64,000 bases of DNA, from NCBI RefSeq assembly GCF_004348445.1, contig NZ_SMKV01000007.1, positions 124,001-188,000 of the forward strand, in the 5' to 3' direction. A program made the position numbers and the translations under genes. This stretch comes from Saccharopolyspora aridisoli (lineage in GTDB: Bacteria > Actinomycetota > Actinomycetes > Mycobacteriales > Pseudonocardiaceae). The notes under the pieces are model-generated. The model did no database searches. It saw only the letters and a program-made list of their open reading frames with translations, and was not told the origin of the DNA. Each line of letters begins with the position of its first letter. Positions within the stretch are counted from its first letter, which is position 1. Positions 1 through 64,000 of this stretch are shown in pieces.

Positions 1-2
1 TG

Positions 3-1043
3 TCCGGCTGGCAGGTCGCCGCCGACGCCAACCTGGCGGGCGAGACCTACCCGGACCAGTCGCTGTACCCGGCCAACTCGGTCCCGCAGGTCGTCCGCCG
101 CATCAACAACGCGCTCAAGCGCGCCGACCAGATCAACTGGGCCGAGGCGCTCGACCCGGAGGGTGGCGCCATCGAGGGTGAGGACACCCACTGGCTCGCC
201 CCGATCGTCGCGGACGCCGAGGCCGGCTTCGGTGGCGTCCTCAACGCCTACGAACTGATGCGCGGCATGATCGGCGCCGGCGCCGCGGGCGTGCACTGGG
301 AGGACCAGCTCGCTTCCGAGAAGAAGTGCGGTCACCTGGGTGGCAAGGTGCTCATCCCCACCAGCCAGCACGTCAAGACGCTGAACGCGGCCCGTCTGGC
401 CGCCGACGTCGCCGGTGTGCCGTCCCTGGTCATCGCCCGCACCGACGCCGAGGCCGCGACGCTGCTGACCAGCGACATCGACGACCGCGACAAGCCGTTC
501 CTCACCGGTGAGCGCACTGCCGAGGGCTTCTACAAGGTCAACAACGGCATCGAGCCCTGCATCGCCCGCGCCAAGGCCTACGCGCCGTACTCGGACCTGA
601 TCTGGATGGAGACCGGCACGCCGGACCTGGAGATGGCCCGCAAGTTCGCCGAGGCCGTCAAGTCCGAGTACCCGGACCAGATGCTGGCCTACAACTGCTC
701 GCCGTCGTTCAACTGGAAGAAGAACCTGGACGACGCCACCATCGCCAAGTTCCAGCGCGAGCTCGGCCACATGGGCTTCAAGTTCCAGTTCATCACCCTG
801 GCGGGCTTCCACGCCCTGAACTACAGCATGTTCGACCTGGCCAAGGGCTACGCCACCGACGGCATGACCGCCTACGTCGAGCTGCAGGAGAAGGAGTTCG
901 GCTCGGAAGACCGCGGCTACACCGCGACTCGCCACCAGCGCGAGGCCGGTACCGGTTACTTCGACACGATCAGCACTGCGATCAACCCGGAATCGTCGAC
1001 CACCGCGCTGGCCGGTTCGACCGAGACCGCGCAGTTCCACTGA
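3..1043 (+). CDS. aceA: Isocitrate lyase, 5' end outside the window
   Basis: This enzyme cleaves isocitrate to glyoxylate and succinate, the first step of the glyoxylate shunt used for growth on acetate and fatty acids. The reading frame is open from base 3, so the N-terminal part (probably about 80-90 residues, given the usual 425-430) lies upstream of the window. The family signature [11 protein letters not shown], containing the catalytic cysteine, is present, as are DAEAGFGG and the C-terminal [11 protein letters not shown] segment. A perfect intrinsic terminator follows about 100 bases after the stop, so this is the last gene of its transcript. The family assignment is secure. Confidence 0.97.
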
Positions 1044-1143
1044 TCGTGTGGTTGATGGTGGTCGGCGCGCCTGCTGCGCCGGCCACCCCCTGAACGCACC
1101 AGCGGCCCTGTGGCGGGGTGTCGGAAAAATCGCAATGGTGCGA

Positions 1144-1185
1144 GTGAGCGGGAACCCATGGCGTCGGGTTCCCGCTCACTTTTTT
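1144..1185 (+). terminator. Intrinsic terminator after aceA
   Basis: A perfect 14-bp stem (1144-1157 pairs with 1166-1179) has an 8-base loop and is followed by six T residues (1180-1185). It lies about 100 bases after the aceA stop and fits a classical Rho-independent terminator, which is uncommon in such GC-rich genomes. Confidence 0.92.
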
Positions 1186-1207
1186 GCTCTTCGAGCTGAT
1201 CGGGGTC

Positions 1208-1290
1208 GTTCCGCTTGGCGGTGCGGGTGGGGGAGCCTGAGCTGCGCTGTGGACTCCGCGCGCCACTCCTTGAGTCGAATACGCGGTGTC
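1208..1290 (+). repeat. Dispersed intergenic repeat, copy 1
   Basis: This noncoding stretch between aceA and the nitronate monooxygenase gene contains GTGCGGGTGGGGGAGCCTGA, then CGCGCGCCACTCCTTGAGTC. The same arrangement recurs with substitutions at 41310-41385 and 46509-46585. It carries no open frame of its own. The match was made by eye and the boundaries are approximate. Confidence 0.5.
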
Positions 1291-1453
1291 GCGGCGTGCT
1301 CGCCACGGCACGGCCCAGTACCCCCGGCGGTGCGAGTTGCTCAGGTGGTGAAGGAGGGAGCACCTTCGGTGCTCGCCTGCCGGGGCGCGGGCGGTGTTCG
1401 GGATCGCCGAACGCGGATGTTGTGGCGGACAGTTCGGAGGTAGCGTTTTTAAC

Positions 1454-2500
1454 ATGATCGTCGAGTCGAGGATTCCGCTGGTGGCCGCGCCGATGGCCGG
1501 TGGTCCCAGCACGCCGGAACTGGCCGCCGCGGTGAGCGCGGCCGGGGCGCTGGGGTTCGTGGCGGGCGCCATGCTGACCGAGGACCAGCTCGTCGGCCAG
1601 ATCGCGCGAATCCGCTCGCTCACCGATGAGCCGTTCGGCGTGAACCTCTTCGTGCCCAGCGACCGCAGGGACGTCGACCTCGACGACTACCGGTCGCGGG
1701 TCGCGGAGGCCGCGGGGAGGTACGGGGCGAAGCCGGGCTCGGCCGACTGGGACGACGATTCCTACCCCACCAAGGTTCAGCGGCTCGTAGACGAGCGGAT
1801 CCCGGTGGTGTCGTTCACCTTCGGGCTTCCCGAAGCGTCCACCGTGGAACAGCTGCACGCGGTGGGCTCGGAGGTCGTGGTCACCGTGACCACCGCCGAC
1901 GAGGCCCGGCAGGCGGCCCGCGTGGGCGCCGACGCGGTGTGCGTGCAGGGCATGGAGGCCGGTGGGCACCGAGGCGTGTTCCACGACGACCCCGAGACGC
2001 CCGGCGGAGGGCCGTTGCTCGGTCTGCTGCCGGCGGTCCGCTCGGTGCGCGCGGCGGTGGACCTGCCCGTCATCGCCGCCGGCGGACTGGTGCACGGCGC
2101 GGACGTCGCTGCCGTGCTGGCAGCTGGAGCGGCAGCCGCGCAACTGGGAACCGCGTTCCTGGTATGCGACGAAGCGGGCACCGCGCAGGCGCAGCGGGCC
2201 CAGATGGCCGAAGGCCAGCGGCTGACCGACATCACGCGTGCGTTCAGCGGTCGCCCCGCGCGCGGCTTGGTGAACGGCTTCATGCTCGACAACCAGGACG
2301 CCCCGGCGGCGTATCCGCAGGTGAACAACCTGACCAAGCCGATGCGCGGCGCTGCGGGCAAGGCGGGCGACGCCGAGGCGATCTCGATGTGGGCCGGCCA
2401 GAGCTACGCCCAGGCCCGCCCGATGCCCGCCGCCGACCTGGTCGGGCTGCTGCGCCGCGAGGCGCGCGAAGCGCTGCAGGCGGTCACCGGACGACTGTGA
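1454..2500 (+). CDS. Nitronate monooxygenase family flavoprotein
   Basis: The 348-residue product is a TIM-barrel FMN enzyme of the nitronate monooxygenase (2-nitropropane dioxygenase) family, which oxidises toxic alkyl nitronates. Supporting segments, in order, are AAPMAGG near the N-terminus, GFVAGAML, GMEAGGHRG with the conserved histidine in mid-protein, AAGGL in the phosphate-binding region, and LGTAFL. The ATG at 1454 is preferred because the family motif begins about ten residues later. A purine-rich CGGAGG lies slightly far upstream (1435-1440). A longer in-frame start at 1394 would add non-homologous sequence. The true substrate could differ, since some members act on other small molecules. 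Confidence 0.9.
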   Translation: MIVESRIPLVAAPMAGGPSTPELAAAVSAAGALGFVAGAMLTEDQLVGQIARIRSLTDEPFGVNLFVPSDRRDVDLDDYRSRVAEAAGRYGAKPGSADWDDDSYPTKVQRLVDERIPVVSFTFGLPEASTVEQLHAVGSEVVVTVTTADEARQAARVGADAVCVQGMEAGGHRGVFHDDPETPGGGPLLGLLPAVRSVRAAVDLPVIAAGGLVHGADVAAVLAAGAAAAQLGTAFLVCDEAGTAQAQRAQMAEGQRLTDITRAFSGRPARGLVNGFMLDNQDAPAAYPQVNNLTKPMRGAAGKAGDAEAISMWAGQSYAQARPMPAADLVGLLRREAREALQAVTGRL

Positions 2501-2558
2501 CCGTCGCGGTCGTCAAACTCGCTGGGGCAGCTCGGAGCGGTCGCGTAGGTTGATCGCC

Positions 2559-3209
2559 ATGAGCGTCGTGTCGTCGGTGAACCTGGCAGTCGTGCGGTCC
2601 GGGGAGTGGGCCGGGCGCCTCGGCAGGAGCGGCATCGACAAGCGTCCCGCCGCCGCGCCGGTGATGTTCACCGAAACCGGTGTCCAGGGCGATGCGGTGT
2701 GCGACACCAAGCACCACGGCGCCTGGTACCAGGCCGCCTACGCCTTCGACGGCGAGGAGCTGGCGCACTGGTCGGCCGAGCTCGGCAAGCACCTGGTGCC
2801 CGGCAACGCGGGCGAGAACCTGACGCTGACCGGCGTGGACAGCACCACGGCGCTGATCGGCGAGCGCTGGGCGATCGGCGGTGCCGTGCTGCGGGTGACC
2901 GGACCGCGCCAGCCCTGCCGCGTCTTCGCCGATTTCTGGGACGTCCCCGGCCTGGTCAAGAGGTTCACCCAGCGCGGGCGCACCGGCGTCTACCTGGCCG
3001 TCGAGCAGCCGGGCGAGATCAGCGCGGGCGACGAGGTTCGCAAGCTGTCCCGGCCCGATCACGACGTCCAGGTCGCGGAGGTCTTCGCGCTGACCAGGCA
3101 GGGCCGCGCCGACCTCTCGGAGCACGTCGCGGGCTGCCTCCCGGACCTCCCGGAGAAGTGGCGCGCCACCGCCGCCGCCAGGATCGATTGCTCCAGGGCC
3201 ACTGCCTGA
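2559..3209 (+). CDS. MOSC domain protein, YiiM-like
   Basis: The 216-residue protein matches the YiiM type of MOSC domain, a beta-barrel that binds the molybdenum cofactor and carries a conserved cysteine. In Escherichia coli, YiiM contributes to reduction and detoxification of N-hydroxylated compounds. Visible motifs are KHHGAWYQAAYAFD near residues 50-63, AGENLTLTGVD near 85, and TGPRQPCRVFADFW with the conserved cysteine near 116. The last part matches the short helical C-terminal 3-alpha segment of YiiM. The ATG at 2559 is chosen over an in-frame TTG at 2550. A role together with the upstream flavoprotein against nitro or N-oxide compounds is possible but inferred only from position. Confidence 0.88.
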   Translation: MSVVSSVNLAVVRSGEWAGRLGRSGIDKRPAAAPVMFTETGVQGDAVCDTKHHGAWYQAAYAFDGEELAHWSAELGKHLVPGNAGENLTLTGVDSTTALIGERWAIGGAVLRVTGPRQPCRVFADFWDVPGLVKRFTQRGRTGVYLAVEQPGEISAGDEVRKLSRPDHDVQVAEVFALTRQGRADLSEHVAGCLPDLPEKWRATAAARIDCSRATA

Positions 3210-3331
3210 TCCGGGGTCGGCGGGGCACACGGTGCGTTACCAACAGCCGCGAGGATGATCACTCGCACGCCCGGCGGAATGCCCGACCGGGCTGTTGTCG
3301 CCATCGCGAAGCCCCTGCCAGGTTTAATTCC

Positions 3332-3853
3332 ATGGCGAGCGACTTGCAGCGGAAGAAGACCTCCGTCGTGTTCACCGCGATGGACGTCAACGGCGACGGG
3401 TTCTTGGAGCGCGCGGACTTCGAGGCGCTGACCGAGCGGTGGACGCGCATCCGCGGTGGGGACGGCGCGAACCGGTTGCGCGAGATCATGATGCGATGGT
3501 GGGACGCGCTGAGCGCGACCGCCGACGAGAACCGCGATCAGAGGATCACGCGGGAGGAGATGCTGGCCGCGGTCGAGAACCTGGGCGCGATGCTCGACCT
3601 GGTGACGGCGACCGCCGAGTCGATGTTCGAGGCGGTGGACGAGGACGGCGACGGCCGGGTGACCGCGTCCGAGTACGCCCGCGTGATCCAGGCGTGGACG
3701 GGGCGTGACGTGCCGACCGACGTCGCGTTCGCCCGGCTCGACCTGAACGGTGACGGGGAGCTCGGGAAGTCGGAGTTCGTGACCCACTGGGTGGAGTTCT
3801 GGGTCGGGGACGACGGCGAGACACCGGGAACCCACCTCTTCGGAGAGGTCTGA
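3332..3853 (+). CDS. EF-hand calcium-binding protein, calerythrin-like
   Basis: The 173-residue acidic protein has four EF-hand loops: DVNGDGFLERAD (about residues 14-25), a divergent DENRDQRITREE (about 65-76), DEDGDGRVTASE (about 100-111) and DLNGDGELGKSE (about 134-145). Loops 1, 3 and 4 have canonical Asp, Asn and Glu ligands; loop 2 has Arg at position 4. It has no signal peptide or membrane segment. Length and arrangement match calerythrin of Saccharopolyspora erythraea and sarcoplasmic-type calcium buffers. The likely role is cytoplasmic Ca2+ binding or buffering. The sequence differs clearly from calerythrin itself, so it is called a paralogue or relative. Confidence 0.9.
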   Translation: MASDLQRKKTSVVFTAMDVNGDGFLERADFEALTERWTRIRGGDGANRLREIMMRWWDALSATADENRDQRITREEMLAAVENLGAMLDLVTATAESMFEAVDEDGDGRVTASEYARVIQAWTGRDVPTDVAFARLDLNGDGELGKSEFVTHWVEFWVGDDGETPGTHLFGEV

Positions 3854-4077
3854 CCGGGTCGCGGACTCCCACGTCCGAACACACCTCCCCGCTCCCGGGG
3901 TTCTCCGGGTCCGATCCTTCCTCCTCCGCCGGTGGATGAAACGGCGTGAAGTGCGCAGAATCGATACTGTGACACGGCACACCCTGTTGTGGGTGCGTTC
4001 CTTGTGGGAAAGATTGGGCTACAAACAGTTTGTCTTCCTATTATTCGACGGCCGGTTCGGCGGAGGTGCGGTGCGAG

Positions 4078-5577
<1,500 letters not shown>

Positions 5578-5583
5578 TCGCGC

Positions 5584-5614
5584 GGGCGGGGACCGGCGAT
5601 CCCGGTCCCCGCCC
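5584..5614 (+). terminator. Strong hairpin inside the valine operon
   Basis: A perfect 13-bp GC stem (5584-5596 with 5602-5614) and a 5-base loop sit between mmsA and the acyl-CoA dehydrogenase gene, directly before that gene's ribosome-binding site. There is no T run. It may partially terminate transcription or stabilise the mmsA message. The function is inferred. Confidence 0.5.
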
Positions 5615-5635
5615 GAACGCGAGGAGGGAGTCGAC

Positions 5636-6799
5636 GTGTCCGTCGCAGCAGTGGCGAGCTCGCCTTTCGAGCTCGCCGACGACCAGCGCGCCATCAGGGA
5701 CGCCGCGCTGGATTTCGCCCAAGACCAGCTCGCCCCGCACGCCGTGGAGTGGGACCAGGACAAGCACTTCCCGGTCGAGACGCTGCGCGCAGCGGGGGAG
5801 CTCGGCATCGGCGGCGTCTACGTCGACGCGGCCTTCGGTGGCAGCGGCCTGAGCAGGTTCGACTCGGTGCTGATCTTCGAGGCGCTGGCCAGCGGAGATC
5901 CGTCGATCGCCGCCTACATCTCCATCCACAACATGTGCGCGGGCATGATCGACCGCTTCGGCACCGACGCCCAGCGGGCGCGCTGGCTGCCGGGGTTGTG
6001 CTCGATGGAAAACCTCGCGAGCTACTGCCTGACCGAACCCGGCGCCGGGTCGGACGCGGCCGCGCTGCAGACCCGCGCGGTCCGCGACGGCGACGACTAC
6101 CTGCTCACCGGGGTCAAGCAGTTCATCTCCGGCGGCGGCAGCTCCGACGTCTACGTGGTGATGGCCCGCACCGGCGAACCCGGGCACAAGGGCATCTCCA
6201 CCTTCGTCGTGGACGCCGGAGCCGAGGGGCTTTCCTTCGGGGCGAACGAGAAGAAGATGGGCTGGAACGCCCAGCCCACCCGCCAGGTCATCTTCGACGG
6301 CGTCCGCGTTCCCGCCGATCAGCGGCTCGGCGACGAGGGCATCGGGTTCCACATCGCCATGGCCGGGCTCGACGGCGGCCGGCTCAGCGTCGGAGCCTGC
6401 TCGCTCGGCGGCGCGCAGGCCGCGCTGGACAAGTCGCTGGGATACGTGCGGGAGCGCAGCGCGTTCGGCTCCAAGCTCAGCGAGTTCGAGGCCCTGCAGT
6501 TCAAGCTCGCCGACATGGCCACCGAGTTGGAGGCCGCGCGCCTGCTGCTGTGGCGGGCCGCGTGGGCGCTGGACACCAAGGACCCGGCGGCCACCCGGTT
6601 GTGCGCGATGGCCAAGCGGCTGGCCACCGACGTCGGGTTCACCGTGGCCAACGAGGCACTTCAGATCCACGGTGGATACGGATACCTTGCCGAGTACGGC
6701 TTGGAGAAGATCGTCCGCGACCTGCGGGTGCATCAGATCCTGGAAGGCACCAACGAAATCATGCGGCTGATCATCTCCCGTGGTCTGCTGGCGGCCTGA
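5636..6799 (+). CDS. Acyl-CoA dehydrogenase, probably isobutyryl-CoA dehydrogenase
   Basis: The 387-residue FAD enzyme belongs to the acyl-CoA dehydrogenase family. Its place between mmsA and the hydroxyisobutyryl-CoA hydrolase suggests it oxidises isobutyryl-CoA to methacrylyl-CoA, as ACAD8 does in valine breakdown. Motifs include CLTEPGAGSDA (about residues 131-141), KQFISGGG, the QIHGGYGY segment, and a C-terminal EGTNEIMRLI. The GTG start at 5636 has GAGGAGGGAG upstream. The substrate is inferred from context. A methylbutyryl-CoA activity is the main alternative. Confidence 0.92.
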   Translation: MSVAAVASSPFELADDQRAIRDAALDFAQDQLAPHAVEWDQDKHFPVETLRAAGELGIGGVYVDAAFGGSGLSRFDSVLIFEALASGDPSIAAYISIHNMCAGMIDRFGTDAQRARWLPGLCSMENLASYCLTEPGAGSDAAALQTRAVRDGDDYLLTGVKQFISGGGSSDVYVVMARTGEPGHKGISTFVVDAGAEGLSFGANEKKMGWNAQPTRQVIFDGVRVPADQRLGDEGIGFHIAMAGLDGGRLSVGACSLGGAQAALDKSLGYVRERSAFGSKLSEFEALQFKLADMATELEAARLLLWRAAWALDTKDPAATRLCAMAKRLATDVGFTVANEALQIHGGYGYLAEYGLEKIVRDLRVHQILEGTNEIMRLIISRGLLAA

Positions 6800-6846
6800 C
6801 CGCGGCCTCGGGGGCAGCGCCTCGCACAACGATGGAGTTTCGCACC

Positions 6847-7881
6847 ATGACGGAATCCGAGATCCTGGTCAGCGAGAGCGGCTCGCTCGGGCGCATCACG
6901 CTCAACCGCCCGAAAGCCCTCAACTCGCTGACCCTCGGCATGGTCCGGGAGATGACCGAGGCGGTCGAGCGGTGGCGCGACGCCGAGCACATCGAGGCGG
7001 TCCTGATCGACGGCGCCGGCGAGCGCGGTCTGTGCGCCGGCGGTGACGTGCGCGCCCTGCACGACGCGGCCAAGGCCGGTGACGAGTCGCTGCCCGCGGC
7101 GTTCTGGACCGAGGAGTACCGGCTCAACTCCGCGCTGGCCAACTACCCCAAGCCGGTCGTGGGGATCATGGACGGCGTCTGCATGGGCGGTGGCGTCGGC
7201 ATCACCGCGCACGGATCGCACCGGGTGGTCACCGAGCGCTCCAAGGTCGGGATGCCCGAGACCGGCATCGGCTTCATCCCCGACGTCGGCGGCACGTACC
7301 TGATGTCGCGCACCCCCGGTGAGCTCGGCACGCACCTCGCGCTGACCGGCGGGGCGGTCGGTGGCGCGGACGCGTTGTACTGCGACCTGGCCGACCACTA
7401 CGTCGACAGCGCCCGGCTCCCCGAGCTCGTCGAGGCACTGAGCAGCGGTGACGTGGACGAGGTGCTGGCAGCCTTCGCCGCGCCGGCGCCCGAGCCGACC
7501 CTGGCCGAGCACCGGGAGTGGATCGACGCGGCCTACGCGAGCTCCGACGTCGAGACCGTCCTCGCCCGGCTGCGGGAACGTCCCGAGCAGGCCGCGAAGG
7601 ACGCCGCGACGACCATCGAGACCAAGTCGCCCACGGCGCTCAAGGTCACCCTGCGCGCCCTGCGCAGCAGCTACGACTCGCTGGAGCAGGCGCTGACCCT
7701 GGAGTACCGGCTGGCCATGGCGTGCGTGCGGATCGGCGACTTCGTCGAGGGCGTGCGCGCCGCGCTGGTCGACAAGGACCGCAACCCGCAGTGGTCTCCC
7801 ACCACGCTGTCCGAAGTGGACGAATCGCGGGTGCAGAAGTTCTTCGAACCGGCCTCCGACGAGCCGGAGCTGTTCGGCTGA
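6847..7881 (+). CDS. 3-hydroxyisobutyryl-CoA hydrolase (enoyl-CoA hydratase fold)
   Basis: The 344-residue crotonase-fold enzyme most likely hydrolyses 3-hydroxyisobutyryl-CoA to 3-hydroxyisobutyrate and CoA. It shows LNRPKALNSL near the N-terminus, the oxyanion-hole segments LCAGGDVR and CMGGGVG, and the HIBCH-type stretch GMPETGIGFIPDVGG. The C-terminal DKDRNPQWSP is also characteristic of the hydrolase subgroup rather than of simple hydratases. An ATG at 6832 is also in frame. The one at 6847 is preferred because TGGAG sits at suitable spacing before it. It lies inside the valine operon between the dehydrogenase and mmsB. Confidence 0.92.
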   Translation: MTESEILVSESGSLGRITLNRPKALNSLTLGMVREMTEAVERWRDAEHIEAVLIDGAGERGLCAGGDVRALHDAAKAGDESLPAAFWTEEYRLNSALANYPKPVVGIMDGVCMGGGVGITAHGSHRVVTERSKVGMPETGIGFIPDVGGTYLMSRTPGELGTHLALTGGAVGGADALYCDLADHYVDSARLPELVEALSSGDVDEVLAAFAAPAPEPTLAEHREWIDAAYASSDVETVLARLRERPEQAAKDAATTIETKSPTALKVTLRALRSSYDSLEQALTLEYRLAMACVRIGDFVEGVRAALVDKDRNPQWSPTTLSEVDESRVQKFFEPASDEPELFG

Positions 7882-7931
7882 GCGCGGATTCGCCGGCCTT
7901 GGCGGGAAGTTCGAGCAGAAGGGTAGTGACA

Positions 7932-8819
7932 ATGGCTGTCATCGGTTTCATCGGACTCGGCCACATGGGTCGTCCGATGTCGGCGAACCTCGTCAAGGCC
8001 GGCCACGCCGTGCAGGGCTACGACCTCGTCCCGGCCGCCCTGGCCACCGCCGCGGACAACGGTGTGACCACGGTGTCCTCGATCGCGGAGGCGGTCCGCG
8101 GGGCCGACGCGGTGATCACCATGCTGCCCAGCGGCAAGCACCTGCTGGACGCCTACGACGAGGTGCTGCCCAACGCGGCCTCCGGCGCGCTGCTGGTCGA
8201 TTCCTCCACTGTGGACGTCGCTGACGCGCGCGCCGCGCACCAGCGCGCGCAGGAAGCCGGTCTGGGCAGCATCGACGCGCCCGTCTCCGGTGGCACGGCC
8301 GGTGCCGAGGCGGGGACGCTGACGTTCATGGTCGGCGGGTCCGAGGCCGACTTCCAGCGCGCCGAGAGCGTTTTGGAGCCGATGGCGCGCAAGGTGATCC
8401 ACTGCGGTGGGCCCGGCAACGGCCAGGTCACCAAGATGTGCAACAACCTCATCCTGGGCGCTTCGATGATCGCGGTCAGCGAGGCGTTCGTGCTCGGTGA
8501 GCGCCTCGGCCTCTCGCACGAGGCGCTCTACGACGTCGCGGCGGTCTCCACCGGCCAGTGCTGGGCGCTGACGACCAACTGCCCGGTGCCGGACCTGGTG
8601 GAGACCAGCCGCGCGAACCACGACTACGAACCCGGCTTCGCGGCGGCCCTGATGCTCAAGGACCTCAACCTCGCGCTCTCGGCGGCGGAGCAGTCGGGCA
8701 CCGACGCGTCCATCGGCCGCCTCGCCACGGACCTCTACCGCCGCTTCAACGAAGAGGGCGGCGGCGGCCAGGACTTCGGCGCCATCATCAAGTCCATCCG
8801 CGAGCACTCCGGCTCCTGA
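7932..8819 (+). CDS. mmsB: 3-hydroxyisobutyrate dehydrogenase
   Basis: This 295-residue NAD-dependent beta-hydroxyacid dehydrogenase oxidises 3-hydroxyisobutyrate to methylmalonate semialdehyde, the substrate of MmsA encoded at the start of the operon. The N-terminal Rossmann motif GFIGLGHMG, the substrate-binding DAPVSGGTAGAEAGTL, and GNGQVTKMCNN with the catalytic lysine are all present. Length is typical. It is the last gene of the operon; the following sequence turns to minus-strand genes. Confidence 0.95.
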   Translation: MAVIGFIGLGHMGRPMSANLVKAGHAVQGYDLVPAALATAADNGVTTVSSIAEAVRGADAVITMLPSGKHLLDAYDEVLPNAASGALLVDSSTVDVADARAAHQRAQEAGLGSIDAPVSGGTAGAEAGTLTFMVGGSEADFQRAESVLEPMARKVIHCGGPGNGQVTKMCNNLILGASMIAVSEAFVLGERLGLSHEALYDVAAVSTGQCWALTTNCPVPDLVETSRANHDYEPGFAAALMLKDLNLALSAAEQSGTDASIGRLATDLYRRFNEEGGGGQDFGAIIKSIREHSGS

Positions 8820-9107
8820 CGCCGCTCAGCGGGACTCCGTTCAGGCCGTTGATGTCGTAGGACCGCATGAACGTCGGCGGGCGCGCGCCGCTTCGCGTGA
8901 ACGCGCGGCCTCGTTCTCCATCCGCAGCGCGCGGGCGATGTTCGAGGAGAACGTGCCCGGATCGCTGAGCACCTGCAGCGCCTCGGCGTGGCCGTAGGCG
9001 TTGCACACCCGGTCTCGTCGTCGAAGCGCACCGGGAACTCCGGGTGCTGCACAGCGCGTCCAGGACTTGCCGGGGTCGATACCCCACTCCTCGACCGGAC
9101 AGGTCAT
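8820..9107 (-). pseudogene. Cytochrome P450 N-terminal remnant, frameshifted
   Basis: Conceptual translation from an ATG at 9107 gives a P450-like N-terminus, but the reading frame changes at least twice. One frame gives TCPVEEWGIDPGKSW, a second the VLDAL stretch, a third HPEFPVRFDDETG, and then the first frame resumes with NAYGHAEALQVLSDPGTFSS, the typical P450 A-B helix region. The remainder, including the heme-binding cysteine region, is absent because mmsB begins its 3' end here. The ATG overlaps the stop of the DUF4097 gene (ATGA), so the two were once co-translated. It is a clear remnant, though the exact indel positions are uncertain. Confidence 0.68.
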
Positions 9108-9955
9108 CGCACCAACTCCGTTCGTCGAACGGTGACGTCGCCGAAGCCGGTGCGGGCGTGCACCTCGGCGGTCTCGGTGTCGGGATCGGGTTCGTCGGCG
9201 TGGTCCATGTCGTTGTGGACGCGCCCGTGCTTGGCGTCGAGGTCCAGCCACGCGGTGGTACCTGGCCGGATGCCGATGCGAAGGTCGCCGAGCGAGGTCG
9301 CCAGCTGCACCGAGCCGCGCACGATCTCGTCGATGCGGACGCTGCCGTTGGCGGTCCGCGCCTCGACGTCGGACAGCGAGCGCTGCACGGTGATGTCGCC
9401 GTTGGCGGCCTTGAGCCGCAGGGCGCCACCGACCTCACCGATCCGCGTCGCGCCGTTGGAGTTCTTCACCGCGGCGGTGCCGTCGATGCGGTGCAGCTCG
9501 ACCTCCCCGGTCCCGGTGCTCACCTCCGCGTTGCCCGCGATGTGCCGGGCGGTGACGCGCCCACCCGCGGTGTCGGCCTTCAGCGCCCCGGTCTCGTCGA
9601 CGTCGATGCTGCCCATCGCCGTCTTGATCCGGGTGTCGCCGAGCCGGCCTTGGGTCGCGAAGGAGCCGGCACCGGCCTGCCCGTTCAGGCTGGAGCCCGC
9701 GGGCACTTCGACGGTGATCTCGACCGACCCGGGCTTGGCGAGCAGTCCGCGTGATCTCGGACCTTTGACCTGCAGGGTTCCGGCGGCGAAGGAGACGTCG
9801 GTGTTCTCCGCGGTAGTCACGTCGGCCTTGGTCGCCGCGTCCGTGGGCCGGACGTCGACGGTGGTGCGGGCCGCGTCGGTGGCGAGGATCCGCGCGGTGC
9901 CCCACGCGAGTTCGATGGTCGCTGCGATCGGCTCAGGAGTGTCGAATCCAGGCAT
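9104..9955 (-). CDS. DUF4097-family beta-repeat protein
   Basis: The 283-residue protein has the repeating beta-strand pattern of the DUF4097 (putative adhesin) family, with recurring units such as NGDITV, NGSVRIDEI, MGSIDVDE and LGDLRIG. It has no signal peptide or membrane helix, so it is probably cytoplasmic. The ATG at 9955 is preferred over an upstream TTG because GGAGGG is well spaced before it. The ribbon-helix-helix gene lies 74 bases upstream on the same strand, and the pair is a recurring actinobacterial arrangement. The function is unknown; such beta-helices often serve as scaffolds. Confidence 0.82.
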   Translation of the reverse strand: MPGFDTPEPIAATIELAWGTARILATDAARTTVDVRPTDAATKADVTTAENTDVSFAAGTLQVKGPRSRGLLAKPGSVEITVEVPAGSSLNGQAGAGSFATQGRLGDTRIKTAMGSIDVDETGALKADTAGGRVTARHIAGNAEVSTGTGEVELHRIDGTAAVKNSNGATRIGEVGGALRLKAANGDITVQRSLSDVEARTANGSVRIDEIVRGSVQLATSLGDLRIGIRPGTTAWLDLDAKHGRVHNDMDHADEPDPDTETAEVHARTGFGDVTVRRTELVR

Positions 9956-10029
9956 GGCGGTGCCCTCCAAGGTGGTGGATGAGCGTCTCCGCTTCTCGGA
10001 GACGTGTGGTGAGTCCGGCGGGAAGCGCC

Positions 10030-10524
10030 TCAGCGCACCCAGCCGGTGAAGCGCTGGCCGACCACGCCGTGCGGCCGGGCGCGTGGTCGGTCGCCGTCGA
10101 GCGCTGCTGCGGCGGCGCGCACCAGCCAGGCGTTGACCGACAGGTGCTGCGCGGCGGCGGCTTCTTCGACGCGGTTCTTGAGGGATTCCGGCAGCCGCAA
10201 GTTGATCCGCGACATCGCGCCGTCGTCGGTCTCCGGCGCTGGTGGTGCCGGGGTGGCTCCTCTCGCGGTGTCCTCGGTGTGGACCGGTGGTGTCACGACG
10301 AAGCCGGGCTCGCCGCCGCGCAGCCGCACCTCGACCGAGCCGGGGGCGAGGTCGCTGGTGATCTCGTCGGCAGCGGCCGACAGCGCGTTGAACAGCGTCA
10401 GGCGGATGGCCGATTCCAGTGGTGCGGTGAGTCGATCGGCGAGCTCCCGCGCCTCGTCACCACCGGCTGCGGCGGCAACGGCCAGGTCGTGGCGCAGGTT
10501 GTCGACGTACGTCGTGAGGTCCAT
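10030..10524 (-). CDS. Ribbon-helix-helix (HicB/Arc-like) DNA-binding protein
   Basis: The 164-residue protein carries a ribbon-helix-helix DNA-binding motif near its C-terminus, SRINLRLPESLKNRVEEAAA followed by LSVNAWLVRA (about residues 105-135). The N-terminal half is helical, and the middle (about 65-100) is low-complexity and rich in proline and threonine. It probably regulates itself and the DUF4097 gene downstream. Its promoter region contains repeated TGGCAC half-sites at helical spacing. HicB-type annotations suggest an antitoxin, but no HicA toxin is next to it, so a plain transcriptional regulator is more likely. Confidence 0.82.
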   Translation of the reverse strand: MDLTTYVDNLRHDLAVAAAAGGDEARELADRLTAPLESAIRLTLFNALSAAADEITSDLAPGSVEVRLRGGEPGFVVTPPVHTEDTARGATPAPPAPETDDGAMSRINLRLPESLKNRVEEAAAAQHLSVNAWLVRAAAAALDGDRPRARPHGVVGQRFTGWVR

Positions 10525-10534
10525 GACGCCATGA

Positions 10535-10584
10535 TGGCACCATCGTGGCACACAGTACAACCAATGTGGCTCAACAAGGTGCCA
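10535..10584. promoter_or_regulatory. Candidate operator for the RHH regulator
   Basis: TGGCAC occurs at 10535-10540 and again 11 bases on at 10546-10551, with the inverse GTGCCA at 10579-10584. The cluster is immediately upstream of the RHH gene start. Tandem half-sites one helical turn apart are typical of RHH repressor operators. The link to this regulator is inferred. Confidence 0.4.
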
Positions 10585-10640
10585 CACGTGCGCGCCGGGG
10601 GTCCGCGCAGAGCCGTGGTGGCGCGCGTACGCTGCGCGTT

Positions 10641-10874
10641 GTGTTGGAGTTGCTGGTCGAGTGGTACGACGGCGTCGAGCTGTGGTTGGTGCAGCTCGTC
10701 TATCCGCTTCAGGTCGCCCTGGTGCTCGCAGTCCTGGTGCCGCTGTGCTGGGGGGTGGCGCGAGTCGTCGACCGCGCGGTGGACGGCCTCGGTGCCAAGG
10801 TCACCCGGGGGCGCGGCGCCGAACTGCCGGTCGGCCACGACGGTGAGGCCGGGCGGAGGGGAAAGACGGCGTGA
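10641..10874 (+). CDS. Small single-span membrane protein
   Basis: The 77-residue product has one hydrophobic segment (about residues 15-35, containing VALVLAVLVPLCWGVARVV) followed by a basic, glycine-rich tail. No family is recognised. The stop overlaps the GTG start of the secreted ribonuclease gene (GTGA), so the two are translationally coupled. It may help export or anchor the nuclease or may simply share its transcript. The GTG at 10641 is the most plausible start, giving an N-terminus of VLELLVEWYDG. Confidence 0.6.
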   Translation: MLELLVEWYDGVELWLVQLVYPLQVALVLAVLVPLCWGVARVVDRAVDGLGAKVTRGRGAELPVGHDGEAGRRGKTA

Positions 10875-11284
10875 GCTCGCGCAAGCGCATTTCGTCGGCG
10901 TTGATCGGGCTGGTCGCCCTGGTCGTGCTGGGGTGGTTCGGCGAGGACGTCGTCGCCGATCCACCGAGCACAGAGGTGCCCGGTGCCAGCCAGTCAGGAC
11001 TGCAGGTCGAGCAGCTGTCGAAGCTGCCGCCCGAGGCGGGCAAGACCTACCAGCTGATCGTCAGGGGCGGGCCGTTCCCGTACCCGGGCAAGGACGGCTC
11101 GGTGTTCGGCAACCGCGAAGGTGAGCTGCCCGAGCAGGAGTCCGGCTACTACCACGAGTACACCGTGCCGACCCCGGGCTCTCAGGATCGCGGCGCGCGC
11201 CGACTGGTCACGGGTGGTCAGGACGAGGTGTACTACACAGGTGATCACTACGAGTCGTTCGTTGTTGTGGATGCGGCGGGTTGA
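10871..11284 (+). CDS. Secreted guanyl-specific ribonuclease, RNase Sa type
   Basis: The 137-residue protein has an N-terminal hydrophobic signal (about residues 5-25) and a C-terminal microbial ribonuclease domain of the N1/T1/Sa/barnase superfamily. The segments KLPPEAGKTYQLI, GGPFPYPGKDG, FGNREGELP, GYYHEYTVPTPG, RGARRLVTGG and YYTGDHYESF align with RNase Sa. They include the catalytic Glu, Arg and His. RNase Sa cleaves RNA 3' to guanosine. It has no cysteine pair like that of RNase Sa, so folding may differ in detail. The next gene encodes a barstar-like inhibitor, giving a nuclease-immunity pair. Confidence 0.93.
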   Translation: MSSRKRISSALIGLVALVVLGWFGEDVVADPPSTEVPGASQSGLQVEQLSKLPPEAGKTYQLIVRGGPFPYPGKDGSVFGNREGELPEQESGYYHEYTVPTPGSQDRGARRLVTGGQDEVYYTGDHYESFVVVDAAG

Positions 11285-11334
11285 GTGCCATGTTCGGAAC
11301 GAAACTGGCCAGCAGGTTGCGGAAGGAGCAGCCG

Positions 11335-11697
11335 GTGAGTGATCAGCCGAGCGCCGACATCACGGCTGGCGAGGCCGTCGTGGTAGCCGAGGAACGTGGC
11401 GCGACCGCCCACGTCCTCGACGGTGCCGACCTGACCAGCAAGCGCACCACTCTCGACGGCATCGCCGCCGTCCTCGACTTCCCCGAGTGGGCCGGGCGGA
11501 ACCTGGACTCCCTCTTCGACTGCCTGACCGACCTGTCCTGGCTGCCCGAAGGCGAGCACGTCCTGATCTGGTCCGGGTTCCAGGACCTCGCCGACCACGA
11601 CCCCAAGGCGTTCAACGGCATCAACTCGGTCCTGCGCGACGCGGCGGAACGTCCCATGTGCGGCCGACGCTTCACCGCGGTGCTGACCCGGTCTTGA
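11335..11697 (+). CDS. Barstar-family ribonuclease inhibitor
   Basis: The product (120 residues from the GTG at 11335) belongs to the barstar family of cytoplasmic ribonuclease inhibitors. The conserved core is visible as HVLDGADLTSKRTTLDGIA, then FPEWAGRNLDSLFDCLTDLSWLP, where the conserved Asp and Glu-type positions contact nuclease active sites. It probably protects the cell from the RNase Sa-like enzyme encoded immediately upstream. A perfect GGAAGGAG six bases before 11335 supports that start. An in-frame ATG at 11290 would add 15 residues and is the alternative. Confidence 0.9.
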   Translation: MSDQPSADITAGEAVVVAEERGATAHVLDGADLTSKRTTLDGIAAVLDFPEWAGRNLDSLFDCLTDLSWLPEGEHVLIWSGFQDLADHDPKAFNGINSVLRDAAERPMCGRRFTAVLTRS

Positions 11698-11760
11698 TCA
11701 GCAGCCGCTCGTAGTGCTGGACGCAGGTGGTCAGTGCCGCCCGGCGCCACTGACCATCGG

Positions 11761-12537
11761 TCACCTCAGAGCTTCCGGGACCCAGCTGGGCTTGCGCTTC
11801 TCCGCGAAGGCCGTGATGCCCTCCTGGCCCTCCTCGCCCGCGAAGTGCCGGGCCGACAGCTGCAGCATCTCGGCGAAGTCGTCGCTCATCGACTCCGGCC
11901 GCTGGCTGGTGAGCATGGACTTGGTGGCGGCCAAGGCGGTGGGGCCGCCGAGCGCCAGCATGTCGGTGTAGCGCTTGACCTCCGCGTCCAGGTCGTCGGC
12001 CGGGACGGCGGAGTTGAGCAGGCCGATTTCCGCGGCGCGTTGGCCGTCGAAGGTCTCGCCGGTGAGGAACAGCTCGTGCGCCGGGCGCGCTTCGAGCCGG
12101 GGGAGCACGGTCACCGAGATCACCGCAGGGACCACGCCGATGCGGACCTCGGTGAAGGCGAACGTGGCGCTCTGGGCCGCGATCGCGATGTCGCAGGCCG
12201 CGACGAGCCCCACACCACCCGCGCGGGCGGGTCCGGCGACCTTGGCCACGACCGGCTTCGGGTTGGTCCAGATCTGCTCCAGCAGCGCCGGGAACTCGTT
12301 GACGCCCTGTTGATCGGAGTCCGCCGAGCGGGACTCCTTGAGGTCCATTCCGGCGCAGAAGACCTTGCCGGTGTGGGCCAGGACGATCACGCGCACCGCG
12401 TCGTCGTTCGTCGCGGCGTCCAGGTGTCCCTTCAGCTCCCGGCGGAGCTGGGCGGACAGGGCGTTGCGGTTGTGCGGCGAATCCAGGGTGATCGTTCCAA
12501 CCCCATCGGCCACCTCGAAGTGCACGAGCTCATCCAT
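11761..12537 (-). CDS. Enoyl-CoA hydratase/isomerase family protein
   Basis: The 258-residue crotonase-fold protein shows TITLDSPHNRNALS at the N-terminus, the oxyanion-hole segment GKVFCAGMDLKES, and ARAGGVGLVAACDIAIA in the middle. AFTEVRIGVVPAVIS occupies the catalytic region, and Glu in FTEVRIG may be a catalytic acid. The family hydrates or isomerises acyl-CoA thioesters, and its substrate cannot be told from sequence. It stands alone, about 75 bases downstream of the ADP-ribosylglycohydrolase genes on the same strand. The ATG at 12537 gives the family's usual length. Confidence 0.9.
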   Translation of the reverse strand: MDELVHFEVADGVGTITLDSPHNRNALSAQLRRELKGHLDAATNDDAVRVIVLAHTGKVFCAGMDLKESRSADSDQQGVNEFPALLEQIWTNPKPVVAKVAGPARAGGVGLVAACDIAIAAQSATFAFTEVRIGVVPAVISVTVLPRLEARPAHELFLTGETFDGQRAAEIGLLNSAVPADDLDAEVKRYTDMLALGGPTALAATKSMLTSQRPESMSDDFAEMLQLSARHFAGEEGQEGITAFAEKRKPSWVPEALR

Positions 12538-12611
12538 GCCCGAGACGTTAACCAGCCCGCCACCTCTCACGCCACACCCGGAGACCCACCGGCCGCGGAT
12601 CTCAACGGAGA

Positions 12612-14954
12612 TCAGGTGGGTGGGTAGCGGGTGCCCCAGGTGGGTGGGCGGGGACCGAACTCCTGAGCTGCGTCCCGGGTGATCCGGTTGATGACGTCGT
12701 GGAGTTCGAGCTCCGCGGTCCAGCGCTGGGGGATCTTCGCGGCGCCGGTGGTGGCCGCGGTGAGGGCGCCGGCGACGGCTGTCGTGGTGGAGCTGTTGCC
12801 GGAGTGGTTGGCGGCGATCGGCAGAGCGGTGTCGAAGTCGCCGTCGGCTGCCAGCGCCGCGTAGGTGCCGATGGCGAGAGCTTCGGCAGCCGTGCCCGCC
12901 GTGCCGAGTTCGCGTTCCAGCTCGTCCGGGGTCAGGCGGGCGCCGCCGACGAGGTCCTTGGCGGCGGTGAGCCGGCGGGTGACCTCCTCGTGGCCGCTGT
13001 GCGGGGCGAGTTCCGCCAGGGCGCCGGTGACCGCTCCGGCGAGCGGCTCGCCGATCAGCAGCTTGGAGATCATGAATCCGAGCGCACCCGCGCTGAGCAG
13101 GGCGGTGGGGTGGCCGTGGGTGAGCGCGGCGCTGCGCATGCCCAGCGCGAACACCTCCGACGGGTCGTCGGACCACAGGGCCGCCGGTACCGCGCGCATG
13201 ATCGCGCCGCTGCCCGCCGAGTCGCTGGCCGGCTCCTCGGGGGTGCCCATCGGCTGCTGGCCTTTGGCGAAGGCGATCAGCGTGCGCATCATGGTCCGCC
13301 CCGGGTTGCGGGTCTGGAACAGCGCTCGCTGCTGGACCAGCCAGCCGTCCGGTTCCGGCGCCTCGCGGAGGAAATCGCCCGCCGCGCGCGGCCAGCTGAG
13401 GTGCTGGGTGTGCAGCCAGCGCTGGTAGGCGTGCTGCAGGTGCCGGATCGGGTCGTCGGTCTCGCCCGCGCGGCGGGCGACGTTGGCCCGCAGCACGCCC
13501 TCGACCGAGAACAGCAGCAGCTGGGTGTCGCTGCCGAGCCGTCCTGACGGATGCCCGGCGGGCACGTACTCGGTGAGCCCGTCGGCGCCGTGACGCGCCC
13601 GGATCTCCTCCCAGCTGTCGGAGGCGATCGGCATTCCCAGCGCCTCGCCGACCGCGCAGCCCAGCACCGCGCCGAGGAACCGGTCCCGCGAGGCGGCCAG
13701 CCGCGGCACCCCGGTCAGCCCGGTCCGGTAGTCCGACGTCCCGGCAGGGTCCGCGGCCGACGTGGAATCGTCAGCGGGGTAGCGGTCCTCCCACGCGGCG
13801 GACTCGTCGGGTTCGGGGCCGAACTCGGTCGCCGCGTCCCGGCCCAGGCGCTCGATCACGTCGAGGATGGGCAACGCCTCGAGCAGTTCCGCGGGAATCG
13901 CGGTGGGTCCGCGCAGGGCGCCGAGCAGCTGCCCGCACAGCATCGCGGTGCTCGCGGTGTCCCCGTCGTGCTCGGCGGCTGAGGCGATGGCGGCTCCGAA
14001 GTCGTCCTCGCAGGCCAGCGCCACGCGCGCGGCGACCGCGAGCGCACCGAGCCCGCTGCGGTTCATGCCCAGGTGCGCCGGTCCTGGCCGGAGGCCCGCA
14101 GGGCTGAGCACGCCCAGCCGCAGGGCGTCGCCGAGCGCGGTGCGGCCCGACTGCCACCCGGAAATGCCCTGGCGCAGCGCGGTTTCCAGGTCGTGCCCGC
14201 GCAGCAGCCACAGCGTCGTCGTGCCCAGCACGCTGGCCGGGCTGTGCCCGTGCGGATGCCCGTGGGTGAGCGCGGCCAGGTCACCGCCGAGCGCGAACAC
14301 CGCGCCCGGGTCGCTCGACCACAGCGCGGCCAGCGCCCCGAACGGGACGGCGGTGGCCGTGTCCGAGCTGTTGATCGGCTGCTGCCGGGTGCCCTGCGGA
14401 TGCCCGGCGACGACCTTCGCCGCCGAGGTCAGCAATGTCGGCTCATCGGTCGCCGGGTCGTGCAGATCCCGCTCGGCGACCAGGAAACCGCTCGGCCGGG
14501 GTGAGTCGTCGCCGCAGTCCCGCCACGGCACACCCCGGGTGTGCAGCCATCGGCGCAACGCCGCCAGCGCCGCCGAGGTCGGTTCGCCGGAACCCGTCGA
14601 GCGCAGCCGCGTGTGCGCGCGGATCAGCCCTTCCAGCACGAACAGCAGAGCACCGGTGCGCTGGCCGACGCGGCCGAGCGCGGCGAACTCGCCGACCGCG
14701 CCGCCCAGCAGCATGCCGAGCACGCGGGCCGAGGAACCGGGCAGGACACCGGTGCGGTCGACCAGCCCGGTCTCCTGGGCCGCGGACTCCGCATCCGCCG
14801 CGATCCGCTGCTGCAGTTCGGCGGCCCACAGCGGACGGGTCGCGGGGTGGCTCTCCCAGCGCCGCCAGACCGTCAGCAGGCGGCGCTCCACCGGGTCCCG
14901 CCGGCATGCGGCCAGCAGCACGCGTTCGTCCTCGTCCAACCCGCGTTCGTCCAC
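12612..14954 (-). CDS. Double ADP-ribosylglycohydrolase-like protein, active sites degenerate
   Basis: The 780-residue protein has two ADP-ribosylglycohydrolase (DraG/ARH) folds, at about residues 75-370 and 422-760. Fold landmarks (VLGMLLGGAVGE, ALWSSDP, ALTHGHP, LHTRG; then FLGAVLGCAVGEALG, RWLHTQ, ALWSDDP, ALTHGHP, NHSG) are kept. The metal ligands are not. The expected TDD is GQR in the first domain and GSD (474-476) in the second. The C-terminal DxD is DTA (332-334) and NSS (720-722). Hydrolysis is therefore doubtful, and ADP-ribose binding or scaffolding is more likely. The GTG start lies 6 bases after the stop of the larger gene upstream, so they form an operon. The two genes arose by domain duplication. 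Confidence 0.85.
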   Translation of the reverse strand: MDERGLDEDERVLLAACRRDPVERRLLTVWRRWESHPATRPLWAAELQQRIAADAESAAQETGLVDRTGVLPGSSARVLGMLLGGAVGEFAALGRVGQRTGALLFVLEGLIRAHTRLRSTGSGEPTSAALAALRRWLHTRGVPWRDCGDDSPRPSGFLVAERDLHDPATDEPTLLTSAAKVVAGHPQGTRQQPINSSDTATAVPFGALAALWSSDPGAVFALGGDLAALTHGHPHGHSPASVLGTTTLWLLRGHDLETALRQGISGWQSGRTALGDALRLGVLSPAGLRPGPAHLGMNRSGLGALAVAARVALACEDDFGAAIASAAEHDGDTASTAMLCGQLLGALRGPTAIPAELLEALPILDVIERLGRDAATEFGPEPDESAAWEDRYPADDSTSAADPAGTSDYRTGLTGVPRLAASRDRFLGAVLGCAVGEALGMPIASDSWEEIRARHGADGLTEYVPAGHPSGRLGSDTQLLLFSVEGVLRANVARRAGETDDPIRHLQHAYQRWLHTQHLSWPRAAGDFLREAPEPDGWLVQQRALFQTRNPGRTMMRTLIAFAKGQQPMGTPEEPASDSAGSGAIMRAVPAALWSDDPSEVFALGMRSAALTHGHPTALLSAGALGFMISKLLIGEPLAGAVTGALAELAPHSGHEEVTRRLTAAKDLVGGARLTPDELERELGTAGTAAEALAIGTYAALAADGDFDTALPIAANHSGNSSTTTAVAGALTAATTGAAKIPQRWTAELELHDVINRITRDAAQEFGPRPPTWGTRYPPT

Positions 14955-14960
14955 TACGGC

Positions 14961-17900
14961 TCATCCAGCGCTGTTGGCGGCAGGCTGGGGCTCGGGCTCC
15001 TCGACGTCGGAGACGCCCACCTCGGCCAGCAGCCGATCCAGGACATCCCGCAGTTCCAGCCCGTCGACCCACTCCTCGGGCAGCTCCTCGACGCCGCGCG
15101 CGGTGCCCATCAGGGCGCCGCAGATCGCCGCTGTCGCCGCGCTGTTGCCCGCGTGAGTTGCCGCTAGCGAGACCGCGTCGGCCACCGAGTTCGGGTGCGA
15201 CAGCGCCGCGGCGACCGCGATGGCCAGTGCTTCCGGTGCGTGCCAGCCCAGGCCCAGCGACTCCAGCACCGTCGGCGACACGGGACCGCTCGTGGCGATC
15301 TCCACCGCGATGCGCAGGCCGCGCGCGGTGTTCTCGGCGCCCTCCATCCGGTCGAGTTCGGCCAGCACCGACTGCACGGCCTCGATCAGCGTCCGGCCGC
15401 CGTCCAACCCGCACACCAGGCCCGCCAGCGCGGCCGCGGGCAGGTAACCGTCCGGGTGGCCGTGGGTGAGCACAGCGATACCGGCGCCCAGCGCAATCGC
15501 ATCGGCAAGATCGGTGGTTTCGAAACCGACCACGGCACCGCGCACGGTGGCGGCGGCGTTGCGGGCGTCGTTCGGCGGGTTGCCCGGGGTCGGGTTCTCA
15601 CCTCGGTCGCCCCAGCGGGCCACCGCGGTCAGCGTCGCCTCGTCCGGGAACCGCTGCGCGCGAAGGGGTTCCACGTCGCTGAGCTTGCCGCCGCCGTCCG
15701 GGGTCGGCCGACCGCCCTGGGTGCGCACCCAGTCCCGCAGCGAGGCCCGCACCAGCGACGGTCGGTCCGGGTTCTCCCGGCTCAGCGCGGCCAGCACGAA
15801 CGCGGTCTGCTGCGTGTAGGCGGTGGCGGCACCGAAGCGGCCGAACAGCTCCGCGTGCGCGCGCACGCCGTCGGGGTTCTCGCGCAGCGTGGTGAGCAGG
15901 TCGCTGAACATCCAGGGCGCGCCGAGGGCGTCACCGGCGGCGCTGCCGAGCACGCAGCCGGCGAGCCGGTCGCGGCGGCTGGGCCGGACCTGCTCCTCCT
16001 CAACGGGCTCGTCCTCGACCTCGACCTCGGCGTCCTCGGCGGCGGACTCGCCGGTGAGCTGCGCCGCACGCTCCTCGCCGAACGCCTCCACCAAGAGCTT
16101 GTGCAGGCCCTGGGTGAGGTCGGCGTTGCCGTTGCCGTCGTCGTTGTCGCGGAACTTGCGCCACGCCAGCAGCAACCGCAGTTCCTCGTCGGACAACCCG
16201 TCGTCGGAGTCGTCCTTGTCGGCGGGGGCTTCCTCGGCCGCGGCGGCCGATGCCTCCGCCGCATCCTGCGTGGAGGCTTCCGGCTCGCCGGGATCCGGCC
16301 TGGAGGCTTCCGGCTCGGTCGCGTCGGGCTCTTCCTCGGCCGGAGCCACATCCCCGAGCTCCGCCGGATGCTCCTCGGGCACCGGGTAGCGCGCCGCCCA
16401 CAGCTGACCGGATGGCGAGTTGGGGCCGAACGCCAGGTCCGCGTCGGCGGCCAGGCACTCCAGCGCCTCGCGCAGTTCCAGCTTGTCTCGCCAGTGCTGC
16501 GGGATCGCGGAGGCGGTGTGCGCCGCGCCCATGATGCAGCCGCAGATCGACGCGGTGGAGTCGCTGGCGCCTGAGTGGTTGGCGGCCAGCACCAACGCCT
16601 CCGGGAACGACTCCGGGTGGGTCAGCGCCGCGCACACAGCGATCGCCAGCACCTGGGCGCCGGAGTGCGCGGTGCCGAAGGCATCCTCGATCTGCTCCGG
16701 AGTCGGCGTCCCGGTCGCGGCCAGCTCGACGGCCTTGCGCAGCGCGGTGATCGTCTCCTCGTGACCGTCCCATTCGGACAGTTCGAGGAGCGTGCGGTCC
16801 ACCGCCTGCGGCAGCGTGCGGTCGGCCAGCAGCTGGTGCACCAGCAGGGCGAGCGAACCGGCGGGCAGGTAGGCGCTGGCATGGCCGTGGGTGAGCAGAG
16901 CGGTGCGGGCGCCGGTGCGGAACGCCTCGGACGGGTCGTCCGACCACAGGGCCGCCGGAGCCGCGCGCATGACCGCGCCCCAGTCAGCGGCGTCGTTCGG
17001 CGGCTTGTCCAGCGAACCCGGCTCGTTGCCGCCCGCGAAACCGCGCAACGCCTGCATCGTGGTCATGCCGCGGACGCGGCGGTCGAACAGCTCGCGCTGC
17101 TCGACCAGCCAGCCGTCCGGCTCGTGCGCGCTGGCCCCGGCCTCGGCCCACTCGACGCCCTGGGTGTGCAGCCAGCGCTGGTACGCCTGCTGCACGTAGG
17201 TCGCCGGGTCGGCGTACCCGTTGTCGCAGCGCGCTGTCGAGGCGCGGATGAGTCCTTCGGCGGTGAACGCGGTCAGCTGGGTCTCGTCGCTGATCGACCC
17301 GGCCGGGTGGTGCCCGTCGACGTAGTCGATGAGCCCGGAGTCGCCGTACTTCGCGCGGATCTCGGCCAGCGAGTCGGCCTCGATGGGGAGGCCGAGCGCG
17401 TCACCGGCGGCGGCGCCCAGCAGCATGCCGAGGATCCGCTGCGCGCGCAGGTCTTCCGGGGAGGACGGCGGTGGCGGTGCGGCCGATTCCGGTGGGGAGA
17501 CGACGGATTCGACCTGCGGGGCGGCGACCTCCGGCCCGGGCTCCACCTCGGGCGCGGTGTCCTCCGCCTCGTCGGTCTCCGCTAACGTCCCCGGGCTCTC
17601 CGCAGGGCTTTCCGCGCGGGGCAGCGACGAGGCGAAGTCCAGGTCGGAGACGTCACCGGAAGCCGGGTAGCGCTTGGCCCACGCGTCACCGGCGGGCGGT
17701 GTGCCCCGGAACTCCAGCAGCCCGTCCTTGGCCAGCGACTCCACGACTTCGCGCTGCCGCAGGTCGCGCAGCCACACCCCGGGCAGTGCGGCGGCCCCGT
17801 TGCGGGCGCCGACGATGTTTCCGCAGATCGCGGCCGTCGAGTCGCTGTCGCCGGAGTGGTTGATCGCGAGCATCAACGCGTCGGCGGTGGTGTCGGTGCA

Positions 17901-19589
17901 CAGCGCCGCGCACACCGCGATGGCCAGCGCCTCGTGCCCGGCCCAGCCGCTGCCGAGGGCGTCCTTGAGCTGCTCGGGAGTGGGTACCCCCTTCTCGGCG
18001 AGCTCTTCGGCGGCCTGCAGCGCGCGGTCGGTGTCCTCGTGATCGCGGTATGCGGCCAGCAGTTCGCGGGCCTGCTTCAGCGCCGAAGGGAGCGACTCCT
18101 CGCGCAGCAGCCGGTGCACCAGCACCGCCAGCACGCCGGCGGGCAGGTAGGCGTTGGGCTGGGAGTGGGTCAGCGCGGCGGTGGCGGCGGCGAGCTCGAA
18201 GACCGAGCGCGGGTCGTCCGACCACAGCGCGACCGGGGCCGCGCGGACCACGCCGCCGCAGTCGTCGGAGTCGTTGATCGGCCGCTCGAACGTGCCGGGA
18301 GCTCCCACCGAAGCGAACTCGCGGAGCGCGCTGATGGAACCGCTGTTCGGCGAGCGCACGGCGAACAGGTCGGACTGCTCGATCAGCCAGCCGTTGGCCT
18401 TGGGGTGCTTGGCCGCGAACGGTCCGGCCGACCGCATCCACGCGTGGCCCTGGGTGTGCAGCCAGCGCTGGTAAGCCAGCTGGATTGCGGGCAGCGGACC
18501 GGCCGAGTCGCCGCTGCGGGCCAGGCAGTGCGCGCGGATCAGCCCTTCCAGGGTGAACAGCGCCAGCTGGGTGTCGTCGGTGAACTCGCCCGGGTGCTCG
18601 CCGCTGCGGTCGTACTCGGTGACGCCGTCCTCGCCGAAGCGGCTGCGGATCTGGTCGATCGGGTAGAACTCCACCGGCGCGCCCAGCGCGTCACCGATCG
18701 CCCCGGCCAGCATCGAGCCCAGGAACCGGCGGCCGAACTCGGTCTCGGCGGGGTCCGCCGGAACCGCCGGCGGCTGGGGGACGATCGGAGTCGCGGGACC
18801 GACCGGAATCGCGGGAGCCGCGGTGGGCACCGGCGTTCCGGCGGGCGGCGACACCGGTGCGCCCGCGGGCGGTGCCATCGGCGTGCCTGCGGGCGGCGCG
18901 ACCGGTCCGGGTGCGGGAACCGGAGGCATCGGCGTGCCCGCGGGTGGCGACATCGCGACGCCCACCGGCTTCGGCGGTACCGACGCGGCGATCTTGACCA
19001 GGTCCTCACCCGGCATCCGGGCCTTGACCGGACTCGTGGGGTTGATCTGCAGGTCGATGCCGGAGAGCTGGTTGGTCGCCAGCTGCCGTCCGGTCATGCG
19101 CTGCCAGGTCGTCCAGTTCGGCGGCAGGAAGCCGTCGGAGGTGAACACCTGCAGCTGACGGCGGCCCGACTCGTGCTCCATCGTGAACAGCCCGCTGCCC
19201 TGCGGCTGGGCGAACAGGATCAGCTCGGAGTCGAGCATCGCGGCGAGCAGGGAGTGGCCCTGCGCGTAACCGGTGGTGGTCAGCTGCAGCGCGCGCTCGA
19301 CGTCGTTGGTCGGCGCGGGCAGCCGCAGCGCCACGGGCGAGGGCCGGTAATTCGGGTTGGGGGAGAAGTCGTCGGTGATCTCGCCTTTTTCGTCGACGCG
19401 GTAACCGCCGATGAAACCCCACGGCGGCACTTCGGCGTTGGGGTCGGTGAAGATCGGGTCGACCACGTACAGCCAGGTGTTGGGCTGCTTCTTGGCCTGT
19501 TCCCGCATAGCCGGTGTGATGACCGGTCGACTCGGCTGCTGCGTGTTCATCTCGCCCTGTTGTCCCTGACTCCCTGTCCAGCCTTGCAT
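14961..19589 (-). CDS. Three-domain ADP-ribosylglycohydrolase with type VII secretion-associated N-terminus
   Basis: The 1542-residue protein begins with a domain (about 20-190; NTWLYVVDP, PPWGFIGGYRVDE, NYRPSP, TTGYAQG) resembling actinobacterial type VII secretion-associated/SseB-like proteins. A Pro-Ala linker with PPAGTP repeats (about 205-280) follows. Three ADP-ribosylglycohydrolase folds come next, at about 288-640, 718-1065 and 1207-1530, joined by acidic linkers. The first fold keeps TDDTQ (336-340) and GDSDS (580-584), the metal-binding set needed to remove ADP-ribose. The second has SDE (767-769) and GASDS (1007-1011). The third has TQQ (1259-1261) and GNSAA (1481-1485). No signal peptide is seen. 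An ATG at 19550 is an alternative start. Catalysis by domain 1 is an inference from motifs, and the substrate is unknown. Confidence 0.85.
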   Translation of the reverse strand: MQGWTGSQGQQGEMNTQQPSRPVITPAMREQAKKQPNTWLYVVDPIFTDPNAEVPPWGFIGGYRVDEKGEITDDFSPNPNYRPSPVALRLPAPTNDVERALQLTTTGYAQGHSLLAAMLDSELILFAQPQGSGLFTMEHESGRRQLQVFTSDGFLPPNWTTWQRMTGRQLATNQLSGIDLQINPTSPVKARMPGEDLVKIAASVPPKPVGVAMSPPAGTPMPPVPAPGPVAPPAGTPMAPPAGAPVSPPAGTPVPTAAPAIPVGPATPIVPQPPAVPADPAETEFGRRFLGSMLAGAIGDALGAPVEFYPIDQIRSRFGEDGVTEYDRSGEHPGEFTDDTQLALFTLEGLIRAHCLARSGDSAGPLPAIQLAYQRWLHTQGHAWMRSAGPFAAKHPKANGWLIEQSDLFAVRSPNSGSISALREFASVGAPGTFERPINDSDDCGGVVRAAPVALWSDDPRSVFELAAATAALTHSQPNAYLPAGVLAVLVHRLLREESLPSALKQARELLAAYRDHEDTDRALQAAEELAEKGVPTPEQLKDALGSGWAGHEALAIAVCAALCTDTTADALMLAINHSGDSDSTAAICGNIVGARNGAAALPGVWLRDLRQREVVESLAKDGLLEFRGTPPAGDAWAKRYPASGDVSDLDFASSLPRAESPAESPGTLAETDEAEDTAPEVEPGPEVAAPQVESVVSPPESAAPPPPSSPEDLRAQRILGMLLGAAAGDALGLPIEADSLAEIRAKYGDSGLIDYVDGHHPAGSISDETQLTAFTAEGLIRASTARCDNGYADPATYVQQAYQRWLHTQGVEWAEAGASAHEPDGWLVEQRELFDRRVRGMTTMQALRGFAGGNEPGSLDKPPNDAADWGAVMRAAPAALWSDDPSEAFRTGARTALLTHGHASAYLPAGSLALLVHQLLADRTLPQAVDRTLLELSEWDGHEETITALRKAVELAATGTPTPEQIEDAFGTAHSGAQVLAIAVCAALTHPESFPEALVLAANHSGASDSTASICGCIMGAAHTASAIPQHWRDKLELREALECLAADADLAFGPNSPSGQLWAARYPVPEEHPAELGDVAPAEEEPDATEPEASRPDPGEPEASTQDAAEASAAAAEEAPADKDDSDDGLSDEELRLLLAWRKFRDNDDGNGNADLTQGLHKLLVEAFGEERAAQLTGESAAEDAEVEVEDEPVEEEQVRPSRRDRLAGCVLGSAAGDALGAPWMFSDLLTTLRENPDGVRAHAELFGRFGAATAYTQQTAFVLAALSRENPDRPSLVRASLRDWVRTQGGRPTPDGGGKLSDVEPLRAQRFPDEATLTAVARWGDRGENPTPGNPPNDARNAAATVRGAVVGFETTDLADAIALGAGIAVLTHGHPDGYLPAAALAGLVCGLDGGRTLIEAVQSVLAELDRMEGAENTARGLRIAVEIATSGPVSPTVLESLGLGWHAPEALAIAVAAALSHPNSVADAVSLAATHAGNSAATAAICGALMGTARGVEELPEEWVDGLELRDVLDRLLAEVGVSDVEEPEPQPAANSAG

Positions 19590-19813
19590 TGATCGCCCCC
19601 ACAGCGACGGTCACTCGATCGCGTGAGCCTGACGGGTCAACGATGCACGGTGAGCTGCCGGTTCCCGTTCGAGCGCCGTAACGCACTCTCTCATGGCCTC
19701 GTGGGATGAATCGTAGTCTTCGTGAGAACAACTCTGAGTGAATCTCAGCGGTGCGGTCCGGTGGATCACACGTCGGTCGGGACGGCAATGGTTCAACCGG
19801 ACGGAGCCGGGGG

Positions 19814-20038
19814 TCAGTCGGACAGCGCCGCGGCCATCAAACAGCCCAAGCACGGCATCCCGGCGGGCCCGTCCAGAGCCTCGGCCTGGCCAGGGGCGAT
19901 GCTGAAACCGCAGTAGGCGTGCAAGGTCTCAGGCAGCGGGCCACCGTTCGGGAGCGGGAAGAAGTGGCAGGACTTGTCCTGCTCGCTGCGCGCGAACTCA
20001 GGGCGCACCCGCGCGATCAGGTGCGGGATCGACGTCAT
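19814..20038 (-). CDS. Small cysteine-containing hypothetical protein
   Basis: The 74-residue product starts with ATG at 20038 and contains several cysteines and histidines (DKSCHFFPL, HAYCGF, MPCLGCLMAA). A CxxC pair near the C-terminus suggests metal binding, possibly a small zinc site. No family was recognised with certainty. It lies alone, downstream of the sulfate-assimilation operon on the same strand but 129 bases away, with a hairpin in the gap. Amino-acid composition looks like a real protein rather than a GC shadow. Confidence 0.6.
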   Translation of the reverse strand: MTSIPHLIARVRPEFARSEQDKSCHFFPLPNGGPLPETLHAYCGFSIAPGQAEALDGPAGMPCLGCLMAAALSD

Positions 20039-20121
20039 CGCGGAGCACCTCCTGCGCGCGCAGCCCTGGCGTGAACGGCACAGATCACATCATGCAGATG
20101 CGCGTGCGAGAACGAAGCCGC

Positions 20122-20139
20122 TTGGCGAATTCTCGCCAA
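20122..20139. terminator. Hairpin after the sulfate-assimilation operon
   Basis: A perfect 7-bp stem (20122-20128 with 20133-20139) closes a 4-base loop in the gap after the chelatase gene on the minus strand. There is no T run. It may be a weak terminator or an operator for the small gene that starts at 20038. Confidence 0.35.
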
Positions 20140-20167
20140 ACCGTTGCGCGGGACGAGCCGCCCACCC

Positions 20168-20923
20168 TCACACCAGGACGGGCAGCGGCGCGTCGACCGC
20201 GACCAGGTCGTAGCGGTGCAGGACGAGATCGGCCACGCCCGGATCATCGGCCATCGGACCCGCGATCAGCGGAGCGTCCGAGTGAGCTCGGGCCAGCTCC
20301 ACGATGCGGTCCGGGAGCAGCCCCGGTGCCAGGAACCAGGATCCGATCGCGAACCGCCGCGCCCCCCGTGCGCGCAGGAGCTCGACGGCCGCTGGGACGT
20401 CCGGGGCCGCCGCAGCCGCGAAGGTCGCGACCGTTCCAGCCCAGGAGGTGCGGGACTGCCAGCGGGCCGCGACGTCGGCGACCAGGCGGTTGGCCGGTGC
20501 GTGCGACGAGCCCGCACCCGCCAGCAGGACACCGAGCTCCGGGTCATCGGGATCGGCACCCGCTGCCAGCAGACGGCGCCACGCGGCGGCGTCCAACCGC
20601 GGGTCCGGACCCAGCACGTCGCCGATGCGCACCCGGAGGTCCGGATGCCGCTGCTGCGCGTCGGCGACGGCGGCGGGCACGTCGACGCGGGCGTGGAAGG
20701 CGTGGCCGAGCAGCAGCGGCACGACCACGGCCTCCCGGTGCCCGTCGGCGCGCACGGCGTCCAGGACGTCGCCCAGCAGCGGCTGGGACAGGTCCAGGAA
20801 CGCCACGCGCACGTCCAGCTCCGGCCGCAGCGCGCGCACCACGTCCAGCAGCCGGTGGATCGTCGCGGCGGAGCGCGGATCCCGGCTGCCGTGCGCGACG
20901 GCGACCAGCGGCGCGGTGGTCAT
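20168..20923 (-). CDS. Sirohydrochlorin chelatase-like protein (CbiX family)
   Basis: The 251-residue protein has the CbiX/SirB chelatase fold in two halves: PLVAVAHGSRDPRSAAT with the metal-binding histidine at residues 7-20, and a second half with GAGSSHAPANRL (about 157-168). The LLLGHAFHARVDVP segment carries two more histidines typical of the active site. It probably inserts Fe2+ into sirohydrochlorin to make siroheme, the cofactor of the sulfite reductase encoded at the head of this operon. Its ATG overlaps the cysN stop (ATGA), so it is the last gene of the operon. The mycobacterial che1 gene has the same setting. Confidence 0.9.
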   Translation of the reverse strand: MTTAPLVAVAHGSRDPRSAATIHRLLDVVRALRPELDVRVAFLDLSQPLLGDVLDAVRADGHREAVVVPLLLGHAFHARVDVPAAVADAQQRHPDLRVRIGDVLGPDPRLDAAAWRRLLAAGADPDDPELGVLLAGAGSSHAPANRLVADVAARWQSRTSWAGTVATFAAAAAPDVPAAVELLRARGARRFAIGSWFLAPGLLPDRIVELARAHSDAPLIAGPMADDPGVADLVLHRYDLVAVDAPLPVLV

Positions 20924-22263
20924 CGCGACGCTTCGGCGAACGGGGCCAGCGGCACACCGATCAGGCCGGCGGCCAGGGTGGTGCCGTCGGCCGGGTCGAT
21001 GACCAGGAAGGAGCCGTTGCGGCGGCTGTCGGCGTAGTCGTCCACCGGCAGCGGCTCGGCGGTGCGCAGCTGCACCCGGCCGATCTCGTTGAGCTGCAAC
21101 GAGTCAGGCGCGGCGACGCTGGTCAGCTGCTGCTCGTCGAAGCGCGCCGACAGCTCGGTAACCATCGCCTGCACGGTGCGGGCACCGTGCTTGACGAGCA
21201 CCTTCGCGCCCGGGTTCAGCGTCTTCTCCGCCAGCCAGCACACCGTGGCGTCGAGCTCGTCGGTCAGCCGGGGAGCGGTCTCCGCCGCGGCGATCAGGTC
21301 GCCGCGCGAGATGTCGACGTCGTCGTCCAGCAGCAGCGTCACCGAGTGGCCTGCCGCGGCCTCGGCCCGCTCGCCGTCGGCGGTGTCCACCTTGGACACC
21401 TTGGTGCGCACCCCGGCGGGCAGCACGACGACGTCGTCCCCGGCCCGCACCACACCGGCGCCGACCTGGCCGGCGTAGCCGCGGTAGTCGGGGTGCTCGG
21501 CGGTGCGCGGCCGGATCACGTACTGCACCGGCATCCGGAACGGCACGTCGTGCGGGTCCGGCGCGACCGGCACGCTCTCCAGGTGCTGCAGCAGCGACGG
21601 GCCGGAGTACCAGGGCGTGTTCTCCGAGCTCTCCACCACGTTGTCGCCCAGCAGCGCCGACACCGGGATGGTCACCACGGCGTCGTCGGCGTAGCCGAGA
21701 GCCCTGGCGTGGGTGGCGAACTCCTCGGCGATGCGGGTGAAGGTCGCCTCGTCGAAGTCCACCATGTCGATCTTGTTCACAGCCAGCACCAGCTGCGGCA
21801 CGCCCAGCAGCGCCAGCACCGCCGCGTGCCGACGGGTCTGCTCGACGACGCCGTTGCGGGCGTCGACCAGCAGCACCGCCAGCTGGGCGGTCGAGGCACC
21901 GGTCACGGTGTTGCGGGTGTACTGCACGTGGCCGGGCGTGTCGGCCAGCACGAAGGTGCGCTTCGGCGTGGCGAAGTAGCGGTAGGCCACGTCGATGGTG
22001 ATGCCCTGCTCGCGCTCCGCGCGCAGGCCGTCGACCAGCAGCGACAGGTCAGGGGTAGCCAGGCCGCGGTCCGCGCTCGCACGGTGCACCGCGTCGAGCT
22101 GGTCGGCCAGCACCGACTTGGTGTCGTGCAGCAGCCGACCCACCAGCGTGGACTTGCCGTCGTCGACGGAGCCCGCGGTGGCCAGTCGCAGCAGATCGGT
22201 GTGCACCGGCAGCGTCACCTCGGTGCCGCTGTCCGGGGCGGTGCGAGTCGTGGTCTCGGTCAT
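20920..22263 (-). CDS. cysN: Sulfate adenylyltransferase subunit 1 (GTPase)
   Basis: This 447-residue EF-Tu-like GTPase drives formation of adenosine 5'-phosphosulfate with CysD. The G motifs are visible: GSVDDGKST (about residues 32-40), DTPGH, and NKID. The C-terminal beta-barrels follow. There is no fused APS kinase domain, which agrees with a pathway reducing APS directly. The ATG at 22263 is preferred over a GTG at 22275, which would sit directly on the ribosome-binding site. cysD lies upstream across a 163-base gap holding a short tandem repeat. Confidence 0.95.
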   Translation of the reverse strand: MTETTTRTAPDSGTEVTLPVHTDLLRLATAGSVDDGKSTLVGRLLHDTKSVLADQLDAVHRASADRGLATPDLSLLVDGLRAEREQGITIDVAYRYFATPKRTFVLADTPGHVQYTRNTVTGASTAQLAVLLVDARNGVVEQTRRHAAVLALLGVPQLVLAVNKIDMVDFDEATFTRIAEEFATHARALGYADDAVVTIPVSALLGDNVVESSENTPWYSGPSLLQHLESVPVAPDPHDVPFRMPVQYVIRPRTAEHPDYRGYAGQVGAGVVRAGDDVVVLPAGVRTKVSKVDTADGERAEAAAGHSVTLLLDDDVDISRGDLIAAAETAPRLTDELDATVCWLAEKTLNPGAKVLVKHGARTVQAMVTELSARFDEQQLTSVAAPDSLQLNEIGRVQLRTAEPLPVDDYADSRRNGSFLVIDPADGTTLAAGLIGVPLAPFAEASR

Positions 22264-22333
22264 CTGGAAACCCACTCCTGGTGGTCAAGGCTTTGCCGTC
22301 GGGAAAGGTGTTGAAGGGTGTTGGGGTGGAGGG

Positions 22334-22363
22334 GCGTTGAGCCGAGCGGCGTTGAGCCGAGCG
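22334..22363. repeat. 15-bp tandem duplication between cysD and cysN
   Basis: GCGTTGAGCCGAGCG is present twice in direct tandem in the cysD-cysN gap. Copies are identical. No function is evident; it may be a replication-slippage product. Confidence 0.7.
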
Positions 22364-22426
22364 GCGTCAGCCGCCTCCTCGACCTGAGCGACTTGCACCG
22401 CTGAGCAAGTCGACTGCGGACCCTCG

Positions 22427-23353
22427 TCAGAAGTAGCCCTCGCGCTTGCGGTCTTCCATGGCGGCTTCGGAGATCCGGTCGTCGGCCCGGGTCGCGCCGC
22501 GTTCGGTGAGCCGGCTGGCCGCGACCTCGGCGATGACGTCGTCCACCGTGTACGCCTCGGACTCGACCGCACCGGTGCAGGAACCGTCGCCGACCGTGCG
22601 GTAGCGCACAGTCTTGGACTCCGGGTCCTCCCCGTCGCGCGGACCTCCCCACGGGCCGGAGGTCAGCCACATGCCGTCGCGCAGGTAGACCTCGCGGCGG
22701 TGCGCGTAGTAGATCTCCGGCAGCTCGATCTTCTCCCGCTGGATGTAGCGCCAGATGTCGAGCTCGGTCCAGTTCGACAGCGGGAACACGCGCACGTGCT
22801 CACCCGGGCGGTGCCGCCCGTTGTAGAGGTTCCACAGCTCCGGGCGCTGCCGGCGCGGGTCCCACTGCCCGAAGGCGTTGCGCAGGCTGAAGATGCGCTC
22901 CTTGGCGCGGGCGCGCTCCTCGTCGCGGCGACCGCCGCCGAAGACGGCGTCGAACTTGTTGTCGCCGATGGCGTCGAGCAGCGGCTGGGTCTGCAGCGGG
23001 TTGCGGGTGCCGTCGGCGCGCTCCTGCAGCCGACCGTCGTCGATGTAGTCCTGCACCTTGGCCACCACCAGGCGCAGCTGGTGCTTCTCGACGATGTCGT
23101 CGCGGAAGTCCAGCACCTCGGGGAAGTTGTGCCCGGTGTCGACGTGCAGCAGCGAGAACGGCACCGGAGCCGGCCAGAACGCCTTGATCGCCAGGTGCAC
23201 CAGCACCGTGGAGTCCTTGCCACCGGAGAACAGGATCACCGGCCGGTCGAACTCACCGGCCACCTCGCGGAAGATGTGGATCGCCTCGGACTCCAGCGCG
23301 GCCAGGTTGTCCACCTGCGGCGGCGCGGACACCTCGGTGTCTGCTGTGGTCAT
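22427..23353 (-). CDS. cysD: Sulfate adenylyltransferase subunit 2
   Basis: The 308-residue catalytic subunit of ATP sulfurylase makes APS from ATP and sulfate, in complex with the CysN GTPase. The PP-loop SGGKDST lies at about residues 42-48, followed by VDTGHNFPEVLDFRD, and the GGGRRDEERARAKER stretch typical of CysD. The C-terminus RKREGYF is family-specific. The ATG at 23353 gives the usual length. cysH lies 65 bases upstream. Confidence 0.95.
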   Translation of the reverse strand: MTTADTEVSAPPQVDNLAALESEAIHIFREVAGEFDRPVILFSGGKDSTVLVHLAIKAFWPAPVPFSLLHVDTGHNFPEVLDFRDDIVEKHQLRLVVAKVQDYIDDGRLQERADGTRNPLQTQPLLDAIGDNKFDAVFGGGRRDEERARAKERIFSLRNAFGQWDPRRQRPELWNLYNGRHRPGEHVRVFPLSNWTELDIWRYIQREKIELPEIYYAHRREVYLRDGMWLTSGPWGGPRDGEDPESKTVRYRTVGDGSCTGAVESEAYTVDDVIAEVAASRLTERGATRADDRISEAAMEDRKREGYF

Positions 23354-23418
23354 TTCCCCTCCGTCGTCTCCCGGACACCCGCACCCGGGTCGAAGTCGTG
23401 CTCGTGTGCGCTGAGAAC

Positions 23419-24147
23419 TCAGCCGTGCAATCCGCATTCGGTCTTGGAGCTGCCCGCCCAGCGCCCGCTGCGCGGGTCAGCGCCCGGCTGCGGTTTGGCG
23501 GTGCAGGGCTGGCACCCGATGGACGGATACCCCGCAGGGACCAGCGGGTTGACCAGCACGCCGTTGTCGTCGATGTAGCGCTGCAACTCCTCGTCCGACC
23601 ACGCCGCCAACGGGTTGATCTTCACCAACCCGTTGCGGTCGTCCCAGGTCAGCACTGGGGTGTTGGCGCGGGTCGGCGCCTCCACCCGGCGCACGCCGGT
23701 CACCCACGCCTCGTAGCGGGACAGCGTGTTGCGCAGCGGGACCACCTTGCGCAGGAAGCAGCAGCGCTGAGGGTCGCGCTCGTGCAGGCGCGGCCCCTCG
23801 GTCTGGTCCTGCTCGGCGACGGTCTGCTCGGGAAGCGCGTTGACCATCTTCACGTCGTAGACCTGCTCGACCGCGTCGCGCGTGCCGATGGTCTCGGCGA
23901 AGTGGTAGCCGGTCTCCAGGAACAGGACCTCCACGCCGGGCATGGCCTTGGCTGCCAGGTCGACCAGCACCGCGTCCTGCATGTTGGAGGCCACGATCAG
24001 CCTGCCGTCGCCGAAGTTCTCCGCGGCCCAGCGCAGCGCCTCCTCGGCGGTGGCGTCGGCCAGCTCCGGCGCGGCCTCGTCGACCAGCGCCTTGAGCTCC
24101 TCGTCGCCGCGTCGCGATCCGATCTGTGTGGTGGTTTCGGCGGTCAT
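23419..24147 (-). CDS. cysH: APS reductase (phosphoadenylylsulfate reductase family)
   Basis: This 242-residue enzyme reduces APS (or PAPS) to sulfite with thioredoxin. The cysteine pairs RCCFLRKVVPL and GCQPC are those that ligate a 4Fe-4S cluster in APS-specific enzymes; PAPS-specific reductases lack them. The catalytic cysteine is in the C-terminal TECGLH. The lack of an APS kinase domain on CysN agrees with APS as substrate. The ATG at 24147 shares one base with the stop of the upstream zinc-ribbon gene (TGATG), indicating coupled translation. Confidence 0.95.
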   Translation of the reverse strand: MTAETTTQIGSRRGDEELKALVDEAAPELADATAEEALRWAAENFGDGRLIVASNMQDAVLVDLAAKAMPGVEVLFLETGYHFAETIGTRDAVEQVYDVKMVNALPEQTVAEQDQTEGPRLHERDPQRCCFLRKVVPLRNTLSRYEAWVTGVRRVEAPTRANTPVLTWDDRNGLVKINPLAAWSDEELQRYIDDNGVLVNPLVPAGYPSIGCQPCTAKPQPGADPRSGRWAGSSKTECGLHG

Positions 24148-24302
24148 CAGTCTCCGTTCCCTCCCAGAGCCAACCCGACCAGCCGGACGGTGAAGACCCG
24201 TCGGCAGGCGTGGCACTTCCAGGCCCCGGCGGGCTCTTCCTCCGGGGTGAGGTCCTCATCGCCGCAGTACGGGCAGCACTGCGGTACCGCCCGCTCGCTC
24301 AC
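24147..24302 (-). CDS. Small zinc-ribbon protein of the sulfur operon
   Basis: The 51-residue product contains two CxxC pairs, CCPYCGDED and WKCHACRRVF, spaced as in a zinc ribbon, followed by a short hydrophobic C-terminus. It begins at a GTG that overlaps the sulfite reductase stop (GTGA) and ends in the cysH start, so it is locked into the operon. The function is unknown. Zinc-ribbon or rubredoxin-like electron or metal handling for siroheme or sulfite reduction is possible but not shown. Confidence 0.8.
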   Translation of the reverse strand: MSERAVPQCCPYCGDEDLTPEEEPAGAWKCHACRRVFTVRLVGLALGGNGD

Positions 24303-25996
24303 TTGAGGTCGTCCTCTTCGGCGCGGGCCACCCACTGCGCGAACCGCTCGCCTTCTTCGCGCTGGTCCAGGTAGTTGCGCACGAGCCGTTCCACGTAGGG
24401 GCCGACCTCGGAGGAGATGACCTTGTGGCCGCGGATCTTCCGGCCGAACCCGGTGTCGATGGCCAGGCCACCGCCCAGGTGGACCTGGAAGCCCTCGACC
24501 TGGTTGCCGTTGCCGTCCGGGACCATCTGGCCCTTCAGCCCGATGTCGGCGACCTGGGTCCGGGCGCAGGCGTTCGGGCAGCCGTTGAGGTTGATCGTCA
24601 CCGGGTCGGTGACACCGGCCTGCACGTCGGCGAGCCGCTTCTCCAGCTCGGAGACCAGGTCGATCGCCCGCTGCTTGGTCTCGACGATGGCGAGCTTGCA
24701 GAACTCGATGCCGGTGCAGGCCATCACGCCGCGCCGCCACGGCGACGGATCGGCGTGCAGGCCCAGCTCCGCCAGGTCGGCGGTCAGGCCGTCCACGTCG
24801 GACTCGGTCACGTCGAGCACCAGCAAGTTCTGCTCCACGGTGGTGCGCACCCGCTTGGAACCGACACGCTCGGCGGCCTTGGCGACCTCCATCAGCGTCG
24901 AGCCGCTCACCCGGCCCGCGGCGCTCTTGACGCCCACGTAGTGCTTGCCGTCGACCTGCCGGTGCACGCCCAGGTGGTCGCGGTGGCCTGAGGGGGTCTC
25001 CGGCGCAGGCCCGTCGATCAGCTTGCGGCCCAGGTACTCGTCCTCCAGCACCTGCCGGAACTTCTCCGCGCCCCAGTCGGCGAGCAGGTACTTGAGGCGG
25101 GCCCGGTTGCGCAGCCGGCGGTAGCCGTAGTCGCGGAAGATCTGCACGACCCCGTGCCAGACCTCGGCCGCGTCCTCCTGCGAAACCCAGGCACCCAACC
25201 GCACGGCCAGCTTCGGGTTGGTCGACAGGCCGCCGCCGACCCAGAGGTCGTAGCCCGGACCGTGCTCGGGGTGGACCACGCCGACCAGCGAGATGTCGTT
25301 GATCTCCGGGACGGTGTCCCAGCGCGGCGAACCTGAGATGGCGGTCTTGAACTTGCGCGGCAGGTTCGACAGCGACCGGTCGCCGATGTAGCGCTCGGTG
25401 ATCTCGGCGATCGCCGGGGTGGCGTCGATGATCTCATCAGCGGCGACGCCGGCCACCGGTGAACCGAGCACCACGCGCGGGCAGTCACCGCACGCTTCGG
25501 TGGTGGAGAGCCCGACGCCCTCCAGCTTCTCCCAGATCGTCGGCACGTCCTCGACTCGCACCCAGTGCAGCTGGATGTTCTGCCGGTCGGTGATGTCGGC
25601 GGTGTCGCGGGCGTAGGTCTGCGACACCTCGCCGATGACGCGCAGCTGCTCTGTGGTCAGCGCACCGCCGTCGACGCGCACCCGCATCATGAAGTAGCGG
25701 TCGTCGAGGTCTTCGGGCTCGATCGTGCCGGTGCGCGCACCGGGGATGCCGGGCGCGCGCTGGGTGTACAGGCCCCACCAGCGGAAGCGGCCACGCAGGT
25801 CACCCGGGTCGATGGCGTCGAAGCCCCGGTGGGCGTAGATGTTCTCGATCCGCTCGCGCACGTTGAGCGGGTTGTCGTCCTTCTTGGAGCGCTCGTTGGC
25901 GTTGAGCGGTTCGCGGTAACCGAGCGCCCACTGGCCCTCGCCGCGGGTCTTGCGCTTGCGGGCAGGACGAGCAGGCGATTCCGTGGGGGGAGCCAT
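24299..25996 (-). CDS. sir: Ferredoxin-dependent sulfite reductase
   Basis: The 565-residue enzyme reduces sulfite to sulfide with six electrons, using siroheme coupled to a 4Fe-4S cluster. The cluster and siroheme ligands are seen in CTGIEFCKLA (Cx5C) and NGCPNACAR (Cx3C), about residues 426-475. The siroheme-binding arginines lie in the RQNIQLHW region near 142. The protein starts with a basic tail (KRKTRGEGQWALG) typical of actinobacterial SirA. The ATG at 25996 has CCGGAGG upstream. A leader peptide is encoded 120 bases before the start, and the following genes overlap it, so this is the first enzyme gene of the operon. Confidence 0.94.
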   Translation of the reverse strand: MAPPTESPARPARKRKTRGEGQWALGYREPLNANERSKKDDNPLNVRERIENIYAHRGFDAIDPGDLRGRFRWWGLYTQRAPGIPGARTGTIEPEDLDDRYFMMRVRVDGGALTTEQLRVIGEVSQTYARDTADITDRQNIQLHWVRVEDVPTIWEKLEGVGLSTTEACGDCPRVVLGSPVAGVAADEIIDATPAIAEITERYIGDRSLSNLPRKFKTAISGSPRWDTVPEINDISLVGVVHPEHGPGYDLWVGGGLSTNPKLAVRLGAWVSQEDAAEVWHGVVQIFRDYGYRRLRNRARLKYLLADWGAEKFRQVLEDEYLGRKLIDGPAPETPSGHRDHLGVHRQVDGKHYVGVKSAAGRVSGSTLMEVAKAAERVGSKRVRTTVEQNLLVLDVTESDVDGLTADLAELGLHADPSPWRRGVMACTGIEFCKLAIVETKQRAIDLVSELEKRLADVQAGVTDPVTINLNGCPNACARTQVADIGLKGQMVPDGNGNQVEGFQVHLGGGLAIDTGFGRKIRGHKVISSEVGPYVERLVRNYLDQREEGERFAQWVARAEEDDLK

Positions 25997-26115
25997 GTCC
26001 GCGACCTCCGGGACTTCCAGGCGCGAAGCCTCCGCGTGGAAGTACCGCCGGCGTGACGGCTCTCACTCCTCGGAGGCCCGGCGCCGACTGAACAAGACGA
26101 AAAGACGGCGGGGGA

Positions 26116-26208
26116 TCAGACCTTGCCGGGGCAGAGCGCGCTGGCCACCCGCCGCAGGTCAACGTACCTGCGGGCGACCAGGAGAAGCTTTGGCAGAGTC
26201 GCACCCAC
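26116..26208 (-). CDS. Leader peptide upstream of the sulfate-assimilation operon
   Basis: A 30-residue open frame ends with RRYVDLRRVASALCPGKV. The motif RR(H/Y)VDLxRVASALC matches small putative leader peptides found upstream of actinobacterial sulfur-metabolism genes. The single cysteine codon near the end is suited to ribosome stalling when cysteinyl-tRNA is scarce. The GTG at 26208 is the proposed start; a start at a nearer codon is also possible. The stop lies 120 bases before sir. No clear antiterminator pair was resolved in that gap, so the mechanism remains inferred. Confidence 0.72.
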   Translation of the reverse strand: MGATLPKLLLVARRYVDLRRVASALCPGKV

Positions 26209-26274
26209 GTCGCGCAGCGTGCCACGCGTGAACCGGCGGGACCAACCCCATCCGCATGGTGGGACAGTGGAAGC

Positions 26275-27498
26275 GTGCCTGCTCAACCACCTACCGGCGA
26301 ACCGGCTCCGGCCGACGGGGGCCTCCCCGCATCGGCCTTGGCCGGGCTGGGTTCGCGCCCCTTCGGCGTCTACGTCCACGTGCCGTTCTGCGCCACCCGC
26401 TGCGGGTACTGCGACTTCAACACCTACACCGCCGATGAACTGGGATCTTCGGCCAGTTTCGGCAGCTGGCTGGACGGTCTGCGAGCCGAGCTGGAACTGG
26501 GCGCGGAGGTCCTCTCCGCGGGCCCCGTGCCGGCCGCTGAGACCGTGTTCGTGGGAGGCGGAACGCCCTCGCTGCTGGGGGCGGAACGGCTCGGCGCGGT
26601 CGTCGATGCGATTCGGGACACATTCGGCCTGGCAGCCGGTGCTGAGGTGACCACCGAGTCAAACCCGGAATCGACCTCCCCGGAGTTCTTCGAAGGGATT
26701 CGGAGATCCGGTTTCACGCGCGTGTCGCTCGGCATGCAATCGGCTGCCGAGCACGTCCTGCGCGTGCTGGAGCGCACCCACACTCCGGGGCGTGCCGTGG
26801 CCGCCGCCCGCGAGGCTCGCGCCGCCGGGTTCGAGCACGTCAACCTGGACCTGATCTACGGCACGCCGGGGGAGCGCGAGCAGGACCTGCGCGATTCGCT
26901 GGACGCGGTGCTGGAAGCGGGCGTGGACCACGTCTCGGCGTACTCGCTGATCGTGGAGGACGGCACCGCCATGGCCCGCAAGGTCCGCCGCGGCGACCTG
27001 CCGATGCCCGACGAGGACGTCCTCGCCGACCGCTACGAGCTCATCGACGCCAAGCTGGCCGAGGCTGGTCTGCACTGGTACGAGGTCTCCAACTGGGCGC
27101 GCGACGCCGACGCCGAGTGCCGCCACAACCTCGGCTACTGGCAGGGCGGCGACTGGTGGGGCGCGGGCCCGGGCGCGCACAGCCACGTCGGCGGCGTCCG
27201 CTGGTGGAACGTCAAGCACCCCGCTCGCTACGCCGCAGCTCTCGCCGGAGGGGGCTCCCCGGCGCAGGCCCGCGAACTGCTCACCGCAGAGGACCAGCGC
27301 ATCGAGCGCGTCATGCTCGAGCTCCGGGTGCGCAGCGGGCTGTCGGTGCGGACCCTCGACGACGCGGGCCGCCGAGCCGCCGACCAAGCCGCCTCCGACG
27401 GCCTGCTGGAGCACGGAGCTCTCGCCGACGGCCACTGCGTCCTCACCGACCGCGGTCGCCTCCTCGCCGACGCAGTCGTCCAAGACCTCCTCGCCTGA
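26275..27498 (+). CDS. hemW: Radical SAM heme chaperone HemW (coproporphyrinogen III oxidase-like)
   Basis: The 407-residue radical SAM protein has the cluster motif CATRCGYCDF (CxxxCxxC, about residues 39-46), GGGTPSLL in the SAM-binding region, and NLDLIYGTPGE in the barrel. The C-terminal HemN-like domain follows. HemW is now viewed as a heme chaperone rather than an oxidase. Older annotations call it hemN. A GTG at 26275 is the likely start. It is divergent from the sulfur operon and shares a short promoter region with it. Confidence 0.93.
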   Translation: MPAQPPTGEPAPADGGLPASALAGLGSRPFGVYVHVPFCATRCGYCDFNTYTADELGSSASFGSWLDGLRAELELGAEVLSAGPVPAAETVFVGGGTPSLLGAERLGAVVDAIRDTFGLAAGAEVTTESNPESTSPEFFEGIRRSGFTRVSLGMQSAAEHVLRVLERTHTPGRAVAAAREARAAGFEHVNLDLIYGTPGEREQDLRDSLDAVLEAGVDHVSAYSLIVEDGTAMARKVRRGDLPMPDEDVLADRYELIDAKLAEAGLHWYEVSNWARDADAECRHNLGYWQGGDWWGAGPGAHSHVGGVRWWNVKHPARYAAALAGGGSPAQARELLTAEDQRIERVMLELRVRSGLSVRTLDDAGRRAADQAASDGLLEHGALADGHCVLTDRGRLLADAVVQDLLA

Positions 27499-27750
27499 TG
27501 AGAGGTTGGGCCAGTAGGTGCCCTCCATCGATGACCTGGACGTTGCGCGCGTGGACGACTCCGCGGCGCGGTCGGGGGGCGCGGCACCTCGAGCTGCCGC
27601 ATGCCGTGCGGTGCGAGCTGCGGCCTCGGTTCTGGGGGACGAACACCGTAAACTCGATGGGGGCGCCCAGGGCCCGAACTTCGGGTGCGCGGTTGGTGTG
27701 GCCAGTGGTGCCGCGAAATCCGCTGGGCAGGCTGTTGAGGAGGTGCGCGG

Positions 27751-28773
27751 GTGAACGCGGATGAACGCCGCTTCGAGGTCCTGCGGGCGATCGTGGCCGA
27801 CTTCGTGTCGTCCAAGGAGCCGGTCGGTTCGAAGGCGTTGGTCGACCGCCACGACCTCGGTGTGTCCAGCGCCACCGTGCGCAACGACATGGCCGCGCTG
27901 GAGGAGGACGGCTTCATCGTCCAGCCGCACACCAGCGCCGGACGAGTGCCCACCGACAAGGGCTACCGGTTGTTCGTCGACCGGTTGCACGAGGTCAAGC
28001 CGCTGACCGGTCCCGAACGCCGTGCCATCCGCAACTTCCTGGACGGCGCTTTGGACCTCGACGACGTGATGCGCCGCAGCGTGCGGCTGCTCGCGCAGCT
28101 CACCCAGCAGGTCGCCGTCGTCCAGTACCCGACGCTGACCCGGTCCACCGTCCGGCACGTCGAGGTGGTCACGATCACCCCGGCGAGGCTGATGCTGGTG
28201 CTGATCACCAACACCGGCCGCGTCGACCAGCGCATGGTCGACCTCGGCGACGTCATCACCGACGACGACGTGGCCAGGCTGCGGACCGTGCTCAACTCGG
28301 CGATGGCCGAGAAGCGGCTCGCCGACGCCTCCGCCGCCGTGGCCGAACTGCCCGACCAGGCCCCGCCGGAACTGCGGGACGTGCTCATCCGGGTCTGCGG
28401 CGTGCTCATCGAGTCCCTCGTGGAGCACCCGGAGGAGCGGATGGTGCTCGGCGGCACGCCCAACCTCACCCGCAACGTCGCGGACTTCCCGAACTCGCTG
28501 CGCCAAGTCCTCGAAGCTCTGGAGGAGCAGGTGGTGGTGCTCAAGCTGCTCGCCGCCGCCCGCGATTCGAGTACCGTCCGGGTCAGCATCGGGGCGGAGA
28601 ACGAGGCGTTGGAGATGCAGACGACCTCGGTGATCTCCACCGGATACGGTTCGGATGACATGGTCTTGGGCGGTTTGGGCGTTGTCGGCCCGACCCGCAT
28701 GGACTACCCCGGAACGATGGCGGCGGTCCGTGCCGTGGCCGCGTACGTGGGTGAGATCCTGGATGGCCGGTGA
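27751..28773 (+). CDS. hrcA: Heat-inducible transcriptional repressor HrcA
   Basis: The 340-residue protein has the HrcA winged-helix region at the N-terminus ([32 protein letters not shown], split as [16 protein letters not shown] and [16 protein letters not shown]) and the GAF-like effector domain. HrcA represses groE-type operons through the CIRCE element. It is followed by dnaJ, the usual actinobacterial pair. GAGGAGG lies just before the GTG at 27751. No CIRCE inverted repeat was seen in the 250 bases upstream, so its own control is not explained by the sequence. Confidence 0.95.
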
Positions 28774-28834
28774 GGTTCGCACCGGCATGACCGGCATTCA
28801 CTCGACTTAATCGAGCAGAGGAAGTACGGAGAAG

Positions 28835-30010
28835 GTGGCCAGGGACTACTACGCGACCCTCGGGGTTCCCCAGGACGCGACACCCGAGCAGATCAAGCGC
28901 GCATACCGCAAACTCGCCCGGGAACTGCACCCCGACGTCAATCCGGACGATGCGGCTCAGGAGCGGTTCGCGGAGGTGACCACTGCCTACGAGGTGCTCT
29001 CCGATCCGAAGAAGCGCCAGGTCGTGGACCTCGGCGGGGACCCGCTGGGCAACGGCGGCGGCGCCGGTGGCGGCATGGGTGGCGATCCGTTCGCCGGGTT
29101 CGGCGGCCTCGGCGACATCATGGACGCCTTCTTCGGCGGCGGCGGGAGCGGCGGCGGTGGCCGAGGCCCGCGCAGCCGCGTGCAGCCCGGTTCAGACGCC
29201 TTGCTGCGCCTGGAGCTGACGCTGGAGGAGTGCGCCAGCGGCGTCAACCGCGACATCACCGTGGACACCGCGGTGCTCTGCGACGTCTGCGACGGTGGCG
29301 GTTCGAAGGCCGGCAGCGCGCCCTCGACCTGCGACACCTGCGGTGGTCGCGGCGAGGTGCAGTCCGTGCAGCGGTCCTTCCTGGGCCAGGTCATGACGTC
29401 CCGCCCCTGCCCGGTCTGCCGCGGCTTCGGGGAGGTCATCACCGACCCCTGCCAGCAGTGCTCCGGTGACGGCCGGGTCCGCGCACGGCGCACGATCACC
29501 GTCAAGATCCCGGCGGGCGTCGGCGACGGCATGCGCGTCCGGCTCGCCGGTGAGGGCGAGGTCGGCCCCGGCGGTGGCCCGGCGGGCGACCTGTTCGTCG
29601 AGGTCGAGGAGCAGCCCCACGACCGGTTCACCCGCGATGGCGCCGACCTGCACTGCAACGTCGAGCTGCCGATGACCGCGGCGGCGCTGGGTACCGTGCT
29701 GCTGCTGGAGACGCTGGACGGTTCGCACGAGGAGATCGCGGTCGAGGCGGGCACCCAGCCCGGCACCGAGCACGTGATCACCGGACGCGGACTGCCCAAG
29801 CTTCGCTCCAACGGCAAGGTCAGCGGCCACGGCGACCTGCACATCCACCTGGACGTCGTGGTTCCGACGAACCTCGACGACACCCAGTCGGAGATGCTGC
29901 GCGACCTGGCCAAGCTGCGCGGCGAGGAGCAGCCGGAGCCGACGGTGACCGCCAACGGCAACGGCAGGCAAGGACTGTTCTCCCGGTTCCGCTCCTTCGG
30001 GCACCGCTGA
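28835..30010 (+). CDS. dnaJ: Molecular chaperone DnaJ (DnaJ2)
   Basis: The 391-residue co-chaperone stimulates the DnaK ATPase. The J domain has LHPDVNPDD with the HPD tripeptide near residue 33. A Gly-rich linker follows (about 70-115). The zinc region has four CxxCxGxG units ([32 protein letters not shown]) at about 150-220. The C-terminal substrate-binding domain is complete. The GTG at 28835 follows GGAGAAG. It sits in the hrcA-dnaJ-rsmE cluster that is conserved in actinobacteria and is the second DnaJ-type gene in many of them. Confidence 0.96.
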
Positions 30011-30018
30011 GGTAACCC

Positions 30019-30753
30019 GTGTCGCTGCCGGTCTTCTCGGTGGAGCGGCTGCCCGCGGTCGGATCCACCACGCTGGACGGTCCCGAGGGCAAGCACGCCG
30101 CCGCCGTGCGACGTTTGCGCGTCGGCGAAGAGCTGCTGCTCTCCGACGCGCAAGGCGGCATGGCGCGATGCGTCGTGGAAGCCGCCGAACGCGATTCGCT
30201 GCGGTTGGCGGTGTCGGAGACCTGGCACGAGCCGCAGCCGGAGCTGCGCGTCCGGGTGGTCCAGGCGCTGGTCAAGGGCGATCGAGGCGAGCTCGCCGTC
30301 GAACTGGCCACCGAGGCCGGGGTAGACGCGGTCGTGCCGTGGCGCGCGTCCCGGTGCGTGGCCAAGTGGGACGACGGCCCGCGCGGCGCCAAAGCCCTGG
30401 CCCGCTGGCGCAGCACCGCAGCGGCTGCGGCCAAGCAAGCCCGCCGGGCCTGGACGCCCGAGGTCACCGAGCCGGTCAGCACCAAGCAGCTCGCCGCGCT
30501 CGTCGCCGAGGCCGACGCCGCGCTCGTCCTGCACGAGTCGGCGACCGGCCCGCTGACCTGCGCAGACCTGCCGGTCTCGGGTGAGGTCCTGCTGGTGGTG
30601 GGTCCGGAGGGCGGCATCACCGACGACGAGCTCACCGCCTTGGGCGACACCGGTGCGCAGGTCACCCGCCTGGGACACACGGTTCTGCGGGCTTCGACCG
30701 CCGCAGCCGTGGCGCTGGGCGCGCTGGGTGCTGTGACCACCCGCTGGTCCTGA
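30019..30753 (+). CDS. rsmE: 16S rRNA m3U1498 methyltransferase
   Basis: The 244-residue SPOUT-family methyltransferase modifies U1498 of 16S rRNA. Conserved segments are GKHAAAVRRLRVGEE near residue 24, LVKGDRGELAVELATEAGV near 87, and the knot-forming VGPEGGITDDEL at about 194-205 and RLGHTVLRASTAA. It starts with GTG nine bases after the dnaJ stop and is part of the hrcA operon. Confidence 0.95.
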   Translation: MSLPVFSVERLPAVGSTTLDGPEGKHAAAVRRLRVGEELLLSDAQGGMARCVVEAAERDSLRLAVSETWHEPQPELRVRVVQALVKGDRGELAVELATEAGVDAVVPWRASRCVAKWDDGPRGAKALARWRSTAAAAAKQARRAWTPEVTEPVSTKQLAALVAEADAALVLHESATGPLTCADLPVSGEVLLVVGPEGGITDDELTALGDTGAQVTRLGHTVLRASTAAAVALGALGAVTTRWS

Positions 30754-31040
30754 CACCCCGGGTGACGAAGATCGAGAACTTCGCCGTTCGTGTAGCGCGA
30801 TCGGTTGACGCGGGGATACGCTCGGTGGCTGCGAGAGTGCGACGGGCACCGTCGTCACCGTTGTCGCACGGACATCGGGTTCTCCGCACTCGCCGGACAC
30901 CTCCCCCCTTGGTCCGGCGAGAGCTGCGCCGCAAGTGGAGCACTCCCCCCAGCCCCGGTTGCGGCGCAGCACCTCGAGGACGGCGTGACGTGTCACTTCC
31001 GCCCGCGGCTCGAACATCGACTTCGGCTAGCCTTCGGGGC

Positions 31041-31406
31041 ATGAGCGAGGAGACGGAGCTGTTCCTGCGCATCATCGCGCGGGAGATACCGGCCGACATC
31101 GTGCGGGAGGACGAGCGGGTCATCGCGATCCGCGACATCAACCCGCAGGCACCGACGCACGTGCTGGTCATCCCGAAGAAGCGGTACCGCAACGCCGCGG
31201 AACTGGCCGCCGCCGATCCGGCGCTGCTGGGTGAGCTGATCACCACCGCGCACGAGATCGCCGAGGCGGAGGGAATCTCCGAGCACGGTTACCGGTTGTT
31301 GTTCAACACCAACGCCGACGCGGGCCAGACCATCTTCCACGTGCACCTGCACCTGCTCGGCGGGGAATGGCTCGGTGGCATGACCGGCGGTCCGCTCAAG
31401 GGTTGA
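31041..31406 (+). CDS. HIT family nucleotide-binding protein
   Basis: The 121-residue protein is a histidine triad hydrolase of the HINT type. The motif FHVHLHLLGG (HxHxHxx) lies near residues 101-110, preceded by LLFNTNADAGQT. HINT proteins cleave adenosine phosphoramidates or acyl-AMP. The ATG at 31041 is clear. The 287 bases upstream, after rsmE, contain no convincing gene. Confidence 0.95.
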   Translation: MSEETELFLRIIAREIPADIVREDERVIAIRDINPQAPTHVLVIPKKRYRNAAELAAADPALLGELITTAHEIAEAEGISEHGYRLLFNTNADAGQTIFHVHLHLLGGEWLGGMTGGPLKG

Positions 31407-31524
31407 CCGGCGCGTTCCGGGGGAGCAGGTCGGCAACTCGGTTGCTCCCTTGGACTACCATCGGTGCCATGGAGAACTGACCGAACGACCCGCGCGCAAC
31501 GCGCAGAAGGTAGGCCCGAACTAC

Positions 31525-32586
31525 GTGGCCGGTATCGCAGCGGGTGGCGCCGCCGCCCAGTCCGGAGAGCAGCCGCAGACCGCAACGGCTCAGTCCAAGG
31601 TGAACATCCCCGACGACGTCGTGCTGACGCTGGTGGGTAGCCGGGACGAGAACCTGCGGGTCGTCGAGGACCTGCTCACCGCCGACGTCCATGTCCGGGG
31701 CAACGAGGCGACTCTCTCCGGGGAGCCTGCGGAGGTCGCGTTCGCGGAACGGGTGTTCGCCGAGCTCATCGCCCTCATCGGCAAGGGCAGCCAGCTCAAC
31801 CCCGACATCGTCCGCCGCAGCGTGGGGATGCTCTCGGCCGACCACAGCGAGTCGCCGGCCGAGGTGCTCAGCTTGGACATCGTGTCGCGGCGCGGCCGGA
31901 CCATCCGCCCCAAGACGCTGAACCAGAAGCGCTACGTCGACGCCATCGACCACCACACCGTGGTGTTCGGCATCGGCCCCGCCGGTACCGGCAAGACCTA
32001 CCTGGCCATGGCCAAGGCGGTCCAGGCGCTGCAGGCAAAGCGGGTCAACCGGATCATCCTGACCCGTCCGGCCATCGAGGCCGGTGAACGGCTGGGCTTC
32101 CTGCCCGGCACCCTCTACGAGAAGATCGACCCCTACCTGCGGCCGCTGTACGACGCGCTGCACGACATGGTCGATCCGGAATCCGTGCCGCGCCTGACCC
32201 AGGCGGGGACGATCGAGATCGCCCCGCTGGCCTTCATGCGCGGACGTACGCTCAACGATTCCTTCATCATCCTGGACGAGGCGCAGAACACCACGCCCGA
32301 GCAGATGAAGATGTTCCTGACGCGCTTGGGCTTCGGCTCCAAGATCGTGGTCACCGGCGACGTCACCCAGATCGACCTGCCCGGGGGCCAGCGCAGCGGC
32401 CTGAAGATGGTGCAGAACATCCTGGACGACGTCGACGACGTGCACTTCTCCCAGCTGGACAGCCACGACGTGGTGCGGCACCGGCTGGTCACCGACATCG
32501 TCAACGCCTACGACCGCTGGCACGCGATCAACGACGCCGACCAGCACGACGAACGGCGCAACGGCCAGCGACGAGGACGAGCATGA
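31525..32586 (+). CDS. phoH: PhoH family ATPase
   Basis: The 353-residue protein has a KH-like N-terminal part (residues about 20-100) and a PhoH ATPase domain with Walker A GPAGTGKT and Walker [12 protein letters not shown]. The DEAQN stretch is family-specific. It is thought to act on RNA and lies in the phoH-ybeY block conserved in actinobacteria. The GTG at 31525 gives the usual length; an earlier in-frame start at 31450 would add 25 atypical residues. Its stop overlaps the ybeY start (ATGA). Confidence 0.94.
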
Positions 32587-33143
32587 CCATCGAGATCGCC
32601 AACGAATCCGGCGTCGCGGTACCCGAGGAGACGATCGTCTCGGTGGCTCGCTTCGCGCTCGACAAGATGAGCGTCAGCCAGCTCGCCGAGCTGTCCATAG
32701 TGCTGGTGGACCTCGACGTGATGGCCGACCTGCACGAGCGGTGGATGGACCTGCCCGGTCCCACCGACGTGATGTCCTTCCCGATGGACGAGTACGACTC
32801 GGCCCGTCGCCCCGACTCGGCCGGTTCCGGCCCGGCGCTGCTCGGCGACATCGTGCTGTGCCCCGCCTTCGCCAAGGACCAGGCGAAGAAGGCCGGTCAC
32901 AGCACGCTCGACGAGCTGCACCTGCTGACCGTGCACGGCGTCCTGCACCTGCTCGGCTACGACCACGCCGAGCCGGAGGAGGAGCGCGAGATGTTCGCGC
33001 TGCAGAACCGCATCCTGGCCGAGTACCGCGAGGCGCGTGACGAGGCCGAGCGGGCGCAGGCACAGCGCAGCGCGGACGACAAGGTCCTGGGCGCGGTCGG
33101 TCTGGACGACGAGCCGGGCGCAGGTCCGGCTCCGGTGAACTAG
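32583..33143 (+). CDS. ybeY: Endoribonuclease YbeY
   Basis: The 186-residue metalloprotein has the YbeY zinc motif [11 protein letters not shown] (HxxxHxxxxxH) at about residues 119-129, after [12 protein letters not shown]. YbeY processes the 3' end of 16S rRNA and helps ribosome quality control. It is translationally coupled to phoH and lies just before the CNNM protein gene. The C-terminal tail of about 30 residues is a charged extension. Confidence 0.95.
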
Positions 33144-33147
33144 GGGA

Positions 33148-34476
33148 GTGGAGTTGGCCGGTTCCACCGCGTTCTTGGTGCTCGCGGTGCTGCTGGTGCT
33201 CGCGGCCGGGGTGTTCGCCGCCTCCGAGGCGGCCATCACCGTGGCCTCCCACGCGCGCGCGGAAGACCTGGCCCGGCAGGGCCGCACCGGCGCCAAGCAG
33301 CTCGTCCTGCTGCTCGGCGACCGGCCCAGGCACGTCAACCTGCTGCTCCTGCTCCGAGTCGCCTGCGAGATGGGTGCGACCGTGCTGGTCACGGTGGTGG
33401 CGCTGCGCGTCGCGGAGTCGGAGGCCTGGGCGCTGGTCGTCGCGGTGCTGATCATGCTGGTCGCCTCGTACGTGCTGGTCGGCGTCGGTCCGCGCACGAT
33501 CGGCAGGCAGCACCCGTACGGCATCGGCCTGAAGATCGCGGTGCCGGTCCGCGTGCTGGCCCGAGTGCTCAACCCGCTGACCCGGCTGCTGATCCTGATC
33601 GGCAACATGATCACGCCTGGCAAGGGTTTCCGCGAGGGACCGTTCTCCACCGAGGTGGAGCTGCGCGAGCTGGTCGACCTGGCAGGGGAGCGCGGCGTGG
33701 TGGCCGCCGGCGAGCGGGAGATGATCCACTCGGTCTTCGAGCTCGGCGACACCCTCGCGCGCGAGGTGATGGTGCCGCGCACGGAGATCATCTGGATTGA
33801 GCAGACCAAGTCCGCTCGCCAGGCGCTCGCGCTGTGCCTGCGCTCGGGTTTCTCCCGGATCCCGGTGATCGGCGACAGCGTCGACGACATCGTCGGCCTG
33901 GTCACGCTCAAGGACCTCACCCGCATCGTGCTGGAGACCACCGACGCCGCAGGGCCCGCGGTGGGTGGGTTGATGCGGCCCGCGACGTTCGTGCCCGACA
34001 CCAAGCGGCTCGACGAGCTGCTGCACGAGATGCAGATCTCGCGCGGTCACCTCGCCATCGCGGTCGACGAGTACGGCGGCACCGCCGGACTGCTGACCAT
34101 CGAGGACATCGTGGAGGAGATCGTCGGCGAGATCACCGACGAGTCCGACCGGGAGGAGCACCGCCCGGTCGAGCACCTGGAGGACGGCACCGTCCGGGTG
34201 AGCTCTCGGCTCCCCGTCGAGGACCTGGGCGAGCTGTTCGACGTCGACCTCGACGACTCCGACGTGGAGACCGTGGGCGGTCTGCTGGCGCAACGGCTGG
34301 GCCGGGTGCCGTTGCCGGGTGCCGAGACCGAGATCGCCGGTCTTCGGCTGCGCGCCGAGGGCGGCAAGGACCACCGGGGCCGGATCCGCATCAACGCGCT
34401 GCTGGTCCACCGGGTGAACACCGATCAAGCACCGCTGCGCGGTGCCGACCAGGAGGGAAGCAACAGCCGTGGCTGA
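33148..34476 (+). CDS. CNNM/CorB-type membrane protein with CBS domains
   Basis: The 442-residue protein begins with a DUF21/CNNM transmembrane region (about residues 1-145, several hydrophobic spans), then a CBS pair (REVMVPRTEIIWI near 205 and HLAIAVDEYGGTAGLLTIED near 295), and a CorC-HlyC domain. It belongs to the group long called hemolysins and now linked to Mg2+ or Co2+ efflux. It starts four bases after ybeY and overlaps the next start by eight bases. The exact ion is inferred. Confidence 0.93.
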   Translation: MELAGSTAFLVLAVLLVLAAGVFAASEAAITVASHARAEDLARQGRTGAKQLVLLLGDRPRHVNLLLLLRVACEMGATVLVTVVALRVAESEAWALVVAVLIMLVASYVLVGVGPRTIGRQHPYGIGLKIAVPVRVLARVLNPLTRLLILIGNMITPGKGFREGPFSTEVELRELVDLAGERGVVAAGEREMIHSVFELGDTLAREVMVPRTEIIWIEQTKSARQALALCLRSGFSRIPVIGDSVDDIVGLVTLKDLTRIVLETTDAAGPAVGGLMRPATFVPDTKRLDELLHEMQISRGHLAIAVDEYGGTAGLLTIEDIVEEIVGEITDESDREEHRPVEHLEDGTVRVSSRLPVEDLGELFDVDLDDSDVETVGGLLAQRLGRVPLPGAETEIAGLRLRAEGGKDHRGRIRINALLVHRVNTDQAPLRGADQEGSNSRG

Positions 34477-34834
34477 GCACGTCGAGAAGGCGGCACCGCA
34501 GGAGCTCGACCCGGAGGACGCCAAGATCGTCACGCTCGCGCGTTCCTCCCGCGCCCGCAACGGCGCCGCCGAAGGCGCGGCGGTCCGCGACACCGACGGC
34601 CGCACCTATGCGGCCACCACGGTGGACCTGTCGTCCCTGAAGCTCACGGCGCTGCAGGCCGCTGTGGCCGCAGCGGTCTCCAGCGGCGCCGAAGGCCTCG
34701 AGGCCGCCGCGGTCGTCACCGACGCGGACACCCTCGACCACGCCTCGGTCGCAGCCGCCCACGACCTCACCGAGAACACCCCCATCTTCCGAGCGAACGC
34801 CAAGGGCGAAGCCCAGGCCCTCATCGCCGACTGA
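34469..34834 (+). CDS. Cytidine deaminase-like protein without zinc ligands
   Basis: The 121-residue protein aligns with the cytidine deaminase fold (LARSSRARNGAAEGAAVRD, TVDLSSLKLTALQAAVA, SSGAEG). It contains no cysteine, and the active-site motifs CAER and PCxxC are replaced. The glutamate of the HAE/CAE motif is also missing. A zinc-dependent deamination is therefore impossible by the known mechanism. Mycobacterial Rv2365c occupies the same place before era. AGGAGGG supports the GTG at 34469. A structural or RNA-related role is possible. Confidence 0.8.
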   Translation: MAEHVEKAAPQELDPEDAKIVTLARSSRARNGAAEGAAVRDTDGRTYAATTVDLSSLKLTALQAAVAAAVSSGAEGLEAAAVVTDADTLDHASVAAAHDLTENTPIFRANAKGEAQALIAD

Positions 34835-34890
34835 CCCGATCCCAGTGGGGATCGGGGCCGGCGATCCCAGTGGAACTCCGGGTCCCGGTT

Positions 34891-34986
34891 CCCACTGGAG
34901 TCCGGTCTCGGAGTTCCACTGAAGTCCGGTCTCGGATTTCCACTGGAATCCGGTCTCGGATTTCCACTGGAATCCGGTCACCCGTG
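34891..34986. repeat. 24-bp tandem repeat upstream of era
   Basis: Four tandem 24-bp units start at 34891, 34915, 34939 and 34963. Each carries CCACTGGA or a one-base variant followed by TCCGGTC. Copies 2 and 3 differ at two positions, and the last one diverges at its end. A half unit with CCCAGTGG lies just before and is inverted with respect to the array. No spacers are present, so it is not a CRISPR array. Confidence 0.88.
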
Positions 34987-35058
34987 TTGCGGGGTGGTGG
35001 ACCGGGTCGTGCGGTGGGTGGTGAGCAGGTGGGGACGGAGCACCGTCACAATGGAGCG

Positions 35059-35964
35059 GTGACCTCCGAAGATGCCCACCGTTCCGGATTCGCCTGCTTC
35101 GTCGGTCGGCCCAACGCCGGCAAGTCGACGCTCACGAATCGCCTCGTCGGAACGAAGGTGGCGATCACCTCCAGCAAGCCCCAGACGACGCGGCACGCGA
35201 TCCGCGGCATCGTGCACCGCCCCGACGCCCAGCTGATCATCGTCGACACCCCCGGTCTGCACCGCCCGCGCACCCTGCTCGGCCGCAGGCTCAACGACCT
35301 CGTCTACGAGACTTGGTCCGAAGTGGACGTCGTCGGGTTCTGCGTGCCCGCCGACGAGAAGGTCGGTCCCGGCGACCGCTTCATCGCCGAGCAGCTCAAG
35401 AAGGTCTCCCGCCGCACCCCCGTCGTCGGGGTCGTCACCAAGACCGACCTGGTGCCCAAGCAGCAGGTCGCCGAGCAGCTGCTGGCGCTGCAGGAGGTGA
35501 TGGACTTCGCCGAGCTCATCCCGGTGTCGGCGAAGGACTCCTTCCAGGTCGACGAACTCTCCGACGTGCTGGTCTCGCAGATGCCGGAAGGCCCGCAGCT
35601 GTACCCGGACGGCGAGCTGACCGACGAGCCGGAGACGACGCTGATCGCCGAGCTGATCCGCGAAGCCGCGCTGGAGGGCGTGCGCGACGAGCTGCCGCAC
35701 TCGCTGGCGGTCACCGTCGAGGAGATGAACCCGCGCGAGGGCCGCGACGACCTGATCGACGTGCACGCGCTGATCTACGTCGAGCGCTCCAGCCAGAAGG
35801 CCATCGTCATCGGCCGCGGCGGAGAGCGGTTGCGCACGGTCGGCTCCCAGGCCCGCAGGCAGATCCAGGCGCTGCTGGGCAGCAAGATCTACCTCGATCT
35901 GCACGTCAAGATCGCCAAGGACTGGCAGCGCGACCCCAAGCAGCTCCGCAGACTGGGGTTCTGA
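35059..35964 (+). CDS. era: GTPase Era
   Basis: The 301-residue GTPase binds 16S rRNA and helps 30S assembly. G motifs are GRPNAGKS (about residues 16-23), DTPG, and TKTD near 124; the C-terminal KH domain has VIGRGGERLRTVG. The GTG at 35059 gives the family's length; the frame extends upstream through the tandem repeat, but those residues are not homologous. It follows the deaminase-like gene by 224 bases. Confidence 0.95.
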   Translation: MTSEDAHRSGFACFVGRPNAGKSTLTNRLVGTKVAITSSKPQTTRHAIRGIVHRPDAQLIIVDTPGLHRPRTLLGRRLNDLVYETWSEVDVVGFCVPADEKVGPGDRFIAEQLKKVSRRTPVVGVVTKTDLVPKQQVAEQLLALQEVMDFAELIPVSAKDSFQVDELSDVLVSQMPEGPQLYPDGELTDEPETTLIAELIREAALEGVRDELPHSLAVTVEEMNPREGRDDLIDVHALIYVERSSQKAIVIGRGGERLRTVGSQARRQIQALLGSKIYLDLHVKIAKDWQRDPKQLRRLGF

Positions 35965-36084
35965 TCACTTCTCTCGACTGGTTTTGTCGGAACCGCCCAC
36001 GACGCACGCGCGTCTGAGCTACGTTTCCGATCGGCCTCGCAGCGGGCCGGAAACTCCGAAAAACCTGGAAAAGAGACTTCTGTC

Positions 36085-36810
36085 GTGAACTACCCCTACG
36101 GCGGCCCGCCGCCCGGTCCGCAGCAGCCCTACGGCGGCCCGCCCTCGGGCCCGCAGCCGCAGCAGCCCTTCGGTCCGCCGTCGGGTCCCCAGCCGCAGCA
36201 GCCTTACCCGCCGCAGCAGGGCTACCCGCAGCAGTACCCGCCACAGCCGTACGGCGCGCCGGGTGCGCACCCGGCGGGTCAGCTCGCCGAGTGGGGCACC
36301 CGAGTGCTGGGTTACCTGATCGACGGCGCGATTCCCGGAGCCGTGTTCTTCCTGCTCTACATGATCTCCGGTCTCGTCGTCGGCGCTGTCGCCAGCGGTG
36401 GCGACGAGGACGCGGCGATGACGGCGTTCATCATCGTCGGGATCGTCGTGGGCCTGCTCTACCTGGGTCTGCTGGTGTTCACCATCTGGAACACCTGCTA
36501 CCGGCGCGGGACGACCGGTCAGACGATCGGCCAGAAGGTCGCCAAGATCAAGACGGTCGGCGAGGCCACCGGTCAGCCGATCGGCTTCGGCAACGCCTTC
36601 CTGCGCCAGATCTGCCACGTCGTGGACTCGGCGATCTGCGGTCTGCCCATCGGCTGGCTCTCCCCGCTGTGGGACGAGAAGAAGCAGACCTGGGCCGACA
36701 AGATCGTCAAGACCGTCGTGGTCGTCGTCCCGGAGGGGCAGCAGGCCCCGCAGGCACCTGGCTACGGCCAGCCCCCGCAGCCGGGCTACGGCCTGCCGCA
36801 GCAGTGGTGA
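36085..36810 (+). CDS. RDD-family membrane protein with Pro/Gln-rich N-terminus
   Basis: The 241-residue protein begins with a long Gly-Pro-Gln-Tyr-rich stretch (about residues 1-65, repeated PYGGPP and QPQQP), then an RDD domain with three hydrophobic spans (about 80-165). The domain has the arginine and aspartate residues LGYLIDGAIPG and ENATGQT-like RGTTGQTIGQKV. A second Pro-rich tail closes it. The role is unknown; RDD proteins have been linked to ion exchange. A perfect 19-bp hairpin follows its stop. Confidence 0.88.
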   Translation: MNYPYGGPPPGPQQPYGGPPSGPQPQQPFGPPSGPQPQQPYPPQQGYPQQYPPQPYGAPGAHPAGQLAEWGTRVLGYLIDGAIPGAVFFLLYMISGLVVGAVASGGDEDAAMTAFIIVGIVVGLLYLGLLVFTIWNTCYRRGTTGQTIGQKVAKIKTVGEATGQPIGFGNAFLRQICHVVDSAICGLPIGWLSPLWDEKKQTWADKIVKTVVVVVPEGQQAPQAPGYGQPPQPGYGLPQQW

Positions 36811-36820
36811 CCCTTGATTG

Positions 36821-36862
36821 ACGTCGATGCCGGTGCGGGACGACCCGCACCGGCATCGACGT
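36821..36862 (+). terminator. Perfect 19-bp hairpin after the RDD gene
   Basis: Bases 36821-36839 pair exactly with 36844-36862 around a four-base loop. There is no T tract, as is common for actinobacterial I-type terminators. It lies 10 bases after the RDD stop and upstream of the preferred start of the next gene. Confidence 0.75.
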
Positions 36863-36873
36863 TCCTCCACCGG

Positions 36874-37254
36874 ATGCGCTTGCCCGGCGCGACGGTGCTG
36901 GCAGGCTGCGCTGGCGCCGCGCTCGTGCTGGCCGCCGGACCCACCTCGGACGCCGGTTTCCCGCTGCCGCCGTGCCCGATCAAGCTCCTCACCGGCTTCG
37001 ACTGCCCGGGCTGCGGTGGCACCCGGATGCTGTTCAGCATCCTGCACGGCGACTTCCCCGCAGCCCTGCAGTTCAACGCACTCGCCGTGCTGCTCCTGCC
37101 GGTGCTGGCCTGGTCCTGGACGGCGTGGGTCGCCGGTCGTCTCGGCCGCCGCCTGCCGACGTGGACCCGTTGGCGCTGGTCACCGCAGGTCCTGCTGGCG
37201 GTGGTCGTGGCCTGGGTCGTGGTCCGCAACGCCGTCCCCGCGCTGCGCCTCTAG
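36874..37254 (+). CDS. DUF2752 membrane protein
   Basis: The 126-residue protein has the DUF2752 signature FDCPGCGGTRM (about residues 44-54) between hydrophobic spans (about 8-28, 62-80 and 104-122). The function is unknown. A TTG at 36814 would also be in frame, but that start lies before the 19-bp hairpin, so the ATG at 36874 is preferred. No good ribosome-binding site is seen. Confidence 0.82.
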   Translation: MRLPGATVLAGCAGAALVLAAGPTSDAGFPLPPCPIKLLTGFDCPGCGGTRMLFSILHGDFPAALQFNALAVLLLPVLAWSWTAWVAGRLGRRLPTWTRWRWSPQVLLAVVVAWVVVRNAVPALRL

Positions 37255-37298
37255 GGACAACTCGCCTGCTCGCCACCTCGAAGTGCGAAAATGGACCG

Positions 37299-38114
37299 GT
37301 GAGCCTCTACCGGGATACCGCGGTCGTGCTGCGGGTGCAGAAGCTGGGTGAGGCGGATCGGATCATCACGCTGCTGACCCGTCGATACGGCAAGGTGCGC
37401 GCGGTCGCCAAGGGCGTGCGCCGGACGACCTCCCGCTTCGGTGCCAGGGTCGAGCCGTTCTGCCACGTCGACGTGCAGCTCTACACCGGTCGCACGCTCG
37501 ACGTCATCACCCAGGTGCAGACCGTCGACGCCTTCGGCGTGCAGATCGTCGAGGACTACCAGCGCTACACCGCGGCCTGCGCGGTGCTGGAGACCGTCGA
37601 CCGGCTGGCCGCCGAGGAGGGCGAGCCGGTGCTGCGCCTGTACCTGCTGGCCGTCGGGGCGCTGCGCGCCCTGTCCGGGCGGGACCGCGATTCCTCGCAG
37701 GTGCTCGACGCGTTCCTGCTGCGCGCGATGTCCTTCGCCGGCTGGTCTCCAGCGCTGACCGAGTGCGCCCGCTGCGGCCAGGGCGGTCCGCACGCCGCGT
37801 TCAACGTGCAGGCCGGTGGCGCGGTGTGCGCGACGTGCAGGCCCGCCGGTTCGGTTCGGCCTTCGGCGCTGACCTTGCCGCTGATGGAGGCGCTGCTGCG
37901 CGGTGACTGGGACACCGCCGAGACCGCCACCGGCCCGGTTCGCCGGGAGGCCAGCGGTTTGGTCGCCGCGCACCTGCAGTGGTACATGGAGCGGCAGTTG
38001 CGGTCGTTGCCGTTGGTGGAGCGGACCGTGCCCGAGCTGATCCGCGAACGCGCTTCGGAAGCGGCGCTGGTCGGAGCCGCGGACGGGGAGAGCGGACGGC
38101 CGCTGGACTGGTGA
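37299..38114 (+). CDS. recO: DNA repair protein RecO
   Basis: The 271-residue protein loads RecA at gaps with RecR. It has the OB-fold N-terminus ([19 protein letters not shown]) and a C-terminal zinc site of two cysteine pairs, CARCGQ and CATCRP (about residues 155-180). The GTG at 37299 gives the usual start MSLYRDTA. It precedes uppS as in mycobacteria. Confidence 0.94.
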
Positions 38115-38172
38115 TCGAGCTCGGCGGGGACAATGGTCGAGCACGCCGAGCACGCCGAAGGAGAACCTGGAT

Positions 38173-39003
38173 ATGTTGCGACGCCGTGGGCGAGGCAAGG
38201 ACGACCCGACCGTTCGGGCACCCGAGCCGCACTCCTCGGGGGCCAAGCCGCCGGCGTTGCCGCCGGAGTTCGTGCCCAACCACGTCGCGGTGGTGATGGA
38301 CGGCAACGGTCGCTGGGCCAACGAGCGCGGGCTTCCGCGCGTCGAGGGCCACAAGCGCGGCGAGGCGGTGGTGCTGGAGCTGGCCAAGGGCGCCATCGAG
38401 CTCGGCGTGAAGTGGCTTTCGCTGTACGCGTTCTCCACGGAGAACTGGAAGCGCAGTCCGGACGAGGTGCGCTTCCTGATGGGCTTCAACCGGGACGTGA
38501 TCGCTCGCCGCGTCGACGAGCTCGACGAGATGGGCGTGCGGGTGCGCTGGGCGGGGCGCAAGCCGAAGCTGTGGCGCAGCGTGGTCAACACCCTGCAGGC
38601 GGCTGAGGTTCGCACCGCTGGCAACGAAGTCCTCAACCTGACGATGTGCGTGAACTACGGTGGTCGGGCGGAGGTCGGCGACGCCGCGCGAGAGATCGCG
38701 CGACTGGCGGCCGCCGGGAAGATCAACCCGGAACGTGTGGACGAGCGCACGATCGCGAAGTACACCTACCAGCCGGAGATGCCGGACGTGGACCTGTTCA
38801 TCCGGCCGTCGGGTGAGCAGCGAACGTCGAACTTCCTGCTCTGGCAGTCCGCCTACGCCGAGATGGTCTTCCAGGACACGCTGTTCCCCGACGTCGATCG
38901 CACGCACTTCTGGCAGGCGTGCGAGCAGTACGCGCGCCGGGACCGCCGCTTCGGCGGTGCAATCGATCGGTCGGCGACAGCCACGTCGGCCCAGGAGGGC
39001 TAA
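38173..39003 (+). CDS. uppS: Isoprenyl (decaprenyl) diphosphate synthase
   Basis: The 276-residue cis-prenyltransferase makes the polyprenyl diphosphate lipid carrier for cell-wall synthesis. VMDGNGRWA (about residues 42-50) holds the catalytic Asp, and [20 protein letters not shown] near the C-terminus binds isopentenyl diphosphate. Length and the basic N-terminal extension fit the long-chain actinobacterial enzyme (Rv2361c type). It begins about 60 bases after recO. Confidence 0.95.
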
Positions 39004-39007
39004 TTTG

Positions 39008-39433
39008 ATGACCCAAGAGGCCGCTACCACCGCGCGGTTGATGACCGCGGCCAAGGAAGCGTTGGAGAACTACCACGACGTGCACGTCGACGACGACGGC
39101 GCGCTGACGTTCAGGCACTCCGAGGTGCCGTGCGCGGTTCAGGCGATGCAGCTGGCCGAGGGCTTGACCGTGCTGAGCCTGACCTGCGTGGTCGCGTGGG
39201 ACCTTCCCGCGGGTGACGAGCTGGCGCAGTCGGTCGCCGAACGCGCGGGTCAAGGGTTGTTCGGCACGCTGGGCGTGGTGCGCACCGAGCGGGGCGTGGA
39301 CGTGACGCTGCGGTACGCGTTCCCGGCGGAGGGCATGGAGCCGTCGCCGCTGGGCACCCTGCTGATGCTGGTGGTCGCCACGGCGTCGCAGCTGCGCTCG
39401 GAGCTCCTCGCGGAGTCCGAGGGCACGGTCTGA
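39008..39433 (+). CDS. Conserved hypothetical protein after uppS
   Basis: The 141-residue protein has no signal or membrane span. Segments VPCAVQAMQLAEGLTVLSL and GLFGTLGVVRTERGVDVTLRY alternate in a pattern like YbjN/T3SS-chaperone folds, but this is only a suggestion. It follows uppS by four bases, so the two are probably in one operon. The start ATG at 39008 is clear. Confidence 0.7.
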   Translation: MTQEAATTARLMTAAKEALENYHDVHVDDDGALTFRHSEVPCAVQAMQLAEGLTVLSLTCVVAWDLPAGDELAQSVAERAGQGLFGTLGVVRTERGVDVTLRYAFPAEGMEPSPLGTLLMLVVATASQLRSELLAESEGTV

Positions 39434-39489
39434 CCTCGCGGAGATCGTCTTCGCGCCCGAGCTGGTAATACCCGCGCGGGTGATGCCGT

Positions 39490-39531
39490 GGTGTGTCGGA
39501 ACCCCGGCGTGAACTGGGGTTTCGTCACACC
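39490..39531. promoter_or_regulatory. Imperfect 16-bp inverted repeat upstream of the metal permease
   Basis: GGTGTGTCGGAACCCC (39490-39505) is followed by GGGGTTTCGTCACACC (39516-39531), which pairs with it at 14 of 16 positions around a 10-base loop. It ends 50 bases before the permease gene. It may be a terminator for the upstream gene or an operator. The sequence does not match the AT-rich Zur consensus. Confidence 0.4.
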
Positions 39532-39581
39532 GGGGCCCGACCCCGCAACGGTGCCCTCGCGGCACTGGCACGATTGCGCCC

Positions 39582-40586
39582 GTGACCGAGATCGCCGAGC
39601 AGCAGCGGACGCGCCGTCCCGTGATCACCTCGTTGGAGGTGATGTGCGGGCTGCTGGTCCTAGCCGTGATCTTCCAGCCGCAGCTGACGGCGGTCCTGGA
39701 TGTGCCCGCGCTGCGCACCGGATCGACAGTGTTCGTCGCCGTGTGCGTGCAGGCGATGCCGTTCCTGGTGTTCGGCGTGCTGGTCAGCGGCCTGATCGCG
39801 GCGTTCGTGCCACCGCGCGTGCTGCACCGGGCCCTGCCGGTGAGAACCGGAGCCGCGGTACCGGTCGCCGGGCTCGCCGGCGTGGCGCTTCCCGGCTGCG
39901 AGTGCGCCTCGGTGCCGGTGGCGCGGAGGCTCATGCAGCAGGGCGTCGCCCCGGCCGCCGCGCTCGCGTTCCTGCTGGCCGCACCGGCGGTGAACCCGGT
40001 CGTCCTGGTCTCCACGGCGGTGGCGTTCCCCGCCGACCCGTGGATGGTGCCCGCCCGCTTCCTCGGCTCGCTGCTGACCGCCTGCGTGATGGGCTGGCTG
40101 TGGGCCAAGCTCGGCCGCGCCGAGTGGCTGGCCGAGCGCGCGCTGCGCCGCGTCGAGGCGCACCAGGCCGAAGGCAGCAGGTGGGCGGTGTTCGCCGAGT
40201 CCGCGCGGCACGACCTGGTGGAGGCCGCCGGTTTCCTGGTCCTGGGCGGCCTGACGTCGGCGGTGTTCAACGTGCTGGTGCCCGCCGCGTGGCTGGAGAC
40301 GCTGGGCGGCCAGATCGTGCTCGGTGTGCTGGTCATGGCGGTGCTGGCCGTCGTGCTGGCGCTGTGCAGCGAGGCCGACGCGTTCGTGGTCGCCTCCATG
40401 CCCGGCCTGCCGCTGCTGCCGAAGCTGGTGTTCCTGGTGGTCGGTCCGGCGGTGGACCTGAAGCTGATCGCGCTGCAGTCCGGTGCCTTCGGCCGCCGCT
40501 TCGCCGCCCGCTTCGCACCGGCGACGTTCCTGGTCGCGATCGGATGCGCGTGCGTCGTGGGCGCCGCGCTGCTGGGAGGTGCGTGA
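39582..40586 (+). CDS. Permease of the ArsP/DUF318 type
   Basis: The 334-residue integral membrane protein has about eight hydrophobic spans and the family stretch GVALPGCECASVPVARRL (about residues 105-122) followed by AAALAFLLAAPAVNPVV. This matches ArsP/YraQ permeases. The next gene, overlapping by the stop base, encodes a TIGR03943-like protein, a common partner. Convergent smtB-zur genes and the partner suggest metal transport, probably zinc-linked. The GTG at 39582 is the start. Confidence 0.86.
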   Translation: MTEIAEQQRTRRPVITSLEVMCGLLVLAVIFQPQLTAVLDVPALRTGSTVFVAVCVQAMPFLVFGVLVSGLIAAFVPPRVLHRALPVRTGAAVPVAGLAGVALPGCECASVPVARRLMQQGVAPAAALAFLLAAPAVNPVVLVSTAVAFPADPWMVPARFLGSLLTACVMGWLWAKLGRAEWLAERALRRVEAHQAEGSRWAVFAESARHDLVEAAGFLVLGGLTSAVFNVLVPAAWLETLGGQIVLGVLVMAVLAVVLALCSEADAFVVASMPGLPLLPKLVFLVVGPAVDLKLIALQSGAFGRRFAARFAPATFLVAIGCACVVGAALLGGA

Positions 40587-41287
40587 TGCGGCGGGAGAGC
40601 CAGAACATCCTGCTGGTGCTGCTCGGCGGCGCGCTGCTGAAGATCTCGTTGACCGGCGACTTCCTGCGCTACGTCAAACCCTCGTTGCAGCCGTGGCTGA
40701 TCGTCGCCGGACTGGTGATGATCGGGCTCGCCGGATTCGCCATCGTCCGCGACATCCGCGCCGGACAGGTCGCCGACCAGCACGAGCACGGCACCCGCAG
40801 TCCCTGGATGCTGCTGCTTCCGGTCTTCGCGATCTTCCTGATCGCCCCGCCCGCGCTCGGCTCGGACTCGGTCACCCGCGACCGCGCCGCAGGCGCCCCG
40901 GCGGCCCCCAGCCAGGCCCGGTTCCCCCCGCTGCCACCCGGCCAGGCGCCGATGCTGAGCATGTCGGAGTTCCTGACCCGCGTGGTCTGGGACGACACCG
41001 GCGAGCTCAACGACCGAACAGTCCGCTTGCAGGGATTCGTCGTCCACCCGACGCCGGAGACCACACAGCTGGCCAGGATGCGGATCAGCTGCTGCGCGGC
41101 CGACGCCACCGCGGTCAAGATCGACCTGCCCAGTCCGCAGGCCGAGAAGCTCCCGGCCGACACCTGGATCGAGATCACCGGTCGGCTGCGCCCAGGCACG
41201 GCCACCGAGGCCAACGGCTACGTCCCAACGGTCGACCTCCACACCCTCCAGCAGATCCCAGCCCCGCCGGACACCTACGAGTACTAG
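40586..41287 (+). CDS. TIGR03943-like membrane protein
   Basis: The 233-residue protein has two or three N-terminal hydrophobic spans (about residues 8-25, 38-56 and 72-92). A soluble region follows with RLQGFVVHP and RMRISCCAADATAVKID. The paired cysteines SCC resemble the family's conserved metal-binding site. It overlaps the permease gene by one base and probably works with it. The family is often regulated by zinc. The C-terminus ends with LHTLQQIPAPPD. Confidence 0.84.
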   Translation: MRRESQNILLVLLGGALLKISLTGDFLRYVKPSLQPWLIVAGLVMIGLAGFAIVRDIRAGQVADQHEHGTRSPWMLLLPVFAIFLIAPPALGSDSVTRDRAAGAPAAPSQARFPPLPPGQAPMLSMSEFLTRVVWDDTGELNDRTVRLQGFVVHPTPETTQLARMRISCCAADATAVKIDLPSPQAEKLPADTWIEITGRLRPGTATEANGYVPTVDLHTLQQIPAPPDTYEY

Positions 41288-41309
41288 GAGGTGGTGAGTG
41301 CTCTGCTCG

Positions 41310-41385
41310 GCCGTGCGGGTAGCGGAACCTGAGCGGTTCCCTGATCTCCGTGCGCCGATCCTCGTGCATGCCGACGCACTGCGAC
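41310..41385 (+). repeat. Dispersed intergenic repeat, copy 2
   Basis: GTGCGGGTAGCGGAACCTGA is followed by CTGATCTCCGTGCGCC and then a GTGCATGCCGAC segment. It matches copies at 1208-1290 and 46509-46585. The copy lies in the 180-base gap between two convergent genes. A weaker relative is seen at 44685-44725. Confidence 0.55.
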
Positions 41386-41426
41386 GGAACAGCTGGAGAA
41401 CCCGCGGTGGTGCAAGCTGCCAGGGC

Positions 41427-41462
41427 GGTGGAGGGTGATGCGGCTCCGCCGCATGCTCCACC
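41427..41462. terminator. Bidirectional terminator hairpin
   Basis: GGTGGAG (41427-41433) pairs with CTCCACC (41456-41462), and ATGCGGC (41438-41444) pairs with GCCGCAT (41448-41454) around a TCC loop. The stem serves the convergent TIGR03943-like and zur genes. Confidence 0.62.
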
Positions 41463-41467
41463 AGTCC

Positions 41468-41893
41468 TCAGAAACCCTTGGCAGTGCAATCTGGGCAGGT
41501 GCCGACGATCTCGACGGTGTGGCTGACGTCGGAGAAGCCGTGTTCCTGGCCGATGCGCTCGGCCCAGTTCTCCACCGGCGGGTCGGCGACCTCGACGGTG
41601 CGACCGCAGTGCCGGCACAGCAGGTGATGGTGGTGGTGGCTCGAACAGCGCCGGTAGACGGCCTCGCCGGAGGCGGTGCGCAGCACATCGACCTCGCCGG
41701 CGTCGGCGAGCGTCTGCAGCGTTCGGTACACGGTCGTCAGGCCGATCCCCTCGCCCTGTCGCCGCAGCTCCTCGTGCAGCTCCTGGGCCGAGCGGAAGTC
41801 GTTGACGTGGTCGAGCAACTGCGACACCGCAGCCCGCTGCTTGGTGGCGCGCAGTCCCGGTACGCCTACGGTGGGCTCCTGGCCGGTGGTCAC
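41468..41893 (-). CDS. zur: Zinc-responsive Fur family regulator Zur
   Basis: The 141-residue protein has a winged helix (QLLDHVNDFRSAQELHEELR, LTTVYRTLQTLADAGEV) and the HHHHH loop CSSHHHHHLLC (about residues 83-93). The cysteine pairs LCRHCGR and GTCPDC form the structural zinc site. The gene order with the upstream ArsR/SmtB gene, in which the two overlap (GTGA), matches mycobacterial smtB-furB, where FurB is Zur. It would repress zinc-uptake genes. Confidence 0.92.
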   Translation of the reverse strand: MTTGQEPTVGVPGLRATKQRAAVSQLLDHVNDFRSAQELHEELRRQGEGIGLTTVYRTLQTLADAGEVDVLRTASGEAVYRRCSSHHHHHLLCRHCGRTVEVADPPVENWAERIGQEHGFSDVSHTVEIVGTCPDCTAKGF

Positions 41894-42345
41894 GCTGTCT
41901 CCGTCTCCTGTCCGCCGTCGTCTGCGTCTTCGCCCGTCCGTGCGCGGGCGGTCTCCTCGGCGTGCGTCGCCGCATCCACCACGATATGCGCCAAGTGCTC
42001 GTCTACCAGTCGGTACATGACCTCCCGGCCGTGCCGCTCGCCGAAGACCACGCCCGCCGACTTCAGCACCCGCAGGTGCTGGCTGATCAGCGGCTGCGCC
42101 ACGCCCAGCGCGTCGACCAGCTCGTGCACGCAGCGCTCCGACGTGCGCAGCTGCAGCACGATCGCGATGCGCACCGGCGCGGCCAGCGCGCGCAGCAGCT
42201 CACCCGCGTCGTGCAGGACCCGCTGGTCGCGCACCGGCACCGGCCGCACGTCGCGGTCCGGCGAGTGGACGTGGTCCTCCGGCCGGTCCGGACGCGGAGC
42301 GCTGCTCTGGCCGGAGGCCACGCCATGACGTTCCACGCGCACCAT
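41890..42345 (-). CDS. smtB: ArsR/SmtB family zinc sensor
   Basis: The 151-residue protein has a winged helix (RALAAPVRIAIVLQLRTSE, ALGVAQPLISQHLRVLKSAG). The C-terminal helix contains D-E-H followed ten residues later by H-A-E-E, which fits the alpha-5 zinc-sensing motif DxHx10HxxE. It probably derepresses zur when zinc is abundant, as Rv2358 does. The N-terminal extension of about 45 residues has several histidines (EDHVHSPDRD). The ATG at 42345 is chosen. Confidence 0.9.
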   Translation of the reverse strand: MVRVERHGVASGQSSAPRPDRPEDHVHSPDRDVRPVPVRDQRVLHDAGELLRALAAPVRIAIVLQLRTSERCVHELVDALGVAQPLISQHLRVLKSAGVVFGERHGREVMYRLVDEHLAHIVVDAATHAEETARARTGEDADDGGQETETA

Positions 42346-42498
42346 CCTACGGGTAGCAGGTGATCGCCCCGATCGGTCGATGCCGGGTGCGGTCACCCGC
42401 CGCGAGCGGACGGTCCCGCAGCGCTCACGGACCGGCCGGAATCCGGAGCCCGCGCCATCGGTACGCTGGGAAACTCCAGCTCGACCTGCTGGTTCTAC

Positions 42499-43914
<1,416 letters not shown>

Positions 43915-44002
43915 GCCAGATGCGGAAGTCCGGAGAACCAGGCCGGTTCCGCAGCGGGCCCGGCCCGCTCGCGGCCGGTGGTGGATCTGCGAAGATGCCC
44001 CG

Positions 44003-44656
44003 GTGAGCGCACATCATCCCGCCCACCGGTCGCGGACCGGTCGCATCCTCTCGCGCGCCTTGGCCGGTGCGTTGCTGGTGGCGATCCTGGTGGTCGGCGG
44101 TACCGCGGTCCGCGTGTGGCAGGTGGCGCGCGCGGACGACCGGAAGCCGGTGGACATCGTGGTGGTGCTGGGTGCCGCGCAGTACCACGGCAAGCCGTCA
44201 GACATCCTCGAAGCCAGGCTGGAGCAGGCACTCGGCCTCTACGAGGACGGGCTCACCGACTACATCGTCACCGTCGGCGGCCGAAAGGCCGGTGACGCCT
44301 ACACCGAGGCCCAGGCCGGCAAGAGCTGGCTGGTGGACAACGGCGTTCCGCGCGACAAGATCGTCGACGTCGACGTCGGCAGCGACACCCTCGGCAGCAT
44401 GCAGGCGGTGTCGGACCTGGCGGAGCGGCGCCGCTGGGACAGCGCGCTGATCGTCAGCGACCCGTGGCACTCGCTGCGGGCTCGGACCATGGCCAACGAC
44501 ATGGGCCTCGAAGCGTGGGCCTCACCGGCCCGCTCGGGCCCGGTGGTCCAGACCCGCGAGATCCAGATGAAGTACATCGTTCGCGAGACCGGCGCCCTGC
44601 TCTTCTACCGCCTCACCCACGCCCCAGCCGAACTCAACGGCGACGGCCTCGGTTGA
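44003..44656 (+). CDS. YdcF/DUF218 family protein
   Basis: The 217-residue protein has one N-terminal membrane anchor (about residues 18-38) and a DUF218 domain. VVLGAAQYHGKPSDILEARL, VTVGGRKAGDAYTEA and VSDPWHSLRARTM are its conserved elements. The family includes SanA/ElyC-like envelope proteins of uncertain activity. A GTG at 44003 is the start. It sits alone between glyS and dgt. Confidence 0.86.
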   Translation: MSAHHPAHRSRTGRILSRALAGALLVAILVVGGTAVRVWQVARADDRKPVDIVVVLGAAQYHGKPSDILEARLEQALGLYEDGLTDYIVTVGGRKAGDAYTEAQAGKSWLVDNGVPRDKIVDVDVGSDTLGSMQAVSDLAERRRWDSALIVSDPWHSLRARTMANDMGLEAWASPARSGPVVQTREIQMKYIVRETGALLFYRLTHAPAELNGDGLG

Positions 44657-44865
44657 TGAGGGTCGTACCCGTGGTCGTTCTGCGTGGCGGTGTGCGGGTG
44701 GTGGGAGCTCAGCAGTCTCTGCGGCGGTGCTTGCTGAGTCCCACACCCGAGGCAGCGGCAACGCCGCATCCCTCCACGGCCATCGGGCCGATCGAGGAGT
44801 GGTGTTGACTCCGCTTTCGGGTTCGTGGCGTGGAAATGTCATCTTCGGGGCTTAGCCTCACTGCG

Positions 44866-46134
44866 ATGGGCTCGAAACTGGCCGGGTACGGCGAGAACGA
44901 CCTCCAACGGCTGCACCCCGAGGCGCCGAAGGAGGCAGCGTCGTCGCACCCGGACGACCGCACCCCGTTCGCGCGCGACCGCGCGCGCGTGCTGCACTCC
45001 GCCGCGTTGCGCCGGCTGGCCGGCAAGACGCAGGTGATGGGGCCCAACGAGGGCGCCGAGGTCCCGCGAACCCGGTTGACGCACTCGCTGGAGGTCGCGC
45101 AGATCGGGAGGGGCATCGCCACCGCGCTCGGCGCCGACCCCGACCTGGTGGACACCGCCGGTCTCGCCCACGACATCGGGCACCCGCCCTTCGGGCACAA
45201 CGGTGAGCGCGCGCTCGACGAGCTGGCGGCCGGGCACGGCGGGTTCGAGGGCAACGCGCAGACGTTGCGCATCCTCACCAGGTTGGAGCCGAAGGTCACC
45301 GATTCCGGCGAGATCGGGCGCGGCCTGAACCTGACCCGCGCCTGCCTGGACGCTGCGACGAAGTACCCGTGGCGCAAGCGCCCGGGTGAGATCAAGTTCG
45401 GCGTCTACGACGACGACCTGGAGGTCTTCGAGTGGCTGCGCGACGGCTCGCCGGATCACCGGCGCTGCCTGGAGGCGCAGATCATGGACTGGGCCGATGA
45501 CGTGGCCTACTCGGTGCACGACGTCGAGGACGCGGTGATCTCCGGGCGGATCTCGTTGCGGGCGCTGACCGATCCGCAGGAGCGCGCGCAGATCGCGAAG
45601 CTGGCGGACGAGCGGTTCCTGCGCAGCGGCGAGACCGCGCTGCTGGAGCAGGCGGCCGAGGAGCTGGTGCGCTGGCCGGTGGTGGCCGCGGTCCTCGACT
45701 ACGACGGGACGCTCTCGGCGCAGGTCGCGTTGAAGCGGCTGACCAGCGAGCTCGTCGGCCGGTTCGTGGCCGCGGCGGTCGGTGGCACGGTGGCGCGCTT
45801 CGGGCCCGGGCTGACCCGCTACCGCGCGGACCTGGTGCTGCCGGAGGAGGCCGTCGCCGAGGTGACGGTGCTCAAGGCGATGGCGGTGCGCTACGTGCTG
45901 CACGACGGCGACCGGCGGCGGATGCAGGCCAGGCAGCGGGAGCGGCTGGCCGAGCTCGTCGAGGCGCTGAGCGAGAGCGCACCGGATTCACTCGATCCGG
46001 TGATGCACGATGCTTGGACACGAGCTTCGGACGATTCGTCCCGATATCGGGTGGTACTGGACCAGGTCGCGTCGTTGACGGATGCGCAGGCTGTGATCTG
46101 GCATGAACGCCATGTGCACAGCGTGGCCAAGTAA
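44866..46134 (+). CDS. dgt: Deoxyguanosinetriphosphate triphosphohydrolase-like protein
   Basis: The 422-residue HD-domain protein hydrolyses dNTPs to nucleosides and triphosphate. [15 protein letters not shown], then [13 protein letters not shown], form the metal-binding HD motif (about residues 65-115). [16 protein letters not shown] carries a further metal ligand. The ATG at 44866 is chosen because the conserved region starts soon after; the earlier ATG at 44830 is in frame. dgt precedes dnaG by several genes here, although they are adjacent in mycobacteria. Confidence 0.93.
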
Positions 46135-46315
46135 CTGTGACGTTAATCCGAATGGGGGTGAATGGATCTCGTGTTGTCCAGGACAATCCTCACTCAGAGT
46201 GTCGACTGGCAGGTTCTGCTGGCGGCATGTGCCCTGATCCCCGTACCGCGCGGCATCCCGAGCCGAGCGGCGGCGGCCCGTCGTTCCCCGACGCCGGGCC
46301 GCGAGGAGACCCCGA

Positions 46316-46501
46316 ATGCGCAATCGGCACTACATCCAGAAGCTCGTCGTCGGAGGCGAGCCGTACGTCAACGCGGACAACCTCGCCGACTGGATCAAAG
46401 ATCTTCGCTGGCAGGACCCCGCGGGCCAGCGAGCCGCCGAGTACATCGCCCAGGAGCTCCGCCTCATGGGCCTGAGCGACATCGAGGAATCCCTCCGCTG
46501 A
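46316..46501 (+). CDS. Conserved small hypothetical protein
   Basis: The 61-residue product begins with ATG at 46316, eight bases after GAGGAG. Its sequence (LVVGGEPYVNADNLADWIKD, AAEYIAQELRLMG) has charged helical segments and no low-complexity shadow pattern, so it is probably real. No family is recognised. It lies between dgt and the serpin gene. Confidence 0.6.
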   Translation: MRNRHYIQKLVVGGEPYVNADNLADWIKDLRWQDPAGQRAAEYIAQELRLMGLSDIEESLR

Positions 46502-46508
46502 CCTATGC

Positions 46509-46585
46509 TCAGCGGCCTGTCGGGTAGCGGGAGCTGACACGCCCCCTGGAATCTGTGCGCCACTCCTGACGCATGTCAACACGGC
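46509..46585 (+). repeat. Dispersed intergenic repeat, copy 3
   Basis: TCGGGTAGCGGGAGCTGA and CTGTGCGCCACTCCTGACGC match copies at 1208-1290 and 41310-41385 in order. The rest of the 295-base gap before the serpin gene has no recognised feature. Confidence 0.5.
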
Positions 46586-46796
46586 GCACTCACCAGAAGA
46601 CGTGTCAGAACCCGCCCCATGCGAGCTGCGAGGGTGATGCTCACAGCTCGCGGCTCCGCCGATCGCGCGCCGTCCGACAGCGGTACGGCAGATCCGCTAG
46701 AAGCCGGGAGTGCTCGCGGACGGGTCCGTGCGCCGTGCTCTGGCAGACTCGGGATCAAGCCCGAGTCTCCTCGACGCGGAACGGAGCCCTGCGGAC

Positions 46797-47888
46797 GTGA
46801 ACGATCACCTCGACTTCGCCCTGGCACTGCACGAGAAGCTGGCTCCACCTCCGACCAAGACGTTCTGCTGGTCGCCGTACTCGGTGAGCAGCGCCCTCGG
46901 GCTCGCAGCCACCGCGACCGGTGGCAACACCAGGGAAGAACTCGTCGCCGCGCTGCGCGACGAACCGGCGAACCTGCTGGAGCTGCTGGGGTCGGCCTCG
47001 GAGCTCTCCGCGGCTTCGGGTGAGCAGCCGGTGCTCGCGGTCGCCAACACCCTCTGGGCGCACGCGGACCTGCCGATCGAGGAGTCCTACCGGCTGGCGC
47101 TCAAGGACTGGCCCGGCAGCGCGGTGCGCAACGCCCCGTTCCAGGAAGATCCTGAAGCGGCACGCGAGCTGATCAACGCCGACGTCGCCGAGACCACCCG
47201 GGACCTCGTCCCGGAGCTGCTGCCGACCGGCGCGGTCCACCCGCAGACCGTCGCGGCCCTGGTCAACGCCCTCTACCTGAAGGTCTCCTGGCGCGAGGCG
47301 TTCGAGAGGACCAAGACCACCCAGCGCCCGTTCCACGCCCCCGACGGCGACCGCGACGTGCCCACGATGACGGCCGCGCGAACCCTCGGCCACGCCGCCA
47401 CCGACGGCTGGCAGGCGATCGGGCTCCCGGCCGCCGGGGGAGTGGAAGCGGTCGTCCTGCTGCCCGACGGCGACCTGGCCGCCGCCGAAGGCGAGCTCAC
47501 AACTGAGCGCCTCGCCGGCCTGCTCGGCGCCTTGGAACAGCGCAAGGTCGAGCTGTTCCTGCCGCGCTTCAAGGTCTCAGGCGGCGCGGAGCTCACCGAT
47601 CCGCTCGGCGAGCTGGGCGTGCGGGACCTGTTCACCCCGGCCGCCGACTTCACCCCGTTGACCGACCGGTCGCTGCGCGTCTCGGAGGTGCTGCACGAAT
47701 CGGTGCTCGACGTCGATGAAGCGGGCCTGGAAGGCGCGGCCGCGACCGCGATGATGATGCGCCTGACCGCCATCGTGCGGGAACCCGAGCCGGTGCGGGT
47801 CGAGGTGGACCGCCCGTTCCTGTTCCTGGTGCGCCACCGCGACAGCGGCGCGCTCTACTTCCTGGCCCGCATCACCGATCCGAGCTGA
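46797..47888 (+). CDS. Serpin family protein
   Basis: The 363-residue protein has a serpin fold. The hallmarks are KTFCWSPYSVSSALGLAATAT near the N-terminus, LVNALYLKVSWREAF, and a C-terminal DRPFLFLVRHRDSGALYF signature. The reactive-loop hinge is EAGLEGAAATA, and the scissile region around MMMRLTA. The hinge has Leu at the P14 site, where Thr or Ser is usual, so inhibition is uncertain. No signal peptide is visible. The GTG at 46797 is the preferred start. Serpins occur in only some bacteria. Confidence 0.9.
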   Translation: MNDHLDFALALHEKLAPPPTKTFCWSPYSVSSALGLAATATGGNTREELVAALRDEPANLLELLGSASELSAASGEQPVLAVANTLWAHADLPIEESYRLALKDWPGSAVRNAPFQEDPEAARELINADVAETTRDLVPELLPTGAVHPQTVAALVNALYLKVSWREAFERTKTTQRPFHAPDGDRDVPTMTAARTLGHAATDGWQAIGLPAAGGVEAVVLLPDGDLAAAEGELTTERLAGLLGALEQRKVELFLPRFKVSGGAELTDPLGELGVRDLFTPAADFTPLTDRSLRVSEVLHESVLDVDEAGLEGAAATAMMMRLTAIVREPEPVRVEVDRPFLFLVRHRDSGALYFLARITDPS

Positions 47889-47890
47889 GC

Positions 47891-47917
47891 TGTCACGCTT
47901 CCGCGACTTGTCTCGTC
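47891..47917 (+). promoter_or_regulatory. ECF41-type promoter before the CMD gene
   Basis: TGTCACG (47891-47897) and CGTC (47914-47917) are separated by 16 bases. This matches the published ECF41 promoter pattern TGTCACA-N16-CGTC at nearly every position. It lies 51 bases before the carboxymuconolactone decarboxylase-type gene, the usual ECF41 target, and the ECF41 gene itself is the next gene. Confidence 0.78.
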
Positions 47918-47967
47918 ACTCCGGTGACGAACCCCGAAAACCGGGGTGGCGAGGAGGGAGCGAGCAC

Positions 47968-48534
47968 ATGCCGCGCATTCCGGGCGTGCCCACCAGCGAA
48001 GCCAACCTGCTGACCAGGCTCACCTACCGGTTCTCCCGGCGCCGCTACGGCGCGGTGCTGGACCCGCTGGCCGTGGTCGCGCACCACCAAGGCCTGCTGA
48101 TGGCCACCGGCGTGTCGGAGATGGCGGTGGAGAAAGCGGCCAAGGTGCTGCCGGCGAACCTGCGCGAGCTGGCGGTCTACCGGGTGGCCACGAAGATCGG
48201 CTGCTCGTGGTGCGTTGACTTCGGCACGATGCTGCAGCGCAACGAGGGCCTGGACATCGACCGCCTCGAGGAGATCGACGACTACCGAACCTCGGGGAAG
48301 TACTCCGCGGTGGAACGGCTGGTGATCGCTTACGCGGACGCCATGACCGAGCAGCCCATGCAGGTCACCGACGAGCAGGTCGCCGAACTCGACCGGCGCC
48401 TCGGCCACAAGGGGGTGGTCGAGCTGACCTACATGATCGCCTTGGAGAACCAGCGCACCCGCACCAACCACGCGCTGGGCCTGACCGCGCAGGGCTTCAC
48501 CAGCGGAGAGGCCTGCCGAGTGCCGATGCCCTAG
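47968..48534 (+). CDS. Carboxymuconolactone decarboxylase-family protein (ECF41 target)
   Basis: The 188-residue protein belongs to the CMD/AhpD-like family. The redox CxxC is seen in IGCSWCVDFGTML (about residues 74-86), with a following LVIAYADAMTEQP and VELTYMIALENQRTRTNHALG. Such genes accompany ECF41 sigma factors. GAGGAGGGAG precedes the ATG at 47968. It lies convergent with the sigma factor gene and is probably transcribed from the ECF41 promoter upstream. Confidence 0.88.
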   Translation: MPRIPGVPTSEANLLTRLTYRFSRRRYGAVLDPLAVVAHHQGLLMATGVSEMAVEKAAKVLPANLRELAVYRVATKIGCSWCVDFGTMLQRNEGLDIDRLEEIDDYRTSGKYSAVERLVIAYADAMTEQPMQVTDEQVAELDRRLGHKGVVELTYMIALENQRTRTNHALGLTAQGFTSGEACRVPMP

Positions 48535-48668
48535 AAGCGGTCGAAGGTGCGGCGCAGCCGCCGTTCCAGGTGTGGCACCAGCTGGCACCGCCGGCCTGCA
48601 CGAGGCGTGGCGCGCGGAGCTCGCAGCACCGGTCTGGCTCCGCCCGGGCAGAGCAACCAAGAAACTCC

Positions 48669-49562
48669 TCAGCGGAACTCCACGCGGGTCAGCTTGTCAG
48701 GGTTGACGATGTCGAACACCTCCGCTGGCCGTCCGTCGCGGACGGCCAGCGCGAACACCCGGGGCGCCACATCAGCGCCGTCGCCCGGCATCAGCACGCC
48801 TAGGTCGCCGTTGACCAGGACCGGATGCGCTGCGCCGAGCAGCTCCGCGCCGTACTTGTCGATGAGCCCGATGGCGAACCGCGCCACCTTGTCGGCCCCG
48901 ACGACCGGGCGCCGGGCTGTGCGGGCCTTGCCGCCGCTGTCGCCGTAGACGGTGGCCGAGGGGTGCAGCAGCCGGGTGAGCGCGGCGAGGTCCTTGGCGG
49001 CCACCGCGGTCAGGAAGTCCTCCAGCGCCCGCTGCTGCTCGGGCAGCGGCACCCGCTCCGGCGGGGCGGCGTCGACCATCGTTCGACGCGCCCGCGACGC
49101 GTGTTGGCGCGCGGTGGGAACGCTGCACCCGAGCACCTCGGCGATCTCGGCGAAGGGCACTTCGAAGCCGTCGTGCAGCACCAGCGCGAGCCGTTGGTCC
49201 GGCGGAAGCTCGTGGAGCACCCGCATCGCCGCCATCCGCAGGTCGTCCTGACCGACCACGATGTCGCCCGGATCGGAGTCCACGGCGCTCACCAGCGGTT
49301 CAGGCAGCCACGGGCCGACGTAGCTCTCGCGCCGCACGGCGGCCGAGCGCATCCGGTCCAGGCACAGCCTGCTGACCACGGTGGTCAGCCAACCACCCAG
49401 GTCGCGGATCTCGTCGTGGTCGGTGTCGGTCAGCCGCAGCCACGCGTCCTGCACCGCGTCCTCGGCATCGGCGAGCCGTCCGGTCAGCCGGTAGCCGAGG
49501 CCGATCAAGCGGCTCCGGTGCCGGTCGAACTCCGCGGCGAGCGTGCTGGTGTCGGGCCTCAC
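48669..49562 (-). CDS. ECF41-type RNA polymerase sigma factor
   Basis: The 297-residue sigma factor has region 2 (LTGRLADAEDAVQDAWLRL), region 4 (LPPDQRLALVLHDGFEVPFAE) and a C-terminal SnoaL-like extension. The ECF41 markers WLPEPLV between the regions, DSGGKA in the extension and the C-terminal NPDKLTR are all present. In ECF41 the extension modulates activity in place of an anti-sigma factor. The GTG at 49562 is the start. It is divergent from dnaG, and mycobacterial SigJ is the same type. Confidence 0.92.
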   Translation of the reverse strand: MRPDTSTLAAEFDRHRSRLIGLGYRLTGRLADAEDAVQDAWLRLTDTDHDEIRDLGGWLTTVVSRLCLDRMRSAAVRRESYVGPWLPEPLVSAVDSDPGDIVVGQDDLRMAAMRVLHELPPDQRLALVLHDGFEVPFAEIAEVLGCSVPTARQHASRARRTMVDAAPPERVPLPEQQRALEDFLTAVAAKDLAALTRLLHPSATVYGDSGGKARTARRPVVGADKVARFAIGLIDKYGAELLGAAHPVLVNGDLGVLMPGDGADVAPRVFALAVRDGRPAEVFDIVNPDKLTRVEFR

Positions 49563-49631
49563 GCGATCGATTCTGCCGCACCGGGTGGACACCCGGTCGT
49601 AACCGATCTCGTTGGCCCTAGACTGAGTGAC

Positions 49632-51524
49632 GTGACAGGCAGGATCCGGGAGAGCGACATCGCCGAGGTGCGCGATCGCAACCGGATCGACGACGTCGTC
49701 GGCGAGTACGTCGCGCTGCGCAACGCCGGTGGTGGCGCGCAGAAGGGCCTGTGCCCGTTCCACGACGAGAAGACGCCGTCGTTCAACGTCCGCCCCAGCC
49801 ACGGCACCTTCCACTGCTTCGGCTGCGGTGAGGGCGGCGACGTGATCGCCTTCATGATGAAGATCGAGCACCTCGGCTTCGTGGAATCCGTGGAGCGGCT
49901 CGCCGACCGGGTCGGCCTCCAGCTGCAGTACGAGGGCGGCACGCCGGGACCGAAGCGCGACCGCGGAAGCCGCTCGCGCATGGTCGAGGCGCACCGCCTC
50001 GCAGCCGAGTTCTACGCCGAGCAGCTGCGCTCTCCCGAGGCCCAACCGGCCCGCGAGTACCTGACCAGCCGCGGCTTCGACGAGTCCGCCGCCCAGCGCT
50101 TCGGCTGCGGCTTCGCGCCCAGCGGCTGGGACAAGCTCACGAAACTGCTGCTGAACAAGGGTTTCGAGGTCGACGAGCTGATCAAGTGCGGCCTGTCCCG
50201 GGAAGGCAGGCGCGGTCCGATGGACCGCTTCCACCGGCGCCTGCTGTGGCCGTTGAAGGACCTCGGTGGTGACGTGGTCGGCTTCGGCGCGCGGCGGATC
50301 TTCGACGACGACCCCATCGAGGCCAAGTACGTCAACACCTCCGCCACCCCGATCTTCAACAAGTCGCAGGTGCTGTTCGGCATCGACCTGGCCAAGCGGG
50401 AGATCGCCAAGCGCAGGCAGGCCGTGGTAGTCGAGGGCTACACCGACGTGATGGCCATGCACCTGGCGGGCGTGCCCACCGCGGTCGCCTCCTGCGGAAC
50501 CGCGTTCGGCGACGAGCACATCTCGGTGCTGCGGCGGCTGATGATGGACGACGACGCCTTCCGCGGCGAGGTCATCTTCACCTTCGACGGCGATGAGGCC
50601 GGGCAGAAGGCGGCGATGAAGGCCTTCGACGGCGAGCAGCAGTTCGCCGGCCAGACTTACGTGGCGATCACCCCGGACAACATGGACCCGTGCGAGCTGC
50701 GCGAGGCCCGGGGTGATGCCGCGGTGCGGGACCTGGTGGCCCGGCGCAAGCCGCTGTTCGAGTTCGCCATCCGCAGCCTGCTCACCGACTACGACCTGGA
50801 CTCGGTGGACGGCCGCGTCGCCGCGCTCAAGCGGACGGTGCCGCTGATCGCCCAGATCAAGGACCCGGCCAGCCGCGACGGGTACGCGGCCCGGCTCGCC
50901 TGGTGGGCGGGTTGGAACGACGAGAACCAGGTGGTCAAGCGGGTTCGGGAGAGCTCGGGAGCCCCGGTCCGCAAGCAGCCCCGCCCGCGCCGCGAGGAGA
51001 ACCAGCAGTCGCTGGGCATGGACGTCGAGCTGCCGCAGCGCCCGCCGAGGCACGACCCCCGCTGGCTGCAGCGGGAGGCCATCAAGGCCGCTCTCCAGGT
51101 CCCGGCCCTGGCCGGTCCGCTCTACGACTCGCTGCCCGCCGAGGCGTTCACCGAGCCGGTCTACGCCGAGGTGCAGAAGGCGTTGCTGGCGGCGGGCGGC
51201 ACGGCTTCAGGGCTGAGCGGAGCGGGTCTGGTCGACGCGGTCTCGCAGCAGTGCGAGAGCCAGGTCGGCGCCCGGTTGTGCACGCAGCTCGCGGTCGAGG
51301 CCCTGGAGTGGACGACCGAGGACGACCCGCGCTACGTGAGCGCGATCATCGCCCGGCTGCAAGAACGCCTGGTCAGCAGGCAGATCGCGGACATCAAGTC
51401 CAAGGTCCAACGGATGTCGCCGCTGGAGGACGCCGAGGAGTACAACGCCCTGTTCGGCGACATGGTCGCCTTGGAGGGCTACCGCAAGGCACTGCTGGAC
51501 CAGGCGATGGGAACGACTCTGTGA
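49632..51524 (+). CDS. dnaG: DNA primase
   Basis: The 630-residue primase makes RNA primers for replication. The N-terminal zinc-binding domain has CPFHDEKTPSFNV and FHCFGCGEGGD (CHC2). The TOPRIM region has VVVEGYTDVMAMH and FTFDGDEAGQKAA. A C-terminal helicase-binding domain ends the protein. The GTG at 49632 gives the usual N-terminus TGRIRESDIAEVRDRN. Its stop overlaps the following start (GTGA). Confidence 0.96.
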   Translation: MTGRIRESDIAEVRDRNRIDDVVGEYVALRNAGGGAQKGLCPFHDEKTPSFNVRPSHGTFHCFGCGEGGDVIAFMMKIEHLGFVESVERLADRVGLQLQYEGGTPGPKRDRGSRSRMVEAHRLAAEFYAEQLRSPEAQPAREYLTSRGFDESAAQRFGCGFAPSGWDKLTKLLLNKGFEVDELIKCGLSREGRRGPMDRFHRRLLWPLKDLGGDVVGFGARRIFDDDPIEAKYVNTSATPIFNKSQVLFGIDLAKREIAKRRQAVVVEGYTDVMAMHLAGVPTAVASCGTAFGDEHISVLRRLMMDDDAFRGEVIFTFDGDEAGQKAAMKAFDGEQQFAGQTYVAITPDNMDPCELREARGDAAVRDLVARRKPLFEFAIRSLLTDYDLDSVDGRVAALKRTVPLIAQIKDPASRDGYAARLAWWAGWNDENQVVKRVRESSGAPVRKQPRPRREENQQSLGMDVELPQRPPRHDPRWLQREAIKAALQVPALAGPLYDSLPAEAFTEPVYAEVQKALLAAGGTASGLSGAGLVDAVSQQCESQVGARLCTQLAVEALEWTTEDDPRYVSAIIARLQERLVSRQIADIKSKVQRMSPLEDAEEYNALFGDMVALEGYRKALLDQAMGTTL

Positions 51525-52048
51525 TCAAGAGGCTGCTGGCGAAGTTGAGCGGAACCGCCGAGGTCCCGGCGGACTTCCCGGGCAGGCTCGACCCCGACGA
51601 GCAGGTCCTGTCCGTCGCGCCCTGCGAGGACGGGTCGGTGGTGGCCACCCACCTGGGCCTCTGGCTCCCGGAGGGGCGGAGGGTCGGCTGGCACCTGATC
51701 AGCAAAGCGACTTGGGGCGGTGGCGTGCTCACCGTGACCGAGGCCGAGGAGACCCGGCACGTCGACGGCGCCGTCTACCTGCGCGACCTGCGGCCTCAGC
51801 GCCTGGCGCTGACCGGTGAGAGCCGGTTGCCCGACGTGGTCCACGAGCGCGTCAACCGCTCGATCCGGTCCCGCCATCACCGGGACCTGCCGGGTGGCGG
51901 CGCCTGGTTCGTCCAGCGCAAGGTTCCCGGCCGCAACGGCATCGAGCTGCAGATCCGGCCCGATCAGGGCACGGACGAACCGGCGCTCGACCGCCTGGTC
52001 GGCGCGCTGGTGGAGAGCCTGCGGCAGTCCCGCGACCTGCCTTCCTGA
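51521..52048 (+). CDS. Conserved hypothetical protein coupled to dnaG
   Basis: The 175-residue protein has no signal or membrane segment. It contains ATHLGLWLPEGRRVGWHLI and ALTGESRLPDVVHERVNRS, a pattern seen in actinobacterial proteins encoded next to dnaG, but no function is known. The overlap with the dnaG stop (GTGA) shows coupled translation. The C-terminal VGALVESLRQSRD is helical. Confidence 0.78.
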   Translation: MIKRLLAKLSGTAEVPADFPGRLDPDEQVLSVAPCEDGSVVATHLGLWLPEGRRVGWHLISKATWGGGVLTVTEAEETRHVDGAVYLRDLRPQRLALTGESRLPDVVHERVNRSIRSRHHRDLPGGGAWFVQRKVPGRNGIELQIRPDQGTDEPALDRLVGALVESLRQSRDLPS

Positions 52049-52129
52049 GTTCGTTCCACCTCGAACCGTCCTCGACGCGATTGGACGCCCGGTATACGGT
52101 ACGGGCGTACTGCTAGCGGAGGTGACGGC

Positions 52130-52891
52130 ATGTGGGACCCCGGCAAGTACCTGGCCTTCAGCGATCAGCGAGACCGCCCGGCCTTCGACCTGATCGCCAG
52201 AGTGCGCGTCGAGAGCCCCAGACGGGTCGTCGATCTCGGATGCGGTGCGGGAAACCTGACCTCGCTGCTCACCGGCCGCTGGCCGCGCGCTGAGGTGGAA
52301 GCGCTGGACTCCTCGGAGGAGATGGTCGCCGAGGCCCGCTCGCGGGGTGTGCCCGCGCGGGTCGAGGACGTCCGGGACTGGAAGCCGCAGCCGGACACCG
52401 ACGTCGTGCTGTGCAACGCGGTCCTGCAGTGGATACCGGATCACGTCGAACTGCTGCACCGCTGGCTGTCCGAGCTTCCCAGCGGGGCCTGGTTCACCTT
52501 CCAGGTCCCCGGCAACTTCGACGCCCCGTCGCACGCCACCATCCGCGAGCTGGCCGTTGAACAGCGCTGGCGCGGCAAGCTCGACGGGGTGCTGAGCCAC
52601 GACGACGTCGTGCGCGGCCCGCTGGAGTACGCCGACGAGATCGCCGATCCGGATGTCGAGGTCGACGCCTGGGAGACGACCTACGTGCACGCGCTGCGCG
52701 GGGACGACCCGGTGCTGGAGTGGGTGAGCGGAACCGTTCTGCGTCCGGTACGAGCGGCACTGGACGACGATGAGTGGGCCGAGTTCCGAACCGAGTTGTC
52801 CCATCGCTTCTCGGTCGCCTACCCGAAACGGCCCGACGGCGTGACCTGGTTTCCTTTCCGCAGGGTCTTCGTCACCGCTCACTGCGCGTGA
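52130..52891 (+). CDS. tam: Trans-aconitate 2-methyltransferase
   Basis: The 253-residue SAM-dependent enzyme methylates trans-aconitate. The start MWDPGKYLAFSDQRDRPAFD is characteristic of Tam. VVDLGCGAGNLTS is motif I, SNAVLQWIPDH-like CNAVLQWIPDHVELL the central motif, and WFTFQVPGNFDAPSH is family-specific. GGAGG precedes the ATG at 52130 by seven bases. Confidence 0.93.
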   Translation: MWDPGKYLAFSDQRDRPAFDLIARVRVESPRRVVDLGCGAGNLTSLLTGRWPRAEVEALDSSEEMVAEARSRGVPARVEDVRDWKPQPDTDVVLCNAVLQWIPDHVELLHRWLSELPSGAWFTFQVPGNFDAPSHATIRELAVEQRWRGKLDGVLSHDDVVRGPLEYADEIADPDVEVDAWETTYVHALRGDDPVLEWVSGTVLRPVRAALDDDEWAEFRTELSHRFSVAYPKRPDGVTWFPFRRVFVTAHCA

Positions 52892-52931
52892 CCTGCACAG
52901 ATGTTCGTGGTGGAGCAAATCGGGGGGTGCC

Positions 52932-52961
52932 GTGAAACGCCATTCGGGCATCCGCTAGAGT
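52932..52961 (+). promoter_or_regulatory. Probable promoter of tRNA-Asn
   Basis: GTGAAA (52932-52937) and TAGAGT (52956-52961) are 18 bases apart. The -10 is a good actinobacterial sequence and lies 41 bases before the tRNA gene. Confidence 0.55.
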
Positions 52962-53002
52962 AGTTCCGTCAGCGCGAGGGAGTGCTGAACACAAGAGAAC
53001 AT

Positions 53003-53075
<73 letters not shown>

Positions 53076-53079
53076 CGCA

Positions 53080-53106
53080 AAGCCCAGACCAACGGTCTGG
53101 GCTTTT
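53080..53106 (+). terminator. Intrinsic terminator after tRNA-Asn
   Basis: AAGCCCAGACC (53080-53090) pairs with GGTCTGGGCTT (53094-53104) around an AAC loop, and a run of T residues overlaps its end (53102-53106). Confidence 0.93.
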
Positions 53107-53166
53107 TCGCACGCGCGTTGCGGGCCTGCGTCGGTCGGTGATCGGGTGTGGCTACCGTGTTCGGTC

Positions 53167-53736
53167 GTGGCGAAGCTCTACTTCCGATACGGGGCGATGA
53201 ACTCCGGCAAGTCGACCGCGTTGATCCAGGTCGCGCACAACTACGCCGAACGCGGGCAGCGCGTCTTCGTGGTCAAGCCCGAGATCGACACCAAGAGCCC
53301 CGTGGTGCTCTCGCGCATCAACGTGTCGCGGGAGGTCGATCTCGTCTGCGACGCGGACACCGCCGTGCGGAGCGTCGTGCTGGCGGCGGCGGTGCCGGAC
53401 TGCGTGCTCGTCGACGAGGCGCAGTTCCTCACCGGTGAGCAGGTCGAAGACCTGTTCCGGTTGGCCGTGCTCGACGGGGTCCCGGTGATCGCCTACGGGC
53501 TGCGCAACGACTTCCGCACCCGCGGCTTCCCGGGGAGCCTGCGGTTGATGGAGCTGGCGCACTCCATCGAGGAGCTCAAGACGATCTGCCGCTGCGGTCG
53601 CAAGGCGACGCTCAACGCGCGCACCGTCAACGGCGAGTTCACCCAGGACGGCAGCCAGGTCGCCATCGAGGGCGACGTCGGGTACGAATCCATGTGCGGC
53701 ACTTGCTATCTGCGCAAGGTCGGCACGTTCGAGTGA
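53167..53736 (+). CDS. tdk: Thymidine kinase
   Basis: The 189-residue enzyme phosphorylates thymidine with ATP. The P-loop is GAMNSGKST (about residues 8-16), VDEAQFLTGEQVEDL is the Walker B and lid region, and the two zinc pairs are ICRCGRKA and MCGTCY. The GTG at 53167 gives the usual start MAKLYFRYG. It lies 61 bases after the tRNA terminator. Confidence 0.95.
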   Translation: MAKLYFRYGAMNSGKSTALIQVAHNYAERGQRVFVVKPEIDTKSPVVLSRINVSREVDLVCDADTAVRSVVLAAAVPDCVLVDEAQFLTGEQVEDLFRLAVLDGVPVIAYGLRNDFRTRGFPGSLRLMELAHSIEELKTICRCGRKATLNARTVNGEFTQDGSQVAIEGDVGYESMCGTCYLRKVGTFE

Positions 53737-53829
53737 CTAGTCTGGCGGCTCGAGGCGATCACCGGCGCCGACGTGAGGGTCCGCATGGGGCCTGGAGGGA
53801 CTGCTGGTGACTCGAGCGCCAGGTCTGGG

Positions 53830-54978
53830 CTAGAGCCAGTTCCGGCGCTTGAAGATGGCGTAGAGGCTGAGGCAGACCACGAGCATCAGCAGGATCGCGA
53901 ACGGGTAGCCCAGCGTCCAGTGCAGCTCCGGGATCACGTCGAAGTTCATCCCGTAGACCGTGCCGATCAGCGTCGGGGCGAACAGGATCGCCGCCCACGA
54001 GGAGATCCGCTTGATCTCCTCGTTCTGCGCGTAGCTGGCCTCGGTCATGCGCTTCATCTCCTCGTTCTGCGCCTGGGTGACCAGCGTGGCGTTCACGGCG
54101 AGGATGTTGTCGAGCATCTGCCGGAACCCGTCGACGCGCTCGGCGACGGTCGTGGCGTGGTCGGCGACGTCGCGCAGATAGCGCTGCAGCTCCTCGTCGA
54201 TCTGGTACTTCTCGAACCCGGCTTCCAGGCTGCGCAGGATCGCCAGCAGCGGGCGGGTCGCGCGCTGGAACTCGATGACCTCCCGGGACAGCTCGTAGAT
54301 GCGCCGCGACACGTGCGGCTCGAAGTCGAAGACCTCGGTCTCGATCTCGTCGATGTCGTTCTGCAGCCCGGCGATGACCGGCGCGTAGCCATCCACGACG
54401 TGGTCGAGCACCGCGTAGAGCACGGCTTCGGGGCCGCGCCGGAGCAGGTCCTGGTCGGTTTCCATCCGTCGCCGCACGACCGAGAGGTCGGGGGCCTGCC
54501 CGTGGCGGACGGTGAGCACGAAGTTCGGGCCGACGAACAGGTGCAGCTCGCCGAAGTTCACCTCCTCGACGTCGTCGAGGTAGGTGGCGGCGCGCAGCAC
54601 GACGAACAACGTGTCCCCGTACCGCTCGATCTTCGGCCGCTGGTGAGCGACGATCGCGTCCTCGACCGCGAGCTTGTGCAGGTCGAATTCATCCGCGGCG
54701 GCCAGCAGCTCCTCTTCAGCCGGCCGGTACAGGCCGATCCAGGCCATGGTCCCGTCCGCGCCGGGCAGCTGCCGGTAGGTCTCGCTAAGGCTCTCCGGAG
54801 TGGAGATGCGGACGCCGTGGCGGTAGATGGCAGTGTCGATCAGCGGCCGGTCGGCCAGCGGCCGCTCATCGGCCGCGCGGGGGTCCATCGAGTGCTCGGG
54901 CGCGGATTCCCGGTGGGACATGACCGGCTCGGGGTGCCTGCCGCGCCTGCGCAGCGGGCGGGGGCGCCATTCGGGCAC
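53830..54978 (-). CDS. corA: CorA-type magnesium/cobalt transporter
   Basis: The 382-residue transporter has a long soluble N-terminal domain and two C-terminal membrane helices (about residues 320-340 and 355-373). The pore motif YGMNFD lies between them. The long helix is rich in acidic residues. GGGAGGA precedes a GTG at 54978, whose extra basic N-terminus (RPRPLRRRGRH) may be dispensable. Transport of Mg2+ is the usual function. Confidence 0.92.
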   Translation of the reverse strand: MPEWRPRPLRRRGRHPEPVMSHRESAPEHSMDPRAADERPLADRPLIDTAIYRHGVRISTPESLSETYRQLPGADGTMAWIGLYRPAEEELLAAADEFDLHKLAVEDAIVAHQRPKIERYGDTLFVVLRAATYLDDVEEVNFGELHLFVGPNFVLTVRHGQAPDLSVVRRRMETDQDLLRRGPEAVLYAVLDHVVDGYAPVIAGLQNDIDEIETEVFDFEPHVSRRIYELSREVIEFQRATRPLLAILRSLEAGFEKYQIDEELQRYLRDVADHATTVAERVDGFRQMLDNILAVNATLVTQAQNEEMKRMTEASYAQNEEIKRISSWAAILFAPTLIGTVYGMNFDVIPELHWTLGYPFAILLMLVVCLSLYAIFKRRNWL

Positions 54979-55104
54979 GGGGTCCTCCCGAGGTCGTCGG
55001 GCCAGGTGATCGCCTCGAGCGTACCCAGCGGCGCCAGGTGCGTGCTGGTTCCGGAAGACGTCGCAGCCGCCTCGACCAGCGGGTCGCGGCGGCTGCGAGC
55101 GCTG

Positions 55105-55968
55105 TCAGGGCTTGCGGGCGACTCCTGCCCAGACGACCGAGTCGTTCGGGCTGTCGAACTCGATCACGGGTGCGTTCTCACCGCTCTCCTCCGGGTGCCA
55201 CAGCGGAGTCCAGGTGCAGCCCGGCTCGACGAGCTCGTAGTCACCGAAGAAGGATTCGATCTCGTCGTGCGGACGCCAGATCACCGGTGTCGCCGACTTG
55301 TCGTACATCTTGCCGAACTCGGCCATCTCCCGCTTGCGCTCGTCCGGCACGTCGTCGGCGGTGCCGTGGGTGATCACCAGGTAGGAGCCCTCGGGAACCA
55401 GCTCGCGGAAGCGCGCGACGGCCTGCGGACCGATGTCCTCGCCGTTCGGGCCGGGCTGGGTCACGTGCAGGACGGCGATCAGGAGCAACGCGACCGGCTG
55501 CTCGACGTCGATGACGCCGCTCTCCTCGACCGCCTCCCACAGCTGGTCGGGTTCGCGCAGGTCGGCGTGCAGCACGCAGTGCTTGTCGGTGACGTCTTCC
55601 TCTTCGAGCAGGATGCGCGAGTGCGCGACGGCCACCGGCTCGTTGTCGACGTAGACGCAGTTGGCGTCGCCGACGAGTTCGTCGGCGACCTGGTGCGTGC
55701 TGCCCATCGTCGGAACACCGGATCCGATGTCGATGAACTGCCGGATCCCCTGCTTGCAGAGGTAGCGCACCACGCGGTGGAGGAACAGGCGGTTGGCCTT
55801 GGCGGCGGGCGCGACGAACGGGTAGCGCTCCAGCGCCTTCTCGCCGAAGACGCGGTCCACCGCGTAGTTGGCCCTTCCACCGAGGTAGTAGTCGTAGATC
55901 CGGGCGATGTTGGGGTGTTCCAGGTCCACGCCTTCCGGCGCGAACATCTCCGCCTTCGACTGACTCAC
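55105..55968 (-). CDS. SAM-dependent methyltransferase, PF04672-like
   Basis: The 287-residue protein belongs to an actinobacterial methyltransferase family. It begins with HPNIARIYDYYLGGRANYAVDR (given as HPNIARIYDYYLGG and RANYAVDR). IDIGSGVPT is the SAM site, and VYVDNEPVAVAHSR the second motif. C-terminal EPGCTWTPLWHPE is typical. The substrate is unknown. The 733 bases upstream have no gene. Confidence 0.9.
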   Translation of the reverse strand: MSQSKAEMFAPEGVDLEHPNIARIYDYYLGGRANYAVDRVFGEKALERYPFVAPAAKANRLFLHRVVRYLCKQGIRQFIDIGSGVPTMGSTHQVADELVGDANCVYVDNEPVAVAHSRILLEEEDVTDKHCVLHADLREPDQLWEAVEESGVIDVEQPVALLLIAVLHVTQPGPNGEDIGPQAVARFRELVPEGSYLVITHGTADDVPDERKREMAEFGKMYDKSATPVIWRPHDEIESFFGDYELVEPGCTWTPLWHPEESGENAPVIEFDSPNDSVVWAGVARKP

Positions 55969-56701
55969 GGTTGAACCCCTTCGCGGTACGCGTGCATTCG
56001 TAACGCATCGTAGCGATCACGTCACTCTCACTTGCGGCGGTAGTCTGCCACCGAACGGGTGTCCGGTCATGCACCCATCCGGTTAGACACGTTCCGGTTA
56101 GCAGAGCGCGCGCGGGCTGACGCCCGGGACGGACGTCCACAATCCTCCGGCGGTCCGGCGGGGTTGCTCGTCGGGCGCGAATGAACCGCGGATTCGAATC
56201 GCTCGTTCCCGGACCGGGAGTTCTCGCTTCGAAATCGCATTCGTACCAGGTCGATCGATTCTGAACGCGACATCCTGCGGTGCGATCGCGAACGATGTTC
56301 GATGCCCGATCGGCGGTTCCGGCGCACTGCCACCCGGACGAAGATCAAAGCTGGCGGGTGCGAGAATCTTGGTGTGGTCGGCGGTGTTCCAGCGTGGCGG
56401 CACCCCGATCCGCCAGCATCGCCGGTCCGCACGCCGTGGGCCGCCGGCCGGGTAACGATCCAGGGTCGAAGTGCGCGATGTAGTCCTGATTCGGCTCGCG
56501 GCCGACGGTTCTGGTGCGGATGATTCGTGCCAAGCCCTCGCGGCGCGCGGAGCCGCAGGGGCCGACCGCGTTGACGATTCGATCGATTTCTTGACCGAGA
56601 TGATTTCGTGATGCGATTCGGCGCAACGGTTTTCCGCTCGCGCTTCGTCCCTCGGGTGCAGGTGGTCGTCCGAGGGAACTGACAAGGGACGGGGGAGTCA
56701 G
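55969..56701. other. 733-base gap without a convincing gene
   Basis: The stretch lies between divergent genes. Reading frames here are short, Arg- and Ser-rich and lack starts with ribosome-binding sites. Base composition is slightly lower in GC than the coding sequence. No known structured RNA signature was found. It could hold a degenerate gene or a long untranslated leader of the small membrane protein. Confidence 0.5.
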
Positions 56702-56908
56702 ATGTCCGCACCAGGGATCGGCAAGGAACCGCACTTCACGCTGCCCGATCTGGATTCGGTGAGCAAGCTGCCGAAGCCGATCAGGGCGGTCGTGTACTTG
56801 ATCATCATGTCCGTGCTGACGGTGGCCGCGCTCGGGGCGTTGATGGCCACCACCGCGATCATCGGTCAACTTTCCGGAGCGTTCGACATCTTCCGCTTGC
56901 TCGGCTGA
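56702..56908 (+). CDS. Small single-span membrane protein
   Basis: The 68-residue product has a charged N-terminal part (KEPHFTLPDLDSVSKLPK) and one membrane helix (about residues 27-53, VYLIIMSVLTVAALGALMA). GGGGGAG precedes the ATG at 56702 by seven bases. A hairpin terminator follows. No family is known. Confidence 0.68.
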   Translation: MSAPGIGKEPHFTLPDLDSVSKLPKPIRAVVYLIIMSVLTVAALGALMATTAIIGQLSGAFDIFRLLG

Positions 56909-56927
56909 AGAGACCCGCGCTTCCTCC

Positions 56928-56962
56928 GAAGGCCCGTCGCACCCCACAGGCGCCGGGCCTTC
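56928..56962 (+). terminator. Hairpin terminator
   Basis: GAAGGCCCG (56928-56936) pairs with CGGGCCTTC (56954-56962). The loop is 17 bases. It closes the small membrane protein gene. Confidence 0.6.
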
Positions 56963-57052
56963 GTCATGCCCGGCTGATCACTGCGGTCGCGGACTGCCGC
57001 AGCTGCCCTGATGCTCGTGCGTTACCGGTGCGTCCGAGGCGGAGGAGCGGTG

Positions 57053-57232
57053 ATGAGCAGGCCGATCGCGACCACAGCTCTCGCGGTGGCGCTGCTCGCC
57101 TGCGAGGGCGCCCCGACCGGAATGACCCCACCGCTTCCGCCGACCGAGTCGCGCGTGGAGCGAGGGACCGCCGGCGAAGGATTCGGGCAATTCCAGCAAG
57201 ATTCCGGATACCGACTCCTTCGAGGAACATGA
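57053..57232 (+). pseudogene. Small lipoprotein gene, possibly frameshifted
   Basis: GGAGGAG is followed by an ATG at 57053 and a 59-residue frame. It begins with a basic, hydrophobic signal and a lipobox (TTALAVALLAC, cysteine at residue 17). The open frame ends at 57232. A +1 change near 57130-57190 would instead join it to a protein-like frame running to 57347 (IPDTDSFEEHDELPDFRLCG, then TTCGQEPSS). This suggests one indel in a lipoprotein of about 98 residues. A genuine short lipoprotein cannot be excluded. Confidence 0.5.
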
Positions 57233-57509
57233 CGAGCTGCCGGATTTCCGGCTTTGCGGCACGACCTGCGGCCAAGAACCGAGCAGCGGCGAACAACAAC
57301 GTGCTCACTCGTCCGAACGCGGTTCGAACGATCCTTCGGAGTGCTGATTCCGACTCCGCTCGCGAAGATCGGTAGACCAACCGACGCAACTCCGATGCAC
57401 CGCCTTCTCCGCCGATCCGCCCATTATCACGATGGGCCGTCCGGTCGGAACACCCGGCGACCTCGCTCAGTGACGCCCTCGATACGATCGCCGATACCGA
57501 GCACCCCCC

Positions 57510-57584
57510 GGGGCAGTAGCTCAGCTGGTCAGAGCAGCGGACTCATAATCCGTCAGGTCGTGGGTTCAAGTCCCACCTGCCCCA
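57510..57584 (+). tRNA. tRNA with anticodon CAU (Met or Ile2)
   Basis: The 75-base gene has acceptor stem GGGGCAG with CTGCCCC, anticodon stem GCGGA with TCCGT, and loop CTCATAA, giving CAU. The T arm has GGGTTCAAGTCCC. Elongator Met and lysidine-modified Ile tRNAs share this anticodon and cannot be told apart here by eye. Its 3' half is repeated imperfectly 2.4 kb away, so it served as an integration site. Confidence 0.93.
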
Positions 57585-58090
57585 CGTATTCCCTGGTCAG
57601 AATGCTGTGCTGCAATCTTTCCACGGGGCAGCGTTGCACCTAAATGCACGAAACGTCGGATCACCCTGATCTGTAGGCGGGAATCGAGGGCGGCCCCTGC
57701 GGGGCCGCCTGCCTGCTGTTTCCCTGGCCGGGGCAGTGGTACCCCGGGCACGCGGCCTGGCGGCCGGTCCCGGGCGCCCGCGCCCCGACCACACGGGAAG
57801 GCAGGCGGACCCGCACCGCCAGAACGGCTTCACGCTCAGGCGCAAAGTGATGTCCTCGCCGCACGGGCATGCCAACAGGGTGAGGGGACTGGCACATCGG
57901 GTGCGGTTCGGTCGTGGCTGCTCTGTCCTCACCCCATCGACCTCCACAACGGCTATCAGCCCGCGTCGAGGGGGCAAGCTCGAGTGCCGGCATCTCCCGC
58001 TGACATCGCCGGTCGCCCCCTTGGCACGGCCTGTTGAGGGCTACGCCAGGTCGACGGGGTGAGGACTGGGCCTCCCTTTACAGGAATAGG
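57585..58090. other. Gap inside the element, tRNA-proximal
   Basis: The 506 bases contain a GC-rich hairpin near 57690-57710 (GGCGGCCCC TGC GGGGCCGCC). No gene is recognised with confidence. A minus-strand frame at 57597-57977 has a few cysteines (ACPCGED) and could be remains of an element gene. Confidence 0.45.
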
Positions 58091-58765
58091 CTACCGAAAA
58101 ATAGGAACCACCCCCTCTTTTTGGCAATCTTCCCCGAACATCTCCACGAGCCCACGGTGCGGAGTATTAGTTCCATGCGGGGTGCCGTCCCAAAGGTGGA
58201 GGACCCCCTTCTCGTTGCGAACCCACCTTCTATTCTTCGCATCTGTGAAGTTGATTTGGTAACCTTCACTCCTGACTATCATAGACGCGATTGCTCCGAT
58301 GTGATATTTGCGCCTCAATCGCGGTGTTAGCAAGCTCTCGAAGTGGTCCATGTGCGACACAAGAAGCCGGGAAAGTTCTTCGATTTCGACATCTTGGATG
58401 TCGCCCGTAGGTTCAGCAATATCCAGGCTGAACACTAGATTCGGCATGATGCCCGCGATTAATTGGACGTCATGCACCGGGATGTCGCTTGAATTGACGA
58501 ATCGCAGATTGACTTTCAGCTCGGTCTTGTCGTCGTTGCTCAGATCGACACTTAGCCAGGCGGCGAACTTGGAAGCCTGGTCCATTTCGTGCTGCTCGTC
58601 GCTATGTTGCTGTTGCGCCGAGGCGTATTTTGCCTGTCGCCAAGCTGCTGCGGCCGCAATGGAGGCGATAACGAAGGCTGCTATGGAACCGAGAGCAGAT
58701 ATCCAAGAAGGGACATTTCCCCAGTCAACCCCCAGTCGCAAGTAGCATTGATTGCACGCGATCAT
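58091..58765 (-). CDS. Membrane-anchored hypothetical protein of the element
   Basis: The 224-residue product has one N-terminal membrane helix (about residues 20-42, WISALGSIAAFVIASIAAAA) followed by a coiled region (QQQHSDEQHEMDQ) and a soluble domain (LKVNLRFVNSSDIPVHDVQL). No family is recognised. Its codon use has many AT-ending codons, unlike its neighbours, a sign of transfer. Similar cytosolic domains with one helix occur in phage and integrative elements. Confidence 0.72.
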   Translation of the reverse strand: MIACNQCYLRLGVDWGNVPSWISALGSIAAFVIASIAAAAAWRQAKYASAQQQHSDEQHEMDQASKFAAWLSVDLSNDDKTELKVNLRFVNSSDIPVHDVQLIAGIMPNLVFSLDIAEPTGDIQDVEIEELSRLLVSHMDHFESLLTPRLRRKYHIGAIASMIVRSEGYQINFTDAKNRRWVRNEKGVLHLWDGTPHGTNTPHRGLVEMFGEDCQKEGVVPIFR

Positions 58766-59378
58766 CGTAGGCTGCCCTCAGTTTTGATCAGGAAGAGTTC
58801 TTTCGGGTGTATCAGGATGAGCCTTCGCGTCGGCAGGAACCAAGCGACGGAAGTGTGTGACTGGCAGGTCGGCAACGGGGCGGCTTGGCAACCGGCAATC
58901 CATTCAGCTGTTTCTGAGGCAGGCAACGATGCCTCAGCGTGCACTCCGCCGTCCGTGGGCAGAGGAGCAAAAGGAAGCGGTACGGTCGTCCCGGCCCTCT
59001 TTCGGCACAGAACAGACGTTCGGTTCGGCCGCATCAGTAGGCAGTCAACCGTGAGCGATTTTCGGGTGGTTCAGTGTTGGGCGTGGCAACACTGCAGCCC
59101 AATCCTTAAGGGTGGCTGCGCGATGCGCATGGTTCTGCAGGTGCGAAACTGGCGCAGCTCCACTGCTCCTACCACACTCAATACGGAACAGGGGGTCAGT
59201 GGAGCTCTGCGTGAACGGCTCTACCATCGATTCCTCGATGGCGAGATAACTGTTACCCGTAACGCAGAAGCAAACAAACTGCCGTGGAGAGTGTACAGGC
59301 GCGATCTTTGAGTCGACTCGAAAAATTGTCCGCGAGTCCCCGGAGCGCCTCGGCAGCGTCAAACGACGGAGTCATCGG
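58766..59378. other. Gap inside the element without a defined gene
   Basis: This 613-base stretch has short frames on both strands with no clear start or family. It may be the remains of element genes. Confidence 0.4.
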
Positions 59379-59558
59379 TCATCGCCGAGTAGGAGGTCGA
59401 TGCCGCAAATCGCCCCCCAGACCGACCGCTCGTCTGAACGAAGAGCGTATGACTCCGCCCGTTTCCGCAGGTTCGGTGTAGTCCATGCCAGCTTCCTGAA
59501 GCAGTTTCGCGCGCTGGGCCTGTAGCTCTTCGGTCGATAGAGCCAATGCGGAACTCAT
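59379..59558 (-). CDS. Small element protein, probably truncated
   Basis: The 59-residue frame starts at an ATG (59558) preceded by AAGGGGG at good spacing. The N-terminal half (ALSTEELQAQRAKLLQEAGM) resembles small helical proteins encoded by actinobacterial elements. The C-terminal half is Arg- and Gly-rich and looks like out-of-frame sequence, so the gene may be truncated. Two 20-bp direct repeats lie just upstream. Confidence 0.5.
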   Translation of the reverse strand: MSSALALSTEELQAQRAKLLQEAGMDYTEPAETGGVIRSSFRRAVGLGGDLRHRPPTRR

Positions 59559-59574
59559 TGGTACCCCCTTACGT

Positions 59575-59616
59575 GCCCCACACTCGGTTGATGGAAGCCC
59601 CACACTCGGTTGATGG
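59575..59616. repeat. Two 20-bp direct repeats upstream of the small element gene
   Basis: GCCCCACACTCGGTTGATGG is present at 59575-59594 and exactly again at 59597-59616, a period of 22 bases. They precede the ribosome-binding site of the minus-strand gene, so they could be operator iterons. Confidence 0.85.
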
Positions 59617-59947
59617 TCGGTAGTCACGAGCCCGTGACAGCCCCATCGGAACACACTGCTACGACGTTTCCCGCCAAGACCATGGTTGCCTAGCACCTGA
59701 CGAGGCACAAGCCCTCAATCAGGCGTCGTCGCCGGGCACGTAGCCTCCTGACGTTGCCGTCGCGCGAGGGCTGATCACGCCGTTTCCTCGCGGTGCCTGA
59801 GTGCCTCACATGCTGTGCACCGCATCTTTACGAAACGACGAAAAACATCCGCAGATGACCCACCTCGAGGGGCATTTGCGACGCAATCCATGCTGATCAC
59901 GAGCCATGTTGGCAACCGATGTCAGACAAGGACAGAACAGGACCTGC

Positions 59948-59994
59948 ATCCGTCAGGTCGTGGGGTCAAGTCCCATCGGCCCCGTATTCACAGG
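59948..59994. repeat. att-like duplicate of the tRNA 3' half
   Basis: ATCCGTCAGGTCGTGGG is identical to the tRNA, and after one substitution TCAAGTCCCA follows. CGTATTC matches beyond the tRNA end. The T stem is broken, so it is not a functional tRNA gene. Confidence 0.8.
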
Positions 59995-60254
59995 TGGAAG
60001 CATGTGGCGGGGAAAGGGGGGGAAGATCATCTGTACACCTTCCCCGCACTTCAATTCCGAACCGGATGACCTCTGATGCGGCGGCCCGTGTGGACGTCCT
60101 GCGTCGTCGGACAACCGCGCGCCGAGCTGATCTGTGATGGGACGATCGGAAGCTTGCCCGGGATCGGCACGGTCGGCTTCCTGAGAGGTCCTGGAGGTCT
60201 TCCGCGGAATGGACTCCGCCGGGGGATTTCCGAAAGTGGGATGAGATCCAGAGT

Positions 60255-60685
60255 GGACCGCCGGAGAGGAGCCGGTCGCTCCGGTTTCGAAGACGCCGCC
60301 GGTCCGCAGCGTGCACGTCACCGGCCGGATCAACAGGAACCGGCGGCTGAGCGTCTCGCGGTCGAGGACCACCGCCAGCAGGGGCACCATCACGACCGGC
60401 GTGTTGACCAGCACGGCGGACAGCCCCACGCCGACCTCGTAGATCGCCTGCGTTCACAGCAGGGCATCCGCCGCGAAACAACGCTCCGGCCGTGGCCGCC
60501 CATACTGCCTGACCAGGCGAGATGCGTCCGCCGGTGGCGCGCTCGGCAAGCGCGAGCGGTGCCAGCAACGGGAGAGCGAGGACGCAGCGGAAAAACGACG
60601 CCGTAACCGGGGGAGTGGCGGACGGCGCCACGAACAGTCCCGAGGTGGCCATGCCGAAAGCCTCGAACGCCGTCGCAAGCACGGG
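60255..60685 (-). pseudogene. EamA (DMT) transporter fragment, frameshifted
   Basis: Two reading frames contain parts of one EamA domain: FFRCVLALPLLAPLALAERA, then after a frame change near 60475 AIYEVGVGLSAVLVNTPVVM and VPLLAVVLDRETLSRRFLL. The N-terminal half and C-terminal end are absent. The gene is thus a decayed drug/metabolite transporter. It lies just beyond the att-like repeat. Confidence 0.75.
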
Positions 60686-60800
60686 CCGAGGTGGGAAACC
60701 CGCGACGAGCCCTCCACCTCGGACGGTCAGGACCACACCGCCAAATGCTACGGGCGCAGTCAGCACCGGCGCACCGCAATAAAGATCGTCGCCTTCGAGG

Positions 60801-62435
60801 TTAGCTCCGGTTGAGCACGCGCCCGGCACCCGCGACGACGGTCGTGGCGAGAACCCACCCGCTGATGATCAGCGCGAGCGCGACCGCCTTGCTCCACCCC
60901 GTCGGATCCCACGCCTTGTCGTGGCCGAGGTCGACCAGGGGGATGAGCAGGTCGAGGCTGTAGAGGAACGGATCCCAGGTCGGGCTTTCGCCTTTCTTCA
61001 CCGCGGTCACCGGCCCGGCGACCGAGAAATAGGTGGTTCCCGACGCGAGGAGACCGGTGAGCCAGGCCAGCGCGAGAGCGGGGCGGTGCCCGAACCCGAC
61101 AGTGATGTCCTGCAGCGCTCCCCAACACGCGCCGAGCGGGCCCATCGCCCGGTGGCGGCGGCGTTCTTTGAACCGCTGCACCCGCCGCGCGTCCTGGTCG
61201 AAGCCGTCGCGCTGCAGAGCTGCGGCGAGCTGCGCGTACGGCGCGGGGGAGAACGTCGCAGGGGCTGCGGGGTCCGTCACCGCCGACGGCGTGGTGATGG
61301 AGTGCTGGTGCATCCACTTCAAGCGGGTGCCGATGGGGCACGGCTCGACGTCGGTGTTGCGCTGGGTGACTCTTTGGTAGTGCGTGCCGGTCAGTTCGAT
61401 CGTGCACTTTTCGGGCCAGTGCGGCGGATCGTCGGTCAGCCTGCCGAAGCGGCCGTCCCGTAGGCTGATCGCGCCCTCCGACTCCGGTGCCAAGCGCAGC
61501 GTGAGCAGGAGCGCGTCTGTCTCGATGAGCAGCAGGGCCCAGCCGTGAGGTTGACGAACCGTCGTGTTCACGAAGGCCAGCGCGCCGCCGATCTGAGCCC
61601 CGATGAGGTTGACCGCGCCGTTGGCGACGAGACCGGAGCACATCAGGCTGCGATCGACGGTGAGGCTGTCCGCGGACAGGGCGAGAGCGTTCGGGGTGTT
61701 CAGCCGTGCACGGGGCATTCCCAGGTCTCCGCTGATTCGCGAGCCGACAAGGTGGACCTCTCCGTCGGCGACGAGGTCTCTCATCGAGAACTGGGAATCG
61801 ATCGTGCTGTACTCGGTGTTCAGCGCGCGTCGGCCCGGATTGCGCAGGCGAGACTCGTCTAGCACCACCGGGCCGGAGATCCGCGCGTGGGACAGGCGCA
61901 TCTCTCCGTCGACTGTGGTCTCGCGACCGAAGACCCCTTGCTCGATCAGCGTTCGCTCCGCATCGATGCCCGGGTGGTCGGCGTCGCCGGTCAGGTGGGC
62001 GGAGTCGAGGGACAGGTGTCCGTCGATCCGAGCGCCGGCCAAGTCGACCCGAGCGGTGAAGCCCTCGTTCAGCTCGACGGCGCCGCTCGTGCGCAACTGC
62101 CTGGCGTAGTCGAGGTGGGGAAGTCGGCAGCCGGGGAGTCGCAGCGAGCCGAGTTGGGCCTCCGCGAGTCGGACGGGCTCGTCGAAGTGGCACTCGCGCA
62201 GTTCGACGGGGAAGTCGAGGCGGGAGCCGGTGAGGTCGACGGGACCGGTGATGGTCGCGCCGGTCAGGCGAAGTGCGTGGTTCCCGCGTCGCCTGGTGAG
62301 CAGGTCCGCGAGCACGTGCGCGCGGATCGGCCGATCCCGTTGGTCGAGGACGATGTCGATCGGTTCTCCGGAGCGGGCGGTTCGGAGCACCGCGCGCTCG
62401 GCTCGGTTCACTCGCCCCAGGCTGCCGTTGATCAC
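60801..62435 (-). CDS. Membrane protein with N-terminal pentapeptide-like beta-helix
   Basis: The 544-residue protein has a long region (about residues 50-330) of repeated LxGxxIxGxLxL-type turns (LTGATITGPVDLTGSRLD, LAGARIDGHLSLDSAHL), which suggests a right-handed beta-helix. The C-terminal part has two to four hydrophobic spans (about residues 435-540). Actinobacterial homologues are often labelled membrane-associated oxidoreductases without evidence. A soluble linker has RVQRFKERRRHRAM. The function is unknown. Confidence 0.8.
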   Translation of the reverse strand: MINGSLGRVNRAERAVLRTARSGEPIDIVLDQRDRPIRAHVLADLLTRRRGNHALRLTGATITGPVDLTGSRLDFPVELRECHFDEPVRLAEAQLGSLRLPGCRLPHLDYARQLRTSGAVELNEGFTARVDLAGARIDGHLSLDSAHLTGDADHPGIDAERTLIEQGVFGRETTVDGEMRLSHARISGPVVLDESRLRNPGRRALNTEYSTIDSQFSMRDLVADGEVHLVGSRISGDLGMPRARLNTPNALALSADSLTVDRSLMCSGLVANGAVNLIGAQIGGALAFVNTTVRQPHGWALLLIETDALLLTLRLAPESEGAISLRDGRFGRLTDDPPHWPEKCTIELTGTHYQRVTQRNTDVEPCPIGTRLKWMHQHSITTPSAVTDPAAPATFSPAPYAQLAAALQRDGFDQDARRVQRFKERRRHRAMGPLGACWGALQDITVGFGHRPALALAWLTGLLASGTTYFSVAGPVTAVKKGESPTWDPFLYSLDLLIPLVDLGHDKAWDPTGWSKAVALALIISGWVLATTVVAGAGRVLNRS

Positions 62436-62690
62436 GAGACCACGTCTACCAGCCGATCGAACACCTCGGGGGTGCTTCGTCGCGTTCTACGCGTTAAAAG
62501 GGCTGCGGAGGTCGAGCATTCCGGCTTCGCTGTGATCAGCGACCGGTTGGTGTTGTTCTGGTGCGGCGGCGGGTTCTGGCTCGACGAACTGGACCGGGGC
62601 GATCTCGTCCGGAGCGGCCTGCCTGGGTGCCGGTGTCCCGGAGGACACGGGTGTTGCGGTGGTTATGAGGAACCTTCCTGATAGCAGCGC

Positions 62691-62722
62691 GCCGGCTGCT
62701 CGCCCGAGGGCGAGCAGCCGGC
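62691..62722 (-). terminator. Hairpin terminator after cspA
   Basis: GCCGGCTGCTCGCCC (62691-62705) pairs exactly with GGGCGAGCAGCCGGC (62708-62722), a 15-bp stem. It lies 21 bases after the cspA stop on the minus strand. Confidence 0.8.
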
Positions 62723-62742
62723 GGCGTTCATGCGTGCGAGGC

Positions 62743-62943
62743 TCAGACGCGAACCGAGCTGGCCTGCGGGCCCTTGGGGCCCTGGGTGACCTCGTAGGTG
62801 ACCTGCTGGTCCTCTTCGAGGCTGCGGAACCCGCTGGCGTCGATGGCCGAGTAGTGGACGAAGACGTCCGGGCCACCGTCGTTGGGGGCGATGAAGCCGA
62901 AGCCCTTTTCAGCGTTGAACCACTTCACAGTTCCCTGTGCCAT
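62743..62943 (-). CDS. cspA: Cold shock protein CspA
   Basis: The 66-residue nucleic acid chaperone has both RNA-binding motifs, KGFGFI and VFVHYSAI. It melts RNA structures. The ATG at 62943 gives the usual start AQGTVKWFN, and AGGAGG lies upstream of it (minus strand). The next gene upstream is 350 bases away, so a long 5' leader, common in csp genes, is possible. Confidence 0.96.
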
Positions 62944-63297
62944 GTCTGTCTCCTCCTGGGAGCTGGAGCGTTTGACGGGAGCCCACACTTCGTGGGAGCC
63001 CGGGCCGGGGATCTCGAACGGCGGCTATCCAGCTACAACCACGGACAAGCTGCTCGCTCGCATCAAATCCTGCGAGCGTGCGCAAACACGAACCCAGAAA
63101 AACAACGACCAGCGCCAAGCTTACACACCACCCGCGGCGGTCTCATCGGACATCGGGCTGTCCACTCTTTTGGGGGAATCCGTGAGGCCGTGAGCAGGCT
63201 TTTCCGCTTCAGTGCAGACTGAAAGAACCGTGTCCCGCGCGCTGGGGCAGTGCGGGAGGTCGGCGTCGTGGAGGTCGGGTGGTCGTCGGTCACGGCG

Positions 63298-64000
63298 TCA
63301 TCGCGGGAGCCACGGCGGTGGGGAACCGAGCCCCTGAACCGCACCCGAGTCCTCGCGCCAGGTGTAGGCGGCTGAGAACGGGTGGTTGCGGAAGCGCTCC
63401 CACTTGGGCTTGATCTTCAGCCAGGCGTCGTCGATGACGTTCTCGTGGAGTTCGGCCAGTCGCCAGCCCGCGCCGAGGCCTGCTGCGATGTGGTCGCTGA
63501 TCAGGTGCACGTTGGTGGCGATCGCGACCGGTTCGCCTTCGGCGTTGGTGTAGTGGGTGGGCATGCCCGAGGTCATGATGAAGTGCGGGTGGAACGTGAC
63601 CAGCACGAACGCCGCGCCGGGTGCGGCCAGCCGGTGCGCTTCCGAGTAGAGCGGCCGCAGGTCGTCCAGGTGCTCGTCGATCAGCGAGCAGATCACCAGG
63701 TCGTAGGCGCCGCCGGGCAGTCCGGTGGCCGTGGCGTCGGCCTCCTCCAGCCGCTCGTGCGCGCCGCGGCGGCGCGCCAGGTCCAGCATCTCCGGTGTGA
63801 CGTCCACGCCGTCGATGTGCTCGACGCCGCGCTCGCGCAGCCACTGCCCGGTGCGGCCGGTGCCGCAGCCGAGGTCGGCGGCCCGGCTCACCGCCGACCA
63901 CCTCGGCTCGACCAGGCGCTCGAGCAGCGCCAGGTCCATCATGTCCTCGACGGTGTTCTCGTAGTCGGCGACCCACTCGCCGTATCCGGTCCGGACATCG
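63298..64000 (-). CDS. SAM-dependent methyltransferase, 5' end outside the window
   Basis: The frame is open to the right edge, so its N-terminal part is missing. The SAM site is AADLGCGTGRTGQWLRERG, followed by GVDVTPEMLDLARRRG and YDLVICSLIDEHLDD. WREDSGAVQG lies near the end. It is a class I methyltransferase with unknown substrate. The visible part has 233 residues. Confidence 0.88.
   Translation of the reverse strand, partial: DVRTGYGEWVADYENTVEDMMDLALLERLVEPRWSAVSRAADLGCGTGRTGQWLRERGVEHIDGVDVTPEMLDLARRRGAHERLEEADATATGLPGGAYDLVICSLIDEHLDDLRPLYSEAHRLAAPGAAFVLVTFHPHFIMTSGMPTHYTNAEGEPVAIATNVHLISDHIAAGLGAGWRLAELHENVIDDAWLKIKPKWERFRNHPFSAAYTWREDSGAVQGLGSPPPWLPR

Follow-up and report, generated by a model that had tools for sequence, protein, structure and literature searches.

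Two adjacent genes of Saccharopolyspora aridisoli encode five tandem ADP-ribosylglycohydrolase (ARH) domains, and in this species only the first of these has its catalytic residues complete, raising the question of what function such an array performs. The genes, termed A and B, are located in a window of 64,000 nucleotides, meaning the whole stretch of DNA that was analyzed. The pair is probably an orphan polyimmunity operon against arginine ADP-ribosyltransferase (ART) toxins, free of a toxin and with a present protective function.

Organization and active sites of the array

Gene B lies downstream of gene A with a gap of 6 bp and both are on the minus strand, in agreement with the preliminary description of this DNA. 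The features, in positions of the window, are:

14961..19550 (-), gene A, 1529 aa: NF033532 domain, Pro-rich linker and ARH domains A1, A2 and A3 (ORF, gene call, profiles)
18993..19478 (-), type VII secretion system (T7SS)-associated domain of A, NF033532, SseB-like (profile match)
17709..18728 (-), ARH domain A1: complete site with GDxxGxxxE, T-D-D and D-S-D-S
16428..17438 (-), ARH domain A2: S-D-E / A-S-D, first Asp of DxD missing in S. aridisoli
15012..15968 (-), ARH domain A3: T-A-Y / N-S-A, catalytic Glu gone, degenerate in all species
12612..14954 (-), gene B, 780 aa: two degenerate ARH domains (ORF, PF03747)
13821..14708 (-), ARH domain B1: G-Q-R / D-T-A, catalytic-Glu loop deleted
12657..13682 (-), ARH domain B2: G-S-D / N-S-S, GD changed to GE, catalytic Glu gone

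The 1542 aa first given for the large protein correspond to an existing ORF from an alternative ATG at 19589; however, the ATG at 19550 is the likely start, as it is common to the orthologues. The claim of five tandem ARH folds, three in A and two in B, is borne out by Pfam PF03747 (ADP_ribosyl_GH), which matches A in three stretches (E 6e-177) and B in two (E 1.7e-80), over the cut-off in both cases. The fold was modeled for B, whose AlphaFold2 model (pLDDT 80.8) has two helical domains of the all-α ARH fold, and Foldseek matches this model to human ARH3 (TMt 0.75), MJ1187 (TMt 0.80) and DraG 2woc (TMt 0.75); the model of A residues 1-618 has a pLDDT of 53. The N-terminus of A had been left unassigned, but it holds the NCBIfam domain NF033532, ‘type VII secretion system-associated protein’, with a score of 139 bits (cut-off 85, E 1.5e-40), and also matches Pfam PF07179 SseB weakly (E 8e-4).

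Active-site motifs were read after all domains of 27 loci had been aligned to the profile. In S. aridisoli, the binuclear metal ligands and catalytic Glu are complete in A1, partly gone in A2 and gone in A3, B1 and B2; the catalytic-Glu loop GDxxGxxxE is present in A1 and A2, has its E substituted in A3 and B2, and is absent in B1. The DxD motifs reported earlier (DSD, ASD, NSA, DTA and NSS) are the same in this alignment, as are the TDD-triad readings for A1, A2, B1 and B2, but the ‘TQQ’ given for A3 is three residues off from the aligned T-A-Y. Across the loci, A1 retains TDD in 27/27 and DSD in 26/27, the catalytic Glu of S. spinosa A1 is replaced by Lys, and the full catalytic set is found in 25/27. 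A2 has S-D-D/E with DSD, and therewith all metal ligands, in 20/27 loci; the first Asp of DxD is missing in the six loci of the S. aridisoli clade, and more has been lost from A2 of locus L086. The sites of A3, B1 and B2 are incomplete in every species.

The losses in A3, B1 and B2 are old and common to all species, whereas that in A2 is recent and independent, in the S. aridisoli clade, which does not fit the ‘stepwise’ decay that had been proposed. A single intact eraser accompanied by pseudoenzyme domains is a valid description of S. aridisoli as far as its motifs show, but because the ligands of A2 are complete in 20 of the 27 loci, the family as a whole is better described as having one or two intact and three ancient pseudo-ARHs. 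In each full-length A the full set is found in A1, in A2 or in both; given two defects in A1 and seven in A2, this pattern is not significant. The reduced two-domain A of L089 has no domain with the full set. As structure matches include crystal structures titled ARH3-D77A and ARH3-D314A with bound ADP-ribose, one lost metal ligand need not end binding.

Conservation and selection at the locus

The A/B pair occupies a single conserved position, cysN-cbiX-A-B-echA, in Saccharopolyspora as well as in six or more related genus groups. A search for the same two-gene order in other Pseudonocardiaceae, suggested in the preliminary description, found gene A in 28/28 loci examined and gene B in 25/28, the window included; three loci lack B, and one has a reduced A. 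In 16 named loci (Saccharopolyspora, Halopolyspora and Halosaccharopolyspora), among them L078 with a contig that begins just upstream of A, this gene sits between cbiX, which follows cysH-cysD-cysN, and echA, and it has the same position in eleven more non-duplicate family genomes. Two unrelated genes separate A from echA in L073 and L087, and there is no echA within the stretch fetched for L083 and L090. The gap between A and B is 3-10 bp in most loci with B. The best named relative is S. endophytica, at 93-95% identity for both proteins. An A-type gene is present in at least 7 of the 46 genera represented by 120 sampled family genomes, and full-length B in 10 of 299 genomes of the order. 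A recent horizontal island was rejected in view of the fixed synteny and native GC.

Values of dN/dS for A3, B1 and B2 are mostly 0.1-0.3, similar to those of echA, cbiX and hemN, with NF033532 being the most constrained part (about 0.00-0.18) and the linkers the least. In permutations, conservation within each degenerate domain is higher at the pocket motifs than elsewhere (A3 0/5000, B2 25/5000, B1 48/5000). The low dN/dS and conserved pocket motifs imply that A3, B1 and B2 are not drifting pseudogenes, and with dN/dS in this range in nearly all comparisons they support the view that the degenerate domains keep a function.

ARH relatives in toxin loci

A tree of 96 ARH domains, made by a quick method with SH-aLRT support, places A1, A2, B1 and B2 in one clade each, and A3 in one clade if the reduced L089 copy is counted in; with one clade per array position, the five-domain order is older than these genera. 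A1 and A2 cluster, at moderate support (88-92 SH-aLRT), with toxin-locus ARHs that are intact, A3 and B1 are near the 461- and 471-aa ARHs of rpsL loci, and B2 is weakly placed among degenerate toxin-locus ARHs. It is very probable that A/B share ancestry with the toxin-locus ARHs.

Another ARH array of S. aridisoli is located on contig C13 (locus L013), upstream of rpsL, and comprises ARH proteins of 379, 1028, 461, 837 and 1262 aa. On one side it borders a protein whose C-terminus is an ART-like tip (NF041404, E 1.6e-11), on the other a TNT-domain protein. The Pfam ART families have no match in the S. aridisoli genome, as the C13 tip is caught only by NF041404 and by similarity to the tip of the L104 toxin. 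Since S. aridisoli also has these tandem ARHs next to an ART-tipped protein, and tandem NF033532-ARH proteins occur in toxin loci of the family, the earlier remark that no such system is described goes too far. Within the C13 array, an inverted ARH fragment of 151 aa (8671-9126, minus strand) is apparently a remnant. Most of the toxin-side half of the array (L013 2000-13300) has a GC of about 0.64-0.68, lower than the 0.72-0.74 of the rpsL-proximal half, suggesting later acquisition or exchange.

The syntenic rpsL locus of G012 encodes a 1984-aa protein that begins with WXG100_2 and ends in an arginine-ART region (PF01129, E 9e-9); three ARH genes come after it, and NF033532 is present in one of these. 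In L104, WXG-like and YbaB-like genes precede a toxin whose ART tip matches PF03496 and PF01129 over the cut-off. Nine toxins of family loci have the R, S and E-x-E residues in common, and E-x-E is the mark of arginine specificity in the ART family. By profile search, six toxins of other genera with RelA/SpoT or papain tips also proved to contain an ART module, and in one such genus (L112) the immunity protein of a toxin locus combines Imm35, NF033532 and ARH. The association of ARH with ART is strong yet not exclusive, as in L114 and L115 an intact ARH lies alongside a TNT tip without ART. An rpsL-locus ARH protein also persists without an ART toxin in L108 and in six genomes that belong to a single genus (L105-L107, L109-L111), a state that parallels the orphan A/B.

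Several other features of these loci were observed. Large toxins with ART and RelA/SpoT modules occur in L112, L113, L116, L118, L122 and L123, with papain-like glutamine-deamidase modules as well in L112, L113, L118 and L122, where scanned; these toxins face immunity genes, such as that for Imm35-NF033532-ARH in L112, a matched arrangement of several warheads and several shields. TNT (NADase-type) proteins repeatedly border ARH arrays (L013 17159-18562; L097 2519-4162; L112 7181-9097 and 14237-15652) and are without an obvious secretion domain. Proteins of 1345-1355 aa with an N-terminal NF033532-type domain are found beside WXG-type genes in L100 (9185-13252) and L101 (8860-12897), and in L100 this domain is followed by RHS/YD-like repeats.

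Proposed function and relation to known systems

As ARH relatives occur beside secreted ART toxins, A/B are most likely inherited immunity rather than a new signaling system. The pair would derive from immunity genes of T7SS-delivered arginine-ART toxins and would now be vertically fixed in a Saccharopolyspora-centered part of the Pseudonocardiaceae. A1, and A2 where intact, would hydrolyze ADP-ribosyl-arginine made by incoming or self-made ART toxins, while A3, B1 and B2 would be non-hydrolyzing and may bind ADP-ribosylated targets or the ART domains of toxins, by analogy to the sequestration and hydrolysis of Tri1; NF033532 would tie A to T7SS substrates. This orphan-immunity reading is supported by the ART-tipped proteins beside ARH genes in C13, G012 and L104, the Imm35-NF033532-ARH protein of L112, the nine toxins with R, S and E-x-E, the domain tree, the dN/dS and pocket conservation of the dead domains, and the literature on Imm-ARG, polyimmunity and Tri1. 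It is weakened by the finding that a toxin adjoins A/B in no genome examined, by a fixed and slow-evolving locus that differs from typical arms-race immunity arrays, by the TNT rather than ART tips in L114 and L115, and by the moderate support of the tree. A more specific form, put forward only tentatively, is a domesticated, clade-wide standing defense against arginine ADP-ribosylation: a toxin-free machine of two proteins in which the three dead ARHs would read ADP-ribosyl-arginine or act as decoys for toxins, bringing targets to the one or two erasers attached to them, with NF033532 as the tie to the T7SS.

A housekeeping role was also considered, in which A/B would act like DraG to reverse the ADP-ribosylation made by an endogenous transferase and thereby control a core process, for example sulfur assimilation or T7SS activity, with the dead domains as regulatory subunits. 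Although unlikely, it is retained mainly because the synteny with cysH-cysD-cysN-cbiX and echA is strict over several genera and evolution is slow, the dN/dS being as low as in housekeeping genes. The best NCBIfam ARH match is indeed the DraG-like TIGR02662, but at 133 bits it is far from the cut-off of 337, and no transferase gene is recognized in the window neighborhood. Furthermore, with an A-type gene in at least 7 of 46 sampled genera the cys pathway is independent of A, and close paralogues of the pair are located in toxin loci.

An accessory or chaperone of the T7SS, with NF033532 and the ARH folds forming a platform that binds substrates in export and hydrolysis being incidental, is quite improbable: NF033532 is the most conserved part of A and is widespread in the family (92/120 genomes, often as short stand-alone proteins), but the catalytic set of A1 is complete in 25/27 loci, T7SS genes are not near A/B, and an immunity protein has NF033532 joined to Imm35. 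The least likely candidate is a relic in which duplicated ARH domains, devoid of their former sites, survive with no function left. Catalytic residues absent from three domains in every species, the three loci without B and the one reduced A could be taken for decay; however, A3, B1 and B2 are under purifying selection, their degenerate motifs are conserved, and the two-gene order is unbroken in 25/28 loci. Orphan immunity is the preferred reading of A/B.

Comparison with described systems shows that each ingredient is already known singly, namely ARH immunity (Imm-ARG, Tri1), tandem immunity or polyimmunity, and inactive ARHs. The available part of Zhang et al. 2012 (PMC3482391) describes Imm-ARG (Imm-ADP-RGHD) as an enzymatic immunity strictly tied to R-S-E ART toxins, records ARH fused to Imm35, and defines polyimmunity proteins as multi-domain and encoded in operons mostly without toxins. 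A/B share with Imm-ARG the PF03747 ARH domain, proposed there as immunity to R-S-E ART toxins, and would belong to the polyimmunity class: A1 appears catalytically complete from its motifs, and the three plus two ARH domains with NF033532 form an operon without a toxin, their status as immunity domains being drawn from paralogues. In contrast, an adjacent R-S-E ART toxin is found for the paralogous arrays only, not at A/B. The taxa given for Imm-ARG in that part of the paper are acidobacteria, beta/gamma-proteobacteria and firmicutes without actinobacteria, whereas A/B are actinobacterial, and a tandem ARH array, conserved degenerate ARHs or a fixed core-locus copy were not found there for Imm-ARG.

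Tri1 (NF041672), the immunity protein to Tre1, is an ARH-fold hydrolase protecting against an arginine-ART toxin, as A is proposed to be, and it protects by sequestration and hydrolysis (PMC7827354); it is single-domain and toxin-linked, unlike the multi-domain A/B without an adjacent toxin. DraG shares both the ARH fold and its metal motifs, and the B model matches it, but it is a single-domain nitrogenase regulator. Membership in either family was rejected, with A and B scoring 110.8 and 47.1 bits against the Tri1 equivalog cut-off of 490 (NF041672), and 133.3 and 62.6 bits against that of DraG, 337 (TIGR02662). ARH2 (ADPRHL1), also of the ARH family, is suspected to lack catalytic activity (PMC7050489) and is therefore a precedent for pseudo-ARHs, although it is vertebrate and single-domain. 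The tandem T7SS immunity genes EsaG and TsaI of firmicutes (PMC9484751) are likewise strings of non-identical immunity paralogues; their proteins are unrelated to A/B, and their arrays recombine where the A/B operon is fixed.

The statement that no such system is described must therefore be narrowed: ARH immunity to R-S-E ARTs and polyimmunity were published in 2012 (PMC3482391), while the open-access literature searched contained no description of a fixed, clade-wide operon of five ARHs that includes three anciently dead domains and starts with a T7SS-associated one. If the orphan-immunity reading is true, A/B would represent an enzymatic immunity that has separated from its toxin and is now fixed in the chromosome, would provide dead ARH domains in a natural series, retained for a non-catalytic job, and would extend ARH immunity to the actinobacterial T7SS. 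The complete A1 and the conserved pseudo-ARHs form a testable pair for the role of a dead ADP-ribose eraser.

Two further observations concern the surroundings of A/B. An ORF at 19814-20038 (-), of 74-77 aa and without a Pfam match, lies upstream of A in most Saccharopolyspora loci at 64-97% identity. On the other side of the pair, a barnase-type ribonuclease gene at 10871-11284 (+) (PF00545, E 3e-25) is followed by a barstar gene at 11290-11697 (+) (PF01337, E 7e-23), and homologues of both are present beyond echA in most A/B loci, thus placing two systems of toxin-immunity type at one locus.

Follow-up and report, generated by a model that had tools for sequence, protein, structure and literature searches.

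A probable AICE-type element stub in a CAU tRNA gene of Saccharopolyspora aridisoli and the hairpin-rich non-coding module within it

The 2.4-kb interval that follows a CAU tRNA gene of Saccharopolyspora aridisoli is probably an AICE-type tyrosine-recombinase element that has been reduced to a stub in this gene by deletion of its backbone. The interval is located in a stretch of 64,000 nucleotides (contig NZ_SMKV01000007.1, positions 124,001 to 188,000, hereafter the window), which belongs to one of the 83 contigs of the 6.0-Mb genome (GCF_004348445.1). A preliminary description of this DNA had proposed the remnant of an element integrated in a CAU tRNA gene, and this proposal is supported by a direct repeat, by the empty site of a related genome and by the foreign composition of the interval. 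The tRNA gene, its repeats and the flank beyond them are as follows.

57510..57585, forward strand: intact CAU tRNA gene, called as tRNA-Met with anticodon CAT by ARAGORN; its 3' half contains attL
57548..57583, forward strand: proximal direct repeat (att core), spanning the anticodon loop to the acceptor stem
59948..59983, forward strand: distal direct repeat (attR), decayed, with three substitutions followed by the loss of AC
59984..60081, forward strand: host flank, found directly 3' of the tRNA gene in genome G016 (empty site)

The ungapped alignment of 57548-57583 with 59948-59983 covers 36 bases, of which 33 are identical (92%). The chance of at least 33 matches in 36 is approximately 5e-11 for the whole window on both strands under a simple composition model, and the match of the repeat against the own genome has an E value of 6.2e-8. 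A 2-base gap extends the repeat through GTATTC, in agreement with the imperfect recurrence of 49 and 47 bases claimed earlier, and the stretch ATCCGTCAGGTCGTGGG, said to be kept in the distal copy, is present in both copies. The distal T stem, described as broken, is indeed altered (CCCAC to CCCAT, with TTC to GTC in the T loop), but it is weakened rather than destroyed. The best four of five own-genome matches to the tRNA are the gene itself, the distal copy and two partial matches (81-82%), and an Rfam scan of 57000-61000 returned nothing but the tRNA at gathering score. The direct repeats of relatives at this tRNA are up to 49 bp long at 98% identity, and that of G008 measures 55 bp at 96%. 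The gene at 57510-57585 may alternatively encode tRNA-Ile2.

The comparison with an empty site, proposed earlier as a check, was provided by G016, the closest relative compared as judged by flank identity. In G016, the tRNA gene is directly adjoined by the sequence that lies 3' of the distal copy in the window, and when the window flanks are joined at the repeat, 258 of 283 positions are identical to G016 with 4 gap positions. This match of the flank shows that the site of G016 is empty and that the distal copy is the displaced original 3' end of the tRNA gene, which has since decayed. The ~2.4 kb between the repeats is thus inserted DNA, and the intact 3' half (57548-57585) would, by the usual mechanism, have been brought by the element. 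The corresponding stretch of G010, including the tRNA end, displays a 75% match over 128 bp. The occurrence of the same interval with normal composition in all relatives, which would speak against an insertion, was not observed: the whole interval was not seen beside the tRNA in the 21 other genomes of the genus (the G012 stretch, with 708 bases downstream, being too short to be informative), and only pieces of it are found there, namely the left end in G001 and G015 and the module, whole or in part, in G005, G006 and G007. Two further segments of the window, 60806-61761 and 62048-62456, are missing between the aligned G016 blocks; they lie wholly or almost wholly within a pentapeptide-repeat ORF (60801-62435) outside the element remnant.

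The GC content of 57586-59947 is 59.4% as compared to 69.6% for the window, and that of 58079-59947 (57.0%) is below all 1243 overlapping equal-length windows within the window. The lower GC noted earlier therefore holds for the interval overall but not for 57683-58078, which is GC-rich (72%). The unusual codon use is evident from the third-position GC of the one long ORF of the interval, which is 0.62 as compared to 0.86-0.94 in five neighbouring genes. Partial copies of tRNA genes exist, and the repeat could accordingly be viewed as a partial tRNA duplication or a chance similarity with no element integrated; this reading is opposed by the repeat statistics, the clean empty site and the foreign composition, is contradicted by the empty state of the G016 site, and is considered extremely improbable.

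The same tRNA gene has served as a docking site in other genomes of the genus. A second downstream copy of the tRNA 3' half was found in at least 8 of the 22 genus genomes including the own one, a lower bound since some contigs end near the tRNA, and other elements of 1.3 to 17 kb are present at the same CAU tRNA in at least 7 of the 21 other genus genomes. The repeat distance is 2.4 kb in the window, 17 kb in G001 and G008, 14 kb in G007, 9 kb in G005, 3.5 kb in G018 and 1.3-1.4 kb in G021, while G006 carries two elements in tandem, with the first repeat at 7.7 kb and the second 4.0 kb farther. A downstream copy of the 3' half also exists in the more distant relatives G023, G033, G035 and G039. 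In G001, the 17-kb element is followed by ~100 bp resembling the left end of the window interval; in view of this match and that of G015, 57586-57682 is read as an element end and the tRNA locus of G001 as a stack of elements. The earlier suggestion that such a site may guide further integration is thus supported in kind by the other elements at this tRNA, tandem in G006 and stacked in G001.

The 17-kb AICE-like element of G008 shares with the window stub the attachment site and the host flank 3' of attR. It differs in its left end and in possessing a tyrosine integrase (PF00589), an HTH_17 protein and an FtsK/SpoIIIE-like protein (E 6.6e-5; 22.9 bits, slightly under the 24-bit cut-off), as well as the Mrr and NACHT-LRR genes. 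The latter form a defence-like cargo (locus L028) of a Mrr-type nuclease (Mrr_cat) and an NNH1-NACHT-LRR protein. The own genome has 11 PF00589 matches, none within the window. Eight of the 11 integrase loci were scanned for tRNA genes, and the three integrases closest to those of the tRNA-Met elements adjoin tRNA-Leu, tRNA-Val and tRNA-Lys; an integrase for this att site, the search for which had been proposed, was not found among the 11 matches.

The contents of the interval are given below.

57586..57682, forward strand: element left end; similar sequence directly 3' of the tRNA in G015 and 3' of attR in G001
57683..58078, forward strand: truncated hairpin-rich non-coding module, 396 bp, without ~22 bases of its conserved left end
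57849..57871, forward strand: conserved module core; two bases differ in the window copy as compared to the other nine aligned copies
58091..58765, reverse strand: intact 224-aa ORF of lower GC, with a hydrophobic N-terminal stretch as judged by eye
58766..59814, no strand assigned: decayed low-GC DNA, with no DNA match in the 21 other genus genomes
59575..59616, forward strand: two identical 20-base copies at 22-base spacing, within the decayed part
59815..59964, forward strand: element right end, 79% identical over 153 bp to a stretch of G009

The left end has matches only in G015 and G001, both at the same tRNA, and no intact parent is among them; the G001 copy was shown by blastn, and a further search of the left end gave G015 only. 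No integrase was recognised by eye among the predicted ORFs of G015. As for the features of an AICE, site-specific integration with direct repeats, usually at a tRNA gene, is seen in the window. Neither integrase, rep or tra genes nor fragments of them were found in the interval: PF00589 has no match in the window, and the three ORFs of the interval have no Pfam match above cut-off that would indicate an integrase, an FtsK-like TraB or a replication initiator. The translated interval, when compared with nine element stretches, gave matches to nothing but module DNA, left-end DNA and, weakly, a single G023 stretch. The parent type is consequently judged from the site, from the module and from both ends. 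As expected of an AICE-derived remnant, end and internal sequences are shared with other elements, namely the left end, the module and, with G009 only and inside another element, the right end.

The 224-aa ORF is a probable cargo gene. A six-frame search of related genomes detected homologs of its product, with 29-44% identity, in 5 of the 40 other genomes. The protein had no NCBIfam match and nothing above cut-off in Pfam; PADLOC gave one unconvincing match (E 0.03), the genome-collection search no relative and the plasmid collection no match. One ORF inside the decayed stretch (58766-59814) and one overlapping it are both without a Pfam match. The degenerate frames reported earlier are thus represented by the decayed DNA, but not by the 224-aa ORF, which is intact and has homologs.

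The right-end-like stretch of G009 also lies ~1.8 kb beyond a module copy, the spacing from module to right end being nearly equal in the window and G009 (1.74 and 1.77 kb). It is placed inside a tRNA-Lys element, ~3.2 kb short of attR, and continues into a few bases resembling, by eye, the start of the tRNA-Met repeat. It would represent a true end in G009 only if it belongs to an older remnant nested in the tRNA-Lys element, which may be the case.

Copies of the module share the same limits across related genomes, and at least a piece of it is present in 20 of the 41 genomes. Besides that of the window, nine copies are near full length, including one on contig C83 of the own genome that is 90% identical; copies are located at L084, L065, L066, L067, L068, L069, L070, L072 and L073. 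A 30-base pattern of the left part (at most 3 mismatches) occurs at 34 sites in 17 of the 41 genomes, all of this genus, as compared to 0 sites for the reversed control. When treated as RNA, the module surpasses 99 of 100 shuffles in folding, and the ten aligned copies have long hairpins in common. Two-sided changes that keep the pair were recorded at 15 of 116 pairs as compared to a mean of 6.8 in shuffled alignments, a value of 15 being reached in 0 of 500 shuffles; slid structures gave 1 to 4 such changes. The shuffles do not correct for the relatedness of the copies, and the structure used is one predicted from this very alignment.

The other nine aligned copies start with ~22 conserved bases more than the window copy. 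The latter starts with ATCGAGG where the other copies read ATCAAGG, and the left end of G015 also reads ATCGAGG. The meeting of left end and module at this shared short sequence indicates that a deletion probably fused the two. The module gave no Rfam family at gathering score and, as DNA, no match in the plasmid collection; the titles and beginnings of abstracts obtained in literature searches contain no description of such a module, although earlier reports of it may exist. For the C83 copy, a search for an empty site was unsuccessful, the only candidate being a partly shared flank of G001 that itself has a module copy.

An autonomous copy with a transposase was sought on contig C81 of G007, where two module halves lie 4.3 kb apart; the ORFs, as judged by eye, include no clear transposase, and one between the halves resembles the end of a tyrosine integrase. 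A second repeat of ~240 bp (L099, L100, L101 and L102) has approximately 60 bases in common with the left part of the module (GTGTNTAAACTTTCTCTACTTCATCAAGGGCGGCCCC...) and, by eye, forms a long hairpin whose tip varies.

Within the genus, the link between the module and AICE-type genes was evident from the comparison of 20 module regions, hand-chosen from known copies and including two cut by contig ends (L141 and L149), with 20 control regions of hand-picked coordinates, 19 in the test genomes and one in G010. An integrase, identified by a home-made profile built from four element integrases and the own-genome integrases, was found in 12 of 20 module regions as compared to 0 of 20 controls. 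The corresponding figures are 11 for TraB-like genes, 10 for a small conserved protein, 9 for GntR and 7 for DUF2637, each again as compared to 0 of 20 controls. At least one of integrase, TraB-like, small protein and DUF2637 genes, GntR being left out, is present in 17 module regions as compared to 0 control regions, or 16 as compared to 0 without L141. Eight of these 12 integrases score above the PF00589 cut-off and that of L144 passes Phage_int_M; that of L141 is slightly under the PF00589 cut-off, and those of L145 (truncated where the stretch ends) and L152 (74 aa) have no Pfam family. Pfam also backs the names FtsK/SpoIIIE, GntR, HAD hydrolase and DUF2637 for representatives. Three of the 20 regions (L147, L148 and L151) are without these genes in the stretch read. 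A frequent order, in a comparison that left out the G005 stretch for want of an exact motif, is TraB-like and small protein genes, then GntR with one or two further genes on the opposite strand, and then the module.

Of 8 loci tested for tRNA repeats (L147, having two tRNAs, was left out), 6 have the module or its left part, and in all five in which both repeats were found, the module lies between the tRNA 3'-half repeats, 0.1-5.1 kb from attR. The module locus L144 has no second tRNA repeat in the stretch, and L298 and L299 have neither module nor second repeat. Repeats of the very CAU tRNA studied here enclose a full module copy in G007 and, twice, its left part in G006. One of the five loci is a 13.4-kb tRNA-Lys element of the own genome (L300 768-14246, contig C83), which has an integrase and carries its module copy 0.5 kb inside attR; this element resembles the stub in its module copy, and differs from it in the tRNA used and in its adjoining integrase. 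The association of the module with AICE-type genes and its position between repeats favour an interpretation of the remnant as the right-hand part of an AICE-type element.

Phages too use tRNA 3' ends by means of tyrosine integrases, and the interval has no tra gene that was found, as would be the case for the remnant of a prophage or another non-conjugative island at the same tRNA. The left end and module are, however, shared with elements at the same tRNA or near TraB-like, GntR and DUF2637 genes, and the exact 42-base att pattern had no match in viral contigs, which is a weak test. Such an origin is therefore regarded as distinctly unlikely.

The 23-base core pattern of the module was found in at least 119 stretches of the genome collection, 80 of which were analysed and form the basis of the following figures. 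By hand count, 62 of the 80 loci belong to Amycolatopsis, with 21 in A. thermalba and 22 in A. deserti. A blastn match to the module was obtained at 77 of the 80 sites, 46 of them over at most 30 bases and 9 over more than 250 bases. An integrase was present at 2 loci, a TraB-like gene at 4, the small protein at 4 and GntR at 2, together 7 loci. These AICE-type genes lie near 7 of the 9 long matches (more than 250 bases) as compared to 0 of the 71 others, and near 5 of 7 when two Saccharopolyspora loci are excluded. This suggests that the near-complete module keeps its link to AICE-type genes beyond the genus, whereas the core alone is no mark of an AICE. Most of 12 aligned A. thermalba sites share the core together with a different long hairpin, the arms of which change together as judged by eye. 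The core is common to a high-copy interspersed family of Amycolatopsis (L181, L190, L228 and others).

The dispersed nature of the module raises the question of two or more events, in which remnants were stacked and the module arrived separately as a dispersed repeat. The module or its left part is present at many sites (the 34 sites in 17 of 41 genomes), the core-sharing family is high-copy in Amycolatopsis, and the right-end match of G009 lies within a different element, all of which favour such a history. The window module is, however, cut at its left edge just where the left end resumes, at ATC(G/A)AGG, and its spacing to the right end is near that of G009. A composite origin is accordingly held to be unlikely, and the single element reduced by deletion remains the preferred reading.

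According to this preferred reading, an AICE-type tyrosine-recombinase element would have integrated into the 3' half of the CAU tRNA gene and supplied the copy of the tRNA 3' end that it carried, which kept the gene whole while the original 3' end was moved 2.4 kb downstream. The backbone (integrase, replication, transfer and regulator genes) would then have been deleted, fusing the left end to the right-hand part at ATCGAGG / ATCAAGG. The residue would consist of the left-end stub and the truncated hairpin module, followed by one cargo gene that is still intact, by decayed DNA and by the right end with attR, and would presumably have lost its own mobility; an integrase of matching specificity could in principle excise it or add another element.

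PMC3218068 mentions AICE remnants and an AICE integrase targeting tRNA-Met (Faln5456), and PMC9513070 describes accretion at a single tRNA, together with decayed versions and cargo that has become pseudogenized. The integration of AICEs into tRNA genes, tRNA-Met among them, is thus already described, as are their remnants, stacking and decay, and the stub is a further case. Like AICEs of the pSAM2 and pSE211 type and their remnants, it is marked by the site-specific use of a tRNA 3' end bounded by direct repeats, by variable cargo and by decay and stacking at one site; it differs from them in that no integrase, replication or transfer gene was found and most of the parent is gone.

MITEs and REP-like bacterial palindromes are short, non-coding, palindromic and dispersed. 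The module is similar in all these respects, but differs in that most of the examined regions of its copies in this genus also hold AICE-type genes. There is about an even chance that 57683-58078 belongs to an undescribed family of structured, palindromic non-coding modules of ~430 bp that AICE-type elements of Saccharopolyspora and of certain related genera regularly carry, that is located on the attR side after the regulator operon and that shares its core with the high-copy Amycolatopsis family. The module may act as a terminator or insulator, as a replication or transfer site or as a structured RNA, or it may be a hitchhiking repeat.

The stub itself is an ordinary genomic scar at one CAU tRNA gene that has been docked recurrently across the genus, and it illustrates the decay of an element to a remnant while the tRNA remains intact. 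The module may matter more than the scar, and could mark decayed elements if its role is established.
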